Positions 1-64,000 of a stretch of 64,000 bases of DNA are shown piece by piece. The translations under genes were made by a program, and so were the position numbers. The notes below the pieces were generated by a model, which ran no database searches, was not told the DNA's origin, and saw only the letters and a list, made by a program, of their open reading frames with translations. This DNA is from Rariglobus sp. (GTDB lineage Bacteria; Verrucomicrobiota; Verrucomicrobiia; Opitutales; Opitutaceae). How positions within the stretch are numbered: position 1 is the first letter of the stretch; every line of letters begins with the position of its first letter. Location of the stretch: NCBI GenBank assembly GCA_029266495.1, contig JAQSWS010000030.1, positions 56,041 to 120,040 on the forward strand. The letters are read 5' to 3'.

Positions 1-2
1 CG

Positions 3-674
3 CATGCCGACGACGCGAAGCTGGCCAATGTGGCGCGATGGACCTGGCGCGAGGGGGCGATCGGCGCCTCGTTGCCACCGGGAGCCACCCATGTGTTTTT
101 TGTGACCGATGGGCGTCAGAGCCCGGTCGATCAACTTGAGGCGCTTCAAAAGTGGATCACCGCCGTGCAGGCCGAGGTGGGTCGTGTGATCACGGTTGTG
201 GACTGCCAGCTGGCGGAAAAACACGCCGCACTCATCGCCTGGTATGAGGCGTGTATTCATTTTTCGGATGTCGTCTTGTTGAACAAGCGGGAGGGCGTGG
301 CCAACAAGTGGATGTCGGACTTTCAACTGCGCTTTAAGGAAGCGTGCTATCCCTGTCTGTTTGAGATCGTGAAGGGGGGGCGGGTGAAGAATCCGTTGAT
401 CGTGCTGGATCCGCAGGCACGCCGTATGTCGCACATTTTCGACGTTGACGAGTGGACCGGCATCGATCTCGAAGGCGTGGAGTTTGGCACCGAGGGCGAA
501 GACGAGCCCGAGGAGGAAGAGGCGCCGGGCAAAACGGCGGGTGGCAAAAAACCGGCTCATCCGAATCAGTCGCCGGATGACGATTGGTTGCCCGAGAAGG
601 AGCCTTATTTCGAGGTCCAGCCGAACGGCCGGCGTGCGAAGGAGATTCCGGACATCTCCAAGTATCTGGAATGA
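3..674 (+). CDS. Unknown protein, 5' end cut off by window edge
   Basis: The frame is open from the first bases of the window, so the GTG at 30 in the ORF track is probably internal and the N-terminus lies outside. About 220 residues are visible. The first two thirds look globular: a VVD strand is followed by VVLLNKREG, which resembles the NKxD-type guanine-specificity loop of P-loop GTPases of the CobW/G3E sort. That resemblance is weak, and any Walker A motif would lie upstream of the window. The last 70 residues are acidic, then basic and proline-rich, probably a disordered tail. It ends just before a strong bidirectional terminator. I am confident of the frame but not of the function. Confidence 0.75.
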   Translation, partial: HADDAKLANVARWTWREGAIGASLPPGATHVFFVTDGRQSPVDQLEALQKWITAVQAEVGRVITVVDCQLAEKHAALIAWYEACIHFSDVVLLNKREGVANKWMSDFQLRFKEACYPCLFEIVKGGRVKNPLIVLDPQARRMSHIFDVDEWTGIDLEGVEFGTEGEDEPEEEEAPGKTAGGKKPAHPNQSPDDDWLPEKEPYFEVQPNGRRAKEIPDISKYLE

Positions 675-690
675 TCTCCGATTTCAGCAA

Positions 691-719
691 AAAGGCCCGG
701 CTTTGCGCCGGGCCTTTTT
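691..719. terminator. Bidirectional rho-independent terminator
   Basis: An 11-bp perfect GC-rich stem (AAAGGCCCGGC with GCCGGGCCTTT) and a 5-nt loop is flanked by an A-run on one side and a T-run on the other. It lies between the convergent unknown gene (+) and the KDPG aldolase gene (-) and can serve both. Confidence 0.9.
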
Positions 720-741
720 ATTTTTAGGAAAACGCGGAGGC

Positions 742-1386
742 TTACTTTGCTCCGGCTGCGGTGGCAGCGGCGACAAAGGCTTTGGCGCGGGCGGTGATGG
801 CGGCCCAGTTTTTTTCCTTGAGGGCCTTGGCTTCGACCAGCGAGCTGCCGGCGGCGGTGGCGAAGGCGCCGGCCCTGAGGAAGTCTCCGAGGTTTTCAGC
901 GGTCACTCCGCCGGTGGGCACGAGTTCGATCTGTGGGAGCGGAGCTTTGATCGACTTGATGTAATTGGGGCCGAAGAACTCGGCGGGGAACACCTTCGCC
1001 GCGTCGGCACCGGCTTCCCAGGCGGCGACGATTTCGGTCGGGGTGAAGGCGCCGCTGAAAATGGGCACGCTATAACGTTTGCAGAGAGTGATGACATCGG
1101 GGCGAAGCGCCGGAGTGACGATGAACTTGGCGCCGGCGAGGATGCCCATGCGCGCGGTCTCGGCGTCGAGCACGGTGCCGAGACCAAAGACGAAATCGGG
1201 CAGCTCGGCACTGACCTTTTCCAGCACGCGGATCGCTCCGGGGGTGGTCATGGTGAGCTCGATGGAGGTGAGACCGCCCTCGGCGAGGGCCTTGGCGCAA
1301 TCGAGCAGGCCGTCCGCAGATTCGGCGCGGATGAGGGCGATGACTTTCTCGGCTTTGAACTTCGAGAGAATGGCGTCTTTTTTCAT
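742..1386 (-). CDS. eda: 2-dehydro-3-deoxyphosphogluconate (KDPG) aldolase / 4-hydroxy-2-oxoglutarate aldolase
   Basis: Class I aldolase that cleaves KDPG to pyruvate and glyceraldehyde-3-phosphate, the last step of the Entner-Doudoroff route and of uronate breakdown; cytosolic, normally a trimer. The 214-residue product has the family landmarks in order: ALIRAES near the N-terminus, GGLTSIELTMTTP, FGLGTVLDAETA, FIVTPAL, then KVFPAEFFGP carrying the Schiff-base lysine, and LVPTGGV. I start at MKKDAIL rather than the ORF-track start 23 codons upstream, because the upstream extension is low-quality arginine-rich sequence and the family normally begins here. It is a single gene ending at a terminator. 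A 9-bp inverted repeat lies about 60 bp upstream of the start. Confidence 0.95.
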   Translation of the reverse strand: MKKDAILSKFKAEKVIALIRAESADGLLDCAKALAEGGLTSIELTMTTPGAIRVLEKVSAELPDFVFGLGTVLDAETARMGILAGAKFIVTPALRPDVITLCKRYSVPIFSGAFTPTEIVAAWEAGADAAKVFPAEFFGPNYIKSIKAPLPQIELVPTGGVTAENLGDFLRAGAFATAAGSSLVEAKALKEKNWAAITARAKAFVAAATAAGAK

Positions 1387-1447
1387 GGGAAAGAATCGCC
1401 ACGTTACGTCGCCCGTTTTCGGGCGGCGAGTGTGAAAGGGGACGGCG

Positions 1448-1473
1448 GCTAGCACGCGAGCGACCGTGCTAGC
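1448..1473. promoter_or_regulatory. Candidate operator: 9-bp inverted repeat upstream of eda
   Basis: Perfect arms GCTAGCACG / CGTGCTAGC are separated by 8 nt and lie about 60-90 bp upstream of the eda start codon on the minus strand. There is no T-run, so it is less like a terminator than a protein-binding site. Which regulator would bind it is not known. Confidence 0.4.
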
Positions 1474-1662
1474 ACAATCCCGCCGGTTGCAGACGAACTC
1501 AGGGACCCGGCCGAAAATAGATCGTCAATTCTGCCTGGTCTTGAAGCGCGATCCGGCGTCGCCGCCTTCGGTCATTTACCCTTGGAAAACACCCTCGTCG
1601 GCTCCTTGGCTGGCGCTCCAACCCCGGCGCATCTCTGGCGATTTATTTTTTGTCCGAATCCC

Positions 1663-2667
1663 TCAGGCGTCGCTCCAGTCGAAGAGGATTCCCATGGTGC
1701 GGAGGCGGTCCTCGGTCGCGAGGGTATAGGCCTCGGTGCAGGCTTCGGGGCGGAAGTGATGCGTGTTGAGACCGGCGAGAGAGAAGCGTCCGCCTCTCAC
1801 GAATTCGAAGAAATGAGCGGCGGATGCCGGGTTGTTCCATTCCGGGGTGTTGTGCATGTCATGCGCGCCGACGAGCTTCAGTCCGCGGGTGATGACATCG
1901 CCGGTGAGCGTCTGGCTGCCGGGCGAGCCGGTGTCGCCGAGGAGCACGACGGTGCCGTAGTCGGCGACAAGGGCGAAGGCGGACCTGAGCACCGCGGCAT
2001 TCCCGGTCGTGTCGATCACGATGCGAGGGCGGGCGCCGTTGAGAAGCGCCTGGATGGGGCCGGCCGCTTGATCGGCGGAAGCGGTCAGGGGAACGGCCCC
2101 GGCGGAGGCGGCCATCTTCAAGCGGGCTTCGGCGAGGTCGAGGACGATGACTTTGCCGGCCCCGCACGCGAGAGTCCAGCGGACGGTCATCTGACCGATC
2201 GGTCCGGCGCCGATGACGACGATCGAGTCGCCAAGGGTGATGTCGGCGGCGCGCACACCGTGGCCGGCGATCTTGGCGAGGGGGAACCAGACGGCTGCGT
2301 CGGGGCTGACGCCATCGGGCACGAGATGGCATTCGTCGGCTTTGACGACGGCATGCGAGCGGTGTCCGGCGCGGTGGGCGACCCGGTCGCCTGCCTTGAG
2401 CCCCACGACGCCATCGCCGGTGGCGATCACGGTTCCGGCCGCGCAGTAGCCCGGGTAGAAAGGATATTTAACCCAGTGGTCCCAGTGAGTGCCGGGATCG
2501 AATTTCCGGTTGTAGCAAATGGTCTCGGTGCCGGTGCTGAGGAGCGAGCGGGTCGTCTCGACGAGCACTTCGCCGGGAGCGGGGGCGGCGGGGACGAAGG
2601 ATTCGACGACCACGGTTTTACCGGAGGGAAACATGAGCCGCCGACCGGCGGCAGGGGAGAAGTTCAT
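1663..2667 (-). CDS. Medium-chain (zinc-type) alcohol/polyol dehydrogenase family protein
   Basis: A 334-residue MDR-superfamily oxidoreductase. The N-terminal GroES-like half includes LLSTGTET and the GDRV turn. The Rossmann half carries the dinucleotide motif VVIGAGPIGQM around residue 155, followed by an acidic residue in VLDLAE that would favour NAD(H). The usual catalytic-zinc Cys of the GHE motif region and the four-Cys structural zinc lobe are not evident, as in sugar and polyol dehydrogenases of the non-canonical kind, so the substrate cannot be told from sequence. It is divergent from the AraC gene at 2758, with about 90 bp between them, which suggests local control by that regulator. 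An alternative start at the internal MFPSGK would shorten it by 11 residues. Confidence 0.85.
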   Translation of the reverse strand: MNFSPAAGRRLMFPSGKTVVVESFVPAAPAPGEVLVETTRSLLSTGTETICYNRKFDPGTHWDHWVKYPFYPGYCAAGTVIATGDGVVGLKAGDRVAHRAGHRSHAVVKADECHLVPDGVSPDAAVWFPLAKIAGHGVRAADITLGDSIVVIGAGPIGQMTVRWTLACGAGKVIVLDLAEARLKMAASAGAVPLTASADQAAGPIQALLNGARPRIVIDTTGNAAVLRSAFALVADYGTVVLLGDTGSPGSQTLTGDVITRGLKLVGAHDMHNTPEWNNPASAAHFFEFVRGGRFSLAGLNTHHFRPEACTEAYTLATEDRLRTMGILFDWSDA

Positions 2668-2757
2668 GGCTCCGAGGCGACGCCGGAGAGAGGATTAACG
2701 CGAGTGGAGGAATCGGCGTTTGTTTGTGTTTTTCGGCTTTCTGGATTGAGAACAGGC

Positions 2758-3594
2758 ATGCGTGGGAAATCTTCATGGTTGGAATTGCGGCAAAAACTGG
2801 CTGGCGGCGCAGTGCTGCGGCAGGTGGCGGGATTTTCGCAGCCGATTGTGGTGGGGCGTGACTGCCAGTTCCACGATCACGCAACGATTGAGCTGGTGTT
2901 TCATCCGACGGGGCGCGGGGTGACCACGATGCAGGGCGGGGGCGAAGTGGCGTTTGGCGAGGGGGACGTGGTGTTATACGCGCCGTCGGTCAGGCATGAC
3001 CAGCGGACGGCGGAAAACGGGGTGGATTGCTGCGTGCAGATCGAACCGCTCCCGGACGTGTCGCTGAAGGGGTGTTTGCATGTCGGACGGATCGACGACC
3101 CGGTGTTGCGGAGTGAGCTTGAGTTTCTCGCAACGCGCTCGCCGGGGCGGTCGGCAACGGGCGATGCGCTGCTCAACTTGCGAACGACGGCGGTGCTGCT
3201 GCAGCTGCTCGAGCTTGCGTTCGTGCGCGGGCCGGCCGTCGCGAGTCCGGCCGAGCGCCATGTGGGCGCGGCGGAACTGTATGTGCAGAACCACTACGCG
3301 TGTATCGAATCGGTGGAGGAGATCGCCGCGGCGGTGGGGGTGGGACCGGATCACTTGCGGCATGCATTCCGGCGCCGGCGCGGACGGAGTCTGGTTGGCT
3401 ATCTGGGCGAGGTCCGCCTGGAGCGGGCACGGACGCTGCTCACGCACGCCGAGCTGCCGATCAAGGAGATCGCGACGTTATGCGGCTATCGCGACGAATA
3501 CTATTTTTCGGCGGTGTTCAAAAAGAGGGCGGGCCTGGCGCCGGGTCGCTATCGCGACCAGACGCGCGCGGGGCGTGCTCCGGCGGGCGGATAG
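2758..3594 (+). CDS. AraC-family transcriptional regulator
   Basis: 278 residues. The N-terminal half (about 1-140) is a cupin-like ligand domain with HDHATIEL-type spacing and FGEGDVVLYAPSVRHD. The C-terminal half holds two helix-turn-helix motifs, the first around IEEIAAAVGVGPDHLRHAFRR and the second at IKEIATLCGYRDEYYFSAVFKKR, the AraC signature. The ORF track extends the frame upstream to 1582, but that part is the antisense shadow of the dehydrogenase. ATG at 2758 is the first in-frame start outside it. It is divergent from the dehydrogenase gene and convergent, with 14 bp between, to the esterase gene. Likely a sugar-responsive activator of neighbouring catabolic genes (inference). Confidence 0.9.
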   Translation: MRGKSSWLELRQKLAGGAVLRQVAGFSQPIVVGRDCQFHDHATIELVFHPTGRGVTTMQGGGEVAFGEGDVVLYAPSVRHDQRTAENGVDCCVQIEPLPDVSLKGCLHVGRIDDPVLRSELEFLATRSPGRSATGDALLNLRTTAVLLQLLELAFVRGPAVASPAERHVGAAELYVQNHYACIESVEEIAAAVGVGPDHLRHAFRRRRGRSLVGYLGEVRLERARTLLTHAELPIKEIATLCGYRDEYYFSAVFKKRAGLAPGRYRDQTRAGRAPAGG

Positions 3595-3608
3595 GCTTTA
3601 TTTTCGGT

Positions 3609-4568
3609 TCAGGCGAAGAAGCGGCGCAATGCGGCCTGCAACTCGAGATCTTCGCGGGACTGGCCGGGGTAGCCGTCATAGTGGCCGGCGGTGAGCGGGA
3701 AGAGTTCCTTCGGGCCGCCGAGGGCGTGGTAGACGGAATATTGCCCGGCGGGCGGGACCGCTGGATCGAACGCGGCGGCGGCAACGATCACGGGGATCGT
3801 CGTGTGGCGCGCGGCGATGGCGGCATCGAAATACGAGAGCACGTTGCGGATTTCCGGCTGACGTTGCGCGAGCAGGCGAACTGATTCGCCGCTGCCATCA
3901 CAGGGGAGTTGAAGGCGCAGCGGGTGATTGCCAAAGCTCGGGACGCATAGAAAGGCAGAGCGGATGCGCCGGTCCCAAGGCAGGGCCAGCGCGCCGATTC
4001 CGCCTCCAAAGCTGCCACCGAGGTAATCGAGCCGCGGACGGGACCCGGGCACGGCTTCGTGAAGCACGGAAGCCGCGCGCCAGAGGTCCATCACGCAGTG
4101 CCGGTGGACGTAGGTTTCGCGGCGGCCGATGCCATGAAGCACATGGTCCATGCCTTGCGCGGGAATGCCGGCGTGGAGGCTTCGCGTGGGCAGGCCGGTG
4201 CAGACGGGTTGAATCGTCGCGGCGTCGCCGACGGGCGGGGCCAGATCGGGGGCGTCGCGACCGCCGTAGCCGTGTCCAATCAACAAGCCACGGCGAAGGG
4301 GCTGGCGGCGGGGTTTGGTGAGCCAGCCCCCGATGCGGTTGCCCAGCATGCCGGCGAATTCGATATCGAAGACCTCCTGCTCGGCATTGCCTGGATGGGC
4401 GGAAGGTTTGAGCGACCAGTCGAGAGGGGCGCACATCGCCTCGTCGAAGGTCCCGCGCCAGAAGTCGGCAAAGTCGGAGGGCTCCTCGATGACCGGGCGG
4501 AGCTGGCGAAGTTGTTCGGGTGAATAGCCCCCGGTGGGATCGAAGGGGCAGGAGTGCGGGAGTGTCAT
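3609..4568 (-). CDS. Acetyl xylan esterase / cephalosporin-C deacetylase family (CE7) esterase
   Basis: About 319 residues of alpha/beta-hydrolase fold. Visible signature: the FADFW segment near the N-terminus typical of CE7, an RGG-equivalent GHGYGGRD oxyanion region, nucleophile Ser in GGSFGGG, catalytic Asp in AAAFDPAVPP and His in AGHYDGY. CE7 enzymes remove acetyl groups from xylo-oligosaccharides and are usually cytoplasmic; no signal peptide is visible here. I start at MTLPHS because the longer ORF-track start lies inside the terminator hairpin that follows the tRNA gene. It is probably transcribed from its own promoter or by read-through from the tRNA. It fits the plant-polysaccharide theme of the neighbourhood. 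Confidence 0.9.
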   Translation of the reverse strand: MTLPHSCPFDPTGGYSPEQLRQLRPVIEEPSDFADFWRGTFDEAMCAPLDWSLKPSAHPGNAEQEVFDIEFAGMLGNRIGGWLTKPRRQPLRRGLLIGHGYGGRDAPDLAPPVGDAATIQPVCTGLPTRSLHAGIPAQGMDHVLHGIGRRETYVHRHCVMDLWRAASVLHEAVPGSRPRLDYLGGSFGGGIGALALPWDRRIRSAFLCVPSFGNHPLRLQLPCDGSGESVRLLAQRQPEIRNVLSYFDAAIAARHTTIPVIVAAAAFDPAVPPAGQYSVYHALGGPKELFPLTAGHYDGYPGQSREDLELQAALRRFFA

Positions 4569-4594
4569 GCGGGAGCGTGCGGCAAGGAGCATGA

Positions 4595-4629
4595 AAAAAC
4601 CGTTGTCCAAAAAATGAACAACGGTTTTT
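4595..4629 (-). terminator. Terminator downstream of tRNA-Leu
   Basis: A 12-bp perfect stem (ACAACGGTTTTT / AAAAACCGTTGT) followed by T's on the minus strand, immediately after the CCA end of the tRNA gene and before the esterase start. Confidence 0.85.
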
Positions 4630-4635
4630 AGAAAA

Positions 4636-4720
4636 TGGTGCCCGAGGACGGACTCGAACCGTCATGCTGTTAGGCACAGGCTTCTGAGACCTGCGTGTCT
4701 ACCAATTCCACCACCCGGGC
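4636..4720 (-). tRNA. tRNA-Leu, anticodon CAG
   Basis: On the minus strand an 85-nt cloverleaf can be read: acceptor GCCCGGG pairing with CCCGGGC, D-arm with GGTAGACAC, anticodon arm CAGGT-CTCAGAA-GCCTG, which puts CAG at positions 34-36, a long class II variable arm, and GGTTCGAGTCC in the T-arm. CCA is encoded in the gene. A terminator follows directly. Confidence 0.97.
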
Positions 4721-4824
4721 AGGGAAGGGAGGGAAACCACACGGACCGCGGACACCCTAGGCAAACACAAAATGCGATGTCTTTGCGGGGCACGCCTGCG
4801 ACCGGGTCACGGAAGGCAGGCGGG

Positions 4825-5100
4825 CTACTTGCCCATCGACGCCAAGTCGTCGCGCGCACTTTGCATTTCGGCGATGATCTTGTGGGCGTGATCGAGCAGG
4901 TGCTGACCGGGGGCGGTTAAGGTGACCCGGCGGCCCAACCGGTCGAACAGGCGGCACTCCAAGTCTTGCTCAAGTGCTTTGATGGCATGGCTGATGGCCG
5001 ATTGGGTGAGACTGAGTTCGCGAGCCGCGAGGGTGAAACTGCCGACTCGTGCAAGTGTGGTAAAGGCGAGCAGCTTGCGGCTGTCGAGAATGGTCGTCAT
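4825..5100 (-). CDS. LysR-type DNA-binding domain protein lacking the effector domain
   Basis: 91 residues from MTTILDS, containing a complete LysR winged helix-turn-helix (SFTLAARELSLTQSAISHAIKALEQDLECRLFDR), the wing and the start of the linker helix, then a stop. Normal LysR regulators are about 300 residues with a periplasmic-binding-like sensing domain, which is wholly absent, and the following sequence to the tRNA gene does not encode it in any frame. Either it is a stand-alone DNA-binding repressor or a truncated remnant. The frame is intact and well conserved in the HTH. It is divergent from hrpA with about 130 bp between starts. Confidence 0.8.
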   Translation of the reverse strand: MTTILDSRKLLAFTTLARVGSFTLAARELSLTQSAISHAIKALEQDLECRLFDRLGRRVTLTAPGQHLLDHAHKIIAEMQSARDDLASMGK

Positions 5101-5232
5101 GGGAGATGTGGGCGGCCGAAGGAATTTTGCTAATAGCACGTTCCAAGCCATTCGGGGCGTTAAATGGCGTCATTGTAAAAAACCCCTCGCGGGAGCCGGG
5201 GTTCAGTGTAACCGTGCCGACTTCTTTTTCCC

Positions 5233-8200
5233 GTGGCCCGTCCCGACGACACCTCTCAGCCTGCCTTCCGCATCGATTTTCCACCCGATCTACCTATCAG
5301 TGCCCGAGCGGCGGAGATCGTGGACCTGATTGCGGCCCAGCAGGTTATTATTCTGGCAGGCGAAACCGGGTCCGGCAAAACCACGCAAATCCCAAAGATG
5401 TGCCTCGCCGCCGGTCGCGGTCGCCAGGGGGTCATTGCCTGCACCCAGCCGCGTCGTGTCGCTGCGTTATCTGTTTCGAAGCGCGTGGCTGAAGAGCTCA
5501 ACGTGGACTGGGGTGGCCCTGTCGGTTGCAAAATCCGTTTCGACGATCGCACTTCGCGCCAGACGGTCATCAAGTTCATGACCGATGGCATGCTGCTCGC
5601 CGAGGTGCAGAGCGATCCGATGCTCCGCGCCTACGACACGGTCATCCTGGACGAGGCCCACGAGCGTTCGCTCAACATCGACTTTCTGCTCGGGCACCTG
5701 CGCACGCTTCGCCACAAGCGTCCGGAGCTTAAAATCATCGTCACTTCGGCGACGATCGACACCGAGGCGTTTTCCAGGGCTTTCGACGACGCACCCATTG
5801 TCCAGGTGTCCGGACGCACCTATCCGGTCGAAGTCATCTATGCTCCCCTCGACGAGTTCGGCAGCGATGCCGCCGAGGGCGACGAACGTTCCGCGAAGGC
5901 CGAGGCGCTTCACTACATCGACGGCGCGGTCGAGGCGGTGGAGCGCATTGTTCGCGAAAGCGACTCGGGCGACGTGCTTGTCTTTATGCCGGCCGAGCGT
6001 GACATCCGCGAAACCACGGAGCTGCTCGAGGGCCGGCGTCTGCCAAACACTGAAATCGTTCCGCTCTTCGGCCGGCTCTCCAACTCCGAACAACAACGCG
6101 TCTTCGCCACGTCGCAGCGCCGCAAGCTGATCCTTGCGACCAACATTGCCGAGACGTCCCTGACCATCCCGGGCATCCGTTATGTGGTGGACACCGGTCT
6201 TGCCCGGATCAGCCGTTACTCGCCGCAGGCGCGCACGCGCCGCCTGCCCATCGAGGCGGTGGCGCAGTCCAGCGCCGACCAGCGCAAGGGCCGCGCCGGC
6301 CGCGTGTCCGACGGCGTGTGCATCCGCCTGTATTCAGAAAAAGATTACAACGAACGGCCGCGTTTCACCCAGCCCGAGATCCAGCGCGCCAACCTGGCGG
6401 ACGTGATTCTGCGGATGAAGGCCTTCGGTCTCGGCGACATCGAGCGCTTCCCCTTCATCAACATGCCGGCGGCCAAGTCCATCCGCGCGGGTTACGCGTT
6501 GCTGGAGGAGATCGGCGCGCTCGATTCCAACGCGAACGAGGCCGCGCGCCAGCTCACGCCCTTGGGGCGCGAACTCGCCCGCCTGCCTGTCGATCCGACG
6601 GTGGGACGCATGATTTTGCAGGCACGCGCCGAGAAAGCGGTGCGCGAAGTCCTCGTGATTGCCTCGGGCCTGAGCATTCAGGATCCGCGTGAGCGTCCGA
6701 TGGAGGCTCGCGAAAAAGCCGATGCGGCGCACCGCAGGTTTAATCATCCCGACTCCGATTTTCTTGCGTTGCTCAATATCTGGGACGCGTTTCACGACGA
6801 ATTCGACCGTCTTTCGCAGGCGAAACTGCGCCGCTTCTGCAAAGATCATTTTCTCAGCTACACGCGCATGCGCGAGTGGCGCGATGTGCATTCGCAGCTG
6901 CTCGACGTGCTGGAGCAACGGAAGGATTTTCAATTCACATCGGTGTTCGACGGCCTGCCGCCGGACAAGATCAACGACGACAGGACCGCATTTGCCACGC
7001 CGGCCTACCGGGCCATCCACCGCAGCATTCTCGCCGGTCTGCTGGGTAATATTGCGATGCGGGACGACGAGAACGGCGGCTACAAGGCCACCCATGACCG
7101 TCGCGTGACGTTGTTTCCCGGTTCGGTTTTGTTCACGCGGGACGAGCCGAAAAAACATCCCCAGGGAGGGCGGGCTGCACCCAGGAAGGAAGGAAAGGCG
7201 CCGAGGTGGATCATGTCGGCGGAGATCATGGAAACGTCCCGCCTTTTCGCACGGACCTCGGCGCGACTCGATCCGCTGTGGGCGCTGGATATTGGGGCGC
7301 ACGTCGTGAAGGTCGCGCATAGCGAGCCGTTTTGGAACCAGGACGCGGGTCGTGTGATGGTGAAACAGCGCACGCGCCTTTATGGGCTCGAACTGGAGTC
7401 ACGGGCCGTGAGCTACGGCAAGATCGACCCGGTGCATGCGACGGAGATTTTTATTCGTGAGGCGCTGGTCAACGATACGGTTACCTGGCCGCTGGATTTT
7501 ATCGCGCACAACCGCGGGGTTCGCGAAGAAATCGAAAACCTCCTCACGCGCACGCGGGATCGCGGTTACCTGAACCTCGACGAAGGCATTTACCGGTTTT
7601 ACGCGGCGCGGTTGTTGCCGGAATCTGCTGCCGCGCTGGAAGGGTTCCAGGGCATTTCCTCCGTCGCCGAACTCGTTGCCTTCGTGCGCGAGCGGCAGGG
7701 CGACGAGCCGCGCTTCCTCATGATGGAACCCGACGACTTGCGGGATCCCGAAGAGTTGCAGGCCGACACCGAGGCGTATCCCGAGGCGTTGCCGTTGCAG
7801 CAGACCGCGCTGCCACTCGCCTATGCCTACAAACCCGGGCAGGCAGACGACGGAGTGACCCTCGATGTGCCAGTGGGGACCGCCGCCGCCCTAACGCCGG
7901 CCGCGCTCGACTGGGCCGTGCCTGGTCACCTCGCGGCCAAGGTCGAACACTACCTGCGTGCGCTGCCGAAGGAATTGCGCCGCGATTTTGTGCCGCTGGG
8001 CGATGCCGCACGCCAGCTCGCCAAGGCCGCCTCCCAGCATTCGCGTCTCACTGGGCAACGCGAGACGTTGCCCGAGGCGCTCGCGACGTTGATCGGCGAA
8101 CGGTTGAAGTTGAAACTCGATGCGAGCGTGTTCGCCGAGGATCGACCGCTGCCCGACCACCTGCGCGTGCGGGTGAGGGTGCTTGATGATGAAGGCCGTG

Positions 8201-9252
8201 AGATTTGTGCGAGCCGCGAGTTGCCGGAGATCGCAACCGCCCTTGCCGCGCATCATCGCGAGGCGAGCGTGAGCGTGTCGCGCGACGATCCGGACGCCTG
8301 GCGGCGGGCGCGTGCGAAACACGAGATGAACGAGCAGACCGAATGGAAATTCGGCGACGTTCCCGGACGCGTGCACGTGTGCGATCTGGCGGGCGTGGCG
8401 GTGCACGCGTTTCCCGGCTTAAAAAATGGTCCGGGCGGCGGAGTGTTGCTGCGATTGTTTAAAACGCCCGAGGAAGCCGCGGCCTCGAGCGGCCCTGCTT
8501 TGGAACGGCTGATGGAGTGGCAACTGGCACATCCGCTGGCGTGCCTGCACAAGGATTTGAAGCAACTGCGCGAACTCGGCGCGCTTCTGGCGACGATCGG
8601 CACGACAGAGACGTTGCGTGAGGATGCGTATGTTTCCGTGAGCCGCTGGTTGCTCTCGGCGGCGCGCGTGAAGCAGCTGGGCTCCGCGGCGTTTGCGGAC
8701 GCCGTTGCCCGGGCAAAGACCGATCTGCAGGGACTTGTGCCGCGTCTGGTGGATCTGTTGCGCGAGATTCTCACGTTGCGGCAGGCCTTGCTGGTGCATC
8801 CGCAACCCTACCGCGGGCAGGGGCCGGACCTCGAGGCGCTCGTGCCCAAGGATTTTTTGCGCGTGACGCCGTATGCGCAGCTCGCGCATTTTCCCCGTTA
8901 TCTCAAGGCGATGAAAATGCGCGCGGAGCGCTGGAAGCAGAACCAGATCAAGGATGCCGAACGCGCGAAACAGCTCGCCGCCTTCACCGGTGTGCCGGAA
9001 CTGCGCTGGCAGGTGGAGGAGTTGCGCGTGAGTTTGTTCGCCCAGGAGCTCGGCACGGCCGAACCGGTGTCGGTGCAAAAGCTGGAGCGGGCGCTGGCGG
9101 AATTGAAACAAGGGAGAAAACCGCACCCGTCCGGACCCGCGGAGGAAGCCGTGCCCAAGCCGCGCGAGGCGACCCCGCTACCGGTGACGACCACCAAGCC
9201 AAAGGCGCCGCTCAAGAGCTTTGGCTCGCTGGATGCGTTGTTCAGGAAATAG
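5233..9252 (+). CDS. hrpA: ATP-dependent RNA helicase HrpA (DEAH family)
   Basis: 1339 residues, close to the usual 1300 of HrpA. Walker A GETGSGKT is at 43-50, DEAH at 140-143, the SAT motif around 172 and the QRKGRAGR motif VI around 350. These are followed by the HA2/winged helix and OB-fold region and the long C-terminal HrpA-specific domain with the KxxxEYLRALPKELRRDFVPLGD-type segment. DEAH helicases of this type remodel RNA and, in Escherichia coli, rescue stalled ribosomes. The start codon is GTG in GTGGCCCGTCCC; no earlier start fits. The last 80 residues are basic and proline-rich, probably disordered. Monocistronic. Confidence 0.96.
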   Translation: MARPDDTSQPAFRIDFPPDLPISARAAEIVDLIAAQQVIILAGETGSGKTTQIPKMCLAAGRGRQGVIACTQPRRVAALSVSKRVAEELNVDWGGPVGCKIRFDDRTSRQTVIKFMTDGMLLAEVQSDPMLRAYDTVILDEAHERSLNIDFLLGHLRTLRHKRPELKIIVTSATIDTEAFSRAFDDAPIVQVSGRTYPVEVIYAPLDEFGSDAAEGDERSAKAEALHYIDGAVEAVERIVRESDSGDVLVFMPAERDIRETTELLEGRRLPNTEIVPLFGRLSNSEQQRVFATSQRRKLILATNIAETSLTIPGIRYVVDTGLARISRYSPQARTRRLPIEAVAQSSADQRKGRAGRVSDGVCIRLYSEKDYNERPRFTQPEIQRANLADVILRMKAFGLGDIERFPFINMPAAKSIRAGYALLEEIGALDSNANEAARQLTPLGRELARLPVDPTVGRMILQARAEKAVREVLVIASGLSIQDPRERPMEAREKADAAHRRFNHPDSDFLALLNIWDAFHDEFDRLSQAKLRRFCKDHFLSYTRMREWRDVHSQLLDVLEQRKDFQFTSVFDGLPPDKINDDRTAFATPAYRAIHRSILAGLLGNIAMRDDENGGYKATHDRRVTLFPGSVLFTRDEPKKHPQGGRAAPRKEGKAPRWIMSAEIMETSRLFARTSARLDPLWALDIGAHVVKVAHSEPFWNQDAGRVMVKQRTRLYGLELESRAVSYGKIDPVHATEIFIREALVNDTVTWPLDFIAHNRGVREEIENLLTRTRDRGYLNLDEGIYRFYAARLLPESAAALEGFQGISSVAELVAFVRERQGDEPRFLMMEPDDLRDPEELQADTEAYPEALPLQQTALPLAYAYKPGQADDGVTLDVPVGTAAALTPAALDWAVPGHLAAKVEHYLRALPKELRRDFVPLGDAARQLAKAASQHSRLTGQRETLPEALATLIGERLKLKLDASVFAEDRPLPDHLRVRVRVLDDEGREICASRELPEIATALAAHHREASVSVSRDDPDAWRRARAKHEMNEQTEWKFGDVPGRVHVCDLAGVAVHAFPGLKNGPGGGVLLRLFKTPEEAAASSGPALERLMEWQLAHPLACLHKDLKQLRELGALLATIGTTETLREDAYVSVSRWLLSAARVKQLGSAAFADAVARAKTDLQGLVPRLVDLLREILTLRQALLVHPQPYRGQGPDLEALVPKDFLRVTPYAQLAHFPRYLKAMKMRAERWKQNQIKDAERAKQLAAFTGVPELRWQVEELRVSLFAQELGTAEPVSVQKLERALAELKQGRKPHPSGPAEEAVPKPREATPLPVTTTKPKAPLKSFGSLDALFRK

Positions 9253-9340
9253 GCGGCGCGTGATAAAAAATTTATAAACCTGCGCCGGTTCCGGCCAAAA
9301 GCGGTCATTTCCCCTTGGCGGACCGGCCGGGGATGGCTGA

Positions 9341-9826
9341 ATGGATGCAACGATGAATGTAGAGTCCGCCCTCTCGGAAATCCGTTTCGGTTTCAAACGC
9401 ATGGCCTCACTCTATGGAGAGCCGGTTTTTGATGAATGGGTGCTGGTCGCCCTTGCTGACAGCACCGGCGCCATCCAGGGCTACGAAGGACCCCGTGCCT
9501 CGGAGTTTCTCGCTTCATTCACCCAGGATATCGCGACTTTGCGGGCCGAACTCGCCGAAGAGGACCTCGATGTCGGTGGCTTCACCTTTGGCGCGGCCAC
9601 CCACGGGCACACCTATGATGCGGCCATGCGCGTCGGTCCGGCGGCGTATTTGCTCGGCAACCACACGAAGCGTTCGATGGAGGAAATCCGTGCGCGTCCC
9701 CTGTGGTTGAAGGCTCAGGTGGCCTGGTTCGGACTGAGCGAACGATTCCGCGCCGATCCGTTGATCCTCCCCGTCCCCGCCCACCGGACTCAACCGGCCC
9801 AGCCGGTGACGACAAACGCTGCGTAG
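9341..9826 (+). CDS. Hypothetical protein
   Basis: 161 residues with no signal peptide or membrane segment and no motif I recognise. The body looks like a small alpha/beta protein, with FDEWVLVALADSTGAI, then an acidic helix and a central GGFTFGA strand. The last 25 residues are rich in Pro, Thr and Gln. Alternative starts are MDATMN at 9341 and MNVESA at 9353; the second has the better context. Its 3' end overlaps the convergent exchanger gene by 37 bp, which is unusual for the window but both frames look real. Confidence 0.75.
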   Translation: MDATMNVESALSEIRFGFKRMASLYGEPVFDEWVLVALADSTGAIQGYEGPRASEFLASFTQDIATLRAELAEEDLDVGGFTFGAATHGHTYDAAMRVGPAAYLLGNHTKRSMEEIRARPLWLKAQVAWFGLSERFRADPLILPVPAHRTQPAQPVTTNAA

Positions 9827-10815
9827 GCCGCGACGAGCGCACCGCCCAGCCAGCGAGGCAGGCCGCCGGCGAACAGCAGGCAAAGGACGTGCAGTCCCGC
9901 GCCGGCCATGAGCAGCATCAAGCCCCAGTTGGCATGGGGCGGCATGGGCAGGGGTTTGAGCAGTGCAAAGAGTCCGATGCCAAGGGGAATGCAGATGTGG
10001 CCATCCCCGACCTGCGACGCGTAGACCACCTCGGGGCGTTTTCGCGCGGCGTAGAAAAAGGCGAGCAAGGCATTGGGCAGGACCATGAGCCAGCCGGTCA
10101 GCCAGCCGAGGTTGGCGGCGCTGAAAAAACCGGACTGCTGGCGGGTCAACCACGTCACCAATTCGTCGATACTGGTGAAGAGCACGATGCCACCCGCCAG
10201 GACAAGCAGAAGGTCCAGCCAAAAGCCCGCGCCGAGGGAAAGCCGTTGCCGCGTGTTGTGCTTGAGCACGTCGTAGACCTGGAATGTCTGCCAGAATACG
10301 AAGAGTCCCGTAAGCACGAGTCCGTCGGAGAAGTCCAGGACGCCGTCCTCCGCCAGCGCCCACGTTGTGCCGGAGAAGAACACGACGGCGAAGAGGGTGA
10401 GCACGAGTGAAAGGCGGTTGAGCCGTTGGGGCAGTCCGGCGTCCGCACCCACTTTCGCACGGCTGCCGCGGCGGGGGCGTTTTGCGGATTCGGCGGAGGG
10501 CACGACGGCCAGACCCCAGAGGAGCGCGGGCAGACCGAGCAGCAGCGTGAGATTGGTGACGTTGTTGACGACCGCGTTGGTCATCACTTCCTGCGCGGGC
10601 GTGTTGCCGCGGGCGACGATGAAGACGAAGAGGAGGTTGCCCAGGCCCGAGCACAGCGGCATCACGAGCGTGCCCAGGGCGGTGCCTTCGAATCCACGGT
10701 CCATGATCGCCTCCAGCCTCCAGAGCATGAACAGCGATGAAGCGAGAAACAGCACTGCGTAGGTGATGGGATCGTCCAGGCCCAGCGAGGACAACCAACC
10801 GGGAATCGGATTCAT
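9790..10815 (-). CDS. Sodium/calcium exchanger (CaCA) superfamily membrane protein
   Basis: 341 residues with about ten hydrophobic helices. Two inverted-topology alpha-repeat-like segments are seen: the first around GTLVMPLCSGLGNLLFVFIV with the following TNAVVNNVTNLTLLLGLPAL, the second around ANLGWLTGWLMVLPNALLAF and QVGDGHICIPLGIGLFA. That is the arrangement of CaCA cation exchangers, although the acidic residues of the classic GxSxPE repeats are not clearly kept, so the ion is uncertain. Start at MNPIPGW; the upstream extension in the ORF track is the ABC gene in another frame. The start overlaps the upstream ABC ATPase stop by 4 bp (ATGA), pointing to translational coupling. Confidence 0.8.
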   Translation of the reverse strand: MNPIPGWLSSLGLDDPITYAVLFLASSLFMLWRLEAIMDRGFEGTALGTLVMPLCSGLGNLLFVFIVARGNTPAQEVMTNAVVNNVTNLTLLLGLPALLWGLAVVPSAESAKRPRRGSRAKVGADAGLPQRLNRLSLVLTLFAVVFFSGTTWALAEDGVLDFSDGLVLTGLFVFWQTFQVYDVLKHNTRQRLSLGAGFWLDLLLVLAGGIVLFTSIDELVTWLTRQQSGFFSAANLGWLTGWLMVLPNALLAFFYAARKRPEVVYASQVGDGHICIPLGIGLFALLKPLPMPPHANWGLMLLMAGAGLHVLCLLFAGGLPRWLGGALVAAYAAFVVTGWAG

Positions 10816-11597
10816 AGGCGAACGCCGAGATGGAAACCGTCGTGTTTCCGGGTGAGGCGCACGGTCGCACCGAAAGCCTGCGACAAGGTGCGCGACGTGA
10901 GAATGGTGTTCACCGGCCCGGCGGCCACGACCTTGCCCGCCGCCAGCACCAGCGCGTGGCTGAAGCCGGGCGTGATCTCCTCGACGTGGTGCGTCACGAG
11001 CACGAGCGCAGGGCCGCGCGGTGCCCGGGCGAGCCCGCTGATAAAATCGAGAAACCGTGCACGGGCGACCGGGTCGAGGCCCGCACAAGGCTCGTCAAGG
11101 ATGAGCAGCCGCGGCTTTGCCATGAGGGCGCGGGCGATGAGCACGCGCTGACGTTCGCCTTGCGAGAGTTGTCCCCACAGGCGAGCGGGCAGCTTGCCGG
11201 CACCCACCTGACGCAGCAGCCGCAGGGCGGCGGAACGGTCGGCGGGGAGCGGTTTTACCCAGAGGTCGAGTTGGGCGTATTTGCCGCTGATGACGGTTTC
11301 AAGGGCGGGTTCGCCGGGTGGGACGCTCGCTTGAAGCGCGCTGGTCACGATGCCGATTTGCAGGCGCAGGTCGCGCCAGTCGCTCCGGCCGTAGTGTTCG
11401 CCGAGCAATTCGATCTCGCCTCCGCTGGGGGTGAGGTAGCCGGTGAGCGCCTTGAGGAGCGAGGTCTTGCCGCAGCCGTTGGGGCCGAGGATCACCCAAT
11501 GTTCACCGCGTTCCACGCGCCAGGTCAGGTTGTGAAGCAACGTGGTGGCGTCACGTTGGATTACGAGATTCTGGATATGGAGGAGCGGCGCAGCCAT
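10812..11597 (-). CDS. ABC transporter ATP-binding protein
   Basis: 261 residues, a complete ABC nucleotide-binding domain: Walker A GPNGCGKTS around residue 39, Q-loop in IGIVTSAL, signature LSQGE, Walker B RLLILDEPCAGLD and switch histidine in LVTHHVEE. Sequence features such as the HWVILGPNGCGKTSLL lead and the HVEEI after the H-loop are those of the ModF/YlmA-like stand-alone ATPases. No permease gene is adjacent. Its stop overlaps the start of the CaCA-type membrane protein, so the two are likely co-expressed, an unusual pairing. Divergent from the EEP-family gene. Confidence 0.9.
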   Translation of the reverse strand: MAAPLLHIQNLVIQRDATTLLHNLTWRVERGEHWVILGPNGCGKTSLLKALTGYLTPSGGEIELLGEHYGRSDWRDLRLQIGIVTSALQASVPPGEPALETVISGKYAQLDLWVKPLPADRSAALRLLRQVGAGKLPARLWGQLSQGERQRVLIARALMAKPRLLILDEPCAGLDPVARARFLDFISGLARAPRGPALVLVTHHVEEITPGFSHALVLAAGKVVAAGPVNTILTSRTLSQAFGATVRLTRKHDGFHLGVRL

Positions 11598-11732
11598 GGA
11601 AGAGGCGTCAGCGTGGCAGGTGGCCCAAGGCCGTCAAATAGAGGCGTGCTGATGCAAAGATCGGGAAACAACGGCCTTTCCTTTTGCGTCAGAGAACTGG
11701 TCCGGAAAAAGCTGAACAAACGGGTTACCTCT

Positions 11733-13217
11733 ATGCGTAAAATCATTTTTTTGATGGTGGCGGCGGCTTCGGTGTCCGCCGCCTGGGCGCGTTCTTTTTC
11801 TGTCGTCGTCTATAACGTCGAGAACCTCTTCGACGCCGATGGCATGGCGGTTTACGATGATTATCAGGCATCAAAATACACCGCGGCCCATCTTGCAGTG
11901 AAGCTCACCGGTATCTCCAAGGTGCTGGCCAAAGTGGACAAGGGTGCGGGACCCGACGTCATTTTTTTCAACGAGATCGAGGCCGACCAGACGCCCGCGT
12001 CGACGGTGACGGACGCCGGCAAGTGGCTGGAAAAATACGCAGGCAAACGGTTCAACGAACTGTTGGCGGAGTCACCGATGACCGCGGAGCTCACCGGGGT
12101 TCCGTCTGAGATATGGCTGCAGAAGGCGCTCTGGGACGAAGGTCTGCGGGGTTACAACGTGGTGAGCGGCGACGACCGCTCGGGATCGATCGCCGTCAAG
12201 TGCGTCCTCTTCTCGCGGTTTCCCGTGAAGAAAACGCGTCTGCATCCCATCCAGAACGCACGTCCGATCGTCGAGGCGGAACTCGATGTGAACGGGCAGC
12301 CGCTGTATGTGTTCAACAACCATTGGAAGTCGGGTGCGGGAGACGTGAAGACCGAGGCCGATCGCCGGGCCAACGCCCGCACGTTGCGCGTCCGCCTCGA
12401 TCAGATTCTGGCGGCCGACCCCAACGCCGACATCATCATCGGTGGTGATCTCAATTCCCAATACAACCAGAAGGTGCGTTATCGCGACATGGGGGAGACG
12501 GGGATCAACGACATCCTGGGGTCGCAAGGCAACGAACTCGCCATTCGTGGCAAGGAGCGCGATCTCTACAATCTGTGGTTCGAGCTGCCATCGGATGCGC
12601 GTGGCAGCGACGTCTTCAAAGGCGAATGGGGCACGCTCGTGCACCTGATCCTCTCGCGAGGCCTCTACGACATGCGCGGGGTGCAATATGAGGACGGTAG
12701 TTTTGCGGTGATGAAAATCACCGGGTTCAACGCCGATTCCGTGGGTCTTCCCAATCGTTGGAAGCCTTACCCGGCGCCCGGCTCCGGGTTTTCGGATCAT
12801 TTCCCGCTCTACGCCCGCTTCCGCACGGTCGATGACAACCGCACCGACCGCTGGATGCCGCTGACCAAGCCGACGACGGACGACAGCAGCAGCACGCTCA
12901 AAATCGATTACGCCCCGGTCGACCTCTTCAAGCACGCGCTCAAGCCCTCCGAGCTGCCCAAGGGTGCCGACATGCGCGACGGCAGTTATAACGGGAAAAT
13001 TTTTTATATCTCCGCCAAGGGCTACACCAACGACAAGGGCCACGTGAAGGTGAAGATCGGCGATCTCGAATATGACGTGTTCAGCCATCAAAAGGAGATT
13101 CGTGACCTGCTCCGCAACGATGCCAAGGAGGGCAAGACCCTGCATTTCTACGGCGAACTCGGCACCTTTAAAGGGAATTGGCAGTTCGTCGTGCAGGGCA
13201 AAGAGTGGGTGAAGTGA
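11733..13217 (+). CDS. Secreted endonuclease/exonuclease/phosphatase (EEP) family protein
   Basis: 494 residues with a cleavable signal peptide (MRKIIFLMVAAASVSAAWA). The EEP (DNase I-like) fold is marked by YNVENLFD near the start, FNEIEA with the metal-binding Glu, NNHWKSG with the catalytic His, IIGGDLNSQY with Asp/Asn, and SGFSDHFPLYAR with the final Asp-His pair. The last 110 residues follow a linker and form a separate small domain resembling an OB-like nucleic-acid-binding module (KVKIGDLEYDVFS). Probably a periplasmic or exported phosphoesterase; substrate unknown. I ignore the ORF-track extension to 10830, an ABC/CaCA shadow. The next gene begins within its stop codon. Confidence 0.88.
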   Translation: MRKIIFLMVAAASVSAAWARSFSVVVYNVENLFDADGMAVYDDYQASKYTAAHLAVKLTGISKVLAKVDKGAGPDVIFFNEIEADQTPASTVTDAGKWLEKYAGKRFNELLAESPMTAELTGVPSEIWLQKALWDEGLRGYNVVSGDDRSGSIAVKCVLFSRFPVKKTRLHPIQNARPIVEAELDVNGQPLYVFNNHWKSGAGDVKTEADRRANARTLRVRLDQILAADPNADIIIGGDLNSQYNQKVRYRDMGETGINDILGSQGNELAIRGKERDLYNLWFELPSDARGSDVFKGEWGTLVHLILSRGLYDMRGVQYEDGSFAVMKITGFNADSVGLPNRWKPYPAPGSGFSDHFPLYARFRTVDDNRTDRWMPLTKPTTDDSSSTLKIDYAPVDLFKHALKPSELPKGADMRDGSYNGKIFYISAKGYTNDKGHVKVKIGDLEYDVFSHQKEIRDLLRNDAKEGKTLHFYGELGTFKGNWQFVVQGKEWVK

Positions 13218-13606
13218 ACCGCACTCTCACCGTCTATACCTACGCCAACTGCGACACCTGCCGCCGCGCCGTGAAATGGCTCCGTGCGCAGAAGATCGCC
13301 TTCGAAGAAAAACCGATTCGCGAGACCCCGCCGACTCCCGCCGAGTTGCGCACGATGCTCACCCGTCTGGGTGGTGCGGGCGCGCTGCGCAAACTGTTCA
13401 ACACGTCGGGGGGCGATTATCGCGCACTGAAGCTCGGCGAAAAGCTTCCTGCGATGAGTGAAGCCGGGGCGATCGCGTTGCTTGCGGGCAATGGCAATCT
13501 GGTGAAACGCCCGTTTGCGCTTGGCTCCGCCGCTACGGCGCAGGCCGTGGGTCTGGTGGGCTTCGACGAGGCCGCGTGGGCGGAGGCGCTGGCAACGGGG
13601 CGATGA
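13214..13606 (+). CDS. ArsC/Spx-family thioredoxin-fold protein
   Basis: 130 residues from a GTG that overlaps the upstream stop (GTGA), so it is coupled to the EEP gene. TLTVYTYANCDTCRRAVKWL is the beta-alpha start of a thioredoxin fold with the CxxC pair of the YffB/ArsC/Spx group, followed by the IRETPP segment typical of the family and NLVKRPF near the end, where arsenate reductases have an Arg-Pro loop. Members are glutaredoxin-dependent arsenate reductases or uncharacterised regulators (YffB/MgsR-like); no ars genes are nearby, so arsenate is not supported. Confidence 0.88.
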   Translation: MNRTLTVYTYANCDTCRRAVKWLRAQKIAFEEKPIRETPPTPAELRTMLTRLGGAGALRKLFNTSGGDYRALKLGEKLPAMSEAGAIALLAGNGNLVKRPFALGSAATAQAVGLVGFDEAAWAEALATGR

Positions 13607-13684
13607 AAAGCTGACAATTATCGTGAATTATGCGGGGGATTTCGCCGGCGACGGCGTGTATCCTTATGAATTTACATCCAATCC

Positions 13685-14431
13685 ATGAACTTGAAGCTAC
13701 CCCTCCTCGTATTCGTTACTTTTTTTGCTGTCGCCTCGGTTAGCGCCGAGGCCGGCAACAATTCACCGACGCCACAACGCCGGGTAATGCGCGACCCTTC
13801 CGCTCAACCGGAGGTCGCCCGTTACAGCCTCAACTTTCCCGGTGGCACGCCACGGGAGCTCTCCGCGGCCGTGGCCCAGGCTTCGGGCAAGCCCTGCAAT
13901 CTCATCGTGGCGCCCAAGTTTGAAAACATGAAGTTGCCGGCGATCCGGCTGGAAAACGTCACGACGTCGGAGTTGTTCACGGCTTTGCGGGAGAGCAGCC
14001 ACGTGACGGAGTGGGGTTCGCAGGGACAAACCGTCAATACGATCAGGTATAACTTTATTACAATGAGCAGCCCGGTGACGGACGAGTCCATCTGGTTTCT
14101 TTTTACCGGGGGCTTGATGCCTGACAGCAAGCAAGAGCAGCCCGTCGTGTGCCGTGTATACAGCCTGGCCATGTATCTGAACGACTACTCGGTGGACGAT
14201 GTCACCACGGCGCTGACCACCGCCTGGAACTTGCAGGGCGCGGAGCCGCCGAAGCTCGCATTCCACAAGGAGACCAGCCTGTTGATCGTGGTGGGCGACC
14301 CGGTCCAGCAGGATTCGGTCAACCAGGTGCTCTCCTCGCTGTCCTTGAATTTGGGTGGCACAGGGTCGAACCAACGCGTGCGGAAGGTTTTGGAACCAGA
14401 TGGGACGCCCAAGGTGCCTGCATCGAAGTGA
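13685..14431 (+). CDS. Secreted protein with secretin/STN-like domains
   Basis: 248 residues with a signal peptide (LLVFVTFFAVASVSA). Residues about 45-100 (ARYSLNFPGGTPRELSAAVAQ... LPAIRLENVTTSELF) resemble the short N-terminal domain of secretins and TonB receptors, and SLLIVVGDPVQQDSVNQVLSSL near the C-terminus resembles an N1/N2 secretin subdomain. The pore-forming secretin domain is absent. It stands 18 bp upstream of the ECF sigma gene and may share its transcript. A role in envelope sensing is a guess from context. Confidence 0.75.
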   Translation: MNLKLPLLVFVTFFAVASVSAEAGNNSPTPQRRVMRDPSAQPEVARYSLNFPGGTPRELSAAVAQASGKPCNLIVAPKFENMKLPAIRLENVTTSELFTALRESSHVTEWGSQGQTVNTIRYNFITMSSPVTDESIWFLFTGGLMPDSKQEQPVVCRVYSLAMYLNDYSVDDVTTALTTAWNLQGAEPPKLAFHKETSLLIVVGDPVQQDSVNQVLSSLSLNLGGTGSNQRVRKVLEPDGTPKVPASK

Positions 14432-14449
14432 AGCGGTTGAACCGCCCGT

Positions 14450-15085
14450 ATGACGAGAGGGGCGAACATTGCGGTCGTGAAGACACCTTCGCTGGCGCGC
14501 ATCATGGACGCGCCCGGTGAAACGGAGTTGGCTGCGCCGGACATTGGTGTGCTCACGACTCGCATGCGGCGGGGAGAGGAGGCGGCATGGCGGCTGTTTT
14601 ATCAGCGTTACCATGACCGGTTGCTGCGTTATTTGCTCGTCGTGACCCGTGCGGAGATGGTGGCGAAGGAGGTCTTGCAACAGACGCTCCTGCGGGTGGT
14701 GCGGCATGTGCGGACCTTTGAGGACGAAGCGGTGTTTTGGAGCTGGCTGACGGTCCTGGCCCGCAGCGCGGTGGCGGATCATGGGCGGAAGCACCGACGG
14801 TATTTCGCATTTTTGGAACGTTTTTTTCGGCACTCAGCGGTCGAAGAGCGCGAGTTCGGCGACGCGGATGCACGTTTGCTGGAGCTTCTCGAAGAAGGGC
14901 TGCAAGCGCTTCCCCCGGATGAACGTTGGCTGGTGGAGCAAAAATATCTGGCGAACCGGGGTGTGCGCGAGATGGCGGTATCGATGCAAGTCACCGAGAA
15001 AGCCGTTGAAGGGAAGCTCGGGCGTGTGCGCCGGAAACTGAGGGCCGCGGTGCTGGAGAAACTAAATCATGAAAAAGACGCCTGA
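14450..15085 (+). CDS. ECF-type RNA polymerase sigma factor
   Basis: 211 residues. Region 2 (LFYQRYHDRLLRYLLVVTR... VLQQTLLRVVRHVRTF) and region 4 (ALPPDERWLVEQKYLANRGVREMAVSMQVTEKAVEGKLGRVRRKLR) are both present with the acidic linker between, the normal ECF layout. The product would direct transcription of an envelope or stress regulon. An internal start at MDAPGE (14504) is possible and would remove 18 residues. The 3' end overlaps the next gene by 17 bp, the usual sigma/anti-sigma coupling. Confidence 0.92.
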   Translation: MTRGANIAVVKTPSLARIMDAPGETELAAPDIGVLTTRMRRGEEAAWRLFYQRYHDRLLRYLLVVTRAEMVAKEVLQQTLLRVVRHVRTFEDEAVFWSWLTVLARSAVADHGRKHRRYFAFLERFFRHSAVEEREFGDADARLLELLEEGLQALPPDERWLVEQKYLANRGVREMAVSMQVTEKAVEGKLGRVRRKLRAAVLEKLNHEKDA

Positions 15086-15590
15086 ACGCGAAACCCTGCT
15101 GGATGTGCTGGCCGTGGATGATGGTGCCGATGACCGCGAGGCGCTGCTGCAACTCACTTTGCGGCACGTCCGCCATCGGCGCGCACGTCGGCGCGCGACG
15201 GGCGGGGCACTGGTCGCCGGCATGGCGTGGGCAATGGTGTGGTCGGGGTGGCATTGGCGCCGGGAAGAGCCGCGTGTGGCCATCGAGCAGCCTGCAATCG
15301 TGCACCCCGGCCCCCGGCTTGAGATCGTGACCACCCAGCCGCTGTCGAAAAACCAACTGGTGAAAACCGAACCCGGGCGCATCTCCGTTGTGAGATCAGT
15401 CGCGGGCGGCGCGACCATCGTGGAAACGGCTCGCGCACTTCGCTCCTGGACGGAGATCGACGATCGTCAATTGCTCGCGATGGTCGACGACCAGGCGGTT
15501 TTGGTGCGCCGGGAGCCCGGGCATGCGGAACTGGTTTTTATCAACCCGGCGGACCGGATGAGATTCGGGCTTCCCCAACAGGTGCGGTGA
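15069..15590 (+). CDS. Putative membrane-anchored anti-sigma factor
   Basis: 173 residues. A charged cytoplasmic N-terminus of about 45 residues ends in an Arg-rich stretch (RHVRHRRARRRA) and is followed by one transmembrane segment (GGALVAGMAWAMVWSGW), then an extracytoplasmic domain. No zinc-finger HxxxCxxC is present, so it is not a ZAS anti-sigma. The assignment rests on topology and on the 17-bp overlap with the ECF sigma gene. It may instead be only a membrane protein of the same operon. Confidence 0.75.
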   Translation: MKKTPERETLLDVLAVDDGADDREALLQLTLRHVRHRRARRRATGGALVAGMAWAMVWSGWHWRREEPRVAIEQPAIVHPGPRLEIVTTQPLSKNQLVKTEPGRISVVRSVAGGATIVETARALRSWTEIDDRQLLAMVDDQAVLVRREPGHAELVFINPADRMRFGLPQQVR

Positions 15591-15654
15591 GTGCGCTGCG
15601 GAACCTAATCGCGCCCGTTGACTCGGATGTGGTTCTTCATGCAGTGTCCTTCGC

Positions 15655-15918
15655 GTGAGTGCTCCCATTCCTACACCGATGCAACAAACCCTCCGCTGGC
15701 TCGCCACGCATGCGAACTTCCCGGCGGCGCGTCTGCCTGCGCGTGCGGAAACCCTGCTGTTGATCGCCACCGCCGCCGAACAGGAGGAGATCGCCCTCCG
15801 TCGTCCCCCGCGTTTTCTGATCGAGCGTAATGACAAGGCCGGTGACGCCTCCCTCAAGGCCTACACCATGAATCGTTCGCTGGCTCATTACGTTTGCAAC
15901 AACGCCCAGAAGACCTGA
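15655..15918 (+). CDS. Small hypothetical protein
   Basis: 87 residues from GTG, or 79 from the internal ATG (MQQTLRW). Basic, largely helical, with no signal peptide and no family recognised. The sequence ERNDKAGDASLKAYTMN and a single Cys near the end are the only landmarks. It lies between the anti-sigma-like gene and the DUF4097-like gene, same strand, with about 65-75 bp on each side, so it may have its own promoter. Confidence 0.6.
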   Translation: MSAPIPTPMQQTLRWLATHANFPAARLPARAETLLLIATAAEQEEIALRRPPRFLIERNDKAGDASLKAYTMNRSLAHYVCNNAQKT

Positions 15919-15966
15919 TCGGGCCTACGGAAATCCTTGGGGTTCTGCCCAAATGGGCTTGCCGAG

Positions 15967-15982
15967 TAGGGTATACACCCTA
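15967..15982. promoter_or_regulatory. Palindrome just upstream of DUF4097-like gene
   Basis: TAGGGTATACACCCTA has perfect 6-bp arms around a 4-nt centre and ends 10 bp before the start codon of the next gene, so it could be an operator or overlap the ribosome-binding region. Only sequence symmetry supports it. Confidence 0.3.
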
Positions 15983-15992
15983 GCTTTCGGTC

Positions 15993-16997
15993 ATGGCCCG
16001 TGCGTATTTTTATCTGGTCGCAGCAAGCTGGCTGCTGACGACGACGTCGGCGTTCGCCTTCATTGAGCGGCGGGTCGAGCGTCGGTTTGAGGTTCCCGTG
16101 GATGCTGTTTTGAGCGTGGACTCATTCAGCGGCATGGTGCGGATCACCGAGGAGGCGAATTCCGAGGTCATCGAAGTGGTGGTGCTTCAGCGAGCCGAGG
16201 TGGAGACCGAGTCGCAGATGGACGCACGGCTGGCGTTGCTCACGCTCGACATGAGCCAGAAAAACGGCGCGGTCTCCTTGGTTGCACGTTATCGGAAGCC
16301 GGTCGTCTGGTCGTGGACGAGCTGGCCGCCTGTGAATCTCTCCTACGAAATAAAAGTGCCGCGACGTTGCGACGTGCAGGTGACGACCCGCGAAGGCAGC
16401 ATCGTGATTGGTTCGCTTGAAGGCCGTGTGGTGCTCGCGAACGAATCCGGAAACATCTTTACGGGCGAAATTGACGGCTCGCTTACGGTGCACAGCAACA
16501 CGGGTGAACTGGGCATCACCGCGGTGACGGGTTCGGTCACGGCGTCCACGGCGACGGGCAGCATCACGGTGGGCCGGGCCGGCGGACCCGCGAGGCTGTC
16601 CAGCCAAGGTGGCTACATGGAACTTCAGCGGGCGCGGGGCGAGGTGGTGATCCGCGGGAGCGGTTCCGACGCGAAAGTCGGGTTCGCCCCGCCGGTCAGA
16701 CACCCCGCCGATATCGAGCTTTCGGGCGGAGAGCTGATCCTGGTCGTGGAAAGCACCAGCGTGTGCACGCTCGATTTGCGCACCTCGGTGTTTGGCAAGG
16801 TGGGTTTGCGCGGCGAACTTCCCCGCACGCTGCTCGCGGGGGGCGAGGGTCAGTCGAACATGGAGGCGATGGTCAATGGCGGAGGCCCGCGCATCACGGC
16901 GCGCGCCAAAGGCGGCAACATCATGGTGCGTGGGGTGGAGCCTTTGCCGGTCGTGCTGGCGGACGAGAATGGTTCCGAAAACGCGGGCACGCGTTAG
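15993..16997 (+). CDS. Secreted DUF4097-like (adhesin/beta-solenoid) protein
   Basis: 334 residues with a signal peptide (YLVAASWLLTTTSAFA). The mature part is made of short repeating beta strands with Gly turns: VQVTTREGSIVIGSL, GNIFTGEIDGSLTVHSNTGELGI, TASTATGSITVG. These are the marks of the DUF4097 single-stranded beta-helix family found beside sigma/anti-sigma genes in many bacteria. Function of the family is unknown; some are linked to envelope-stress sensing. It closes the 13.7-17 kb ECF neighbourhood. Confidence 0.8.
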   Translation: MARAYFYLVAASWLLTTTSAFAFIERRVERRFEVPVDAVLSVDSFSGMVRITEEANSEVIEVVVLQRAEVETESQMDARLALLTLDMSQKNGAVSLVARYRKPVVWSWTSWPPVNLSYEIKVPRRCDVQVTTREGSIVIGSLEGRVVLANESGNIFTGEIDGSLTVHSNTGELGITAVTGSVTASTATGSITVGRAGGPARLSSQGGYMELQRARGEVVIRGSGSDAKVGFAPPVRHPADIELSGGELILVVESTSVCTLDLRTSVFGKVGLRGELPRTLLAGGEGQSNMEAMVNGGGPRITARAKGGNIMVRGVEPLPVVLADENGSENAGTR

Positions 16998-17092
16998 GCA
17001 ACGGGGTGGTGGTTTTCGCTGCGCTTCGTCGTGCGTGATGATTCTTCGCTTCGCGCCGGTTGACCGGTGTGCTTGCATGCGGACCTTTTCCC

Positions 17093-18610
17093 ATGCCTGC
17101 CGACTCCTACGAGCGCCTCGTCGCGAAACTCAAGCGCGCCCACTACCTGGGCACCGTTGCCGGCCTGCTGGGCTGGGACGAACAGGTCAACCTGCCGCCG
17201 GACAGCGCCGACCAGCGCGCCGAGCAACTCGCGCTCCTCGCGGAACTCCAACACGCCGCCGCGGCCGACCCGGAAATCGGCAGACTTTTGATCGAACTGG
17301 AAAACCCGGTTTGTCACTTATTAAGTGACAAACTGTCCGGGCCTGCCGACAGGGAAGTCGTGGTGCGCGAGGCGAGGCGGGATTATGACCGGGTGGTGAA
17401 GCTGCCGGCGGAGTTTGTTTCCGAGAAGGCACGGCTTTCCAGTGCGGCTTATCATGCCTGGGCGGATGCGAAGGCGAAATCGGATTTTACGGCGTTTGCG
17501 CCGTTTCTGGAAAAACACCTGTCACTCGCCCGGCAGGAGGCCGCGTATCTCGGCTGGGGCGACCGCGCTTACGATTACGCGATCGACAAGCACGACCCGG
17601 GCATGACTGCGGCGAAGCTCACGGAGCTGTTCACCGAATTGAAGGCCGGTCTCGTGCCGCTTGTGCGCGCGATCGCCTCGTCCCCGGTGCGGGCCAAGGA
17701 GGGAATTTTCAAGGGGTTTCCGGTGGAGGCGCAGCGCGAGTTTTTGCGCGAAGTCACCGGACGCCTGGGCTTCAATTATCGCCGCGGACGCATCGATGTT
17801 TCCCTCCACCCGTTCTGCGAAGGGGCGGGTGCGGATATCCGGATGACCACGCGCTTCGACGCCGACAATCCGCTCGATTCGCTTTTTTCGTCGATCCACG
17901 AAGCCGGGCATGGCCTCTACGAACAAGGTTTGCCGCTGGCTGCGCAGGGAACGCCGCTGGGGCAAAACGCCGGCATGGGCGTGCACGAATCACAGAGCCG
18001 TCTTTGGGAAAACCAAGTGTCGCGCAACCGTGCCTTCTGGCGGTTTTTTGAACCCCGCTTCCGCGAAAAATTTCCTTCGCAACTCGCGGGCGTCGCGTCG
18101 GACGATCTCTATCTCGCGGTCAACGAAGTTGCGCCCACGTTGATTCGCGTCGATTCCGACGAGGTGCATTACAACCTGCACATCCTGCTGCGCTTCGAGC
18201 TGGAGCGGCGGCTCTTTGCGGGCGAACTCGCGGTGCGTGACCTCCCGGCGGCATGGAACGCGTTGTCGGAGGAACTGCTCGGGCTCGTTCCGCCGGCCGA
18301 TAAACAGGGTGTGCTTCAGGACGTGCATTGGTCGGGCGGGGCGTTCGGCTACTTCCCGAGCTACTGTCTGGGCAACATGATCGCGGCGCAGCTGTGGTTC
18401 ACGGTGCTCAAGGTCCAGCCCGATTTGGAAACCGATTTTGAAAAGGGCGATTTTTCGCGTCTGCTGGGTTGGCTGCGAACGAACATCCATGAACAGGGCC
18501 GGCGTTATGAGACGCTGGAACTGGTGCGTCGCGTGACGGGCGAGGAGCTTACGCCGAAGTATTTGCTGAGATATTTGCAGGAGCGATATGCGCCGTTGTA
18601 TTTGAAGTGA
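17093..18610 (+). CDS. M32-family metallocarboxypeptidase (Taq-type)
   Basis: 505 residues, normal for the family. The zinc site is HEAGH (residues about 269-273) with the following HESQSRLWEN holding the third ligand, and the C-terminal FGYFPSYCLGN and YETLELVRRVTGEEL are typical of carboxypeptidase Taq. It removes C-terminal residues from peptides in the cytosol. I begin at MPADSYERL. Oddity: at codons about 73-81 the DNA is the 23-bp palindrome that also occurs at 25853 and 44381; it is read in frame as CHLLSDK within a variable inter-helical loop, so the gene appears to have tolerated insertion of a repeat element. Confidence 0.93.
   Translation: MPADSYERLVAKLKRAHYLGTVAGLLGWDEQVNLPPDSADQRAEQLALLAELQHAAAADPEIGRLLIELENPVCHLLSDKLSGPADREVVVREARRDYDRVVKLPAEFVSEKARLSSAAYHAWADAKAKSDFTAFAPFLEKHLSLARQEAAYLGWGDRAYDYAIDKHDPGMTAAKLTELFTELKAGLVPLVRAIASSPVRAKEGIFKGFPVEAQREFLREVTGRLGFNYRRGRIDVSLHPFCEGAGADIRMTTRFDADNPLDSLFSSIHEAGHGLYEQGLPLAAQGTPLGQNAGMGVHESQSRLWENQVSRNRAFWRFFEPRFREKFPSQLAGVASDDLYLAVNEVAPTLIRVDSDEVHYNLHILLRFELERRLFAGELAVRDLPAAWNALSEELLGLVPPADKQGVLQDVHWSGGAFGYFPSYCLGNMIAAQLWFTVLKVQPDLETDFEKGDFSRLLGWLRTNIHEQGRRYETLELVRRVTGEELTPKYLLRYLQERYAPLYLK
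17310..17332. repeat. Palindromic element, copy 1 (inside M32 gene)
   Basis: Perfect palindrome TTTGTCACTTA, central T, TAAGTGACAAA. AT-rich in a GC-rich gene, which is itself a sign of insertion. Two further copies lie at 25853 and 44381. Confidence 0.9.
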
Positions 18611-18700
18611 TGGCCACAAAAAGCACAGAAGGCGCAAACGAAGACACCGGCATTGCAAAGGCCCGTGTGCGTTTTGTGCTCTATGCGGCCCGGTTTTTTT
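18611..18700. repeat. Imperfect inverted repeat upstream of tatD
   Basis: The left part GGCCACAAAAAGCACAG pairs imperfectly with CTCTATGCGGCC preceded by GTGCGTTTTGTGCT on the right. Composition (A/G-rich GCACA and GGCGCAAA blocks) is like the larger inverted repeat found after tatD. Confidence 0.4.
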
Positions 18701-18704
18701 CCTG

Positions 18705-19502
18705 ATGACTCTGATCGACACCCACACCCACTTGGATGGTTTTGCACGGCGCGACGAACTGGCTGGCGCGCTCGCGCGGGCCCGCGAGGCCGGTGTCACG
18801 GAGATGATCTCCATCGGCACGGAGAGCGACGACTGGGCGCTCATTCGCGGCCTGGCGGCGGAGCATGCGGGCAGGGTGCATTATTCGGCCGGGCTGCATC
18901 CGTGTTGCGTGCGCGGGAATTGGGCGGACGAAGTGGCGCAGATCGAGGCATTTTGGAGCGAGGGAAAAAAGCCCGTTGCGCTGGGGGAATGCGGACTGGA
19001 CCGGTTTCATCTGCCGAAGGATGACAGGGAGAAGGCGGAGCAGATATTCGCCTGGCAGAAGGAGGCGTTTGCGGAGCAATTGAAAATTGCGAAGCGTCTG
19101 GGGTGCCCCGTGATCGTGCACTCGCGCGGGGCGTTTGCCGAGTCGGTGGCCATGATTGATGCGAGCAACGTCGACTGGGCCCGCGTGGTGTTTCACTGCT
19201 TCAGCGAAGGACCGGTGGAGATGGGCGAACTGCTGAAACGCGGCGCCTTCGGGTCGTTTACCGGCGTGCTCACTTATAAAAACGCGGAGAATGTCCGCGA
19301 GGCGGCGAAGGTGCAGGGGCTTGCCCGGCTGATGCTGGAGACGGATGCGCCGTATCTCACGCCGGTGCCGCATCGGGGAAAACCAAACGAACCGGCGTTT
19401 ATGCGCCACACCGCGGACTATGCGGCGGCGATGTTGGGGGTGAGCGTGGAGGAACTGGCGGAGGCGACCACCAGGACCGCGCGGGCATTTTTCGGAATTT
19501 AA
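18705..19502 (+). CDS. tatD: TatD-family metal-dependent hydrolase (deoxyribonuclease)
   Basis: 265 residues with all TatD marks: IDTHTHLD with the first two metal His, ALGECGLDRF with the metal Glu, VIVHSRGAF, FHCFSEG and the final LETDAPYL with the catalytic Asp. TatD proteins are 3'-5' exonucleases acting in DNA repair and apoptotic-like degradation. ATG at 18705 begins directly at the first strand. Single gene, with palindromic repeat material on both sides. Confidence 0.93.
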   Translation: MTLIDTHTHLDGFARRDELAGALARAREAGVTEMISIGTESDDWALIRGLAAEHAGRVHYSAGLHPCCVRGNWADEVAQIEAFWSEGKKPVALGECGLDRFHLPKDDREKAEQIFAWQKEAFAEQLKIAKRLGCPVIVHSRGAFAESVAMIDASNVDWARVVFHCFSEGPVEMGELLKRGAFGSFTGVLTYKNAENVREAAKVQGLARLMLETDAPYLTPVPHRGKPNEPAFMRHTADYAAAMLGVSVEELAEATTRTARAFFGI

Positions 19503-19605
19503 CGCAAAGGCGCAAAGACGGGAGGATCACCAAATCCGGCATTTGGAGCCTAAAAAAGGCGCCGAGTCTTTACGACCTTGGCGCCTTGGCGTCTTTGCGT
19601 TGATG
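19502..19605. repeat. Long imperfect inverted repeat after tatD
   Basis: AACGCAAAGGCGCAAAGACG on the left is complementary, with a few mismatches, to CGCCTTGGCGTCTTTGCGTT on the right, about 65 nt apart. Smaller nested hairpins (CCAAAT/ATTTGG) lie in the loop. It occupies the gap between the convergent tatD and HPr genes and could stop transcription from both. Confidence 0.7.
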
Positions 19606-19616
19606 GATCGAACCGC

Positions 19617-19913
19617 TCAGGCCTCGTCGAATTTGCGGGTGAAGAGCTGTTCCAATTCGACGAGCATTTGCGGGGCGTCTTCGCCGGTGGCGAGGAACTT
19701 GACCTTCGAGCCTTTGCCAGCGGCGAGCATCATCAGGCCCATGATGGACTTGCCGTTCACCTGCTCCTCGTCCTTTTCGACGAAGACGTCGGCTTTGAAC
19801 TTGTTGGTGATGCGCACAATCATCGCGGCGGGGCGCGCGTGGATGCCCATTTTATTTTGAACCACCAGCTCTTTGACGTGCTGGCCGGCCGCGGTCGTGT
19901 CGTTCTTTTCCAT
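19617..19913 (-). CDS. HPr phosphocarrier protein (PTS)
   Basis: 98 residues from MEKNDTT. The PTS His site is KMGIHARPAAM (active His) and the regulatory-serine region is NGKSIMGLMMLAAGKGS, so it is a genuine HPr-fold carrier with both phosphorylation sites. There is a short extra N-terminus of about ten residues compared with classical HPr. HPr accepts phosphate from enzyme I and, in organisms with HPr kinase, controls carbon use by the Ser site. Enzyme I and EII genes are not in the window. Divergent from kdsB. Confidence 0.92.
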   Translation of the reverse strand: MEKNDTTAAGQHVKELVVQNKMGIHARPAAMIVRITNKFKADVFVEKDEEQVNGKSIMGLMMLAAGKGSKVKFLATGEDAPQMLVELEQLFTRKFDEA

Positions 19914-19991
19914 TTCGATTGGGCCTAGCAAACACCGTGCGCCGGCCATGGCTTGCAACCCAAAAACCGGGGGCACAGCGTTTGCGGCACC

Positions 19992-20738
19992 ATGCCCAAG
20001 ACCGCGATCATCGTTCCCTGCCGGCTCGAATCAACCCGCTTTCCTCGCAAATTGTTGCACGTCATCAAGGGACGCCCGCTGCTGCTGTGGGTTGCCGAAC
20101 GAATCCGGTCGGAAGCACCGGAGATTCCCCTTTTTTTTGCGGTCGATGACGAGTTGCTGGCCGCGCCGCTGCGCGCAGCGGGTTTTGAGGCAATTGTTAC
20201 TGGTGTGCATCACCAGAGCGGCACGGACCGGATTGCCGAGGCGAACCGCACGGTGAAAGCCGATCAGGTGATCAATGTGCAGGCGGACGAACCGTTGGTC
20301 ACGCGCGCGCAGATCCTCACGCTGGCGGACTTGATCGCCGGTCCGGCGGCGATGGCGACGCTGGGCACGCCGTTTACGACGGCGGCGGATTTCAACAATC
20401 CGAATCAGGTAAAGGTGGTGTTCGCGGCCGGCGGGGGGCGGGCGCTGTATTTTTCGCGCGCCCCGATTCCTTACGCCCGGGACCGCGCGGGTCAGGTTGA
20501 TGACGCCTGGGTGAGGGCGAACCCGTGTTTCAAGCATCTCGGGCTTTACGCCTACAAGGCGGAGTTGATCGAGAAGTTCGCGAAGCTTCCGCTCGGACGA
20601 TATGAGCAGCTCGAAAAGCTGGAGCAGCTCCGCGTGATCGAGAACGGTTACGACATCCTGTGCGGAGTGACCAACGATCCGACCATCGGCGTGGATACCC
20701 CGGAGGATGCCGTCAAGTTTGCGCAGTGGCTGGGCTGA
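19992..20738 (+). CDS. kdsB: 3-deoxy-manno-octulosonate cytidylyltransferase (CMP-KDO synthetase)
   Basis: 248 residues. Activates KDO with CTP for lipopolysaccharide inner core synthesis. Motifs in order: [15 protein letters not shown] (nucleotide loop), [17 protein letters not shown] equivalent, [11 protein letters not shown] with metal-binding Asp, and [11 protein letters not shown], then [10 protein letters not shown] and the C-terminal VDTPEDA. Start ATG at 19992 (MPKTAI) fits the family; the upstream ORF extension has no support. It implies a Gram-negative outer membrane with LPS. Confidence 0.96.
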
Positions 20739-20810
20739 GCCGGGGACCGCCGGGCGGTTTGCAGCTTTTCAATCGGGCGGGGCGGTATAGACGTGTGGAA
20801 CCCCTCCGTG

Positions 20811-23054
20811 ATGCATACCCGGTTCCTTTGTGGCGTTTCGGTTCAGCATTCGGCCCGTTTTTTGCGCGCCGTGCTGGTTCTTGGCGCTGGTGTTTATCCG
20901 GCGGTGGTGGCGGCCGCCACGGAATCGTCGCACGCGGTGACGAACGGGGCGTGGGCTTGGACGGGGGTGGCGGGGCTGCTGGTGGTGGCGGGGTTGATCG
21001 CGGCGTGGTGTCGGGAGCGGCGTGAACGCCGCCGGTCCGAGGCGCGCCTGAGTTCGGCCAGCGACCGGTTGCGGGCCTTGTTTGATGAATCGCCCCTGAG
21101 CATTTGCGTGTTTGATCCGAACGACCGGGAGATCCCTTTTCGCATTGTCGAGTGCAACCAATACGCCTGTGACCTGCACGGGTGGACGCGGGAGGAATTG
21201 ATCGGGCGCGGCATGGAGGTGCTCACACCGTTGAAGTTGACCTACGAGGGGGCACAGAAATTTCTCGAACGGCTGCGGACGGGGCCCTGCCGCGGGGAGA
21301 ATCCGCACTGGCGGAAGGACGGATCCGTATTTTATATTGAATACGTCGCGCGGCTGGTGGTGATCGACGGACGCGAATACATGATCGGCGTGGATCGCGA
21401 TCTGTCGACGGAGCGGGCCCGCCGGGACAGCGAGGAGGCGCTGCGTCACACGGCGGAGTTGAACCAGCTGGTGCTCCGGGCGTCCAACGACGGCATCTGG
21501 GACTGGCGGATAAAGGAGAACCGCATCACGTTCAGCGAACGTTGCCGCGAGATGCTGGGTTACACGGTGGAGGAGTTGTCCGACGACGTGGCGCAATGGC
21601 ATGCGCTTATTCATCCGGAGGACGCCCTGGCGCGGGTGGAGTTGCTACGCCGGCATTGGGAGGAGGATGCTCCTTACGTCTTTCAATTCAGGTGCCGGCA
21701 CAAAGACGGCACCTGGCGGTGGATTGTCAGCCGCGGCATCACGCTCTTCGACGAGGAGCACCGGCCGGTTCGCATGGTGGGATCCCGCATCGACATCACG
21801 GCGATGAAACGCATGGACGCCGAGTTGTTGCAGAGCCGCAAGCTTCGGGCGGTGGGGGAAATGGTGGGTGGCATTGCGCACGAGTTTAACAACCTGCTCA
21901 CGCCGATGCTGCTGCATGCGGAGCTGCTGGCCCACGGGCACGAGCACGACCTGCCGCTGAAATCCCATCTCGGGCCGATCCGTGTCGGCCTCGATCGCGC
22001 CCGCGAACTCACCCAGCGCATCCTCACTTTTGGGCGCCGCTCGGTGGATGCCTGCACATTTCTCGATCTGGAGATGGTGGTGCGCGACAATCTCGACTTT
22101 CTCGCAAGGACGATCGACCGGCGCATTCAGATCACGTTGCATCCAGCCCTCAATCCGGAGGTGGTATGGGCCAACCGTTCCGATCTCAACCAACTGGTCG
22201 TCAATCTCGTCCTCAACGCCCGTGACACCCTGCTCGAAAAGGCCGGCGGGACGCCGCCCGCCGGCTGGGTGCCGCGGATCGAGATTTCCCTGGAGTCGTT
22301 CACGCGTGCATCCGGCGCGCGTGACGAGCCCGATCCACACACGCCGCGGCGCTGGCACCGGCTGACGGTGAGGGACAACGGCCTGGGTATCAGCGAGGAG
22401 GTGAGGGAGCGTGTGTTCGAACCGTTCTTCACCACGAAGACCGTGGGCCAGGGGACGGGTCTTGGACTGGCCACGGCGTGGCATGTGAGCACGGCGCTGG
22501 GTGGCTGGATCGAAATCGAGTCGAGGGAGGGGGAGGGTTCGGCGTTTCACGTTTTCATGCCCGCCTCGGAGAAGGCGGCGGACCTGCCCGTGCCGGCCGC
22601 GCCGCCGGAGATGACGGCGGTCGTGCCGCCGCCGCCAGCACCTGCACGGGAGCAGCCGCCGCGTTTGCGGGTGTTGCTTGTCGAAGACAGCGAGATTGTC
22701 GCTTTTGCAACCCAGCGCATGATTGAGTCGTTCGGCCATGAGGTCCACTGCGCGACCGACGGGCAGGCGGCGTGGACGGAGCTGGCCAGCCGGCCGGGAT
22801 ACCACGACATGGTTTTCACGGACCTCAATCTTCCGGGCGTTTCGGGGGTGGAACTGGTGCGACGGTTGCGTGAGGCCCGTTTTGGCGGACGGGTGGTGGT
22901 CTACAGCGGTTATTTTTCGAGCGAGCACGAAGCGGCACTCACGTTGCTCTCGGTGGACGCCCTCCTCCAGAAGCCCTTTACGCGCGCACAGCTGGGTGTC
23001 CTGCTGGAGGGTGCGAAAAAAGATGAGGGCGGCGGCAGGCTGGCGGCTACTTGA
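20811..23054 (+). CDS. PAS-domain hybrid sensor histidine kinase with receiver domain
   Basis: 747 residues from ATG 20811; a GTG at 20793 is the ORF-track start. An N-terminal transmembrane pair (about 15-65) is followed by two PAS domains: the first around ALFDESPLSICVFD with a DLHGWTREELIGR motif, the second around ASNDGIWDWRIKENRI with HPEDALARVE and the KDGTWRWI PAC segment. Then come the H-box GGIAHEFNNLLTPM (residue about 356), an HATPase with NLVLNARD, DNGLGISEEV and GTGLGLATAWH, and a C-terminal REC domain with phospho-Asp in VFTDLNLPG and Lys in LQKPF. Signals are unknown. The 3' end overlaps the convergent gene by 8 bp. Confidence 0.93.
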   Translation: MHTRFLCGVSVQHSARFLRAVLVLGAGVYPAVVAAATESSHAVTNGAWAWTGVAGLLVVAGLIAAWCRERRERRRSEARLSSASDRLRALFDESPLSICVFDPNDREIPFRIVECNQYACDLHGWTREELIGRGMEVLTPLKLTYEGAQKFLERLRTGPCRGENPHWRKDGSVFYIEYVARLVVIDGREYMIGVDRDLSTERARRDSEEALRHTAELNQLVLRASNDGIWDWRIKENRITFSERCREMLGYTVEELSDDVAQWHALIHPEDALARVELLRRHWEEDAPYVFQFRCRHKDGTWRWIVSRGITLFDEEHRPVRMVGSRIDITAMKRMDAELLQSRKLRAVGEMVGGIAHEFNNLLTPMLLHAELLAHGHEHDLPLKSHLGPIRVGLDRARELTQRILTFGRRSVDACTFLDLEMVVRDNLDFLARTIDRRIQITLHPALNPEVVWANRSDLNQLVVNLVLNARDTLLEKAGGTPPAGWVPRIEISLESFTRASGARDEPDPHTPRRWHRLTVRDNGLGISEEVRERVFEPFFTTKTVGQGTGLGLATAWHVSTALGGWIEIESREGEGSAFHVFMPASEKAADLPVPAAPPEMTAVVPPPPAPAREQPPRLRVLLVEDSEIVAFATQRMIESFGHEVHCATDGQAAWTELASRPGYHDMVFTDLNLPGVSGVELVRRLREARFGGRVVVYSGYFSSEHEAALTLLSVDALLQKPFTRAQLGVLLEGAKKDEGGGRLAAT

Positions 23055-23640
23055 CGCGAGTCACATCGATACCGGTGATCCACATCACTTCGCAGGCGCC
23101 GCCGCGGGTGTCGGTGCGGCTGAGAGAGGAACGCCAGCGGTAGCCTTTGGGGCCGTTCACCTCGACCAGATGACCCTTGAGGGTGACGATATCGTGGCGT
23201 CTTACGGCGAGGAGCCGGCGCCGGATTTCGGATGTCGACGGGAGGCAGTGGGTGTTGGCGGAGTGGGCGGAGATGAGATCCGCATCGAGCGGAGGTTCCT
23301 CCGACCACGAATATTCATACCAACGTCCGGACTGGCTGATATTAAGATCGTTGATTACGGTGGAGGCCGACATGGGGCCCCAGCCCAGTGCAAGGTCGAG
23401 AGGCGCCAGTTTCGAGCCCGCGTCGTAGCGGTAGCGTTTGCGGGAGAGCACGACGGCCTTGATCTCGTAGCTGGCCAGCGGAGTGACGGTGTAGTCGCCG
23501 TGTTCAAAGGGCGCGGGCAGAGCGGTGCTGACCTGAAGGGGCTCGTGCGCGGCGGGCAGTCCGCGCCAGGTGGCGGCGGGCTCGTGCCACCAGAACCAGC
23601 CGCCTGCGACGAGGAGGAGGAGCACGAGGAGCTTTTTCAT
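23047..23640 (-). CDS. Hypothetical protein with N-terminal membrane anchor
   Basis: 197 residues. A hydrophobic N-terminus (KLLVLLLLVAGGWFW) serves as anchor or signal, and the rest is a mixed-beta periplasmic domain with GRWYEYSWSEEP and LISAHSANTHCLPST. I do not assign a family. It is 18 bp downstream of the EEP membrane protein gene on the same strand and likely co-transcribed. Confidence 0.8.
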   Translation of the reverse strand: MKKLLVLLLLVAGGWFWWHEPAATWRGLPAAHEPLQVSTALPAPFEHGDYTVTPLASYEIKAVVLSRKRYRYDAGSKLAPLDLALGWGPMSASTVINDLNISQSGRWYEYSWSEEPPLDADLISAHSANTHCLPSTSEIRRRLLAVRRHDIVTLKGHLVEVNGPKGYRWRSSLSRTDTRGGACEVMWITGIDVTRVK

Positions 23641-23658
23641 TTTTGCCCCAGCAGTGCT

Positions 23659-24645
23659 TCAGGGACTGGCAGGAGGCAAGGCCACGGTGACAAGAAGGGG
23701 GAAGTGATCCGAGCCGATATCGGGTCCGATGTGGTGATCCCTTACGAAGAGAGAGCGGGTGGCGAGGCAGTGATCGAGGGGGATACGCAGCCACTTCGGA
23801 GCGACTGGCCACGTCGGGTTTAAACCTTTTCCGGTGTCGTGGAGGGCTCCGTCTTTGAGAAGGCGTCGAAATGCCGGCGACCATGGCGTGCAATTGAGAT
23901 CGCCAATCACCAAGGCAGGCGTGGATGAAGCGGTGGACCAGAGGGCGATGGCGGCGAGTTGCTGGTCGCGCAGGAGGAGGCCTTCAGCGCTTCCCGGAGG
24001 GAGTGGATGCGTGGCGAGCAGCCGGATGGACTGTCCGGCCCGGGTGAAGGTCGCGCTGATTGACGGAACTTCCGCGGGGCCGAGATAGACGGTCTTGATG
24101 TCGGTGAGGGGGAGGCGGCTGAAGAGAGCGATACCGAAGTTGTCGGACCGCGGCACCCGGCGGGCATGGGGATGGGTAAGCGCAAGCGGAGCGAGCGCGG
24201 TCAGCCACTCGTCGTTTACTTCGAGCAGTGCGATCACGTCGGGTTGCTCGTGTTCGACGAGGGCGATGAGGGCGGCGTGATCTCGGTTGGACGTGAGCAC
24301 GTTGGCGAGGAGCAGTTTGATCCCGGGTGCGCCGGCGCTGGCGGGGGCGGTGGTGCGCGGGGCGAAGCGGGGCGCGAGCACGGTGGCGTTGAGGAGGGCG
24401 AAGACGGCGAATACCGCGGCGAGACGAAAGCGCCGGGCCAAGGCGTGGACAGCGACGCAGGCGAGCAGGCCGGCGGCGTAGTGCGGCCGGAAATGCGTGG
24501 TGATTTCGAGCAGCCAGTGAGTTTCGCCGACAAAGGCGGCAAGCGTGAGGAGGCAGAGACCGAAGCTGGCGGCCAGTCCCACCCAGAGCGCGGCGTCGGC
24601 GACACCGCGAAGCGACCAGGGCGGGCGGCGGTTGGGGGCGGGCAT
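23659..24645 (-). CDS. EEP-family (endonuclease/exonuclease/phosphatase) membrane protein
   Basis: 328 residues with about three N-terminal transmembrane helices (residues 15-105), then a catalytic EEP domain: LLLANVLTSN, VIALLEVND with metal Glu, LATHPLPP with catalytic His, LVIGDLNCTPW with Asp/Asn, and DIGSDHFPLLVTV with the terminal Asp-His. This architecture is common in Proteobacteria and Verrucomicrobia and is of unknown substrate, with the active site probably outside the membrane. Followed on the same strand by the anchored hypothetical protein; preceded by the carA terminator. Confidence 0.9.
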   Translation of the reverse strand: MPAPNRRPPWSLRGVADAALWVGLAASFGLCLLTLAAFVGETHWLLEITTHFRPHYAAGLLACVAVHALARRFRLAAVFAVFALLNATVLAPRFAPRTTAPASAGAPGIKLLLANVLTSNRDHAALIALVEHEQPDVIALLEVNDEWLTALAPLALTHPHARRVPRSDNFGIALFSRLPLTDIKTVYLGPAEVPSISATFTRAGQSIRLLATHPLPPGSAEGLLLRDQQLAAIALWSTASSTPALVIGDLNCTPWSPAFRRLLKDGALHDTGKGLNPTWPVAPKWLRIPLDHCLATRSLFVRDHHIGPDIGSDHFPLLVTVALPPASP

Positions 24646-24647
24646 CT

Positions 24648-24677
24648 AAAAAAAGCCACTCGCAGGAGTGGCTTTTA
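24648..24677 (-). terminator. Terminator after carA
   Basis: On the minus strand an 11-bp perfect stem AAAAGCCACTC / GAGTGGCTTTT with a 4-nt loop and following T-run, placed between the carA stop and the EEP gene. Confidence 0.88.
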
Positions 24678-24703
24678 AGGGAGGAAGTCCGGCAGGGCGC
24701 GGC

Positions 24704-25740
24704 TCAGATTTTGCCAGCTTTGCGTTTCTCGACGAGCTTGTAGAAGTCGAGGAAGAGCGGGTCCGCGTCGTTCGGGCCGGGGGCGGCCTCGGGGTGGTAT
24801 TGGACGGAGAAGATCGGGAGATCCTTGTGGCGGAGGCCCTCGACGGTGTTGTCGTTGAGGTTGATCTCGGTGACGATGGCGCCGGCTTTTTCGAGGGACT
24901 TGGGATCGGTCGCGAAGCCGTGGTTTTGGGCGGTGATGGAGACCTTGCCGGTTTCGAGGTTCTTCACGGGCTGGTTGCCGCCGCGGTGTCCGAACTTGAG
25001 CTTGAAGGTCTCGCCGCCGAGCGCATGGGTGAGCATCTGGTGGCCGAGGCAAATGCCGAAGATCGGGAAATGCGGGATGAGGCCGGTGACGGTCTTATGA
25101 ATGTAGGGGAGGGCGGCGGGATCGCCGGGGCCGTTGGAGAGGAAAACGCCGTCCGGGGCGTGTTCTTTGATCTGTTCGGCGGTCGCGGTGGCGGGGAACA
25201 CCTGCACGTCGAAGCCGTGATTGATGAGCTTGCGGAAAATGGAGTGCTTGGCGCCGAAGTCGAACGCGGCGACGCGGAAGCGTTTCGCAGGCGTGTGGGG
25301 GAGGCCGAAGGTGGTGCCGGCGGGGACGTAGACGGTGTTGTGATTGGCCAGGTCTTCGCCGCTCCAGATATAGGGTGCCTTGCAGGTGGTGTCCTTGACG
25401 TAGTCGCTGCCGGCCATGTCGTGCCAGGCCTTGGCCTTGGCGACGGCTTCGGCGTCGGTGAGCGGGAGCGTGGAGAGGCAGCACTTCAACGCGCCATCGA
25501 CGCGGAGTTTTTTGGTGAGGGCGCGGGTATCGACTTCGCTGATACCGGGAATGCCGTATTTGCGGAGGTAGGCGTCGAGGGAGGACTGGCTGCGCCAGTT
25601 GCTGACGATGGGAGACAGTTCGCGCACGACAAGACCGCTGGCCTTGGGCGTGGTGGCTTCGGTGTCCTCATCCCAAAGGCGCGGCCGCGAAACACGGAAC
25701 CATCTTCGAGGGCAAGAACTGCGGGCTTGAACGTGGACAT
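24704..25740 (-). pseudogene. carA: Carbamoyl-phosphate synthase small subunit, N-terminal region broken
   Basis: Glutamine amidotransferase subunit making ammonia for carbamoyl phosphate (arginine and pyrimidine routes). The C-terminal part reads fully: FGICLGHQM with nucleophile Cys, AQNHGFATD, VQYHPEA with the His. Translation starts well with MSTFKPAVLALEDGSVFRG but shifts frame near 25671. The matching continuation, EDTEATTPKASGLVVREL, follows in another frame. Against the E. coli layout about 46 codons around the conserved GEVVFNTSMTGYQE block are missing, by a length not divisible by three. The long frame from GTG 25627 covers only the remainder. Either this is a pseudogene with the working copy elsewhere, or a collapsed stretch in the assembly. 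No carB is in the window. Confidence 0.85.
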
Positions 25741-25852
25741 TAAAGAAGAACGAAAAGGCGTCGGGTCACGCCTGCCAAGGGGTTTTTGAGAAAACGTGAA
25801 GAAGGGGTTTGGGATGCTCGTAAGACGTTCATGAAAAAAGGAAACGGAATAA

Positions 25853-25873
25853 TTGTTACTTATTAAGTGACAA
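25853..25873. repeat. Palindromic element, copy 2 (carA-kamA intergenic)
   Basis: Same element as 17310 and 44381 with one mismatch in the arms (GTTAC for GTCAC). It lies in the divergent promoter region between carA and kamA, 120 bp upstream of the kamA start. Confidence 0.85.
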
Positions 25874-25972
25874 ATTGGCTGGGTGGGAGGTGTCGAGGTG
25901 GGGTGTGGCGAGGGGAAAGGGCGGGGCGATTTGACAGAGGGATCGAAGGTTTTACCGTTCGCGGACCTTTCC

Positions 25973-27184
25973 ATGCCCTACATTGAAGACCGTTCCACCT
26001 GGTTCGAGGGCCAGGGACTTTGGCAGCACGTTCCTGAAAGCGATTGGAAGGACTGGGCGTGGCAGCTCAAAAATCGTCTGACGAAGGTCGAAGACCTTGA
26101 GCGTTATATGACGCTTACGCCGGACGAGCGGGCAGGTGTGCTGTTTGCGGGCCACAAGCTGGCGATGGCGATCACGCCTTATTTTTTTAATCTCATTGAT
26201 CGCAACGACCCCAACTGTCCGATTCGCCTGCAAATGATCCCGCGGGCGGGCGAGGGACAGCTCCACGCCGAGGAGATGCTCGATTCGCTGGGTGAGGACG
26301 AACACTCGCCCGTGCCGGGTTTGGTTCACCGTTATCCGGACCGGGTGCTGTTTTTAGTGACGGACCGGTGTGCCTCGTATTGCCGCTATTGCACGCGCAG
26401 CCGCCTGGTTTCGAATGCGCAGGACTACAACTTTCATCCCGAATACGAGCAGGGGCTGCGTTACATCGAGTCGCATCCGGAAATCCGCGACGTTTTGCTC
26501 TCGGGTGGCGACCCGCTGCTGCTCTCCGATCGCAAGCTTGATCATCTCCTCGGTCGCTTGCGGGCGATCAAGCATTTGGAATTTATCCGCATTGGCTCGC
26601 GCATCCCGGTGTTTTTGCCGCAACGGATCACACCGGAGCTATGCGAGATCTTGAAAAAGCACGGCCCCATCTGGATGAGCATCCATGTGAATCATCCCAA
26701 GGAGGCGACCGCGGAGCTGAGGGACGCCTGCGAACGACTGTCGTTTGCGGGTGTGCCGCTGGGCAACCAAAGCGTTTTGCTCAAAGGCGTGAACGACGAT
26801 GCCGACGTCATGAAGGCGCTCGTGCATCGTCTGCTCAGAATGCGCGTGCGGCCTTATTACCTCTACCAGATGGACCTCATCACGGGCGGTGCGCACTTCA
26901 AAGTCGATGTGCGCAAGGGTCTTGAAATCATCCAGGCATTGCGCGGGCACACGACCGGGTATGCCGTTCCGCAATATGTGATCGACGCTCCCGGCGGCGG
27001 TGGAAAAGTGCCGATCAATCCACACTACGTCGAACAGATCACCGACGACGAGGTGGTGTTTAAAAACTACGAGGGACGCACGTTCCGCTACCCCCTCAAG
27101 GCCACGCCTGTGGACGGAGGCGGCGATGATGCGGAGGCTGAAAAGGAAAAACCCGTGAAGCTCCACGAGGAGCTGCACGGGTAG
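25973..27184 (+). CDS. kamA: Lysine 2,3-aminomutase (radical SAM, PLP), short form
   Basis: 403 residues from MPYIEDR. CASYCRYCTRSR (Cys about 134, 138, 141) is the radical-SAM 4Fe-4S site, LLSGGDPLLL the SAM-binding glycine region, and DAPGGGGK the PLP lysine (about 343). The aspartates that bind the lysine side-chain amine in KamA (in YQMDLI and VIDAPG) are both present. The zinc-binding Cys set of the clostridial enzyme (the NDC and CNCDVC sites) is absent; the C-terminus is short and acidic (GGGDDAEAEKEKPVK). Product could be beta-lysine for osmolyte use or for EF-P modification; no acetyltransferase partner is adjacent. Monocistronic, convergent with the SIMPL gene. Confidence 0.88.
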   Translation: MPYIEDRSTWFEGQGLWQHVPESDWKDWAWQLKNRLTKVEDLERYMTLTPDERAGVLFAGHKLAMAITPYFFNLIDRNDPNCPIRLQMIPRAGEGQLHAEEMLDSLGEDEHSPVPGLVHRYPDRVLFLVTDRCASYCRYCTRSRLVSNAQDYNFHPEYEQGLRYIESHPEIRDVLLSGGDPLLLSDRKLDHLLGRLRAIKHLEFIRIGSRIPVFLPQRITPELCEILKKHGPIWMSIHVNHPKEATAELRDACERLSFAGVPLGNQSVLLKGVNDDADVMKALVHRLLRMRVRPYYLYQMDLITGGAHFKVDVRKGLEIIQALRGHTTGYAVPQYVIDAPGGGGKVPINPHYVEQITDDEVVFKNYEGRTFRYPLKATPVDGGGDDAEAEKEKPVKLHEELHG

Positions 27185-27224
27185 ATCGGACCGGACGGCG
27201 CGGCGGTCCGTCCCAATCCAGGCG

Positions 27225-27959
27225 TTAACGCAGCGAGAATGTCGCCGTGACCGTGGTCGTGATGGTTTTCTCCAGCGACGAGGTGTCGTTGTTGCCCTCC
27301 CAACTCGTTGCGCTGGAATAGAGTGGGTTGATCTGCACGACACCCATGCGGGCATTGCGCAATTCCTTGAGTGCACGACCGCCTTGCGTGGCGATCTGCC
27401 CGGCACGGGTGCGGGCGTCTTTGGCCGCCTCGCCCATCATCTCAATCTTGGCCTCGCCGGCCTTGGTGTAGATGAACTCGATGCTTTCGGAGGCGAGGGT
27501 GACGCCGTGTTCCAGCAGGCGGGCGGCATCCCGGGCGAGGTCCGGCAGCGCCTCGGGCCGATCGGAGCGCACCTCGATGTTTTGCCGGATGCTGTAACCG
27601 CTTGAGCGACTGATCTCGCCCTCGGGTGTTTTGATGCGTTCGAAGAGCTCGGCGACCTGCACGGGGCGGATGACGTAATTCTGCTGACCGGCGGCACGTA
27701 GAAACAGCTCAACCTGGGCCAGGTCAGCTTTGGAACGGGCGTGCGCTTCCGGCAGGGTGGCGGCGGACGAAGAAAAACCGGCGCGCCACAGGCCCAAGTC
27801 GGAACGCACGTCCTTGCGAGCCGAGCCGGTGACGTTGATGACCTGATCCTCGCTGATGCGGGTCCAGGCGTTGGTGAAGGTGACGGAGGCAAAACAAAGG
27901 CCGGCGGCGAGGGCCAGACCTGCGAGCAAACCGAAGAGATGAGGGCGTGAAGTGGTCAT
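27225..27959 (-). CDS. SIMPL/DUF541-domain periplasmic protein
   Basis: 244 residues with a signal-anchor (LFGLLAGLALAAGLCFAS). The SIMPL domain starts at VINVTGSARKDVRSDLGLWRAGFS, with the repeated beta-alpha-beta pieces RSDRPEALPDLARDAARLL and ATQGGRALKELRNARMGVVQINP. Members bind to or protect the envelope against oxidative stress in some bacteria, but the function is not settled. Single gene, convergent with kamA; a GC-rich hairpin sits between their ends. Confidence 0.85.
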   Translation of the reverse strand: MTTSRPHLFGLLAGLALAAGLCFASVTFTNAWTRISEDQVINVTGSARKDVRSDLGLWRAGFSSSAATLPEAHARSKADLAQVELFLRAAGQQNYVIRPVQVAELFERIKTPEGEISRSSGYSIRQNIEVRSDRPEALPDLARDAARLLEHGVTLASESIEFIYTKAGEAKIEMMGEAAKDARTRAGQIATQGGRALKELRNARMGVVQINPLYSSATSWEGNNDTSSLEKTITTTVTATFSLR

Positions 27960-28314
27960 GAAAAAGCGTGCGAAACCACACAGGACCGATGCACCCGAAT
28001 GTCAGTGAGAAGTAACTCACAATTTTCTATCCGTTTCGCTCCAGCGGGTTACGGTGAGTTTAAATTCTTCTTATTTTCCGCATCCTTTTTTTGAGCGTTT
28101 TGCCGGCGGCTGCGTCTATCCCCATGTAGTCAGTTTTGTAGTTCTTAAGGTTTGCTTGGTGTTAGGTCACAAAAGCCGCTTCTTACGAGGCGGCTTTTGT
28201 GTTTTCCCGTCCCGGGATTTTTCTTCGAAGTCACCCCTCGGGTGATCAGCGAGTTGGATAATTTTGGCCGGGGAGCGTGAAAACATTTATGAACCGCGGC
28301 GTCTCAGAAGGGGT
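27960..28314. other. 355-bp intergenic region, no gene; candidate small RNA
   Basis: The gap is AT-richer than its flanks. It contains a 7-bp inverted repeat (AACTCAC/GTGAGTT, 28014-28062), several T-runs around 28080, and the strong hairpin listed next. The track ORF of 63 codons here has no family likeness and poor codon use. Either the region is a long leader or it encodes a small RNA ending at the hairpin. Confidence 0.4.
28168..28205 (+). terminator. Strong terminator without an upstream gene
   Basis: A perfect 12-bp stem CACAAAAGCCGC / GCGGCTTTTGTG with a 10-nt loop and following TTTT. No protein gene ends just upstream on the plus strand, which suggests an unannotated short transcript between 27960 and here. 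Confidence 0.75.
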
Positions 28315-28812
28315 ATGAAAAAGACATTGCTGGCGTTTCTGGTCGTTGCCTTGGCGGCGATTCCCGCCCGGGCGCAACTTTTCCGTCCTTCCGTTGTGCA
28401 GGGCGCGGTCCTCGGCGGAGTGGTCGGGGCCGTGATTGGTCACAATGATGACCGGCACGGCGCCGAAGGGGCCGCCATTGGTGCGGTGGCTGGCGCGTTG
28501 CTGGGAGCGGCCCTGGACCGGCACGATTCGCGTCCGGTGATCGCCGCGCCGGCTCCGGTGGTTTACGCGCCCCCGGCCGTGTATTGCCCGCCGCCGCCCG
28601 CCCGGGTGGTTTACGTGCAAACCACGCCGGTTTACGTGGCGCCGGCATGTCCGCCGCCATCCCGGGTGGTCTATTACGGGTATCGGCCCGCGCCGGTCGT
28701 GGTGTATCAGAGTGGCGGATACTGCAGGCCCGTCTACCGGGAGCCGGTGGTCTACGTCCATGGCGGATGGGGACACTCCGGGCGCGGTCACGGGCACGGG
28801 CGCTGGCGTTGA
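28315..28812 (+). CDS. Glycine-zipper outer-membrane-like small protein
   Basis: 165 residues with a signal peptide (LLAFLVVALAAIPARA). Two glycine-zipper blocks follow: VVQGAVLGGVVGAVIGHNDD and GAAIGAVAGALLGAAL, the motif of YMGG-like and Rcs/17-kDa antigen proteins. The second half is Pro/Tyr/Val low-complexity (VVYAPPAVYCPPPP, VVYVQTTPVY) and the tail is Gly/His-rich (GHSGRGHGHGRWR), perhaps metal-binding. RBS-like AGAAGGGG lies before ATG 28315, which is why the longer ORF-track start is rejected. Probably a stress-related envelope protein. Confidence 0.85.
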   Translation: MKKTLLAFLVVALAAIPARAQLFRPSVVQGAVLGGVVGAVIGHNDDRHGAEGAAIGAVAGALLGAALDRHDSRPVIAAPAPVVYAPPAVYCPPPPARVVYVQTTPVYVAPACPPPSRVVYYGYRPAPVVVYQSGGYCRPVYREPVVYVHGGWGHSGRGHGHGRWR

Positions 28813-28944
28813 GCGGGCGGGCACCCGGGCTGTGAGTCGGGGGCGCGCGTGAATCAACAGGCCGGCGCTCCCCGAGCTCACGCCCAGGGCCATGGGGCGC
28901 GGCTTTTTTGTCGCCTGAAGATGGGCGGCTGTTTGTGTGACGAC

Positions 28945-29538
28945 ATGATTTCGTTGCACGAAGGCCGGGGTTCCCGGGTAAAAAAGGCACCTGTCCAGGT
29001 GCTTGTGCTCGGCCTGACGGTGGCCGGCTGCACGCCGCGAATCTGGCGCCGGCTGGCCGTCAAGGAGACGATGTGGCTCGCCCGGTTGCACGACTCGATC
29101 CAGGTCGCGTTCGACTGGTTCGATTATCAAACGCACACCTTCACCCTGGAGGATTTGCGGCTGGGCAACCCGGCGAAACGCGATGGCGTGCTGGTGGAGG
29201 ATGATCGCGACCTGACGCTGGCCGACCTCGAGCTGGCGAAGCGGGGCGGGATCATCTACGACTATCATTTTGGCGAAGGCTGGCGGGTGGACATTCGTGT
29301 CGAGAAGGTGATGCCACCGGTGAAGGGGGAGATTTATCCGCGCTGCCTGGAGGGTGAACGGGCGGGTCCGCCGGAGGACTGCGGCGGGGTCGAGGCCTAC
29401 CATGACATGCTGGCGTGCATTCAAGAACCGAATACGGACTTGGGGCGGGAATGGGTGGACTGGCTCGGCCCGCAGCATGACGTGGAGCGATGCGATCTGG
29501 AGGCGATCAACCGGGCGCTCCGGAAGTTTGGCAAATGA
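28945..29538 (+). CDS. Plasmid pRiA4b ORF-3-like (IS1096 TnpR-like) family protein
   Basis: 197 residues from ATG 28945; start uncertain, since a GTG at 28849 would add 32. Family landmarks: RIWRRLAVKE with ARLHDSIQVAFDWFDYQTHTF, IIYDYHFGEGWRVDI, and YPRCLEGERAGPPEDCGGVEAYHDML, the typical RCxxGxxxxPPEDCGG core. Members occur on plasmids, transposons and genomic islands and have no established biochemistry. Its stop overlaps the start of the nuclease gene (ATGA), so the two are translationally coupled. Confidence 0.85.
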   Translation: MISLHEGRGSRVKKAPVQVLVLGLTVAGCTPRIWRRLAVKETMWLARLHDSIQVAFDWFDYQTHTFTLEDLRLGNPAKRDGVLVEDDRDLTLADLELAKRGGIIYDYHFGEGWRVDIRVEKVMPPVKGEIYPRCLEGERAGPPEDCGGVEAYHDMLACIQEPNTDLGREWVDWLGPQHDVERCDLEAINRALRKFGK

Positions 29539-30485
29539 GCGCGCGGGCACGGAAAGGGACCGGCCGGCGCGGAAAGCTCAAGGCGGTCCTGTGGTTCAAT
29601 ACGATCCTGCTGGCGGTGCTGGGCGGGTGGTTCGTGATGCAACCGCCGCCGCGGCGCGCGGAAGTGACGAAGCTCGTCGAAAATTATTTCGAGAAGAACA
29701 AGCGGATCGAGCTGCTCGATGTGGCGCTGGATATTTACCGGCTTTATTATGGCGCGGACTTTGTCGGGGCGGTTGCGCCGGGGGACCGGGCGCACGTCTA
29801 CGGGGGAGCTCCCGAGATGGCGGGATTTCCGCACGCGATCCGGGTCTTGAAAAACACGGGTTATGTCGCCGGGTATTGCGAGGTGCTGGAGAATCCGGCG
29901 TGGGTTGCGTATCGGGTGGGTGACGTGGAGAAGCTGGAGCCGCCCGCGCCGCGGCCGGAGGGCTTTGAGACGGACCTGCGGACGGCGGCGCGGGTGTCCC
30001 CGGCGGCATATTCAAACAGTGGATACGACCGGGGGCACCTGGCGCCGAATTACGCGATCGCGACGCGTTATGGCGAAGCGGCGCAGCGGGAGACGTTTCT
30101 CATGTCGAACATCGCGCCGCAGCGGCATGCGCTCAATGCGGGTGTGTGGAAGGAGATGGAGATGAGGATCGCCACGAGTTATCCGGGACGTTTTGGCGAA
30201 GTGTGGGTGCTGGCGGGGCCGGTGTTCGGGGCGCGCCCGGCGAAGTTGCCCGGCGGCACGGCGGTGCCGGAGGCGTTTTTTATGATCGTGATCGACGAGA
30301 GCGACGGGCGGGTGCGTTCGCAGGCGTTTCTTTTTCCGCAGGAGACGCCGGGTGGAGCCGGACTGGAGAAATTTGTGGTCTCCATCGACGAGGTGGAGCG
30401 GCGCACGGGATTGAATTTTTTGCCGGAATTGGAGGACGCGGCGGAGGCGGCATTGGAGGCAAAGCGGGTGAGTGGCGTCTGGTAG
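29535..30485 (+). CDS. DNA/RNA non-specific endonuclease with membrane anchor
   Basis: 316 residues. An N-terminal transmembrane helix (LWFNTILLAVLGGWFVM) is followed by a beta-beta-alpha-metal nuclease of the NUC1 family: SGYDRGHLAPNYAIA carries the DRGH catalytic His, and MSNIAPQRHALNAGVW the metal-binding Asn and the rest of the finger. The enzyme would cut any nucleic acid outside the cytoplasm or at the membrane surface. It overlaps the pRiA4b ORF-3-like gene by 4 bp, which makes them a two-gene unit. No immunity gene is obvious. Confidence 0.9.
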   Translation: MSARARKGTGRRGKLKAVLWFNTILLAVLGGWFVMQPPPRRAEVTKLVENYFEKNKRIELLDVALDIYRLYYGADFVGAVAPGDRAHVYGGAPEMAGFPHAIRVLKNTGYVAGYCEVLENPAWVAYRVGDVEKLEPPAPRPEGFETDLRTAARVSPAAYSNSGYDRGHLAPNYAIATRYGEAAQRETFLMSNIAPQRHALNAGVWKEMEMRIATSYPGRFGEVWVLAGPVFGARPAKLPGGTAVPEAFFMIVIDESDGRVRSQAFLFPQETPGGAGLEKFVVSIDEVERRTGLNFLPELEDAAEAALEAKRVSGVW

Positions 30486-30648
30486 CGGACTTGCGGTGAC
30501 CGGGAGGGGCTGCGAGGGCGCAGTCGCCCTGCAATTAACCGGCGGATTGACGTTTTCCAATGAGTCGCTTTCATGGCGGCGTTCTTTGGCAGGTCCGTGG
30601 TCAGCCGGGAGGTATTGGACGGCAATCGTCCGGCACCTCCATCTGACC

Positions 30649-30849
30649 ATGAACACGACGAAAAACACGGTTCCGTTAAACGTTCCCGGTTCGTTTGCTC
30701 CCTCGGGTTTCTTTTCGAAGCTCAAGGCCCGGGCAGCCAAGCCGGTTCAGTCCGCTTATCGGAAGCCACATGAAGCCGCGACGCCGGCCCAGACTGCGCG
30801 CCTCTGCGAGGTGCTCGGCCGCGGGATGGCGTCGAACCTGCGGTTCTAA
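30649..30849 (+). CDS. Small basic hypothetical protein
   Basis: 66 residues from ATG 30649, basic in the first half (SKLKARAAKPVQSAYRKP), no signal peptide. The ORF track runs on upstream to 30472, but that is the shadow of the nuclease gene end and its leader. A terminator follows after 30 bp, which supports a real short transcript. Family unknown. Confidence 0.6.
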   Translation: MNTTKNTVPLNVPGSFAPSGFFSKLKARAAKPVQSAYRKPHEAATPAQTARLCEVLGRGMASNLRF

Positions 30850-30879
30850 GGGGAGCCGTAGTTAAACCAGTAAACAACG

Positions 30880-30916
30880 CCGCCCGGGAGCTTACGCTTC
30901 CGGGCGGTTCTTTTTT
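30880..30916 (+). terminator. Terminator between small gene and barrel gene
   Basis: A 12-bp stem with one wobble (CCGCCCGGGAGC / GCTTCCGGGCGG), a 4-nt loop and a T-run; it also separates the convergent barrel gene. Confidence 0.88.
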
Positions 30917-30932
30917 GGGGGGACGAGATCGA

Positions 30933-31940
30933 TCAGAAGCTGACGCTCAGGGTCAGGCCGAGGCCGGCGTTGGTGGTCTTGTAGCCGTAGTCGACGGGGG
31001 AGTCGCCTTGGGGGTTGCGCCAGTCGTAGCTGGTGAAGGCGCGGGCGGTGGCCCAAGGAGTGAAGTTGTAGCTAACGCTGACTCCGACCGAGCCGACGAG
31101 ATCTTCGCGGTTAACATCGAAAAAACCGGCTTCCTGGTAATGCAGGTAATCGGAATAGGTGAGGCGGGCGTAGGGGCCGAACACCCAGCGGTCACGCAGG
31201 TAGTAATAGCCGGCATCGATGGAGTAATCGACCTTGTCGTTACGGTCTTCCCGGTAATCGAGGAGGCCACCGGGCGTGTCGGAATCGGTGATTACGTAGC
31301 TGATGCCGCCGCCGAAGCTGAGGATGTGATCGCGACCCAGGCTGACGAGCTTGCGCACGGAGACGGAGGGGGTGACGGACTTGTAGGTGAGGTTGTAGCT
31401 GGGCGGACCTTCGAGGCTGTAAACCGCGGTGGCGGTGAGCCCGGCGGTGAATTCCCAGTTGTTGCCGCAGCGGACACGCAGGGCGAGCGGGATGCTGTAG
31501 GCGTCGAAGTCGAGATCTTCACGGGTTTCGTCGCCGGTGCCCAAGGCGTGGTTGTAATGTTGATACACGAGGCTGGCGGTGGGGGTGATCAAGGCCTCGC
31601 CGACCGTGAAGCTGTTGAAATCCGCACGCGTCAGGAGCGTCTGGGCGACGATGACGGATTCGACCTCGTCGGACGGCTGGAGAAAGACGTTGGACGTGTA
31701 ATAGGCCTGCACGTCGTAGGCGAACGTGAGTTTGAATGGCAGCTTGCGGGTTTCGGCGATGCGCTGGGTGCCGCCGTCGAGGTCGCCTTTTTCATCCTTG
31801 GTGGTGGCGGACGGGGCGGTGGGAGCGGGAGGGGGCGTGCCCTGTTGGACGCGGTCGATGATGACTTCGCTGGAGGACTGGGCGAGGAGTGTGCCGGCTG
31901 AAGTGGTGCCGAGCAAGGTGAGGAGAAGAATGCGTTTCAT
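30933..31940 (-). CDS. Outer-membrane beta-barrel protein
   Basis: 335 residues with a signal peptide (MKRILLLTLLGTTSAGTLLAQ). A Pro/Thr-rich linker leads into alternating amphipathic strands (LTFAYDVQAYYTSNVFLQPS, TPTASLVYQHYNHAL, YSIDAGYYYLRDRWVFGPYARLTYSDY). The last residue is a Phe after LTLSVS, the outer-membrane assembly signal. Not a TonB receptor: no plug. It is transcribed 39 bp after the FecR-domain gene and is probably its operon partner. Confidence 0.88.
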   Translation of the reverse strand: MKRILLLTLLGTTSAGTLLAQSSSEVIIDRVQQGTPPPAPTAPSATTKDEKGDLDGGTQRIAETRKLPFKLTFAYDVQAYYTSNVFLQPSDEVESVIVAQTLLTRADFNSFTVGEALITPTASLVYQHYNHALGTGDETREDLDFDAYSIPLALRVRCGNNWEFTAGLTATAVYSLEGPPSYNLTYKSVTPSVSVRKLVSLGRDHILSFGGGISYVITDSDTPGGLLDYREDRNDKVDYSIDAGYYYLRDRWVFGPYARLTYSDYLHYQEAGFFDVNREDLVGSVGVSVSYNFTPWATARAFTSYDWRNPQGDSPVDYGYKTTNAGLGLTLSVSF

Positions 31941-31979
31941 GTGAGAGCTGAAGCGGAAAGGTCGGTGGGAAGGTTCTTG

Positions 31980-33722
31980 TTAGCGCGGAGGCGGGGGGCT
32001 GCCCAGGACGCCGATCTTCACGTGGCCGCCGGTGGCGTCGGCGTTTGTCCCGCGCACGCTGTCGCCGAAGTTGGCATTGGTGAGAACGGTCGTGTCGTAT
32101 TTCACGTTCGAAATGAAGTTCACGTAACCGACCTTGCTGGAGCCGAAGTTGGCCTTGCCCAGGGTGGAGTTGAGATCGACGTTGGTGCCCGCCTGAAACG
32201 TGATGTTGGTGAGGTTGATGGTGGCCGCTTCGATCAGGATGCTGCCCACGCCGCTGCCAAAGCGGGTGTTGTTAAGATCGATCAGATCGCTGGCGTGGAG
32301 GGAGACGAAGCCGGTGCGGTAGCTTTCGTTGTCGTAACCCGCCACAAAGGTGTCGTGCTCATAACCCGTGTTATCGATGATGAGCTTACGGGTTGCGCCC
32401 ACGTGCAGGCTGCTGCCTTCGGTGTGGAAGGCGATGTTGTAGACGGTGACTCCGCTGCTGTCGCCAATGCCGGGGAAGAAGAAGTTGGATCCGATCAGCG
32501 GATCGATGTTTTCGCGGATCTTGGGGAAATCGGTTTCGTTCAGGAGCTCCGCGGGTGGCGCATCGAGGAAATAATAGGCGTTAATGAGGGTGCGCAGGCC
32601 CACGGTGTCCGCGCCGAGGGCGGTGACATTGTTGTCTCCGAGGATGCCCAGATCCACGAGCAATGCGCGTTCCCCTTCATTCAAGCTGGCGTAAAGATCG
32701 ATCGACTTGACGAGATCCCGGGCGAATTTGCCGTCCTTGAGTTTTCCCTCGAGGGAAGGCGCATCCGGGAAGCCCACCTCGATGATTTCCGCAAAGGCGG
32801 CTTGTTGCGTTTCGTTGAGGGTCGCAACGAAGTCGGCAAAGGAATTGAAGCCCGGGAGGAGCTCCTCTTCGGTCATGGTTTCCGTCACGACTTCGGTAAT
32901 GGTTTCCGTGTCGAGGTCCTCGTTCGTCGTGGAGGGGATTGCGAGGAGCGCGAGCACGCGGTCCACCAAGGCCTGGAGTTCAGGCGAGAGGGTGATGCCG
33001 AGGCTTCTGGCGGCATCGAGGGCGTTCTGGAGTGCGGTCGGATCGAGTTCGATGCCGGCCTCGAGTGCGGTGGCGATCGCGGCGATGGTGGTTTCGGTCC
33101 AGTTTTGGGCGATGGCCTGATCGGCGGGCGGAAGCTCGCTGATGTTATTCACGCTCTGGGTGTCGCCGTTGGTCTTGGTGATCGAGAGCTGGCCGGGCGT
33201 GAGGACCGCGGTGCTGCCGTCGGTGAAGTTGATGGAGATCGAGCCGTGGGCGACCACGATGGTCTGAATGCCGGCGGGATTCATGCCGACGGTGAACGTG
33301 GTGCCGCGGGCGCCGGCGAGGCCTCGTGCGGTGCGAATGCTGTAGTCGTAGGTGACGCCTTCGGGTTTTTGCAGATCGGAGACGACGGCGCCCTGCTTGA
33401 GGTCGAGGACGGCCTGATGGGTGACGTTGGTCTCGGATGTGCGATTTTCGGAGATGCTTTCGAGGAGCAGCGTGGTGTTGGGCGTGACGATGGATTTGAC
33501 GCCGGGCATCGGGGTGAGGACGACGCGTCCGTCGGCACCGGTGACGATGCGGGTGCCGATGATCACGGTCTCGCCTTTGACGATGGGCCGCAGGGCGGCT
33601 TCATCGGGACGTTGCAGCGAGGCTTCTCCGCTTACGAAAATAACACGCACCGTTTGTGCGGGAAGGACCAGAGTCATCATGAGCGCCAGTCCGAAGGTCG
33701 CGAACAAGGTAGAAAGTCTCAT
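31980..33722 (-). CDS. FecR-domain extracytoplasmic protein
   Basis: 580 residues with a signal peptide (LSTLFATFGLALMMTLVLPAQ). The FecR domain occupies about 25-180, with VKGETVIIGTRIVTGADGRVVL, DLKQGAVVSDLQK, YSIRTARGLAGARGTTFTVG and VVAHGSISI. The middle is helical. The C-terminal 180 residues have a repeating beta-rich pattern with many Asn and Thr (IDLNNTRFGSG, TINLTNITFQAGTNVDLNS), like a beta-helix stalk. Such FecR proteins lack the cytoplasmic anti-sigma part of classical FecR. It pairs with the barrel gene downstream and is divergent from the CHASE2 cyclase gene. Confidence 0.85.
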   Translation of the reverse strand: MRLSTLFATFGLALMMTLVLPAQTVRVIFVSGEASLQRPDEAALRPIVKGETVIIGTRIVTGADGRVVLTPMPGVKSIVTPNTTLLLESISENRTSETNVTHQAVLDLKQGAVVSDLQKPEGVTYDYSIRTARGLAGARGTTFTVGMNPAGIQTIVVAHGSISINFTDGSTAVLTPGQLSITKTNGDTQSVNNISELPPADQAIAQNWTETTIAAIATALEAGIELDPTALQNALDAARSLGITLSPELQALVDRVLALLAIPSTTNEDLDTETITEVVTETMTEEELLPGFNSFADFVATLNETQQAAFAEIIEVGFPDAPSLEGKLKDGKFARDLVKSIDLYASLNEGERALLVDLGILGDNNVTALGADTVGLRTLINAYYFLDAPPAELLNETDFPKIRENIDPLIGSNFFFPGIGDSSGVTVYNIAFHTEGSSLHVGATRKLIIDNTGYEHDTFVAGYDNESYRTGFVSLHASDLIDLNNTRFGSGVGSILIEAATINLTNITFQAGTNVDLNSTLGKANFGSSKVGYVNFISNVKYDTTVLTNANFGDSVRGTNADATGGHVKIGVLGSPPPPR

Positions 33723-33782
33723 AAGAAATATGAGGCATTGAATCTTCTAATTTGGGGCTTAATACAAGGGGTTTTCCATTAG

Positions 33783-36038
33783 GTGAAATTCCCGACCCCC
33801 GCTTTCCTGCAGAAAATACCGCCCACATGGAGAGCCCGGATCGGGGTGACGCTGGTGGTGGGGACGGCTCTGGGGTTGCTGGTGGAATGGGTGCCGCTGA
33901 AGCAGGTGGAGTGGCTGACGGAACGGTATCGGCTGCGTGCCAGGGAACGGTGGGCCCTGTTGCCGACGACGGGAGACGTGCTGGTGCTGGCGATCGATGA
34001 AAAGGCGCTTGCGGTTCACAAGCAGTGGCCGTTTGCCCGCTCGGTCCACGGGCAATTGATGGAATGGTTGGGGCGGCACGAAAAGGTGAGGCCGGCGGTG
34101 ATGAGCTGGGACTTTGTATTCGGGGAGGAGACTTTCGATCCCAAGCTCGACCTCATGTTCGCGGCCCCGCTGGCGTCGACCGGTTATCCGATCGTGATGG
34201 GCGCGTTTGGCGATCCGGCTGCGCGCGGGCTGTTCTCCCAGGGCAAACCCGCTCCGCGCCTGGGCAAGACGCGTCCGCTGGACGTTCCTCCCGACGTCGT
34301 CCGGTCGCTGCCGGACGTATATGGACTCCAGATACCGATTGTTCCTTTGCTGGACGTGACGCGGTTTGCGTTGCTTGACGCACAGTCGGACGATGACGGA
34401 GTGATCCGGCGCCTGCCGATGGTCATACGTGTGGGTGACAAGCTGTTCCCGAGTCTGGTGCTCGGCACGCTCATGGCGTATTGGAGTGAAGAGGACGTGG
34501 TGGTGCGTCCCGGCGACGCGGTTGTGCTGGCCCCGGGCACCCCGCGCGAGCGCAGCATTCCCATCGATGCCGACGGCTATTACCATCTGAATTATCGTTA
34601 CGAACTGCGCGAGGCCGGCGTGACGGAAGGGATCGAGGCGATCTCGTATCAGGACATCTATGAGTCGCTGGCTTCCTGGGCGCCGTTCGAAGGTGATGTG
34701 GTGCCGTTGCCGGTGGCGGGCCGGATTCTCGTCGTGGGCCAGACCGCGACGGGATTGAGCGATATTGGTCCGAGTCCTTTGCGCAGCCAGAGCGGCAAGG
34801 TGCTGGCGCACATCAACGCCATTGAGAACATTCTGCGGGGCGATTATCTGGTGCACTGGCCGGTGTGGCCGGGGGTGTGCGTGGTGCTGGCGTTCGGGTT
34901 GTGGTCGGCCTGGCTGCTTGATCGTAAACGCGTGTGGTATTTTGCATCGATTGCCCTGTTCATGATTCTTTGCGTGGCGGCGGCCTGGCTGGCCTTGGTG
35001 GCTAAAAACATCATGATGCCGATGGCGGCCCCGCTGGTGGCGTTTACGTTGCAACAGACGGCGGTTGCGATGCTCAAAATCCGGGAGGAGCAGGCCCAGC
35101 GGGATCGTATCCGGCGGATGTTTGGCTCGTATGTGTCGCCGGAACTGGTGCGGCGCATGGTGGATGCGCGGGCCGAACCGCAGCTTGGCGGACACGAGGA
35201 CGAGATCACGGCCTTCTTCAGCGACATCCAGGGGTTTTCGGCGTTTTCGGAAATTTTGCCCGCCGCGGATCTCGTGCAGCTGCTCAACGAATATCTCGGC
35301 TCAATGACCGACATTCTGCAGGAGAGCGGCGGTGCGCTGGATAAATACATCGGTGACGCGGTTGTCGCGATGTTCGGCGGCCTGGTGCCATTGCCCGATC
35401 ATGCGCGGCGGGCGTGCGAGTCGGCCGCAAAAATGCAGCTGCGCCAGGGGGAGTTGCGCGAGAAATGGAAGGCCCAGGGAGACCGCTGGCCGGGGCTTGT
35501 CCATGCCATGCGCACGCGCATCGGCCTCAACTCAGGCCGGGTCGTGGTGGGCAACATGGGTTCGCACCACCGGTTTAATTATACGATGATGGGCGACGCG
35601 GTGAACCTCGCCGCGCGTTGCGAAAGCGGCGCGAAGACCTTCGGCGCCTACACGGTGGCGACCGGGACAACGGTATCGGCGGCGAAGGCGGCGGGATGCG
35701 AATGCGTGTTTCGCGCGCTTGATCGCATCGTGGTGAAGGGGCGTCGCGAGGCCGTGGAGATTTTCGAAATCGTGGGGCTTTCGCCCGCACACCTGCCGGA
35801 GGGCGCGGCGCGTTGCCTTGAATTGTTTGCGGAGGGGCGGGCTCATTATTTGAAACAGGAGTGGGACGCGGCGATCCGGTGCTTTGAGGCGGCGGCTCCG
35901 CTCGAGCCCTTGCAGCCGGAGCGCGACGAAGGCGTTGAGTCGAATCCCTCGCTCATCATGGGGGCTCGCTGCCGGATGTTGGGCGAGCATCCGCCGGGCG
36001 CCGGCTGGGACGGGGTTTTCAGGATGACCACCAAATGA
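33783..36038 (+). CDS. CHASE2-domain adenylate/guanylate cyclase
   Basis: 751 residues from GTG 33783. The first helix leads into a periplasmic CHASE2 domain (to about residue 320) with VLAIDEKALAVHKQWPFARSVHGQL and VMSWDFVFGE. Three transmembrane helices follow (about 345-425), then a class III cyclase catalytic domain: DRIRRMFGSYVSPELVRRM lead, FFSDIQGFSAFSE with the metal Asp, and YIGDAVVAMFGG with the second metal Asp. The C-terminal 60 residues are a short TPR-like tail. The FecR-like next gene begins in its stop (ATGA). The enzyme would make cAMP or cGMP in answer to an envelope signal. Confidence 0.92.
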   Translation: MKFPTPAFLQKIPPTWRARIGVTLVVGTALGLLVEWVPLKQVEWLTERYRLRARERWALLPTTGDVLVLAIDEKALAVHKQWPFARSVHGQLMEWLGRHEKVRPAVMSWDFVFGEETFDPKLDLMFAAPLASTGYPIVMGAFGDPAARGLFSQGKPAPRLGKTRPLDVPPDVVRSLPDVYGLQIPIVPLLDVTRFALLDAQSDDDGVIRRLPMVIRVGDKLFPSLVLGTLMAYWSEEDVVVRPGDAVVLAPGTPRERSIPIDADGYYHLNYRYELREAGVTEGIEAISYQDIYESLASWAPFEGDVVPLPVAGRILVVGQTATGLSDIGPSPLRSQSGKVLAHINAIENILRGDYLVHWPVWPGVCVVLAFGLWSAWLLDRKRVWYFASIALFMILCVAAAWLALVAKNIMMPMAAPLVAFTLQQTAVAMLKIREEQAQRDRIRRMFGSYVSPELVRRMVDARAEPQLGGHEDEITAFFSDIQGFSAFSEILPAADLVQLLNEYLGSMTDILQESGGALDKYIGDAVVAMFGGLVPLPDHARRACESAAKMQLRQGELREKWKAQGDRWPGLVHAMRTRIGLNSGRVVVGNMGSHHRFNYTMMGDAVNLAARCESGAKTFGAYTVATGTTVSAAKAAGCECVFRALDRIVVKGRREAVEIFEIVGLSPAHLPEGAARCLELFAEGRAHYLKQEWDAAIRCFEAAAPLEPLQPERDEGVESNPSLIMGARCRMLGEHPPGAGWDGVFRMTTK

Positions 36039-36781
36039 AATTCTTGCGATGGAGTGCTCTGACGCCGGTCGTTTTGCTGGCACTTGTTTTGATGGCGAGA
36101 CCGGCGGCGGGCGTGGAGCTGGGTCATGTCGAGGGCCGGGTATTGGCGCGCGTCGAGAGCGGCGCAAAACCGGAGCGCGTGCAATCCGGGCACCCGTTGT
36201 CACCGGGGGTTGCGTTGGTCACGGGCGATGCCTCGCGTTTTGAGATAGTCATGCTGGACGGCGGTTGCTGGAGGGTGGGGCGCCGTGCGCTGTTTGTTTT
36301 CACCGACCGCGGCGCGCGCCTTCTCGCGGGGACGGCTTTGGTGCGCGTGCCCCCGGAAACCGTGTGGCGGGTGGAGAGCCTGCGGAGCCAGATCGCGCTG
36401 CCTGCCGGAACATGGATGGTGCATGCGGTGGACAATCGCGGGCTGAAGGTCGTGTGCCTGGATTCCGCGGAGGATGTGCACGGGCTTGGTGAAGGCGCGA
36501 CTCCGCTGGAAACACCGGTGGCGCTGCGGCTGCGCCCGGGGGAGCTGGCATTTCTGCAGCCGGGCGGACGCAGTTTCAGTCCGGTCGTCACGGTTTTCCT
36601 GGAGGAACTGCTGGCGACGAGCCGGCTGGTGAACGGCTTTCCCGAGGAGTTTCCGGGGATGCGCAGGCTGTTGAACCAGGCGGTTGCTCAACGTGAGCGC
36701 CTCAAAACGTTGTCCAATGCCGTGGTGGTGGGAGCGCCGGACGCGGGTGGTTTTCAGATCGCGGTGCCGGCGCAAAAATAA
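36035..36781 (+). CDS. FecR-like secreted protein coupled to the cyclase
   Basis: 248 residues with signal peptide ([18 protein letters not shown]). The first part ([46 protein letters not shown]) matches the start of a FecR domain; the [27 protein letters not shown] stretch is the second half. It overlaps the cyclase stop by 4 bp (ATGA), so it is presumably the CHASE2 partner, perhaps a periplasmic regulator. Its role is inferred only from coupling. Confidence 0.8.
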
Positions 36782-36801
36782 CCGATCGTTGTTCCCTCGA
36801 T

Positions 36802-38127
36802 ATGCTGCCGATCCTTAAGATCAGTGATAACCGTCGTTTCCTCGTCACCGCCGGGGGCGCGCCCTTCTTTTACCTTGGTGACACGGCCTGGGAGTTGTTT
36901 CACCGGCTCGATCGCGAAGAGGCGGCGTGGTATCTGGAGAACCGCGCGGCCAAGGGCTTTAACGTCATCCAGGCCGTGGCGCTGGCCGAACTGGACGGAT
37001 TGAACACGCCGAATGCCTATGGTGCGTTGCCGTTGCACGATTTCGATCCGGCGCGGCCCAACGAGGCGTATTTTGAGCACGTGGACTGGGTGATCGCGAA
37101 GGCGGAGTCGCTGGGCATGCATGTGGCGCTGCTGCCCACGTGGGGCGACAAGTGGAACAAGCGCTGGGGCGTGGGGCCCGAGGTGTTCACGCCCGAAAAT
37201 GCGGAGGTGTTTGGCGAATGGCTGGGGCGTCGCTATCGCCAGAGTGCGATTATCTGGGTGCTGGGCGGAGATCGTGCGCCGGATAATGAGACGCACTTTG
37301 CAATTATCCGTGCCATGGGCGCGGGACTGCGGCGCGGCGATGGTGGAGCGCACCTGATCACCTTCCACCCTTGGGGCGGGACGGGATCGGCGGAGTGGTT
37401 TCACGGAGAGAGGTTCATCGATTTCAACATGCGGCAGAACGGGCACGAGCCGACGCATGCCCGCTATGCGAAGACGCGGGTCGATTATGACCGCACGCCA
37501 GTCGTGCCGGTCATCGATTCGGAGCCGCTTTATGAGGATCATCCGCTCTCTTTCGCCGCGGCCGACCATGGATATTCGATCGCGGCGGACGTGCGGCGGA
37601 CATTTTATTGGGACGTGTTCGCGGGTGCCTTCGGGCATGCCTACGGGCATCATTCGGTGTGGCAGTTTTTCGCCGACGGGCGGGCGCCGGTCAACGGACC
37701 GATCATGTCGTGGCGGGAGGCGCTTGAGCAGCCGGGCGCGGGCCAGATGATTCATGGTCGCCGGCTCATCGAGTCTCGTCCGATGCTCACGCGCGTGCCT
37801 GATGACGATCTGCTTGTGCCGGCAAATCCGCCGGCGATGGTGCCGGGTGCCGGACGGTATCGTTTCGCGGGGACGCGAGATGCGGAGGGCCGTTACGCGA
37901 TGATTTATGCGCCGGCGGGACGGGCCTTTTCAGCCCGGATGAACCGGCTTGCGGGACCGCGGGTGAAGGCGTGGTGGTTTGATCCGCGCACGGGTGTGTC
38001 GGCAGCGGCGGGCGAATTCGCGAACGAGGGCGAGGTTGCGTTCATGCCACCGACTCCGGGCGAGGATCTCGATTGGGTGCTCGTCCTTGACCAGGTTTCG
38101 CAGGGTTACGGCGCGCCGGGAAAATAG
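36802..38127 (+). CDS. DUF4038-type glycoside hydrolase (GH140 apiosidase-like)
   Basis: 441 residues without a signal peptide. The TIM-barrel lead is [42 protein letters not shown], which is the DUF4038 signature. [11 protein letters not shown] and [11 protein letters not shown] carry the Asp and Glu expected as the catalytic pair, and a small C-terminal beta domain ([16 protein letters not shown]...) is the putative collagen-binding domain that accompanies it. Family members release apiose from rhamnogalacturonan II side chains. It starts 20 bp after the FecR-like gene and could be read from that operon. Rhamnose genes at 45 kb fit pectin use. Confidence 0.87.
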
Positions 38128-38230
38128 ACCGGTGAAAAGGTTCGGGGCACGCAACGGGGCATTCGCCTGACGCTGCCCCGGCCTTCGTCTTTCGATGACG
38201 CGGAAGGCTCCTGGCGTGACGTTCAGAAAC

Positions 38231-39550
38231 TCAAGAAACCCGGTCCAATTCAAGCCGCCGGCGAACGAACCGGCGGCGGCGTTCTTCGGTGAAGTCCGCC
38301 GCGTAAACCCGGGTGGAGAGATCGATCAATCCCTGGCGGAGGCGCCCGGGAGACATGCCAGCGGGCTGGAAGGCCACGTCGAACAGTGTGCAACGTTCCC
38401 ATGCGCCCGGATGGAGAAGCCGGCCGGCGCGGGCGAGCCGGTCATAGAGCGGCGTGCCTGGGAATGGTGTGAGCACGGTGAGTTGAATTTCGTAGAGCTC
38501 GCTGCGTCGGATAAATTCCCAGATGCGATCAAAGGAGTCCGGGGTGTGTGCATCGAGGCCGAGGACGAAGCAGCCGTTGACGGTGATGCCGTGGTCCTGG
38601 ATGCGGCGGATGTCCTCGGCGTAGCTGGAAACCTGGCGTGCCTTCCAGTTGCCTTTGAGTTCGATGCCTTCGACTGCGTCGCCCGGATCCTCCAGCCCGA
38701 TGAGAATCTGGGCGCAGCCAGCGCGGGCCATTTTTTGAAGCAATGGTTTGTCCTTCGCGACGGAGATATCGGTTTCGGTAAACCAACGGATGCGCTCCGG
38801 AACCAGTGCATCCATGAGTGCGTGCCCATGCCGCCGGTCGACGAAGGTGTTGTCATCGGCAAACTCGATGAAGGGATGGGGCCAGATTTTGCGGATGCGG
38901 TGCAGTTCGGCCAGGACCTTGGGAACGGGTTTGGTGCGATGACCGGGTTGGAGCCGGATGGAGGCGGCGCAAAATTCGCAATTCCACGGACAGCCGCGCG
39001 TGGTCTGAAGGGTGATGCGATTGTAGCGCGAGGGGTCGAGCAGGTCGAACCGCGGCATGGGTGCGTCGGCCAGATCAAACGGCTTGTCGGCCTGGTAGCG
39101 GGATTGCAGACGGCCTTGCTCGACGTCGGAGAGGAGTCGTGGCCAGCACGGCTCCGCTTCGCCCACGACAATGGCGTCGGCGTGTTGCGCGGCTTCATCG
39201 GGGCACAGTGCGACGTGCAGCCCGCCGAGGACGACCTGGGTGCCCGCCGTGCGATAGCGGGCGGCGAGGCGATAGGCGTCTTTGATCATCGCGGTGAAAC
39301 TGGAAATCGCCACGAGGTCGAACGGCCCGGGGAGGCGGGCGGAGATGTCCGGCGCATCCACGTCGGGGATTTCCAAATACGTGATCTCGTGGTGATCGGG
39401 CGTGAGCCCGGCGAGCGTGAGCAGACCGAGGGAGGGGAGGGACGCGATGACTTTGCTGCGTTCGACGAAGCCGGGCAGGTTGAGCCCGATGCGCATGAGT
39501 TCCTGATCGACGACCCGAACACCGCTAAGGGCGATGAATCCGATTTTCAT
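38231..39550 (-). CDS. B12-binding domain radical SAM protein
   Basis: 439 residues from MKIGFIAL. Residues 1-150 form a B12-binding-like Rossmann domain (GLLTLAGLTPDHHEITYLEIPD, VVLGGLHVALCPDEA, IVVGEAE) but lack an obvious DxHxxG cobalt ligand. The radical SAM core begins at RGCPWNCEFCAAS (about 195-202), the CxxxCxxC cluster site, and goes on to GLEDPGDAVEGIEL. Members methylate or rearrange lipids and natural products; the reaction here cannot be told. Longer ORF-track start rejected because it lies in the upstream leader. Confidence 0.88.
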   Translation of the reverse strand: MKIGFIALSGVRVVDQELMRIGLNLPGFVERSKVIASLPSLGLLTLAGLTPDHHEITYLEIPDVDAPDISARLPGPFDLVAISSFTAMIKDAYRLAARYRTAGTQVVLGGLHVALCPDEAAQHADAIVVGEAEPCWPRLLSDVEQGRLQSRYQADKPFDLADAPMPRFDLLDPSRYNRITLQTTRGCPWNCEFCAASIRLQPGHRTKPVPKVLAELHRIRKIWPHPFIEFADDNTFVDRRHGHALMDALVPERIRWFTETDISVAKDKPLLQKMARAGCAQILIGLEDPGDAVEGIELKGNWKARQVSSYAEDIRRIQDHGITVNGCFVLGLDAHTPDSFDRIWEFIRRSELYEIQLTVLTPFPGTPLYDRLARAGRLLHPGAWERCTLFDVAFQPAGMSPGRLRQGLIDLSTRVYAADFTEERRRRFVRRRLELDRVS

Positions 39551-39588
39551 GGGAATGCGGAAACATCCGCGAAGGAAGGACCGGGCGG

Positions 39589-39963
39589 CTAGCCGAGGTG
39601 AATCAAGAGCGCCACAATACCGAGCAGGGTGGCGCCGGCGGGGATGAAAAACAGGTGGCGGAAATACGGGCGCCACGCGGTGAGAAAGCAGTTGGCTGGC
39701 ATGGTGACCATGGCGACCGCGAGCAGGGGCGAGGCGAAGGAGGTCCAGGGCGTTTGGAGGGGACCGACGCTGAGGGCGTAGAGGATGTTAATCAGCCCGA
39801 TGCCAAAGAAGGCGATGTGGCCAAGCCGGACCAGGCGGCGGGGAAGGGCATCGTAGCCGCCCAGCCAGCCGGGTTTATGGAAGCGGAGGCCGATCAACGC
39901 ACCGGAGGCGGCTCCGCCGAGAAAGCCCCACCAGCCGACCAGAAGGTTAAAGTGCGAGTCCAT
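39589..39963 (-). CDS. Small integral membrane protein
   Basis: 124 residues, about four hydrophobic helices (LLVGWWGFLGGAASGALIG, IAFFGIGLINILYALSV, FASPLLAVAMVTMPANCF, LFFIPAGATLLGIVALLIHL). Family unknown. Its start overlaps the MarR gene end by 17 bp, so it belongs to the MarR transcript and is probably a controlled partner, and the radical SAM gene follows after 39 bp. Confidence 0.8.
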   Translation of the reverse strand: MDSHFNLLVGWWGFLGGAASGALIGLRFHKPGWLGGYDALPRRLVRLGHIAFFGIGLINILYALSVGPLQTPWTSFASPLLAVAMVTMPANCFLTAWRPYFRHLFFIPAGATLLGIVALLIHLG

Positions 39964-40369
39964 CGGCGGTGGAGCGGAGTTGTTCGAGGGCGTCGGTAAA
40001 GGCCCTGCGCTTGGTGGCGGGGAGGGAGGCTTCGACCGCTTGAAGCGAGGCCTGATAGGCGGTAACGGCTCGTTGCCAGCGGGTCCGCCCCTTTGGACTG
40101 AGCGTGACGACGTGCTGGCGAAGATCGGCGGGGTTGGGCACGGAGCGGATGAAGTCCTCGGCCTTCAGCCGGCGGATGAGTCCGGTGACATTGGAGGGAT
40201 CCACCAGCAGTTGTGCGGCAAGCGCCGAGGCCGGCAGTCCGTCGGGCGCGGCGGCGAGGAGATTGAGGACGTTGAACTGGGCGGAGGTCAGGCCGAACGG
40301 CTGGAACACCCGCTGGGCGGCTTTTTCAAGAACACGCGCCGTGCGCACCACATCGAGAACGGGAGACAT
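39947..40369 (-). CDS. MarR-family transcriptional regulator
   Basis: 140 residues from MSPVLDV. The winged HTH runs from GLTSAQFNVLNLLAAAPDGLPASALAAQLLVDPSNVTGLIRRLKAEDFI to VPNPADLRQHVVTLSPKG with the DxRxxxVxLTxxG wing pattern. It is flanked by dimerisation helices at both ends. Two TTGAnnnnTCAA sites lie 25-56 bp before this start, the expected autoregulatory operators. Longer ORF-track start would include the operator sequence and is rejected. Confidence 0.92.
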   Translation of the reverse strand: MSPVLDVVRTARVLEKAAQRVFQPFGLTSAQFNVLNLLAAAPDGLPASALAAQLLVDPSNVTGLIRRLKAEDFIRSVPNPADLRQHVVTLSPKGRTRWQRAVTAYQASLQAVEASLPATKRRAFTDALEQLRSTADGLAL

Positions 40370-40393
40370 GAATGAAGGGAATGCGTCAGATAG

Positions 40394-40425
40394 TTGATAC
40401 GTCAAGTATTCATTTGATATATCAA
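40394..40425. promoter_or_regulatory. Two MarR operator-like palindromes
   Basis: TTGATACGTCAA (40394-40405) and the perfect palindrome TTGATATATCAA (40414-40425) share the TTGAnnnnTCAA core and their centres are 20 bp apart, two helical turns. They lie directly upstream of marR in an AT-rich promoter region. Binding is inferred from position and symmetry. Confidence 0.75.
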
Positions 40426-40443
40426 GTAAATCTGTCGGACACG

Positions 40444-40472
40444 AAAAAGCCCCGGCGGGGCGGCCGGGGCTT
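40444..40472 (-). terminator. Terminator after dapL
   Basis: On the minus strand a 9-bp stem AGCCCCGGC / GCCGGGGCT is followed by T's. It lies past a REP pair, about 90 bp beyond the dapL stop. Confidence 0.8.
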
Positions 40473-40476
40473 GGAG

Positions 40477-40546
40477 AGTGGACGCGGCATTCTGCCGCGT
40501 TCCGGAGGAGGGATTCGAGCCAACGCGGCAGGATGCCGCGTCTACT
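40477..40546. repeat. REP-like inverted repeat pair
   Basis: Two 25-bp arms with only two mismatches face each other around a 20-nt centre (40477-40501 and 40522-40546). Each arm is itself a small palindrome, ACGCGGCA ... TGCCGCGT. The layout, two facing hairpins beside a gene end, is that of bacterial REP/BIME elements. No transposase is next to it. Confidence 0.8.
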
Positions 40547-40557
40547 CTACCGGTGAC

Positions 40558-41787
40558 TTATTTCTTCAGCGCGGTGGCGATGCGGGCGAGGGCCGTCTCG
40601 ACGTTTGCACGGGAGTTGAAGGCACTGATGCGCACGTGGCCTTCGCCACACTTGCCGAAGCCGGCGCCGGGGGTGCAGACGACCTGGGCCTCGTTGAGGA
40701 GCTTGTCGAAGAACGCCCAGGAATCGGTGCCGGTGTTGACCCAGATGTAGGGCGCGTTGTCGCCGCCGATGCAGGTGAAGCCGAGCTTTTGCACGGCGTC
40801 GCGGATGAGCGCGGCGTTGGCCAGATAGAAGTCGGTCATCGCCTTCACCTCGGCCTTGCCCTCGGGCGTGTAGATGGCGGCGGCGGCTTTTTGCACGGGG
40901 TAGGAGACGCCGTTGAACTTGGTCGTGTGGCGGCGATTCCAGAGGGCGTGGACGGACTGGGCGTTGCCGGCGGCGTCGTAGGCGACGAGCTTCTTCGGCA
41001 CCACGGTGTAGGCGCAGCGCGTGCCGGTGAAGCCGGCGGTCTTGGAGAAGCTGCGGAATTCGATCGCGACCTCATCGGCGCCGGGGATCTCGTAGATGGA
41101 GTGCGGGATCTTCGGATCGCGGATGTAGGCCTCGTAGGCGCTGTCGAAGAGGATGAGGGCCTTGTTGGCCTTCGCGTAGGCGACCCAGGCGACGAGTTGT
41201 TCGCGGGTGGCGACGGCACCGGTCGGATTGTTGGGGAAGCAAAGGTAGATCAGGTCCGTGGCAACCGACGGGATGGCGGGCACGTAGCCGTTGGCGGGCG
41301 TGGAATCGAGGTAGGTGATGCCGGCGTAACGTCCGTCGAGGTTGGCGCCGGTGCGGCCGGCCATGACGTTGGTGTCGACGTAGACCGGATACACGGGATC
41401 GGGGATCGCGAGCTTCAGGCCCTCGGTGGCGAAGATTTCCTGGATGTTGCCGCAATCGCACTTGGAGCCGTCGGAAACGAAGATCTCATCGGCGGCGACG
41501 GGGCAGTCGCGGGCGGCATAGTCGTGGGCGGCGATGGCTTCGCGAAGGAAGGCGTAACCCTGCTCGGGACCGTAGCCCTTGAACGTGGCGCGGACCGCCA
41601 TCTCGTCGACGCCGGCATGGAAGGCCTTGAGCACCGACGGGGAGAGCGGCTCGGTGACATCGCCGATGCCGAGACGGATGACGGGCTTGTCGGGATTCGC
41701 AGTGGTGTAGGCCGTCACGCGCTTGGCGATATCGGAGAACAGGTAGGAAGCCTTCAGCTTCAGGTAGTTTTCGTTGATACGGATCAT
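40558..41787 (-). CDS. dapL: LL-diaminopimelate aminotransferase
   Basis: 409 residues, the usual length. Converts tetrahydrodipicolinate directly to LL-diaminopimelate with glutamate, in lysine and peptidoglycan synthesis. PLP fold-type I marks: [37 protein letters not shown], and the Schiff-base lysine in [23 protein letters not shown] with the carboxylate-binding Arg near the end. The pathway is typical of Verrucomicrobia, Chlamydiae and plants and is one reason for the taxon guess. Divergent from panC with about 105 bp between. Confidence 0.96.
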
Positions 41788-41892
41788 GGTAAGGGTTGTT
41801 TGAAAATGCGTCCCGACGGGCGAAAAACTTGAATAAGCGCGGCGGTGGAGCTTAGTTCAAGCCTCGCGTTTCCCCGCGCGCCCCTCCGTTAC

Positions 41893-42738
41893 ATGCAAAC
41901 CATTACGTCCGTTTCCGAGATGCAGGCGCTGTCCGAGCGCCTGCGCATGCAAGGCCAGCGCATCGGCCTGGTGCCCACCATGGGTGCGTTGCATGAGGGG
42001 CATTTGAGCCTCGTTAAAATCGCATCGGATATCGCGGATGTCATCGTGGTGTCGATTTTTGTGAATCCAACGCAGTTCGGGCCAAGCGAGGATTTCACCA
42101 AGTATCCGCGTCCGCTGGAGGCTGACCTGGCGGCCTGCGAGGCGGCGGGGGTTGACTACGTGTTCGCGCCGGAACCGGGGGAGATTTACCCGAAAGGCTA
42201 CTCAACCTTCGTGGTCGAGGAATACATCGCCAAGCCGCTGGAAGGCGCCTCGCGTCCGTCGCATTTCCGCGGCGTGACCACGGTGGTGGCGAAATTGTTC
42301 AATATCGTGCGCCCGCATTTTTCGGTTTTCGGCCAAAAGGACGCGCAACAGGTGGCGGTGATTCACAAGATGGTCGCCGATCTCAATTTTGCGGTGGAGA
42401 TCATCATCGCGCCGACGTTGCGGGAAGCGGACGGCCTCGCGATGAGTTCGCGCAACCGATATCTCACCAACACGCAACGCGTCGAGGCGCTGGTCATCAG
42501 CCGGGCGTTGCGCAAGGCCACCGAGATGGTCGCGGGCGGTGAACGTCGCGTGGACCGCCTGATCGCCGAGGCGACCCACCTCATCGGCCAGCACCGGCGT
42601 GTGCGGGTCATTTATGTATCCATCGTCGACCGCCTCACCATGGAAGCCGTCAAGGGCGAGATCACTCCCGGCAAATCGCTGATGGCGATCGCCGCCTGGG
42701 TCGACGAAGTGCGTTTGATCGACAACGAAATCCTGTGA
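41893..42738 (+). CDS. panC: Pantothenate synthetase
   Basis: 281 residues from MQTITSV. Joins pantoate and beta-alanine with ATP, last step of pantothenate synthesis. PTMGALHEGHLSL (HxGH ATP site), FVNPTQFGPSEDF, KDAQQVAVI, and DGLAMSSRNRYL (KMSKS-like) are all clear. Its stop overlaps the nadB start (GTGA), so the two cofactor genes form an operon. Confidence 0.96.
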   Translation: MQTITSVSEMQALSERLRMQGQRIGLVPTMGALHEGHLSLVKIASDIADVIVVSIFVNPTQFGPSEDFTKYPRPLEADLAACEAAGVDYVFAPEPGEIYPKGYSTFVVEEYIAKPLEGASRPSHFRGVTTVVAKLFNIVRPHFSVFGQKDAQQVAVIHKMVADLNFAVEIIIAPTLREADGLAMSSRNRYLTNTQRVEALVISRALRKATEMVAGGERRVDRLIAEATHLIGQHRRVRVIYVSIVDRLTMEAVKGEITPGKSLMAIAAWVDEVRLIDNEIL

Positions 42739-44339
42739 GCCCCGGACCCTCTTACGACGTCCTGGTCATCGGCAGTGGTATCGCCGGGTTGAGCTTCGCG
42801 CTGAAGGTCGCCCGCCTCGGGCACTCGGTCGCGATTCTCACCAAGAAGAACCAGGCCGAGTCCAACACCAACTATGCGCAGGGCGGCATCGCCGTCGTGA
42901 CCGCGGAGACCGATGATTTCAGCAAGCACGTGAAGGACACCCTCGTGGCCGGCGACGGCCTCTGCGACGAGAAGGTGGTGCGCGAGATCGTGCGCGACGG
43001 TCCCGCCCGCGTGCGGGAACTGGTCGACATGGGCCTGGAGTTTTCCCGGGACAAGGAGGGAGGCTACGATCTCGGGCGCGAGGGCGGCCACACCGAGCGC
43101 CGCGTGCTCCACGTGAAGGACGTTACCGGCAAGGCCATCGAGAGCGCGCTGATCAAGGCGTTGTCGAAAGAACCGCGCATCGCGATGTTCGAACACACCT
43201 TCGCGATCGACGTCGTCACCCGCCGCAAGGTCGCCGGCCCCGGTTCGCGCGGCGCCGACCGCGTGGTGGGCGTCTATGCGCTCGATGTGCGCGATGGCCG
43301 CGTGCTCACGTTTCAGGCGCCGGTCGTGATGTTGTCCACCGGCGGGGCGGGGCAGGCCTACCTGTATTCAACCAATCCCGACATCGCGACCGGTGACGGC
43401 ATCGCGATGGCCTACCGTGCGGGCGTCGAGGTGCGCAACATGGAGTTCATCCAGTTTCACCCGACCGCGCTATATTCGATCACGGGCAAACGGTTTCTCA
43501 TCAGCGAGGCGGTGCGCGGCGAAGGCGCCATCCTGCGCAACGCCGCGGGCGAGGCCTTCATGAAGGATTATCACCCGATGGCCGATCTCGCCCCGCGCGA
43601 CATCGTGGCGCGCGCGATCGATGCCGAGATGAAAAAGAGCGGCGCGCCCCACGTGTGGCTCGATATCACGCACCGCAACGATGCGTTCCTGCGCACCCGC
43701 TTCCCGCAAATTTACAAGACCTGCAAGGATCTCGGGATTAACATCGCGAAGGACATGATCCCGGTCGTGCCCGCCGCGCACTACACCTGCGGCGGCGTCG
43801 CCACGACGCTCTCCGCCGAGACCACGCTCGCGGGACTCTACGCCTGCGGCGAGGTGGCTTGCACCGGATTGCACGGGGCGAACCGGCTCGCGTCCAATTC
43901 ACTGCTGGAGGCCGTGGTGATGGCGCACCGCGGCGCGGCTTCGGTTGATCGTTATTTGAAGAAGACGGGACGTCTCCCGGTTCCGAAGATCCCGGGATGG
44001 GTGGATCCGGGTGGCGGTGACATCGACGAACGCGTGGTGGTGGCGCATAACTGGGACGAGTTGCGCCGCACGATGTGGGATTACGTGAGCATCATGCGCA
44101 CGACGCGCCGCCTCGAGCGCGCCCGCACGCGCATCGCCACGCTCACCCGGGAGATTCACGAGTATTACTGGAATTTTGCGGTCGATTCCCGGCTCCTGGA
44201 GTTGCGCAACCTCACCCAGGTTGCCGAGCTGATCGTTGCCTGCGCCCTTCAACGCAAGGAAAGCCGGGGCCTCCACGCGATCACCGACTACCCCAAGACC
44301 AAGAAAGTCGCTCGCGACTCCCGCATTCGGAAAACCTGA
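42735..44339 (+). CDS. nadB: L-aspartate oxidase
   Basis: 534 residues from GTG 42735. FAD flavoprotein making iminoaspartate for NAD synthesis. Motifs: VIGSGIAGLSFALKVA (FAD dinucleotide loop), TNYAQGGIAVV, DGIAMAYRAGVEVRNMEFIQFHPTALY with the active-site region, PVVPAAHYTCGGVATTL, and GLHGANRLASNSLLEAVV, followed by the C-terminal helical domain. Coupled to panC by a 4-bp overlap. nadA and nadC are not next to it. Confidence 0.95.
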   Translation: MSPGPSYDVLVIGSGIAGLSFALKVARLGHSVAILTKKNQAESNTNYAQGGIAVVTAETDDFSKHVKDTLVAGDGLCDEKVVREIVRDGPARVRELVDMGLEFSRDKEGGYDLGREGGHTERRVLHVKDVTGKAIESALIKALSKEPRIAMFEHTFAIDVVTRRKVAGPGSRGADRVVGVYALDVRDGRVLTFQAPVVMLSTGGAGQAYLYSTNPDIATGDGIAMAYRAGVEVRNMEFIQFHPTALYSITGKRFLISEAVRGEGAILRNAAGEAFMKDYHPMADLAPRDIVARAIDAEMKKSGAPHVWLDITHRNDAFLRTRFPQIYKTCKDLGINIAKDMIPVVPAAHYTCGGVATTLSAETTLAGLYACGEVACTGLHGANRLASNSLLEAVVMAHRGAASVDRYLKKTGRLPVPKIPGWVDPGGGDIDERVVVAHNWDELRRTMWDYVSIMRTTRRLERARTRIATLTREIHEYYWNFAVDSRLLELRNLTQVAELIVACALQRKESRGLHAITDYPKTKKVARDSRIRKT

Positions 44340-44380
44340 TTTGGCGGTAACTATCCCATTTCAGGTCATGAGCTAAGACT

Positions 44381-44407
44381 AATTTGTCACTTAATAAGTG
44401 ACAAATT
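44381..44407. repeat. Palindromic element, copy 3
   Basis: A perfect 27-bp palindrome: AATTTGTCACTTA, central A, TAAGTGACAAATT. It lies between nadB and the aldolase, 73 bp before the aldolase start. Same core as copies at 17310 and 25853. Confidence 0.9.
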
Positions 44408-44479
44408 GGGTTTGAGGCAAGTGGCTGGATTTGGGTGATTTTGGTGGAAATCTACCAGAATCTACCATTTCTAGGACCC

Positions 44480-45244
44480 ATGTCATCCCCTAATGACCCT
44501 GTGTCCCGTGTGCTGGAGCTGTCTCATCAGCTCGGCCGTGAAGAGCGCAAGCTCGCCATCCTCGGCGAGGGCAACACTTCGGCCCGCCTCTCCGACGACA
44601 CGTTTGTCGTCAAAGCATCCGGCTCCAACCTCGCCACGTTGTCCGCCGCCGGCACCGCCGAGTGCCGCTTCGACAAACTGGTCCCCTTGCTCTCCGTCGA
44701 ATCCATGACCGACGCGGCGGTCGATGAGGCGCTCTTCGCCGCCCGCGTTTCGGCCGACTCGAAAAAACCCTCCGTCGAGGCGATCTTCCACGCCTACCTG
44801 CTCACTCTGCCTGGCGTGAACTTTGTCGGACACACACATCCAATCACGGTTAACCAGATACTCTGCTCCACTCATGGGCGCTCGTTCGCCACCCACCGCC
44901 TCTTCCCCGATGAAATCGTCTGCTGCGGCGTGGAGAGCGTGTTCGTTCCCTACACCGATCCGGGCCTGAAACTTTCGCAGGCGATCAAGACGGCCGTGGA
45001 GGACTACATCACCCGCCTGTCCCGTGCGCCTCGTATCATCCTCCTCGAAAACCACGGCCTGATCGCGCTCGGTGCCACGCCCGAAGCCATCCTTGCCGGC
45101 ACCTTGATGGCCGCCAAGGCCGCCGAGATCTACATGGGCGCCGCCGCCATCAGCGCCGTCCCCCGTTTCCTGAAACCTGAACAAGTCGAGCGCATCGCCG
45201 GCCGCCCCGACGAACACTACCGGCAGAAGGCGCTCGGACTCTGA
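44480..45244 (+). CDS. Class II aldolase/adducin-domain protein
   Basis: 254 residues from MSSPNDP. LGEGNTSARLSDDTFVVKASGSNLATL is the substrate-phosphate loop, and VGHTHPI with the later LLENHGLIALG gives the zinc His ligands of the FucA/AraD/MtnB fold. Specific substrate is unclear. It is followed by the rhamnulose-1-phosphate aldolase fusion, so a role in L-rhamnose or another deoxysugar is likely. Copy 3 of the palindrome precedes it. Confidence 0.88.
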   Translation: MSSPNDPVSRVLELSHQLGREERKLAILGEGNTSARLSDDTFVVKASGSNLATLSAAGTAECRFDKLVPLLSVESMTDAAVDEALFAARVSADSKKPSVEAIFHAYLLTLPGVNFVGHTHPITVNQILCSTHGRSFATHRLFPDEIVCCGVESVFVPYTDPGLKLSQAIKTAVEDYITRLSRAPRIILLENHGLIALGATPEAILAGTLMAAKAAEIYMGAAAISAVPRFLKPEQVERIAGRPDEHYRQKALGL

Positions 45245-45411
45245 GCCCGAGCGCAGTCCAGAGCTAAGAGTCCAGAGTCTAGAGCCAGAACCGCTCCTAA
45301 CTCCGATTCTTACTCTCAGCTCTCAACTCTCAGCTACCGACTTCCGCCGCTCTCAGCTTCCGCCCTCCGATTCCGCCTACTTTCCGATCCTACTCGCTAC
45401 CCGCTACTTCA
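45245..45411. other. Purine/pyrimidine-skewed spacer
   Basis: The 167-bp spacer begins with purine-rich CAGAGCTAAGAGTCCAGAG and turns to a pyrimidine-rich run of degenerate CTCTCAGCT and CCGCCTACTTTCCG units. No coding frame and no terminator are visible. Confidence 0.5.
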
Positions 45412-47453
45412 ATGAACTACACCCACGTCAACTTCCTCTGGGATGATGCCAAAGCCGCGTCCCTCGATCCCGTCGGCCGCCTCGTTTACCGCTCCAACCT
45501 CCTCGGCAGCGACCAACGCATCACCAACACCGGCGGCGGCAACACCTCCTCCAAGCTGAAGGAAAACGACCCGCTCACCGGCGAATCCACCGAAGTCCTC
45601 TGGGTCAAAGGCTCCGGCGGCGACCTCCGCACCTCCAACCGCGACAACTTCTCCTCCCTCTACCAGGACAAGCTCATCGGCCTCCAGCAGGTCTATGCCG
45701 CCAAGGCCAACAAAGGCATCAAGTCCGAGGCCGAGGACGCGATGGTGAACATGTATTTCCACACCACGTTCAACCTCAACCCCCGCGCCTCCTCGATCGA
45801 CACGCCGCTGCACTCCTTCCTGCCCGGCAAGCACGTCGATCACATGCACCCCAACGCGATCATCGCCATCGCCGCCTCGAAGAACTGCGAAAAACTCACC
45901 CAGGAAATCTTCGGCGGCGACATGGCCTACGTCCCCTGGATGCGCCCCGGCTTCGAGCTCGGCCTCGCCATGCAGGAAGTCGCCCGCAAGCAACCCGCCG
46001 TCAAAGCCATCATGATGGGCCAGCACGGCTTCATCTCCTGGGATGACAACGAGAAGGTCTGCTACACCCGCACCCTCGACCTCATCGAAAAAGCCGCCGC
46101 CTACATCGAGGCGAAATACGCCGCCAAAGGTGGCGACGCCACGGCCTTCGGCGGACCCAAATACGCCGCCCTCGCCCCCGAAGCCCGCGCCACCGCCTTC
46201 GCCGCCATCCTCCCCTGGCTCCGCGGCCAGGTCTCCCAGCAGAAACGCTTCATCGGCACCGTGCAGGACGACGAGAAGATCCTCCGCTTCGTCAACTCCA
46301 AGGACGCCGCCCGCCTCGCCGAACTCGGCACCAGCTGCCCCGACCACTTCCTCCGCACCAAGATCAAGCCCCTCTACATCGACTGGAATCCCCAGTCCGA
46401 AGACGCCGCCACGCTCAAGAAGAAGCTCGCCGCCGGCCTCGACCAATACCGCAAGGACTACGCCGCCTACTACGCCGCCTGCAAACGCGCCAACTCGCCC
46501 GCCATCCGCGACGCCAACCCCACCGTCGTCCTCATCCCCGGCCTCGGCATGATCGCCTGGGGCAAGGACAAGTCCGAATCCCGCGTCACCGCCGAGTTCT
46601 ACAACTGCGCCGTCGAAGTCATGCGCGGCGCCGAGGCGATCGACACCTACATCTCCCTCCCGCAACAAGAAGCGTTCGACATCGAATACTGGCTCCTCGA
46701 AGAGGCGAAACTCCAGCGCATGCCCGCCGAGAAAGAACTCGCCCGCCAGTCGATCGTCGTGATCGGCGCCGGCTCCGGCATCGGCAAGGAAACCGCCCAC
46801 CGGCCGCCAACATCACCGACCGCGCCAGCATCCGCGCCATGTTGGACAAAGTCGCGCTCGCCTACGGCGGCTTCGACAGCATCTGCGTGACCGCCGGCAT
46901 CTTCGTGCCCTCCGACACGTCCGGCCACATCCCCGACGACAAGTGGGCGCTCACCTTCAACATCAACGTCACCGGCAGCTACCTCGTGGCCGACGAAGCG
47001 TTCAAGACCTGGAAAGAACAAGGCCTCCGCGGCAACTTGGTCCTCACCACCTCCGCCAACGCCGCCGTGGCGAAGAAAGGCTCGCTCGCCTACGACACGT
47101 CGAAAGCCGCCGCGAACCACCTCGTCCGCGAACTCGCGATGGAGCTCAGCCCGCTCGTCCGCGTCAACGGCGTCGCCCCCGCGACGGTTGTGCAAGGCTC
47201 CGCCATGTTCCCCCGCGACCGCGTGATCGGCTCGCTGGCGAAATACGCGATCCCTTACACGGACGACGAAGCGACCGACAGCCTCGTGACGAAGCTGGCC
47301 CAGTTCTACGCCGACCGCACATTGACCAAGAGCCCGATCACCCCGGCCGACCAAGCCGAGGCCTACTTCCTCCTCGTGACGAAGCGCCTCAGCAAAACCA
47401 CGGGCCAGATCGTGACCGTCGACGGCGGCCTGCACGAAGCGTTCTTGCGCTAA
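45412..47453 (+). pseudogene. rhaD: Rhamnulose-1-phosphate aldolase / short-chain dehydrogenase fusion, frame broken
   Basis: Fusion enzyme of L-rhamnose breakdown: class II aldolase cleaving rhamnulose-1-phosphate, with a short-chain dehydrogenase for lactaldehyde. The aldolase part is complete (TNTGGGNTSSKL, HVDHMHPNAIIAI zinc His, IMMGQHGFISW). The SDR begins with VVIGAGSGIGKETAHR, then the frame shifts at about 46801-46806. The rest, ANITDRASIRAMLDKVALAYGGFDS to the YDTSKAAA active site, is in the next frame (46839..47453 ORF). Comparison with normal SDR spacing shows about 40-60 codons missing, of a length not divisible by three. Either a deletion pseudogene of the SDR half or an assembly collapse; the aldolase half could still work. 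Confidence 0.85.
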
Positions 47454-47460
47454 GCCGTAG

Positions 47461-47547
47461 GGCCTGACTTCGCGTCAGGCCTCACGCGGGCGTCGTCCGA
47501 CGACGCCCGCCGTTCACTTTCCTGCGCTGTTTACGACCCAGCGCAGG
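47461..47547. repeat. Three consecutive hairpins downstream of rhaD
   Basis: GGCCTGAC/GTCAGGCC (47461-47481), an 11-bp perfect stem GCGGGCGTCGT/ACGACGCCCGC (47486-47510) and CCTGCGCTG/CAGCGCAGG (47521-47547) follow one another. The last overlaps the left end of the direct repeat around the KAP gene. They probably end rhaD transcription. Confidence 0.8.
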
Positions 47548-47604
47548 CCAATACAGGTTAAGGAAAAAGAGCCGCGCATCCGAAAGGGTGCGCGGCTTTT
47601 TCGT
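47542..47604 (+). repeat. Left direct repeat flanking the KAP gene
   Basis: 63 bp, matching 50455-50515 base for base except for a 2-nt indel. Contains a terminator-type hairpin (AGCCGCGCA / TGCGCGGCT followed by TTTTT). Confidence 0.92.
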
Positions 47605-47701
47605 GCATACCCCGATCATGGCGTAGAAGGGTAAGGTAAATAATGGATAGGGCCGTTTTTTAAACTGCTATCCTCAATCGATTGGCAGAAGATCGAATCT
47701 C

Positions 47702-50401
47702 ATGATGAGCAAATCCCTTCGGCGCTGGGGTGTGGTTTTATTCTACACATTAGTAGCGGTGATTGCGGCTCCAAGCTGCGCTCAAGCATGGCACTTGTTG
47801 GCCAACACGCTTTTGAAAACCGAGTGGCCGCTAGTTCTCCTTCTGCGCTACATGTTAGGGCTGGCGGTGCTCACCACTGTTATCGTCAAGCTTGCTCCCC
47901 GTTCGGGGCATTTTCGTCATCAGCGTTGGCTTAGATTCCCTCCGCTATCTCTGAGCGTGCCGCTTGGTGGGCTAATCGCGTGGATACTGGCAGAACTTTG
48001 CCGGGGTATGCCTTCCGGATTGGCTGACGTTTGGTATGCGCTCGCATTTGGCTGCGCAGCATTATCGGCATTAGGATTATTTTGGCTGATTTTCGAAATC
48101 TGCTTCGGTTCACGATCCTGTAGTCACAACCATAATGACGCATGTGAAAGCGACGAAGGTGTATTGGCCCTACCAAAGCCTTCTCCGGAACCGAACAAGA
48201 TTAATGTGAAGCGCGTTTTGGCTTGGGCGAGGGACGAGTCACCAATTTCACAGCAATCCGAAGATTGGCTCGATGTGAGCCATCGGGCGCGTCGTGTGGT
48301 AGATGCACTCCTCACCCGACGGATTGGCAGTCGCAGTTCACGTCGTTCTCAAACCGTAGTCATTCAAGGCTGGTTTGGGAGTGGCAAATCAAGCTTGGTG
48401 AGAATGGTAAGCGAAGAGGCTAAACGTCGCGATGCCACGCGATTGGTATTTGTTGAAATGAACTGCTGGGGGTTCGATTCCGGAACACAAGTTATCGAGC
48501 ACGTGCTGACCCGGTGCGTTGACGCGCTTCACGAACACATTGACTGCACCGCATTACGCTCTGCGCCGTCGGACTATGCACGAGCGGTGTCATCCAACTC
48601 TTCGGGATGGGCCGGCGCCCTTGTTCAAGGATTGTTTAGCGCTACAACGCCCGCCGAGCAGATAGAACGTTTCGCCCCACTATTGAATGCGGTGAATCTA
48701 CAGTTGGTGGCAGTGATAGAGGATACGGATCGCAATACTGAGGGTCTAGCGAGTGGCCAAATTGAGGCTATGCTTCACCACTTTCGTAGTGTGGATCGTA
48801 TGTCGTTCATTTTGACAGCGGGAGAAAAGAGCCTGATCGAATTTCCTAAAATCGCCGAACACATCGAGTTTTTGCCGCCTTTGCGTAAGGAAATGTCGCT
48901 CCCGTTGATCGATGCATTGAGAACACATTTTCTAGCTGCGACCGATTGGGTGGACCCCGTGCGCAACCTTGATCCAGTGGGAAACGTAGAGAGGAATCGG
49001 CCGGCCGCACTTTGGGCCGAGGCCGAATCAACCACCTACGGATGGCGTATATTTGGTATCGTTCATCCGGCATGGGTAGACGGGATCGCAATGCTCATTA
49101 CCACGCCTCGCGCGCTGAAAGCGATTATCCGATCCTATACCGTGGCTTGGGACGTTCTAAAAGGTGAGGTGGACATTGATGAATTACTAATGGTCGTAAC
49201 ACTACGACATGCTGCACCTGGAGTTTTTTCATTCGTGGGGCGGCATCTGAATCAGTTGCGATCGCTAGCGCGGAGCGCAACGCGTGACGAAGCGCTTCAT
49301 GCACGTGTGGTCGCTGATCTGAAAGATGAATGGCGCGCGATATGTGAGAAAGGGGAGTTTCCTGCTGATGCAGCCTTGGGCCTTGTGGCGGAACTCCTTC
49401 CTGCATTCGCCACTGCAATGGGACATAAGTATTTTACTCACGGCAACCGGGTTCAAAGCCTGCGTAATGAAGAAGGCCCGGATTATTGGGAACGGCTGAC
49501 AGCGGAGCGACTCGATGGGAAAAGCATAATGGACCAATCTGTGATGGCTGCGTTAGTCGCCTCCGGAAAATCAAGTAAGGATGCGAATGCTTTGGGAGAT
49601 TGGATGTGTAGTGAGCCGAAGGTCGCGGAGCTCGTCGCGTTTTTCACGAAAAAATCCTCTCTATTCAAGGGATGTGAACTACAGATTCTTTCAGGATTCC
49701 TAGGTGTTATGCGTGCTCGTCACGGCAACCAAGCGACGCGCGAGTTACCGGCATTCCAGTCTCTTGGATGGGGGCGAACATCTCGTTTTCAGGTCGAGGC
49801 TGAAAAGCTTCATCTTTGGTTAGAAGCCGAGATTCGTGCGTGTTTTCCAAAACACTTAAGGCTGGCATGCGATCTTTATGGAGATCACGCGCACGAGTCT
49901 AGTGCTGCTCCGCGCTTTCGGTCTCTCTTGCTAGAACTCACTCAATTGTTTTTTGAGAAATGCTCAGGGAGCATGCTTGCGGATGCGTTAGATCCTGTTT
50001 CCCCATGGACGCTCAACAACTTGTTTTTTGCATACGGAGCGAATGAATCGGAACAAATGCTCACTCGAGGAGAAGACTGGAAATTTCTGATGCCTGTATT
50101 GCTCGATGGCATGCGCACTAATCCGAATGTGCTAGTGCCAACCGCTGTGTTCACCTTTTTCCAAATAGGCGCGGGAGTGAGCATGGGTCAGCTCGATTTC
50201 CGAGACGATGTGGTGCAGGACTTTTTGGGTGAAAAAAAGGGAGAGTTCTATGCTATAATTGCCGGCTTCAATCCGCACGTCGTTCAATTTGAGTCGCGTT
50301 ATCAAGTGGGGCTTGAGCGCGCTGTCGTATGTGCAGAGGCACGTGTTCGCACTGCACGCACCAAGTCGATCGACGAGAAACCGGATCGGGCCATTGGTTA
50401 A
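47702..50401 (+). CDS. Membrane-anchored KAP-type P-loop NTPase
   Basis: 899 residues. Four hydrophobic segments occupy about residues 10-135 (two hairpins), then a charged linker leads to an NTPase core: Walker A QGWFGSGKSS (about 222-231), and Walker B LQLVAVIEDTDR (about 333-344), where KAP proteins have an acidic pair before DR. Helices with no known domain fill residues 450-899. KAP NTPases include PifA, the F-plasmid protein that excludes phage T7, and several defence-associated ATPases, so an anti-phage role is a reasonable but unproven guess. The gene is far less GC-rich than its neighbours and uses more A/T-ending codons, so it looks transferred. It stands alone between two 62-bp direct repeats. 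Confidence 0.9.
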   Translation: MMSKSLRRWGVVLFYTLVAVIAAPSCAQAWHLLANTLLKTEWPLVLLLRYMLGLAVLTTVIVKLAPRSGHFRHQRWLRFPPLSLSVPLGGLIAWILAELCRGMPSGLADVWYALAFGCAALSALGLFWLIFEICFGSRSCSHNHNDACESDEGVLALPKPSPEPNKINVKRVLAWARDESPISQQSEDWLDVSHRARRVVDALLTRRIGSRSSRRSQTVVIQGWFGSGKSSLVRMVSEEAKRRDATRLVFVEMNCWGFDSGTQVIEHVLTRCVDALHEHIDCTALRSAPSDYARAVSSNSSGWAGALVQGLFSATTPAEQIERFAPLLNAVNLQLVAVIEDTDRNTEGLASGQIEAMLHHFRSVDRMSFILTAGEKSLIEFPKIAEHIEFLPPLRKEMSLPLIDALRTHFLAATDWVDPVRNLDPVGNVERNRPAALWAEAESTTYGWRIFGIVHPAWVDGIAMLITTPRALKAIIRSYTVAWDVLKGEVDIDELLMVVTLRHAAPGVFSFVGRHLNQLRSLARSATRDEALHARVVADLKDEWRAICEKGEFPADAALGLVAELLPAFATAMGHKYFTHGNRVQSLRNEEGPDYWERLTAERLDGKSIMDQSVMAALVASGKSSKDANALGDWMCSEPKVAELVAFFTKKSSLFKGCELQILSGFLGVMRARHGNQATRELPAFQSLGWGRTSRFQVEAEKLHLWLEAEIRACFPKHLRLACDLYGDHAHESSAAPRFRSLLLELTQLFFEKCSGSMLADALDPVSPWTLNNLFFAYGANESEQMLTRGEDWKFLMPVLLDGMRTNPNVLVPTAVFTFFQIGAGVSMGQLDFRDDVVQDFLGEKKGEFYAIIAGFNPHVVQFESRYQVGLERAVVCAEARVRTARTKSIDEKPDRAIG

Positions 50402-50454
50402 TCAGAAAATTGTTAGGTGCTAGGACGGTGCTCGCTCGATTCTGAGCGACCTAT

Positions 50455-50515
50455 CGCAGGCCAATACAGGTTAAGGAAAAAGCCGCGCATCCGAAAGGGT
50501 GCGCGGCTTTTTCGT
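50455..50515 (+). repeat. Right direct repeat flanking the KAP gene
   Basis: 61 bp, same sequence as 47542-47604 less 2 nt, again with the terminator hairpin. It directly follows the KAP gene by about 50 bp. Confidence 0.92.
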
Positions 50516-50567
50516 CGCTGAGGGACCAGACCGACTCGAGATCAGACTGTTGTTGTCGCTATGGACC

Positions 50568-51260
50568 TCACTTAGATCGGCTCTTTCGCAAGCCATGTGG
50601 AAGCTTTGAAACCTCACTAACCAGACAGATTTCCCGGTAGTATGGGCGTGGCATAGATCCCGTCATGCGTTGGCCAAAAAATTTCTTGGTAAATGGGAAT
50701 TTTTTCGGCTTCTCAAATCTACAACACACTTGAGGCCACTCCCAGTAATCATCGGTCTCCCACCGAATGCAGACAATGTCTCGATAGTTAATCCAGTAAA
50801 TGTATTCAACTAAGACCGCGTCTTCGTCGTTGTCGTCTGAAAAATACCAAGAGTCTCCGACTTTCTTAATGTATTTGGCGAAGTTGCAGCCGGCGGTAAA
50901 TTCAAGGTGTTCCTTTTGAATTGAGGTTAAAACCACGAGTGAATGAGGCGCCTCCTCCTTGCTGTGATTTTCCTGGGTATGAGGCAGTCTGCGATCAGCA
51001 TCGCGGACTAGATACTCGCCGTATGAACCCCAATTTGGTTCCCATTCCGCCCGCATTTCCATCTCGGCTTTCAGCTTAGCTGCGTGAGCGAACTCTTCAG
51101 CAATCTCTCGGCGTGTGCATTTTTTGTTTAGCTGTTTGATGACCAGCCAAATCCCGCACCACAGTGCGGGAAGAAGGAAAAGGATGAGGGCTAGGACGCC
51201 TTGGTTTTCGTTCGTCCAGCGAAAAAGCTGATCAAGATTAACTGCGGCGAGATCGCGCAC
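50568..51260 (-). CDS. Hypothetical single-pass membrane protein, low GC
   Basis: 230 residues from GTG 51258-51260. One transmembrane helix near the N-terminus (VLALILFLLPALWCGIWLVI), then a coiled helix rich in Glu/Ala/Lys and a Trp/Tyr-rich domain (KKVGDSWYFSDDNDED, YIYWINYRDIVCIRWETDDYWEWP). No family recognised. Its base composition is like that of the KAP gene and unlike the chromosome. It is on the opposite strand, just outside the right direct repeat, and converges with the KAP gene. Confidence 0.75.
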   Translation of the reverse strand: MRDLAAVNLDQLFRWTNENQGVLALILFLLPALWCGIWLVIKQLNKKCTRREIAEEFAHAAKLKAEMEMRAEWEPNWGSYGEYLVRDADRRLPHTQENHSKEEAPHSLVVLTSIQKEHLEFTAGCNFAKYIKKVGDSWYFSDDNDEDAVLVEYIYWINYRDIVCIRWETDDYWEWPQVCCRFEKPKKFPFTKKFFGQRMTGSMPRPYYREICLVSEVSKLPHGLRKSRSK

Positions 51261-51483
51261 AATTGCTCATGCGGTCGCGCTGACATCCCTTCAATCACAA
51301 TTCCGCTCTGCTGAACCAAGGACGCATTGAAAGGTTGCATCGATTTCTCGGCAGGCCCCTTTCCCGTTGGCTTCCTGGCTATGATTTCGGCCGAGCCCGA
51401 GGTTTGGCTCGATGAAAATCGTGTGGCGGTGTCCGTTGCGGGCGGGTTGGTTCGTTGATCAGGGAAAGAGCGCTTCCATTTCC
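51261..51483. other. Spacer without gene
   Basis: About 220 bp between the low-GC membrane protein start and the transporter remnant. No frame or hairpin stands out; composition returns to GC-rich toward 51400. Confidence 0.4.
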
Positions 51484-51648
51484 ATGAACGAATTTATGCC
51501 GGCTAAAACCAACACGCGTTACCGCTGGGTGATTGTTGCCGCTGGCGGACTGCTCGGCTGCGTGGCCATCGGGTCCCTGTTTTCGTTGCCGGAGGAAGCG
51601 CCGAAGGGGGAGCGCCGAAGGGGTCATGTTTTACCGTTTACCTTTTGA
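51484..51648 (+). pseudogene. MFS transporter N-terminal remnant
   Basis: RYRWVIVAAGGLLGCVAIGSLFSLP is the first helix of an oxalate/formate-type major facilitator transporter, normally continuing as VFLxP. Here it breaks into EEAPKGERRRG and stops, so about 375 residues are missing. Two copies of GCGCCGAAGGGG occur at the break point. Remnant of a gene lost or interrupted at the edge of the island. Confidence 0.6.
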
Positions 51649-51687
51649 GTCGTCCCACTCGTCCGTTTCCCCATCTGTTGAACAACC

Positions 51688-52191
51688 ATGTCATGCCTCG
51701 GCGTCCATTTGGCCCTCACAGATGAAGAAGTTGATAAGCTTGAGTCGCTCCCCAGCGATGCCGAGCGGCTTGAATACATTCAAGAGGATCTTGAGGAACG
51801 ATATTTCTCTGAACACAGAGAATTCCTGGCCCAGTCCGACAAGGCTTGGGACGCCATTCACCGAGCTCTTGGCAACGGCGACTTGAGCTACACCTCGGGC
51901 CCCGATCCTCTCCGTTTCACCATTCTCGGTGGCACTCCGCTCTACTATGGAGGTGACTACATCATCTCACTGAAATTACCCCTCGCAGTGGGTGCGGTCG
52001 CCCAAGCCCTCCAATCGCTCACTCACGAGGATTTTCGGAAATGCTACGATGCAATGGACGCTGGCAAGTATGGCTTCCCTAAAAGCGATGAAGACTTCGA
52101 ATATACATGGCGCTGGCTCACTGAAATCCGTGATTTTTATCAGCGCGCCGCAGAAGCCGAACGCTGCGTCATCTTCACCGCCGACCAGTAA
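51688..52191 (+). CDS. DUF1877 (YfbM-like) family protein
   Basis: 167 residues. MSCLGVHLALTDEEVDKLESLPSDAERLEYIQEDLEERYF is the start typical of DUF1877, followed by DKAWDAIHRALGNGDLS, PLRFTILGGTPLYYGGDYIISL and FRKCYDAMD. Cytosolic; function unknown. Members of this family often sit in polymorphic-toxin and accessory loci as candidate immunity proteins, but no toxin is visible here. The GTCGAGCC repeat follows the stop. Confidence 0.88.
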   Translation: MSCLGVHLALTDEEVDKLESLPSDAERLEYIQEDLEERYFSEHREFLAQSDKAWDAIHRALGNGDLSYTSGPDPLRFTILGGTPLYYGGDYIISLKLPLAVGAVAQALQSLTHEDFRKCYDAMDAGKYGFPKSDEDFEYTWRWLTEIRDFYQRAAEAERCVIFTADQ

Positions 52192-52632
52192 CAGGGAATC
52201 GTGCCCTCGAGCCGATGTAAGTGGTCGAGCCGGTATTGTGGGTCGAGCCAATGGGGTCGGGCCGTTACTTGCTACTTTTGACGAGCCAGCGATGTCAGAG
52301 GCAGGCGCGACGAGGCAACGGAGTCGGTCCGAACGTTTCGGATCCGTTCGTTGTCTGGTGTGTGGGAAAGAAGCCAGACCATCGCTGGCGCTCTACAAGT
52401 GAAACGAGAAAGGTCGCTGAGCCGGCGTTGACCTCGACGGCACGGGCCGCTGGCCCGCCTCCGCCTCGGTCGCCTTGGCCGAGCACGGTTTCTCCGCCAC
52501 AGCCTCGGTTTGAATTAATCAACGAACCTCAATGACAGGCATTCGGGTTTGACCCTTTCGGATCGGGGGGCGGTCGTCTCTATCTCGACAACCAACCCTT
52601 GGCCGCCCGCATCGACGGCCGCTTTCCCGACC
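52192..52632. other. 441-bp intergenic region with GTCGAGCC repeat copy A
   Basis: The left part is repeat copy A (next entry). The rest, with CGGGCCGCTGGCCCG-type GC palindromes, has no convincing gene; track ORFs here are Arg/Pro-rich and unsupported. Confidence 0.5.
52207..52279 (+). repeat. GTCGAGCC repeat family, copy A, with 18-bp tandem units
   Basis: TCGAGCC occurs at 52207, 52225 and 52243, exactly 18 bp apart, then the common tail GGGCCGTTACTTGCTACTTT. Copies share the core GTCGAGCC(G/A)ATGGGG and CTACTTGCTACTTT at 53390, 57660, 58972, 60226, 61130 and 63180. Confidence 0.8.
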
Positions 52633-53364
52633 ATGAAAATCCTCCGCGCACTGTTTGCCATCCCGGCCATCATTCTCCCGCTCCTCCTGCCCGCGCTCCG
52701 GGCGACGCCCGACGCGGCGCTGCCCGTGTTCAAGACCGGGGCGACCATCCTGTTTGTCGGCGATTCGATCACTGACGGCGGCCGCGCCAGAAAAGGCTCC
52801 GATTACAACCACACCATGGGTCAGGGCTACGCGTTCATTCTCGCCGCCCAGCTCGGAAACCGGCTCGCCGAGCGCAACCTCACTTTCATCAACCGGGGCA
52901 TCAGCGGCAACCGCGTCCCCGAATTCCAATCGCGCTGGCAGACCGACGTCCTCGACCTCAAACCCGACGTCCTGAGCATCCTCGTCGGCATCAACGACAC
53001 CACCCGCGCCAACATGGTCACCACGCCGGAGGAATTCGAACGCGGCTATGACCAGCTCCTCGCCGACACGCTGAAAGCATTGCCCGGCGTGCGCATCATC
53101 CTCTGCGAACCCTTCGTCCTTCCCGCCGGCAAATTCAAGGCCGTCTTCCCCGCCGTCCGCGCCGAAGTGCAAAAACGCCAGGACGCCGTCGCCCGCCTCG
53201 CCGCCAAATATAAACTCCCGCTGGTCCGCTTCCAACAGACCTACGACGATGCCTGCAAACGCGCCCCGGCCGAGCACTGGTGCTGGGACGGCATCCATCC
53301 CCACTACGCCGGCCACGCTCTCATGGCCGACGCCTGGCTCCAGACCGTCGCCGCCCTCCGCTGA
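52633..53364 (+). CDS. SGNH/GDSL-family secreted hydrolase
   Basis: 243 residues with signal peptide (LRALFAIPAIILPLLLPALRA). Block I is LFVGDSITDGGR with nucleophile Ser, block II NRGISGNRVPE with Gly, block III GINDTTRAN with Asn, and block V WDGIHPHYAGH with Asp and His, so all SGNH residues are present. Likely a carbohydrate esterase or lipase outside the cytoplasm. Starts at MKILRALF; the longer ORF start includes intergenic repeat. Single gene, followed by repeat copy B. Confidence 0.9.
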   Translation: MKILRALFAIPAIILPLLLPALRATPDAALPVFKTGATILFVGDSITDGGRARKGSDYNHTMGQGYAFILAAQLGNRLAERNLTFINRGISGNRVPEFQSRWQTDVLDLKPDVLSILVGINDTTRANMVTTPEEFERGYDQLLADTLKALPGVRIILCEPFVLPAGKFKAVFPAVRAEVQKRQDAVARLAAKYKLPLVRFQQTYDDACKRAPAEHWCWDGIHPHYAGHALMADAWLQTVAALR

Positions 53365-53389
53365 TCCGACCATCTGGCCCATCAGCTCA

Positions 53390-53424
53390 GTCGAGCCGAT
53401 GGGGCCGTTACTTGCTACTTTTGG
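53390..53424 (+). repeat. GTCGAGCC repeat family, copy B
   Basis: GTCGAGCCGATGGGG then CCGTTACTTGCTACTTTTGG, 26 bp after the hydrolase stop. The rest of the gap to 53638 has no gene. Confidence 0.75.
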
Positions 53425-53638
53425 CGGACTTGCCCGGTGGCAGAAAGCCGCACCGCTATCGGCATGGTAAATTGCCGAGATATCCGGGCCCTCATCTTCT
53501 CGTGAGCGACTCTTCGGCCAAGGTCGTCATGTTACTCGGCGGCGGGAAGGATCGGCGGGGAGCGTCTGATCACGGCGAATACGGTCGCCCGTTACCGCGC
53601 GCCGGTTGTCGTGAGGGAGCCGCCCGCCGGCGCCTAGG

Positions 53639-53800
53639 CTACTTCTTGCGGGCGCCCAGGTTGACGCCGAAGCGTTCGAGGAGCATGAGCGCGCCCGCGG
53701 CGAGCGCGAGCGTGCCGAGAAGCCACGAGGGGGCGTCGAGGTTGAACAAGATGTTCAGACCGAGGAGGAGGAGATAAACGGCGAGAGCGATGTTGGCCAT
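53639..53800 (-). CDS. Small two-helix membrane protein, missed by the ORF track
   Basis: 53 residues read directly from the minus strand: MANIALAVYLLLLGLNILF, then NLDAPSWLLGTLALAAGALMLLE and a basic tail NLGARKK. Two transmembrane hairpin helices with the positive charges at the C-terminus. The ORF track lists only a frame-shifted shadow (53634..53903). It heads the envelope-stress cluster on the same strand. Confidence 0.75.
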   Translation of the reverse strand: MANIALAVYLLLLGLNILFNLDAPSWLLGTLALAAGALMLLERFGVNLGARKK

Positions 53801-53844
53801 GAGCGGAAGAAGTAAAGATGCGGATGCAGAGGCGGGCGGGGCGA

Positions 53845-54171
53845 TTACTCCACCGTGGCGATCTCTTTCGAGGGTGAATTGAGCTGGACCGAGGCGATTC
53901 CAATCTCCGCGGCCGCCGCGGAGGAATACATCTGACTCGTTCCGATGATGAGCCCGTTCTGGGCCTTCAGCACAAAATAGGGTTCATCTGAGATGGATGC
54001 CTTGAGTTCGAAATTTTTTGCGTCAGGTCCGTTGACTTGAACCGACGCGATACCGTCGAGGGCGGACTGCTTTTGTTCGTAAACCTGGCTGGTGAGAATC
54101 ACCTGGTTGTTCTCCGCCTTCAGGTTGAACATGAATTTGGCGTTGGTGGTCGGGCTGATTTGGTAGGACAT
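53845..54171 (-). CDS. DUF1508 (YegP-like) protein, two repeats
   Basis: 108 residues with two copies of the about 50-residue YegP motif: FMFNLKAENNQVILTSQVYEQKQSALDGIASVQVN and YFVLKAQNGLIIGTSQMYSSAAAAEIGIASVQLN. Function unknown; family members are stress-induced small proteins. Part of a run of small genes on the minus strand down to the BON protein. Confidence 0.92.
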   Translation of the reverse strand: MSYQISPTTNAKFMFNLKAENNQVILTSQVYEQKQSALDGIASVQVNGPDAKNFELKASISDEPYFVLKAQNGLIIGTSQMYSSAAAAEIGIASVQLNSPSKEIATVE

Positions 54172-54302
54172 GATTTTGTGTGGATGTGAACGAACGTGAG
54201 GCTGCGGATCATAGGGCGGTCAGCCGCGGGGGGCCATGGGGTGTAACCCGCTCCGCCGCTTTTCCCGCTGGCGACGTGGTGAAGGTGCGCGAGTGGCCGA
54301 GG

Positions 54303-54461
54303 TCAGGCTTTTCTGCCTCGCAGGAGGGAGACGATGAAGAGGACGAGGAAGACAAGGAACAGGACTTTGGCGATCGTAGTGGCGGTGCCGGCGATGCCGC
54401 CGAAACCGAGCACCCCGGCAATGATCGCGATGAGGAGGAAAACAATGGCGTAGCTGAGCAT
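54303..54461 (-). CDS. DUF1328-family small membrane protein
   Basis: 52 residues with the family sequence [21 protein letters not shown] and a second helix [19 protein letters not shown]. Two transmembrane helices. DUF1328 proteins are stress-associated and widely paired with BON or CsbD proteins. Start at MLSYAIV. Confidence 0.93.
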
Positions 54462-54472
54462 GGAGGGGCGGG

Positions 54473-54679
54473 TCAGGCGTTTTTGGAGCCGCGGAACAAT
54501 CCGCCTGCGCCGATGAGGGCGGCCACCGCGCCGCCGATGAGCATCCACAGGGTCTTGTCGGTGGGCGATCCGGTGAAAAGGCGGGAGAACTCGGAGCCGA
54601 TCGATTCGGACGCTTGGAAGCCGTAAATAAGGAGGATGATTCCTCCGACAAGAAGGGTGAGTGAGACGAGTCTGTTCAT
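54473..54679 (-). CDS. DUF3185-like small membrane protein
   Basis: 68 residues from MNRLVSL, with [21 protein letters not shown] and [22 protein letters not shown] as two helices around a polar loop with FTGSPTDK. That arrangement is the DUF3185 pattern. 11 bp upstream of the DUF1328 gene, so co-transcribed. Confidence 0.88.
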
Positions 54680-54764
54680 GATTTTTTGTGGTGGGAAATG
54701 AAAGACGCGACCGCCTGGTGGCGGCCGTGTCTTTCGCCGGCTGCTTTTTCGGGAGGTGTCCGGT

Positions 54765-55505
54765 TCAGTTTTTGACAACCATGTCGTTGACGACCGAGTT
54801 CACGCCGCGCACGTCTTGCGCAAGTTTGGTGACGAGGGATTTCTCGGCAGGGTTGGCGGCTTCGCCGGTGATGCTGACCACGCCGTCCACGGTGGTGACC
54901 TTCGTTTTGACGGCGCTGGTGGCCTTGTGGGTGAGGAGCGCGTATTTGAGCTGGCTGGTGATGGAGGCGTCGTCGATTTTTTCGCTCATGGTGGAGCCGG
55001 CGGCGGGGGTCTGGACGACGATTTCGTTCTCAATGGATTTCACGCCGTCGATATCCTTGGCGTAGGCGGCGGTGAGCGCCTTTTGTGCATCGTTGTCCGC
55101 GGTGCCGGTGAGGGTGACGACACCCTCCTTGACGGCGACCTTCGTAGAGTGCGCGCTGACGTTGGCCTTCACGAGGAGACGGCTGCGGACCTTGAGGGCG
55201 ATCCAGGAATCGGAGCGCTCGGCATGGTTCGATTTGACGACAATGTTGTTGGTCACGCCGACCACGCCGGGGAGGTTTTCAACGGTATCGGCGGCAAGGA
55301 CGCGGTCGTCCTTGTCTTCGACCGTGCCGGAAAGGGTGACGATGCCGTCGCTGGCCTTCACCTTCACGTGGTCAGCGAGAACGGTGCGGTAGTTGTAGGA
55401 GGCCTCGGCGGCGGTTTCGATCTTGCGGTCGGTCTCCGGGGAGGCGAACAGCGCGGCGGGCGCGGTGACGAGGGCAAGCAAGGCGGGTAATTGATGTAGT
55501 TTCAT
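54765..55505 (-). CDS. Secreted protein with three BON domains (OsmY-like)
   Basis: 246 residues with signal peptide (LPALLALVTAPAALFA). Three BON units: VKVKASDGIVTLSGTVEDKDDRVLAADTVENLPGV, TKVAVKEGVVTLTGTADNDAQKALTAAYAKDIDGV, TKVTTVDGVVSITGEAANPAEKSLVTKLAQDVRGV, each ending in a Val/Asn strand. BON proteins sit in the periplasm, bind phospholipid, and are osmotically induced. First gene of the small-protein cluster; an AT-rich leader with TTGATATAC lies upstream. Confidence 0.93.
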   Translation of the reverse strand: MKLHQLPALLALVTAPAALFASPETDRKIETAAEASYNYRTVLADHVKVKASDGIVTLSGTVEDKDDRVLAADTVENLPGVVGVTNNIVVKSNHAERSDSWIALKVRSRLLVKANVSAHSTKVAVKEGVVTLTGTADNDAQKALTAAYAKDIDGVKSIENEIVVQTPAAGSTMSEKIDDASITSQLKYALLTHKATSAVKTKVTTVDGVVSITGEAANPAEKSLVTKLAQDVRGVNSVVNDMVVKN

Positions 55506-55671
55506 GGGTTGAATCGGGAGCTTACGCTTGTATTCAAAGATTTGATATACGGATTAACCCTACTTGATGCTGATCCGGATGCGGTCGGTGGAGACGCGAC
55601 GTCAGGATCGCAGGTGTTGCGCGCCCGCTTCGATGGCCGCCGTTCCTTGACGGAGCTCGCGACGGCGCCGT

Positions 55672-56373
55672 TCAGACGATGGTGAGATGCACGCGGCTCT
55701 CGATCACGCCCGTGGCCATCGCGTAGCGGGTGAGGCCGGCGGTGTTCCGGATGTCGAGCTTGTCCATCAAATGCTGCCGGTGCTTCTCGACGGTCTTGAT
55801 GCTGATGCCGAGGGCGGCGGCGATCTGCTTGTTGGCGGCGCCCTCGGCCACGAGTTGCAGGACCTCGGCTTCGCGCGAGGTGAGGCGGGTGGCATCGGCC
55901 TTGAGCATGCCGTTGCGATCACGGGGTCCGCCGGCGGTGTTCGCCATGCGTTTTGCGATGGACGGACTAAAAAACGAGCGTCCCTTGGCGACTTCCTTGA
56001 TCGCCTTCGCGAGGATGGCGGCGGAGGTCTGCTTCTCGAGGAAGCCGGCCACGCCGGCCGCGCTCATTCGCTCAATGTAGGCGTCGTCGCTATGGGCGGA
56101 GAGAATGAGCACCTTCGCCTTCGGATTTGCGACGAGGATCTGGCGCGTCGCCTCCAAGCCGTTGAGAACGGGCATGGCGATATCCATGACGATGACGTCG
56201 GGTTTCAGCTTGAGCGCCATCTCAACGGCTTCGCGTCCGTTGTGGGCTTCGCCGACGAGGACGAAGTTCGGATCGGCGGCCAGCAGGGCGCACAGGCCTT
56301 GGCGGACGACGACATGGTCTTCCGCGAGCAGAATGGAGATGGGGCGGGTGGCGTTCATAAAGTCATCGTTCAC
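55672..56373 (-). CDS. NarL/LuxR-type response regulator
   Basis: 233 residues. Receiver domain with ISILLAEDHVVVRQG (acidic pocket), DVIVMDIAMPVLNG (phospho-Asp) and KVLILSAHSDD, then LuxR HTH with LTSREAEVLQLVAEGAANKQIAAALGISIKTVEKHRQHLMDKL. Its start overlaps the kinase gene end by 11 bp. A start at MNATRPIS (56358) is also possible. Likely controls the BON/DUF1328 cluster beside it (inference). Confidence 0.95.
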   Translation of the reverse strand: MNDDFMNATRPISILLAEDHVVVRQGLCALLAADPNFVLVGEAHNGREAVEMALKLKPDVIVMDIAMPVLNGLEATRQILVANPKAKVLILSAHSDDAYIERMSAAGVAGFLEKQTSAAILAKAIKEVAKGRSFFSPSIAKRMANTAGGPRDRNGMLKADATRLTSREAEVLQLVAEGAANKQIAAALGISIKTVEKHRQHLMDKLDIRNTAGLTRYAMATGVIESRVHLTIV

Positions 56374-57517
56374 CCGCTTGGAAAGGTATCTGGGCGTTTA
56401 CGGTGGTGCCGGTTCCGGGAACGGAATCCACGGTGAGCACGCCGTCGATCATCTCGATGCGTTCGCGCATGCCGATCAGTCCGAGCCGCTTTGGTGCACG
56501 GGATTTGAGCACGGCTTGGACGGGAAAGGATTTGCCGTTGTCGGCGATCTCCATGCGCACCGCGCCCGGGAGTTCACGGATCACGATCTCGACGCACGTG
56601 GCGCGGGCGTGGCGAACGACATTGGTCAACGCCTCCTGGGCGACGCGGAACAGCACGGTGCGCCGGGCGTTGTCCAGCTTCTCGACGCCGGCGAAGGCGG
56701 TGAGGCGGATTTTGAGTTTTTTGCGGGCGGTCACGATCTTGCTGTGCGCGAGGAGGGCGGGGATGAGTCCGAGGTCGTCCAACACCGCCGGCCGTAGTTC
56801 ACGCGCGAAGCGATGCACCGCGTTTACCGATTGCTCCACCAGTCGCTGGGTGCGGGCGATTTTTGACCGGATGTCGCGCTTGCCGGCGGACGCTCCCTTG
56901 CCGAGCGCGGCAAGCTGCACGTTGATGCCGACGAGGGTTTGCACGACCTCGTCATGCAGCTCGCGGCTGATCTGCTTCCGCTCCTCCTCCTGGGCGGAGA
57001 TGATCTGGCGCGTGAGCTGGCGCAGTTTTCCCTGCATGGTCTGCGACTCGACGAGGAGGGCCGCATACTGCGACTTGGCTTTGCGAATAGTGGCCTCGCC
57101 GGCCTCGCGCCGCGCAATCTCACGCAGGAGTCGCCGATTGGATCTGGCCAGTTCCGCAGCGTGCAGGCGCAGCGTGTCGTTGCGTTGGCGGAGCAGCCGG
57201 TTGGATTCACGCGTGGCGCGCTGGGCGGCTTCGAGGGGGATCAGTGCTTGCGTGAAAAAGAAGCCGGAGCGCGCGCGCGAATCGTCGAGTTTGCCTGTGA
57301 AATCGAAGGATGAGGCGAGTGCCTCGGTCGCCTTTTCATGCATCAGCGCGATGTCCAAGGCGACCAATCCGTCGCTCAACGCGGCGCGGCCCACGCCTTG
57401 GGCGCGGTCGCCGTTGGCTGGTTTTTTCTGCGCGAGGTGCGCGCGAAGTTCCTTTAAGTAAAGGACCGGCAAATCGGTGCTTGGAGCGGGTTGAGGAGGA
57501 GTGGTGAGGGACATCAA
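56363..57517 (-). CDS. Cytosolic sensor histidine kinase (HisKA_3/NarQ type)
   Basis: 384 residues with no transmembrane helix. A coiled-coil-rich N-terminal half (ESNRLLRQRNDTLRLHAAELARSNRRLL) leads to the HisKA_3 H-box EERKQISRELHDEVVQTLVGI, then HATPase motifs ALTNVVRHA, MEIADNGKSF and RLGLIGMRERIEMI. Cognate kinase of the overlapping response regulator gene. Signal probably intracellular. Confidence 0.94.
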   Translation of the reverse strand: MMSLTTPPQPAPSTDLPVLYLKELRAHLAQKKPANGDRAQGVGRAALSDGLVALDIALMHEKATEALASSFDFTGKLDDSRARSGFFFTQALIPLEAAQRATRESNRLLRQRNDTLRLHAAELARSNRRLLREIARREAGEATIRKAKSQYAALLVESQTMQGKLRQLTRQIISAQEEERKQISRELHDEVVQTLVGINVQLAALGKGASAGKRDIRSKIARTQRLVEQSVNAVHRFARELRPAVLDDLGLIPALLAHSKIVTARKKLKIRLTAFAGVEKLDNARRTVLFRVAQEALTNVVRHARATCVEIVIRELPGAVRMEIADNGKSFPVQAVLKSRAPKRLGLIGMRERIEMIDGVLTVDSVPGTGTTVNAQIPFQAGER

Positions 57518-57859
57518 TTGCCGGAGAGCGGCCGGGGACGGCTTTTCGAGGCGAAGCCACTAAACACCCGCCGCGCTCAAATAGCGATGGGGTGTTACCC
57601 GATGGCGCGAAATTGCCTTGGGGGAACTGTAGTTTGTGGGTTTTCCAGCCACAGGCGCATCGGGCAATGGGGTCGGTCCGATGGGGTCTGGCCGCTACTT
57701 GCTACTTTGGCTGCATGCCGTGAGTCCATGAGCGGTGAATCGCTCGGTGGCAGGAGGTTTTCGGGCAGCTACTTGCCCTTGATGTCCTGCGCAAGACCCT
57801 GCCTAGTCACCAAGGCACGTCCGTGATGGGCCGGTTTTCCGACTTAAAGAACCAACAAA
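57518..57859. other. 342-bp intergenic region with repeat copy C
   Basis: Divergent region between the kinase gene and the beta-lactamase-like gene. It holds repeat copy C at 57660-57710 and nothing else that I can assign. Promoters for both sides must lie here. Confidence 0.5.
57660..57710 (+). repeat. GTCGAGCC repeat family, copy C
   Basis: Degenerate: GGTCGGTCCGATGGGGTC then GGCCGCTACTTGCTACTTTGG, very like copies A and B in the second half. Confidence 0.65.
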
Positions 57860-58959
57860 ATGAAAAGCTACCTCGCACTTCTGTTTTTGGGCGTCTCATC
57901 CGCCGCAGGGCTCTCGGGCGAAACACCGGAAAATATTTCGGCGAACCTTGAAACGATACTGACCGGTTCTCCGGTTCCATCGCTGGCCGCCGCCGCGGTC
58001 GTTGACGGGAAAATTGTTTCCGTGGGCGCATGGGGAATTCGCAAGACGGGTGATCCGACCCCGGTTTCTCTCGAGGACCGTTACCATATCGGCTCGTGCA
58101 CCAAGTCCATGACGGCCACGTTGGGCGCTCTTCTCATCAGGGAGGGCAAGCTGACGTGGGAGACGACCGTCGCGGATGTCTTCACCGACCTGGCCATTCA
58201 CAAGGATTATCAGAAAGTGACCTTCCGGCAGCTCGTCACTCACACGGGAGGAACCCGGGCGACATCGAGCGTGGCTTGTGGGCCCAGCTCTGGCTGAGAA
58301 AGGGAACGGAGCGAGAGCAGCGGCGGCAACTTGTGGAAGGCATCTTGACGAAGGCTCCCGCCTACGCTCCCGGCTCCCGGCAAGTTTACTCCAACGCGGG
58401 CTTTTCGATCGCTGGAGCCATGTTGGAAACGATCATGGACCAGCCCTACGAACAGCTTTTGACCGAGCGGCTGTTCAAGCCGCTGGGCATGAAAAGCGCG
58501 GGTTTCCGGTCTCCGGCCACAAACGGCAAAGTGGACCAGCCGTATGGGCACACCAAAAAATTATTCATGGTTCTGCCGGTCGATCCGGAACCGACGGGCG
58601 ACAATCCGCCGGCGATCGCCCCGGCCGGGGCGGTGCATTGTTCCATCACCGATTTTGCCAGGTATGCGGCTTTTCATCTTGGTGAAGGAAGCAGTCCGAT
58701 TTTTTCGCAAGACGGGCTGGACATCCTGCATGAGCGTGAAGGCAGTTTCGAATTTGCGAAGGGCTGGAAAGTCGTGGACCGAAAATGGGCGGAGGGAAAA
58801 GCGTTCATGCACACGGGCTCAAACACCTTGTTCTACGCCGTGATCTGGATCGCCCCCGGACGAAAATTCGCAGCAGTCGCGCTGTGTAATTACGGAGGGC
58901 CGGAAGGCTTCGAGGAGTGTGATGAGGCGATCGCTTTTCTCATCAAGAAACATCTATGA
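57860..58959 (+). pseudogene. Beta-lactamase-fold (class C-like) serine hydrolase, frameshifted
   Basis: Signal peptide (YLALLFLGVSSAAG) and Ser-x-x-Lys motif SCTKSMTATLGALL are in the first frame (57860..58297). After FRQLVTHTGG the matching continuation NPGDIERGLWAQLWLRKG is in the next frame, as is the YSNAGFSIAGAML Tyr-x-Asn motif and the HTGSNTLFYAVI ending. The total, 1100 bp, is one base short of whole codons, so one base is missing near 58248-58258 (GGGAGGAACCCGGGC). Either a recent frameshift mutation or a sequencing error. Otherwise a secreted penicillin-binding-protein-like esterase. Confidence 0.85.
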
Positions 58960-58971
58960 GTCCGCCCGATG

Positions 58972-58985
58972 GTCGAGCCGATGGA
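58972..58985 (+). repeat. GTCGAGCC repeat family, copy D (partial)
   Basis: GTCGAGCCGATGGA just after the beta-lactamase-like gene; the second half of the repeat is absent or strongly diverged. Confidence 0.5.
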
Positions 58986-59050
58986 CGGGAATGAGAGCAG
59001 CGTCGCCAACTCGAGGAAGGCTGGTGTCAAAACGCCCGCATCGGGCTTCC

Positions 59051-60190
59051 TCAGCGGCCAGTTTCCCGCGGCGCGCTACTTTGGCCTAGGTAACCGTAAA
59101 TCGCCCGGCCGAGATCCGTGCCGAACGCGCGCGCGGTGTTCGCATTGACCTCGATCCCTTCGGCATTCGCATACGGAAGTTCAACCGTGGTGGATACGCG
59201 AATGCCGGGCACCGTGCACAACCAGTGGGAAAAGCACCGCCCTTTTTGATAGCTGCTCGCGACGTTCCAACTCGTTCCATACGGCAGATTGTTGGACGCA
59301 TGAAAGGGGAGCGGGCCTTGTTTCGTTTTTTCCAGGATACCCGAAAGCGTTTGTTGCTCCGTCCACTTTTCCTCGGAGGGCTGGCCGACAAAATAAATGC
59401 ACTCGTTGATGACTCCGGAAATCCAAGGGCAATGCAGATCAATCCCCACGGACAGGAGGCCGTTTGACCATCTGGAAATTTTGGACCTGAGCGCCAGCGT
59501 TTCCGGATAAATGCCGTGGTCGTCGTAGTCGCGGTTGTGATCCCTTGGCCTGCGATTTTTCCCTTGGTCGCCCTCTTCCACGCCGTCTTTGTCCATGAAG
59601 GGAATGGCGAGCAGCTCGACGTGGGCCCGCATCCAGGCCGCGCCGGGTTCATCGCCGAGCATGTAGTCGATCAGCCCTTCGAGCGCGAAGCTTTGGAGTG
59701 TTTCGCAGCAATGGTGACGGGCGGTGATCAGGACCCGGTGTTGAGGCACCGCATCAAGACACCCGCACGTGAGCGTTTCGACCGGCCTGCCTTTCCGTGA
59801 GGTGCAAAGGATCCCGCTGCGAAGATGTGGGTTGTTCGCGTGGCCTGACAGGAAACGCGTCCATTCCGCCATCGTGTAGGGAATCGTCATGCAGAACGAA
59901 ACCGCCTCGGTGTTGTTGGGGAATGTGTAGGAAAACCGGTGTCCCGGTCCTGTGCCCAGCCAGCTCCACGTGAGGCCACCGTCCGTGCTCACCGCAGGCC
60001 CGCGCGCGCCGATCACCGGATCCTGGGTGAACTCGAAATGAACGGTTCGATCGCTGGCCCCCGAGACGCGGAAGTGCCAATAAAACCAAGCGCCCTCGGT
60101 ATCACGAAGGTCCGGGCGCAATCGGACCGTGTCGCCGTCGATCTGCTCAACGGCAATGTTTCCGCCAGGGAAATCACAGGTGATAGTCAT
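59051..60190 (-). CDS. M14-type cytosolic carboxypeptidase (CCP-like)
   Basis: 379 residues without signal peptide. The N-terminal beta domain has WFYWHFRVSGASDRTVHFEF and TIPYTMAEWTRFL, as in cytosolic carboxypeptidases. The zinc site is VLITARHHCCETLQSFALEGLIDYML, with HxxE where the family has HPGE, and the third ligand is the His in GIDLHCPWISG. In eukaryotes these remove polyglutamate from tubulin; in bacteria the substrate is unknown. The single gene stands between two copies of the repeat family. Confidence 0.88.
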   Translation of the reverse strand: MTITCDFPGGNIAVEQIDGDTVRLRPDLRDTEGAWFYWHFRVSGASDRTVHFEFTQDPVIGARGPAVSTDGGLTWSWLGTGPGHRFSYTFPNNTEAVSFCMTIPYTMAEWTRFLSGHANNPHLRSGILCTSRKGRPVETLTCGCLDAVPQHRVLITARHHCCETLQSFALEGLIDYMLGDEPGAAWMRAHVELLAIPFMDKDGVEEGDQGKNRRPRDHNRDYDDHGIYPETLALRSKISRWSNGLLSVGIDLHCPWISGVINECIYFVGQPSEEKWTEQQTLSGILEKTKQGPLPFHASNNLPYGTSWNVASSYQKGRCFSHWLCTVPGIRVSTTVELPYANAEGIEVNANTARAFGTDLGRAIYGYLGQSSAPRETGR

Positions 60191-60225
60191 GGGGTGGGGG
60201 AACTAAAGTGATCTGTGATGTGGGG

Positions 60226-60250
60226 GCGAGCCAATGGGTTCGGGTCCGCT
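60226..60250 (+). repeat. GTCGAGCC repeat family, copy E
   Basis: GGCGAGCCAATGGGTTCGGGTCCGC; a diverged copy upstream of the M14 gene start. Confidence 0.5.
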
Positions 60251-60319
60251 CCTTGAAATACTCGATGTAGTCGGATCTTCGATGGCGTTGGCGCGAATTA
60301 TCGACTGAGTTCAGCGACC

Positions 60320-61063
60320 ATGAAATCGATCACAGCGATTCTCCCCGCGTTAGCTCTCCTTTTGGCCCAAGCCGTCGCCGCCGACACGAGCGTGCCCATT
60401 CGTCACTCGGTGCGATTCAGTGCGGGCCCAGGGGACGGCACTATCAGTTATCGGCCATTGGATGATGAGATGCCGTTCTTCGGACGGATTACTGAAAAGC
60501 AGATAGACCTGTGGGCGCATATTCAGATGCCGAAACCGCAAAATATGTCGGACGCTGACTGGGGGAAAATGAAGGAGGAAGCGCGTGAGAAAAAGAAGGC
60601 GCTGATTCCCTCCGGCGAGTATGAACTCGCCAAGCAGACCGGTGAATACGTCGGATGGTTCGGCATCGCTCGCGCCAGCAGTTTTGACGAGAAAACGGGT
60701 GGAACGCGCCTCGTGGTGGAGCACAAATATTTTGACCGTCTCACGGATCTACGTCTCCAGATCGTGTCGATCCATGGCGCGGGTGATTTCCAAGCCGTGC
60801 TTCCGGGCAAAGTGAGTGCGCCGGAGATCCCGCGCTTGAGCTTGATCTGTGTTTACGGACTCGTGACGCGCGGTCCCGATGGGCGAACTCAGCTGAAGAC
60901 GGACTACGTTCGCGTGTGGGACTGGGGTCTTTTTTCTTTCATGGATTACGGCTTGGACAAGAGCAGTCCCGAGCGGGTGAAGCTACGGAAGGTGACAGGC
61001 CCGCTCGTTTACAGTCCTGCGGTTGATACAAAGTTCTACGAAGATCGTTTGGGTAAGCGCTGA
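60320..61063 (+). CDS. Secreted hypothetical protein
   Basis: 247 residues with signal peptide (TAILPALALLLAQAVAAD). The mature protein is mixed alpha/beta with EYVGWFGIARASSFDEKTGG, LQIVSIHGAGDFQAVLPGK and VWDWGLFSFMDYG. No family recognised. No catalytic motif stands out. Isolated between repeat copies E and F. Confidence 0.8.
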   Translation: MKSITAILPALALLLAQAVAADTSVPIRHSVRFSAGPGDGTISYRPLDDEMPFFGRITEKQIDLWAHIQMPKPQNMSDADWGKMKEEAREKKKALIPSGEYELAKQTGEYVGWFGIARASSFDEKTGGTRLVVEHKYFDRLTDLRLQIVSIHGAGDFQAVLPGKVSAPEIPRLSLICVYGLVTRGPDGRTQLKTDYVRVWDWGLFSFMDYGLDKSSPERVKLRKVTGPLVYSPAVDTKFYEDRLGKR

Positions 61064-61129
61064 ACCGTGAGGCGGAGGCCCGCCTCCCATGGCGCGGGCG
61101 GTGGCTGGAGAATGCGGCAGGGTGAGGGC

Positions 61130-61175
61130 GTCGAGCCAAAGGGACAGGCTGCTAGATTCACTGGTTTCGCGAAAT
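61130..61175 (+). repeat. GTCGAGCC repeat family, copy F
   Basis: GTCGAGCCAAAGGGACAGG then CTGCTAGATTC; the tail CTAGATTC is shared with copy G rather than CTACTTT. Confidence 0.6.
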
Positions 61176-61214
61176 CGTCTCGCGACCTGCCGAGGCCACG
61201 CTTGATCCTCGCTC

Positions 61215-62417
61215 GTGCTCCGCTCCTTTCACCCACACCGCTTTCTCGTCTGTCTCGCGTTGGGGTTGCTTGGGGTCTCCCTCTGCGCCGCTCCCGAGGC
61301 GGTTCGACTCGGCGTCCTTCAGGCGGCTCCCGATCGCGCCCGTGAACTCAAGCTCGCCGGCATCTCGCAGGCCGTGCTCTCCGTTTCGTGGGATCGGTTC
61401 GAGCCCTCCGCCGGCGTGCCCGACCAAGCCTACATCCGTCAGCTCCGTGCCGACGTGAAGGCGTTTCACGATGCCGGCCTGCAACTCGTGCTGGATCTCG
61501 GCATTCAATATCCGCCCGCCTGGTTGCTCGTGCTCCCCGATGCCCGCTACAAAAACCAATACGCCGACGCCTTCGTCGATCACGCACCCGGCATGAATGT
61601 CGCCAACGCCGTGTTCAACGACGTCGTCCGCGAACACCAGGCCGCCTATATCGCCTCTCTGTTCAGCGAACTCGGCACCGACTGGGCGGGCGTGCGTCTC
61701 GGCGGCGGCTGGTATGGAGAACTCAACTACCCGCCGGCTAAATTCAGGGACCGCACGAACTGCTACTGGGCCTTCGACGCTCTCGCCCAAGGCGAAAGGC
61801 CCGGTCTCCCTGCCGGTATCACGCCGTGTCCCGTGCCCGGATGGAAACCCGGCGAGCCCTCCGCCGGCCAGGACTCCGCTCGCCGCTTCATCGACTGGTA
61901 TCTCGCCAGCCTTCAAAACTACCACGACTGGCAGATCAGCACCGCCCGCCGTCACTACGCCGGGCCGCTGATGATGTTGTATCCCTCGTGGGGCATCCGA
62001 CCCGGTCAGCTCGAGGCCGCCATTGCCGGCGGACTCTCCGGCAACACTGCGCCGGAAAAGAACGGCGAGATTCAACGTGGCTTCGACTTCTCCCGCTTTA
62101 TCGGTGGCCTCCGCGATCCGCACGTCCGGGTTCACTGCACGTGGATCGATTCCAACCCGGAATGGAGTGACGAAAGCAGTCCCGATGAGGCCCGCTGGAG
62201 TCCGGTGCACTATCTTTCCAATCTCGCGCGTCGCCACGTTCCCCCGTTGGCTGTTTCAGCCGAAAACACCGGAGGCGGCGGTCCGCCCGCGCTCAGCCTT
62301 TCCGCAAAACGGGTTCGGGACTTGAATATTCAGATCATGTTTTGGGCCTTCGCCCCCGACCTCTTCGACGGAAAGCCGCCTGATCTCAAAGACCTCGCTC
62401 CCGCATTCTCCCCATAA
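61215..62417 (+). CDS. Secreted TIM-barrel glycoside hydrolase-like protein
   Basis: 400 residues from GTG 61215, with signal peptide (FLVCLALGLLGVSLCAA). The barrel begins LKLAGISQAVLSVSWDRFEPSAG and goes on with FHDAGLQLVLDLGIQYPPAWLL and VRLGGGWYGELNYPP, the beta-4 site where a clan-A (GH42/GH14-like) acid Glu is expected. Family cannot be named with certainty. The stop is followed after 22 bp by the NAGPA-family gene, so both may be co-transcribed. Confidence 0.82.
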   Translation: MLRSFHPHRFLVCLALGLLGVSLCAAPEAVRLGVLQAAPDRARELKLAGISQAVLSVSWDRFEPSAGVPDQAYIRQLRADVKAFHDAGLQLVLDLGIQYPPAWLLVLPDARYKNQYADAFVDHAPGMNVANAVFNDVVREHQAAYIASLFSELGTDWAGVRLGGGWYGELNYPPAKFRDRTNCYWAFDALAQGERPGLPAGITPCPVPGWKPGEPSAGQDSARRFIDWYLASLQNYHDWQISTARRHYAGPLMMLYPSWGIRPGQLEAAIAGGLSGNTAPEKNGEIQRGFDFSRFIGGLRDPHVRVHCTWIDSNPEWSDESSPDEARWSPVHYLSNLARRHVPPLAVSAENTGGGGPPALSLSAKRVRDLNIQIMFWAFAPDLFDGKPPDLKDLAPAFSP

Positions 62418-62439
62418 ACCCGCACCTTTCGCACGAAGC

Positions 62440-63177
62440 ATGAAAACCGCACTGCTTATTCTGTTTCTGGTATTTGGCACCACGGCGTTCGCGGAGGAGA
62501 CTTCCGCCCTTTCGGTGAAGTCGCTGTCGTTTCAGGGCAACCGCCGTGTCGTGCAGGTGTGGCTGACGACGTTCCGTGCGGACCGGTATGCGTTGCGGGT
62601 CATCGACAACACCGCCCCCGGCCAGCCCTACCGCTACGCCGATCTGGCGCTGGCCATGCGCGGTGAAGGATGCGTGGCGGGATGCAATGGCGGGTTTTTT
62701 GAGCGGAGCCCTTTTGTGCCGTCCGGTTACCTGATCAGCGACGGGCGGGCATCGGGCGTGTTCAAGCCGGGGAGCTGGATGAAGGGCCTGCTGGTGGTGA
62801 GACAGGGAGTCCTTTCACTTGAAGCCATCGAGGGATTCAAACCGGGCGATGCGGAGGTCACGCAACTGCTTCAATCCGGCCCGTGGCTGGTGCGTGCCGG
62901 AGCGGCCGAGAAGGATAACAACAACACGTTGCAGGCACCGCGCACGTTTGTGGGCACCGATGGCAGCGGCGTATGGTTTATCGGCGTGACCGACGACTGC
63001 ACGCTGCAGGAGCTTTCGGATTTTCTCGTGAGCGGGAAAATCCGCGACGAGGTGAAGATTCGCGAGGCGTTGAATCTCGATGGTGGCCCTTCGACCGGCC
63101 TCTGGGTGAAAGACGACCGTTTCTACCAACGCGAAAAGTGGACCGTCCAAAACTACCTCGGCGTGGTCGCGCGCTGA
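62440..63177 (+). CDS. Phosphodiester glycosidase (NAGPA-family) secreted protein
   Basis: 245 residues with signal peptide (LLILFLVFGTTAFAEE). Family motifs: CVAGCNGGFFERSPF, LQSGPWLVRAG, RTFVGTDGSGVWFIGVTDD and ALNLDGGPSTGLWV. NAGPA enzymes remove N-acetylglucosamine from phosphodiester; bacterial homologues act on exopolysaccharide or are uncharacterised. Follows the GH-like gene by 22 bp. Confidence 0.9.
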   Translation: MKTALLILFLVFGTTAFAEETSALSVKSLSFQGNRRVVQVWLTTFRADRYALRVIDNTAPGQPYRYADLALAMRGEGCVAGCNGGFFERSPFVPSGYLISDGRASGVFKPGSWMKGLLVVRQGVLSLEAIEGFKPGDAEVTQLLQSGPWLVRAGAAEKDNNNTLQAPRTFVGTDGSGVWFIGVTDDCTLQELSDFLVSGKIRDEVKIREALNLDGGPSTGLWVKDDRFYQREKWTVQNYLGVVAR

Positions 63178-63179
63178 AG

Positions 63180-63232
63180 GTCGAGCCGATGGGTAGGGCC
63201 GCTAGATGCTAGATTCGCTATTCGCGAATCGT
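63180..63232 (+). repeat. GTCGAGCC repeat family, copy G
   Basis: GTCGAGCCGATGGGTAGGGCC then GCTAGATGCTAGATTCGC and a TTCGCGAA palindrome. It begins 3 bp after the NAGPA gene stop. Confidence 0.65.
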
Positions 63233-63244
63233 GAAGCTGCCTGA

Positions 63245-63919
63245 TCAGCCTTGGGCTTCCTCGGCGGCCAGCTTTCTACGGCGCGTTAATTCGGCTTCGG
63301 ACCGGGTCTCGGGATCACGTGATCGTGGCGGGAGCGGGCCGGCCGGGCGGTAGGTGTTGAGCAAGACACCGGTGGATGTGCTGCGCGACTCCACCAAAGT
63401 GAGGCCGCGCGGCGGGAGGCCTTTTTCGAACAGCCGCTGGCCCGTGCCGAGCACCACCGGATAGATCCAGACGCGAAATTCGTCCACCAAGTCTGCGGCG
63501 ATCAGCGTCTGAAGCAGGTTGCCGCTGCCCCAAATGTGCAACTCGGGTCCGTCGGATGCCTTCAGCCGGCGGACCGCGTCAACGGCATCGCCACCGATGC
63601 GGTGCGAGTTCACCCAGTCGAGCTGATCGAGGGTGTGCGTGACGACGTATTTTGCGGCTTTGTTGAACGCCTTGGCGATGGGATTGTCCGCGGCGGCATA
63701 CGGCCAATACGCCGCAAAGATCTCATAGGTCCGGCGCCCGAGGAGCAGGTCGAACTCACCGGCCATGATTTCGCGCAAGGCCTCGCCGCCGGTCTTGTCG
63801 GAGAAGAGCATGATCCAGCCGCCATGCGTGAAGCCGCCTCGTGGGTCCTCGTGCGGCCCGCCGGGCGCCTGCATGATCCCATCGAGCGTGACGTGGGTGA
63901 TGGTGATGATCTTTCTCAT
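63245..63919 (-). CDS. RibD C-terminal domain (dihydrofolate-reductase-fold) protein
   Basis: 224 residues. TITHVTLDGIMQAPGGPHEDPRGGFTHGGW is the RibD_C start, GRRTYEIFAAYWP the second landmark, and ELHIWGSGNLLQTLIAADLVDEFRVWIYPVVLGTGQRLFE the NADPH-binding glycine region. The C-terminal 30 residues are a charged tail. Homologues of YyaP/YwjB type of unknown substrate, not the flavin RibD, since the deaminase half is absent. No gene follows in the last 81 bp of the window. Confidence 0.9.
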   Translation of the reverse strand: MRKIITITHVTLDGIMQAPGGPHEDPRGGFTHGGWIMLFSDKTGGEALREIMAGEFDLLLGRRTYEIFAAYWPYAAADNPIAKAFNKAAKYVVTHTLDQLDWVNSHRIGGDAVDAVRRLKASDGPELHIWGSGNLLQTLIAADLVDEFRVWIYPVVLGTGQRLFEKGLPPRGLTLVESRSTSTGVLLNTYRPAGPLPPRSRDPETRSEAELTRRRKLAAEEAQG

Positions 63920-64000
63920 GGTTTGGTTCTCCGAATTAGGGTGTAAGGAGCCGTAGCGGGTTGTTCAGCTTCGTGGGTTCCTCACCCAAACGACGAATGA

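Follow-up and report, generated by a model that had tools for sequence, protein, structure and literature searches.

The kind of system analysed here, in which a CHASE2 receptor is encoded together with FecR-domain and outer-membrane proteins, is already known: related pieces have been published for Campylobacterota, Sinorhizobium and Burkholderia, and the idea is less new than an earlier, sequence-only reading of the locus had implied (PMC9239204, PMC13001267, PMC5498481, PMC5192318). The signals to which CHASE2 domains respond are for the most part not known (PMC5192318). In Campylobacterota the adenylate cyclases have a CHASE2 domain, and their genes are mostly grouped with those for a phosphodiesterase, a TPR protein and an outer-membrane protein with a FecR domain (PMC9239204). 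In S. meliloti the CHASE2 cyclases CyaK and CyaD1/D2 are reported to depend on the outer-membrane barrel NsrA for their response to a signal (PMC7529298, PMC13001267), and the FecR protein SMc02177, encoded near cyaD1, is not required for signal perception (PMC5498481). The Burkholderia BiofilmReg operon encodes a periplasmic LysM-FecR protein, a CHASE2 histidine kinase and a response regulator (PMC5192318), and in magnetotactic bacteria the secreted protein MtxA is encoded just before a CHASE2 cyclase (PMC4439547).

The window, by which we mean the whole stretch of 64,000 nucleotides of Rariglobus sp. DNA that was analysed, carries a divergent variant, and all four open reading frames described in the sequence-only reading were found in place. 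On the minus strand lie the genes for an outer-membrane beta-barrel (30933..31940; 335 aa, signal peptide, 12 predicted strands, C-terminal Phe) and for FecR1, a secreted FecR-domain protein (31980..33722; 580 aa, with a long variable C-terminal part). The plus strand encodes a CHASE2 class III nucleotide cyclase (33783..36038; 751 aa, GTG start) and FecR2, a secreted FecR-fold protein (36035..36781; 248 aa). The FecR1 and cyclase genes diverge from a gap of 60 bp (33723..33782), inside which both promoters presumably lie, and the cyclase stop overlaps the FecR2 ATG by 4 nt in an ATGA at 36035-36038, as had been noticed before. A pattern search of the divergent region across the genus found no CRP palindrome TGNGA-N6-TCNCA. 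In agreement with the claim that a sigma-factor gene is absent, Pfam detected no sigma domain when eight genes between 28 and 40 kb were searched. The flanking endonuclease and apiosidase-like glycoside hydrolase (window 36802-38127) genes were considered as members of the module and left out, since L058 and L062 are the only congeners that have them next to it.

With the Campylobacterota cluster the window shares a CHASE2 class III cyclase encoded with a FecR-domain protein, proposed there as one pathway (PMC9239204), but it has a barrel and two FecR proteins in a divergent layout, in Opitutales (Verrucomicrobiota), where that cluster has a phosphodiesterase and a TPR protein; Pfam found neither among the window's four genes or the neighbours searched. 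The NsrA - CyaK/CyaD1/CyaD2 - Clr pathway of S. meliloti would be alike in having a barrel upstream of cAMP-making CHASE2 cyclases, and it has a FecR gene near cyaD1. Its output, however, is the Crp-type regulator Clr, which was not found in the window's genome, and its FecR is a Clr target. Throughout the genus sets the barrel gene is kept next to the CHASE2 cyclase, which the barrel may feed in the manner of NsrA. BiofilmReg is similar in that a periplasmic FecR protein is encoded beside a CHASE2 receptor, but its output is a histidine kinase with a response regulator and it has no barrel, whereas in the window CHASE2 is joined to a cyclase and Pfam found no LysM. The MtxA pair resembles the window in that a secreted protein is encoded next to a CHASE2 cyclase, but that protein was not described as FecR (PMC4439547). 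A periplasmic FecR fold and an outer-membrane barrel are also common to FecA-FecR-FecI, from which the window set differs in having a cyclase as its output and no sigma factor, plugged TonB receptor, DUF4880 or FecR_C.

The CHASE2 cyclase was borne out by Pfam, which matched CHASE2 (1.3e-32), then Guanylate_cyc (2.7e-20), and left a weak TPR trace at the C terminus. The closest solved relatives in a PDB search were mostly adenylate cyclases, e.g. CyaB and CyaC-type enzymes. When the domain was checked by alignment for missing substrate-binding residues, all catalytic residues were present: the metal Asp pair D481 and D525, the substrate pair K521/T601 and the transition-state pair N608/R612 are kept (alignment A4), and in a 21-sequence alignment D481, D525, K521, N608 and R612 are invariant and T601 nearly so. 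In class III cyclases Lys/Thr specifies ATP. The substrate pair therefore points to ATP, and cAMP would be expected rather than cGMP; of the output formerly given as "cAMP or cGMP", the first half is favoured and the second is not. Judged from these residues, the product is likely cAMP. Pfam found no Crp-type regulator in the genome, so that cAMP effects there may be post-translational, and the cNMP-binding proteins that it did find have no DNA-binding domain. Their cNMP-binding domains (C31:9191-9784, C68:13459-13713 and C47:5311-5538; L178, L179, L180) are carried by a two-cNMP-domain protein, a SulP-STAS transporter and an NDH2-type NADH dehydrogenase.

FecR1 is a FecR-domain protein as proposed (Pfam FecR 9.3e-7, above cut-off), while the beta-helix-like tail ascribed to it went unconfirmed, the PDB profile search giving no informative match. 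Its C-terminal part is long and fast-varying, and relatives reach about 1040 aa (alignment A2). FecR2 had no match in a Pfam search. Its AF2 model is confident (pLDDT 83), and in Foldseek the best solved relative of the model is PupR (6ovk), a FecR-type anti-sigma regulator, followed by another FecR-type anti-sigma, BDI_1681 (4m0h, 4m0n), with E values of 2e-4 to 9e-4 for these entries. The FecR2 profile also aligns to FecR1 (hhalign 57%, E 1e-4), and together the fold match and the profile alignment uphold the suggestion of a second FecR-like secreted protein. Direct reading of the sequences gave a signal-peptide-like start for both proteins and, with Pfam, indicated that the cytoplasmic anti-sigma part is missing from both. 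FecR is the sole Pfam domain of FecR1, without DUF4880 or FecR_C, and FecR2 has none, whereas a classical FecR elsewhere in the same genome (C103), which served as a control, has FecR, DUF4880 and FecR_C. The AF2 model of the barrel (pLDDT 75) has 12 long strands and resembles the barrels of BrkA (an autotransporter), OmpG and CymA in Foldseek; the terminal F is invariant in the barrel alignment A1. No plug was matched by Pfam in this protein, whose 335 aa and 12 strands compare with the 22 strands of a TonB-dependent receptor. DUF6850 was considered as its family and not used, as the Pfam match was weak and below cut-off.

Of 13 genomes of the genus, 11 have the same four-gene divergent set, which is complete in seven (the window, L058, L072, L062, L045, L056 and L077) and cut by contig ends in four (L073, L074, L094 and L096/L097). 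Compared with the window proteins, the cyclases of congeners are 64-71% identical, the barrels 46-66%, FecR1 47-60% and FecR2 46-64%. Across 56 genomes of the order searched with Pfam, FecR lies within 5 kb of at least 26 of the 65 CHASE2 matches over cut-off, vs about 0.6 expected from FecR density, and the FecR-positive loci span at least 13 genera. Over half of the CHASE2 matches, including two of the three CHASE2 cyclases encoded in the window's own genome, have no FecR neighbour among the FecR matches listed. For class III cyclase matches without CHASE2 the count was 0 of 58, again among the FecR matches listed; the difference has a Fisher p of 3e-9, with loci that are not fully independent. 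The families are thus not scattered, and the conservation of the set in the genus with the enrichment elsewhere is well beyond chance. Three other Opitutales genera have a co-directional cyclase-FecR-barrel set (L070, L060 and L047).

When the genomes of 84,980 species were scanned, FecR was found within 4.5 kb of 29 of the 80 best cyclase relatives, and FecR domain matches at these 80 loci numbered 42 in near flanks vs 1 in far flanks, many of the loci being related and hence not independent. By their record titles these loci belong to Verrucomicrobiota, Neomarinimicrobiota, Nitrospinaceae, Bacteriovoracia, Bacteroidetes/Ignavibacteria, Acidobacteria, Nitrospirae, Deltaproteobacteria, spirochaetes and Alphaproteobacteria. 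Fifteen FecR proteins beside non-Opitutales cyclases were checked by Pfam and all 15 were above cut-off. FecR with a barrel or barrel-like gene occurs in Bacteriovorax (L116), in a divergent layout as in the window; a barrel-like gene is part of the same set in Halobacteriovorax (L114) and Nitrospinaceae (L130) and at L120, L127, L150, L122 and L136, several of them with TPRs. Groups with this combination include Ignavibacteria/Bacteroidetes and one spirochaete. Outside Opitutales these are putative barrels, with weak Pfam support in L116 only and called elsewhere from C-terminal signatures. Other CHASE2-FecR pairs have no obvious barrel alongside (e.g. L131, L133 and L174).

We consider it probable that the four genes make up one trans-envelope receptor that converts an outside cue into cAMP without a sigma factor. 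The proposal that the set is an envelope-to-second-messenger sensing unit is thereby kept as the leading hypothesis, on the grounds that the set is conserved, the families are linked and the catalytic residues are intact. Gene content and order, the FecR-like folds, the statistical linkage and the sets of cyclase, FecR and barrel or barrel-like genes in other Opitutales genera and in further groups argue for it as well, and NsrA in S. meliloti is a precedent. Membrane location, a shared transcript, binding order, direction of effect and product are what we infer, as follows. The barrel would sit in the outer membrane with FecR1 as its secreted partner, periplasmic or at the surface, while FecR2, presumably co-transcribed with the cyclase, would dock on the CHASE2 domain in the periplasm. 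The barrel, FecR1 or both would sense a cue at the outer membrane and shift the FecR-CHASE2 contact, and this change would alter the geometry of the cyclase dimer and thereby the cAMP output. In this genome the cAMP would then be received by cNMP-binding proteins that are not a classical Crp. Against the receptor reading stand the facts that gene linkage is not contact and that the barrel is small and ordinary; the many CHASE2 matches with no FecR neighbour, the kinship among the loci counted and the absence of DNA-binding domains from the cNMP-binding proteins found also weigh against it, and the strongest caution is the dispensability of SMc02177 in S. meliloti.

That same observation is the starting point for a different account, which we think unlikely, namely that the FecR proteins and the barrel are outputs or co-regulated surface proteins, targets of cAMP control and not a sensor. 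The S. meliloti gene smc02177 is a Clr target besides being dispensable for perception (PMC5498481), and the long, fast-varying C-terminal part of FecR1 is what a surface protein might have. However, the FecR2 gene overlaps the cyclase gene and stays with it across the genus, and CHASE2 kinases are paired with FecR too (PMC5192318). Neither a canonical CRP site in the shared intergenic region nor a Crp-type regulator in this genome was found. We regard it as rather improbable that the locus holds two separate units around a common divergent promoter region, one a surface system of barrel and FecR1 and the other a sensor of cyclase and FecR2, with FecR2 alone relevant to the cyclase. The CHASE2-FecR pairs with no obvious barrel beside them (L131, L133, L174) and the fact that FecR2 is the overlapping gene fit this arrangement, but the divergent pairing is retained across the genus, and in L070, L060 and L047 the FecR and barrel genes lie on the same strand as the cyclase, either after it or on its flanks. 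The FecR domain, and an ECF sigma gene beside the barrel of the Bacteriovorax relative (L116), might point to a FecA-FecR-FecI iron-type system in disguise whose sigma factor is encoded far away. This is very improbable, and the domain content largely refutes it: the barrel is 12-stranded and without a plug, DUF4880 and FecR_C, both present in the classical FecR of this genome, are missing from the two FecR proteins, and no sigma gene was found among the neighbouring genes searched.

Compared with the published systems, two things are new here: a divergent four-gene variant that has two FecR proteins, and a FecR-CHASE2 partnership measured across phyla. In the literature searched we found no paper on FecR as a general CHASE2 partner and no description of such a system in Verrucomicrobia. 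More tentatively, and with somewhat less than even confidence, we suggest that partnering CHASE2 receptors in the periplasm is a general role of FecR-fold proteins across diderms, in a sigma-independent branch of FecR signalling. Barrel, FecR and CHASE2 would together span the envelope without a break and switch cAMP (or kinase) output, and the window variant would have two FecR proteins, one per membrane. If true, FecR would no longer be an anti-sigma module only but a relay of general use in the periplasm, and scattered observations in rhizobia, Campylobacterota, Burkholderia and possibly magnetotactic bacteria would be joined. A conserved protein partner would make CHASE2 sensing concretely testable, as FecR binding and gating of the enzyme.

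Several other loci were noted on the way. The genus has a second conserved CHASE2 cyclase, which is without FecR and is faced by a conserved gene (L041:6368-7300, L043:11150-12022, L040:11090-11929, L004:4471-5304), which looks HD-type by eye, the single member tested having no Pfam match. At the third CHASE2 cyclase of the window's genome a small secreted protein gene comes next, with a short overlap and a weak SH3_3 match (L005:5178-5708); it is perhaps another type of periplasmic partner. FecR-TPR proteins beside CHASE2 cyclases at L174 and L162 may be of the MtxA type; when MtxA was considered as a relative of the L174 protein, a PDB search gave only a TPR match (YbgF), and this was left as a lead. 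A cNMP-binding GGDEF-EAL protein in Nitrospinaceae (L130:6699-8816) is encoded beside FecR and a TPR protein whose C terminus is barrel-like, and a CHASE2 cyclase is encoded divergently; the arrangement suggests a link from cAMP to c-di-GMP. In Bacteriovorax, the ECF sigma gene (L116:3904-4479) lies next to the genes for FecR and the TPR-barrel, which are opposite a CHASE2 cyclase, and this locus may connect the sigma-type with the cyclase-type form of FecR signalling. The C-terminal half of the FecR protein there (L116:6126-8312) weakly matches barrel families, and FecR and barrel may be fused in this protein.
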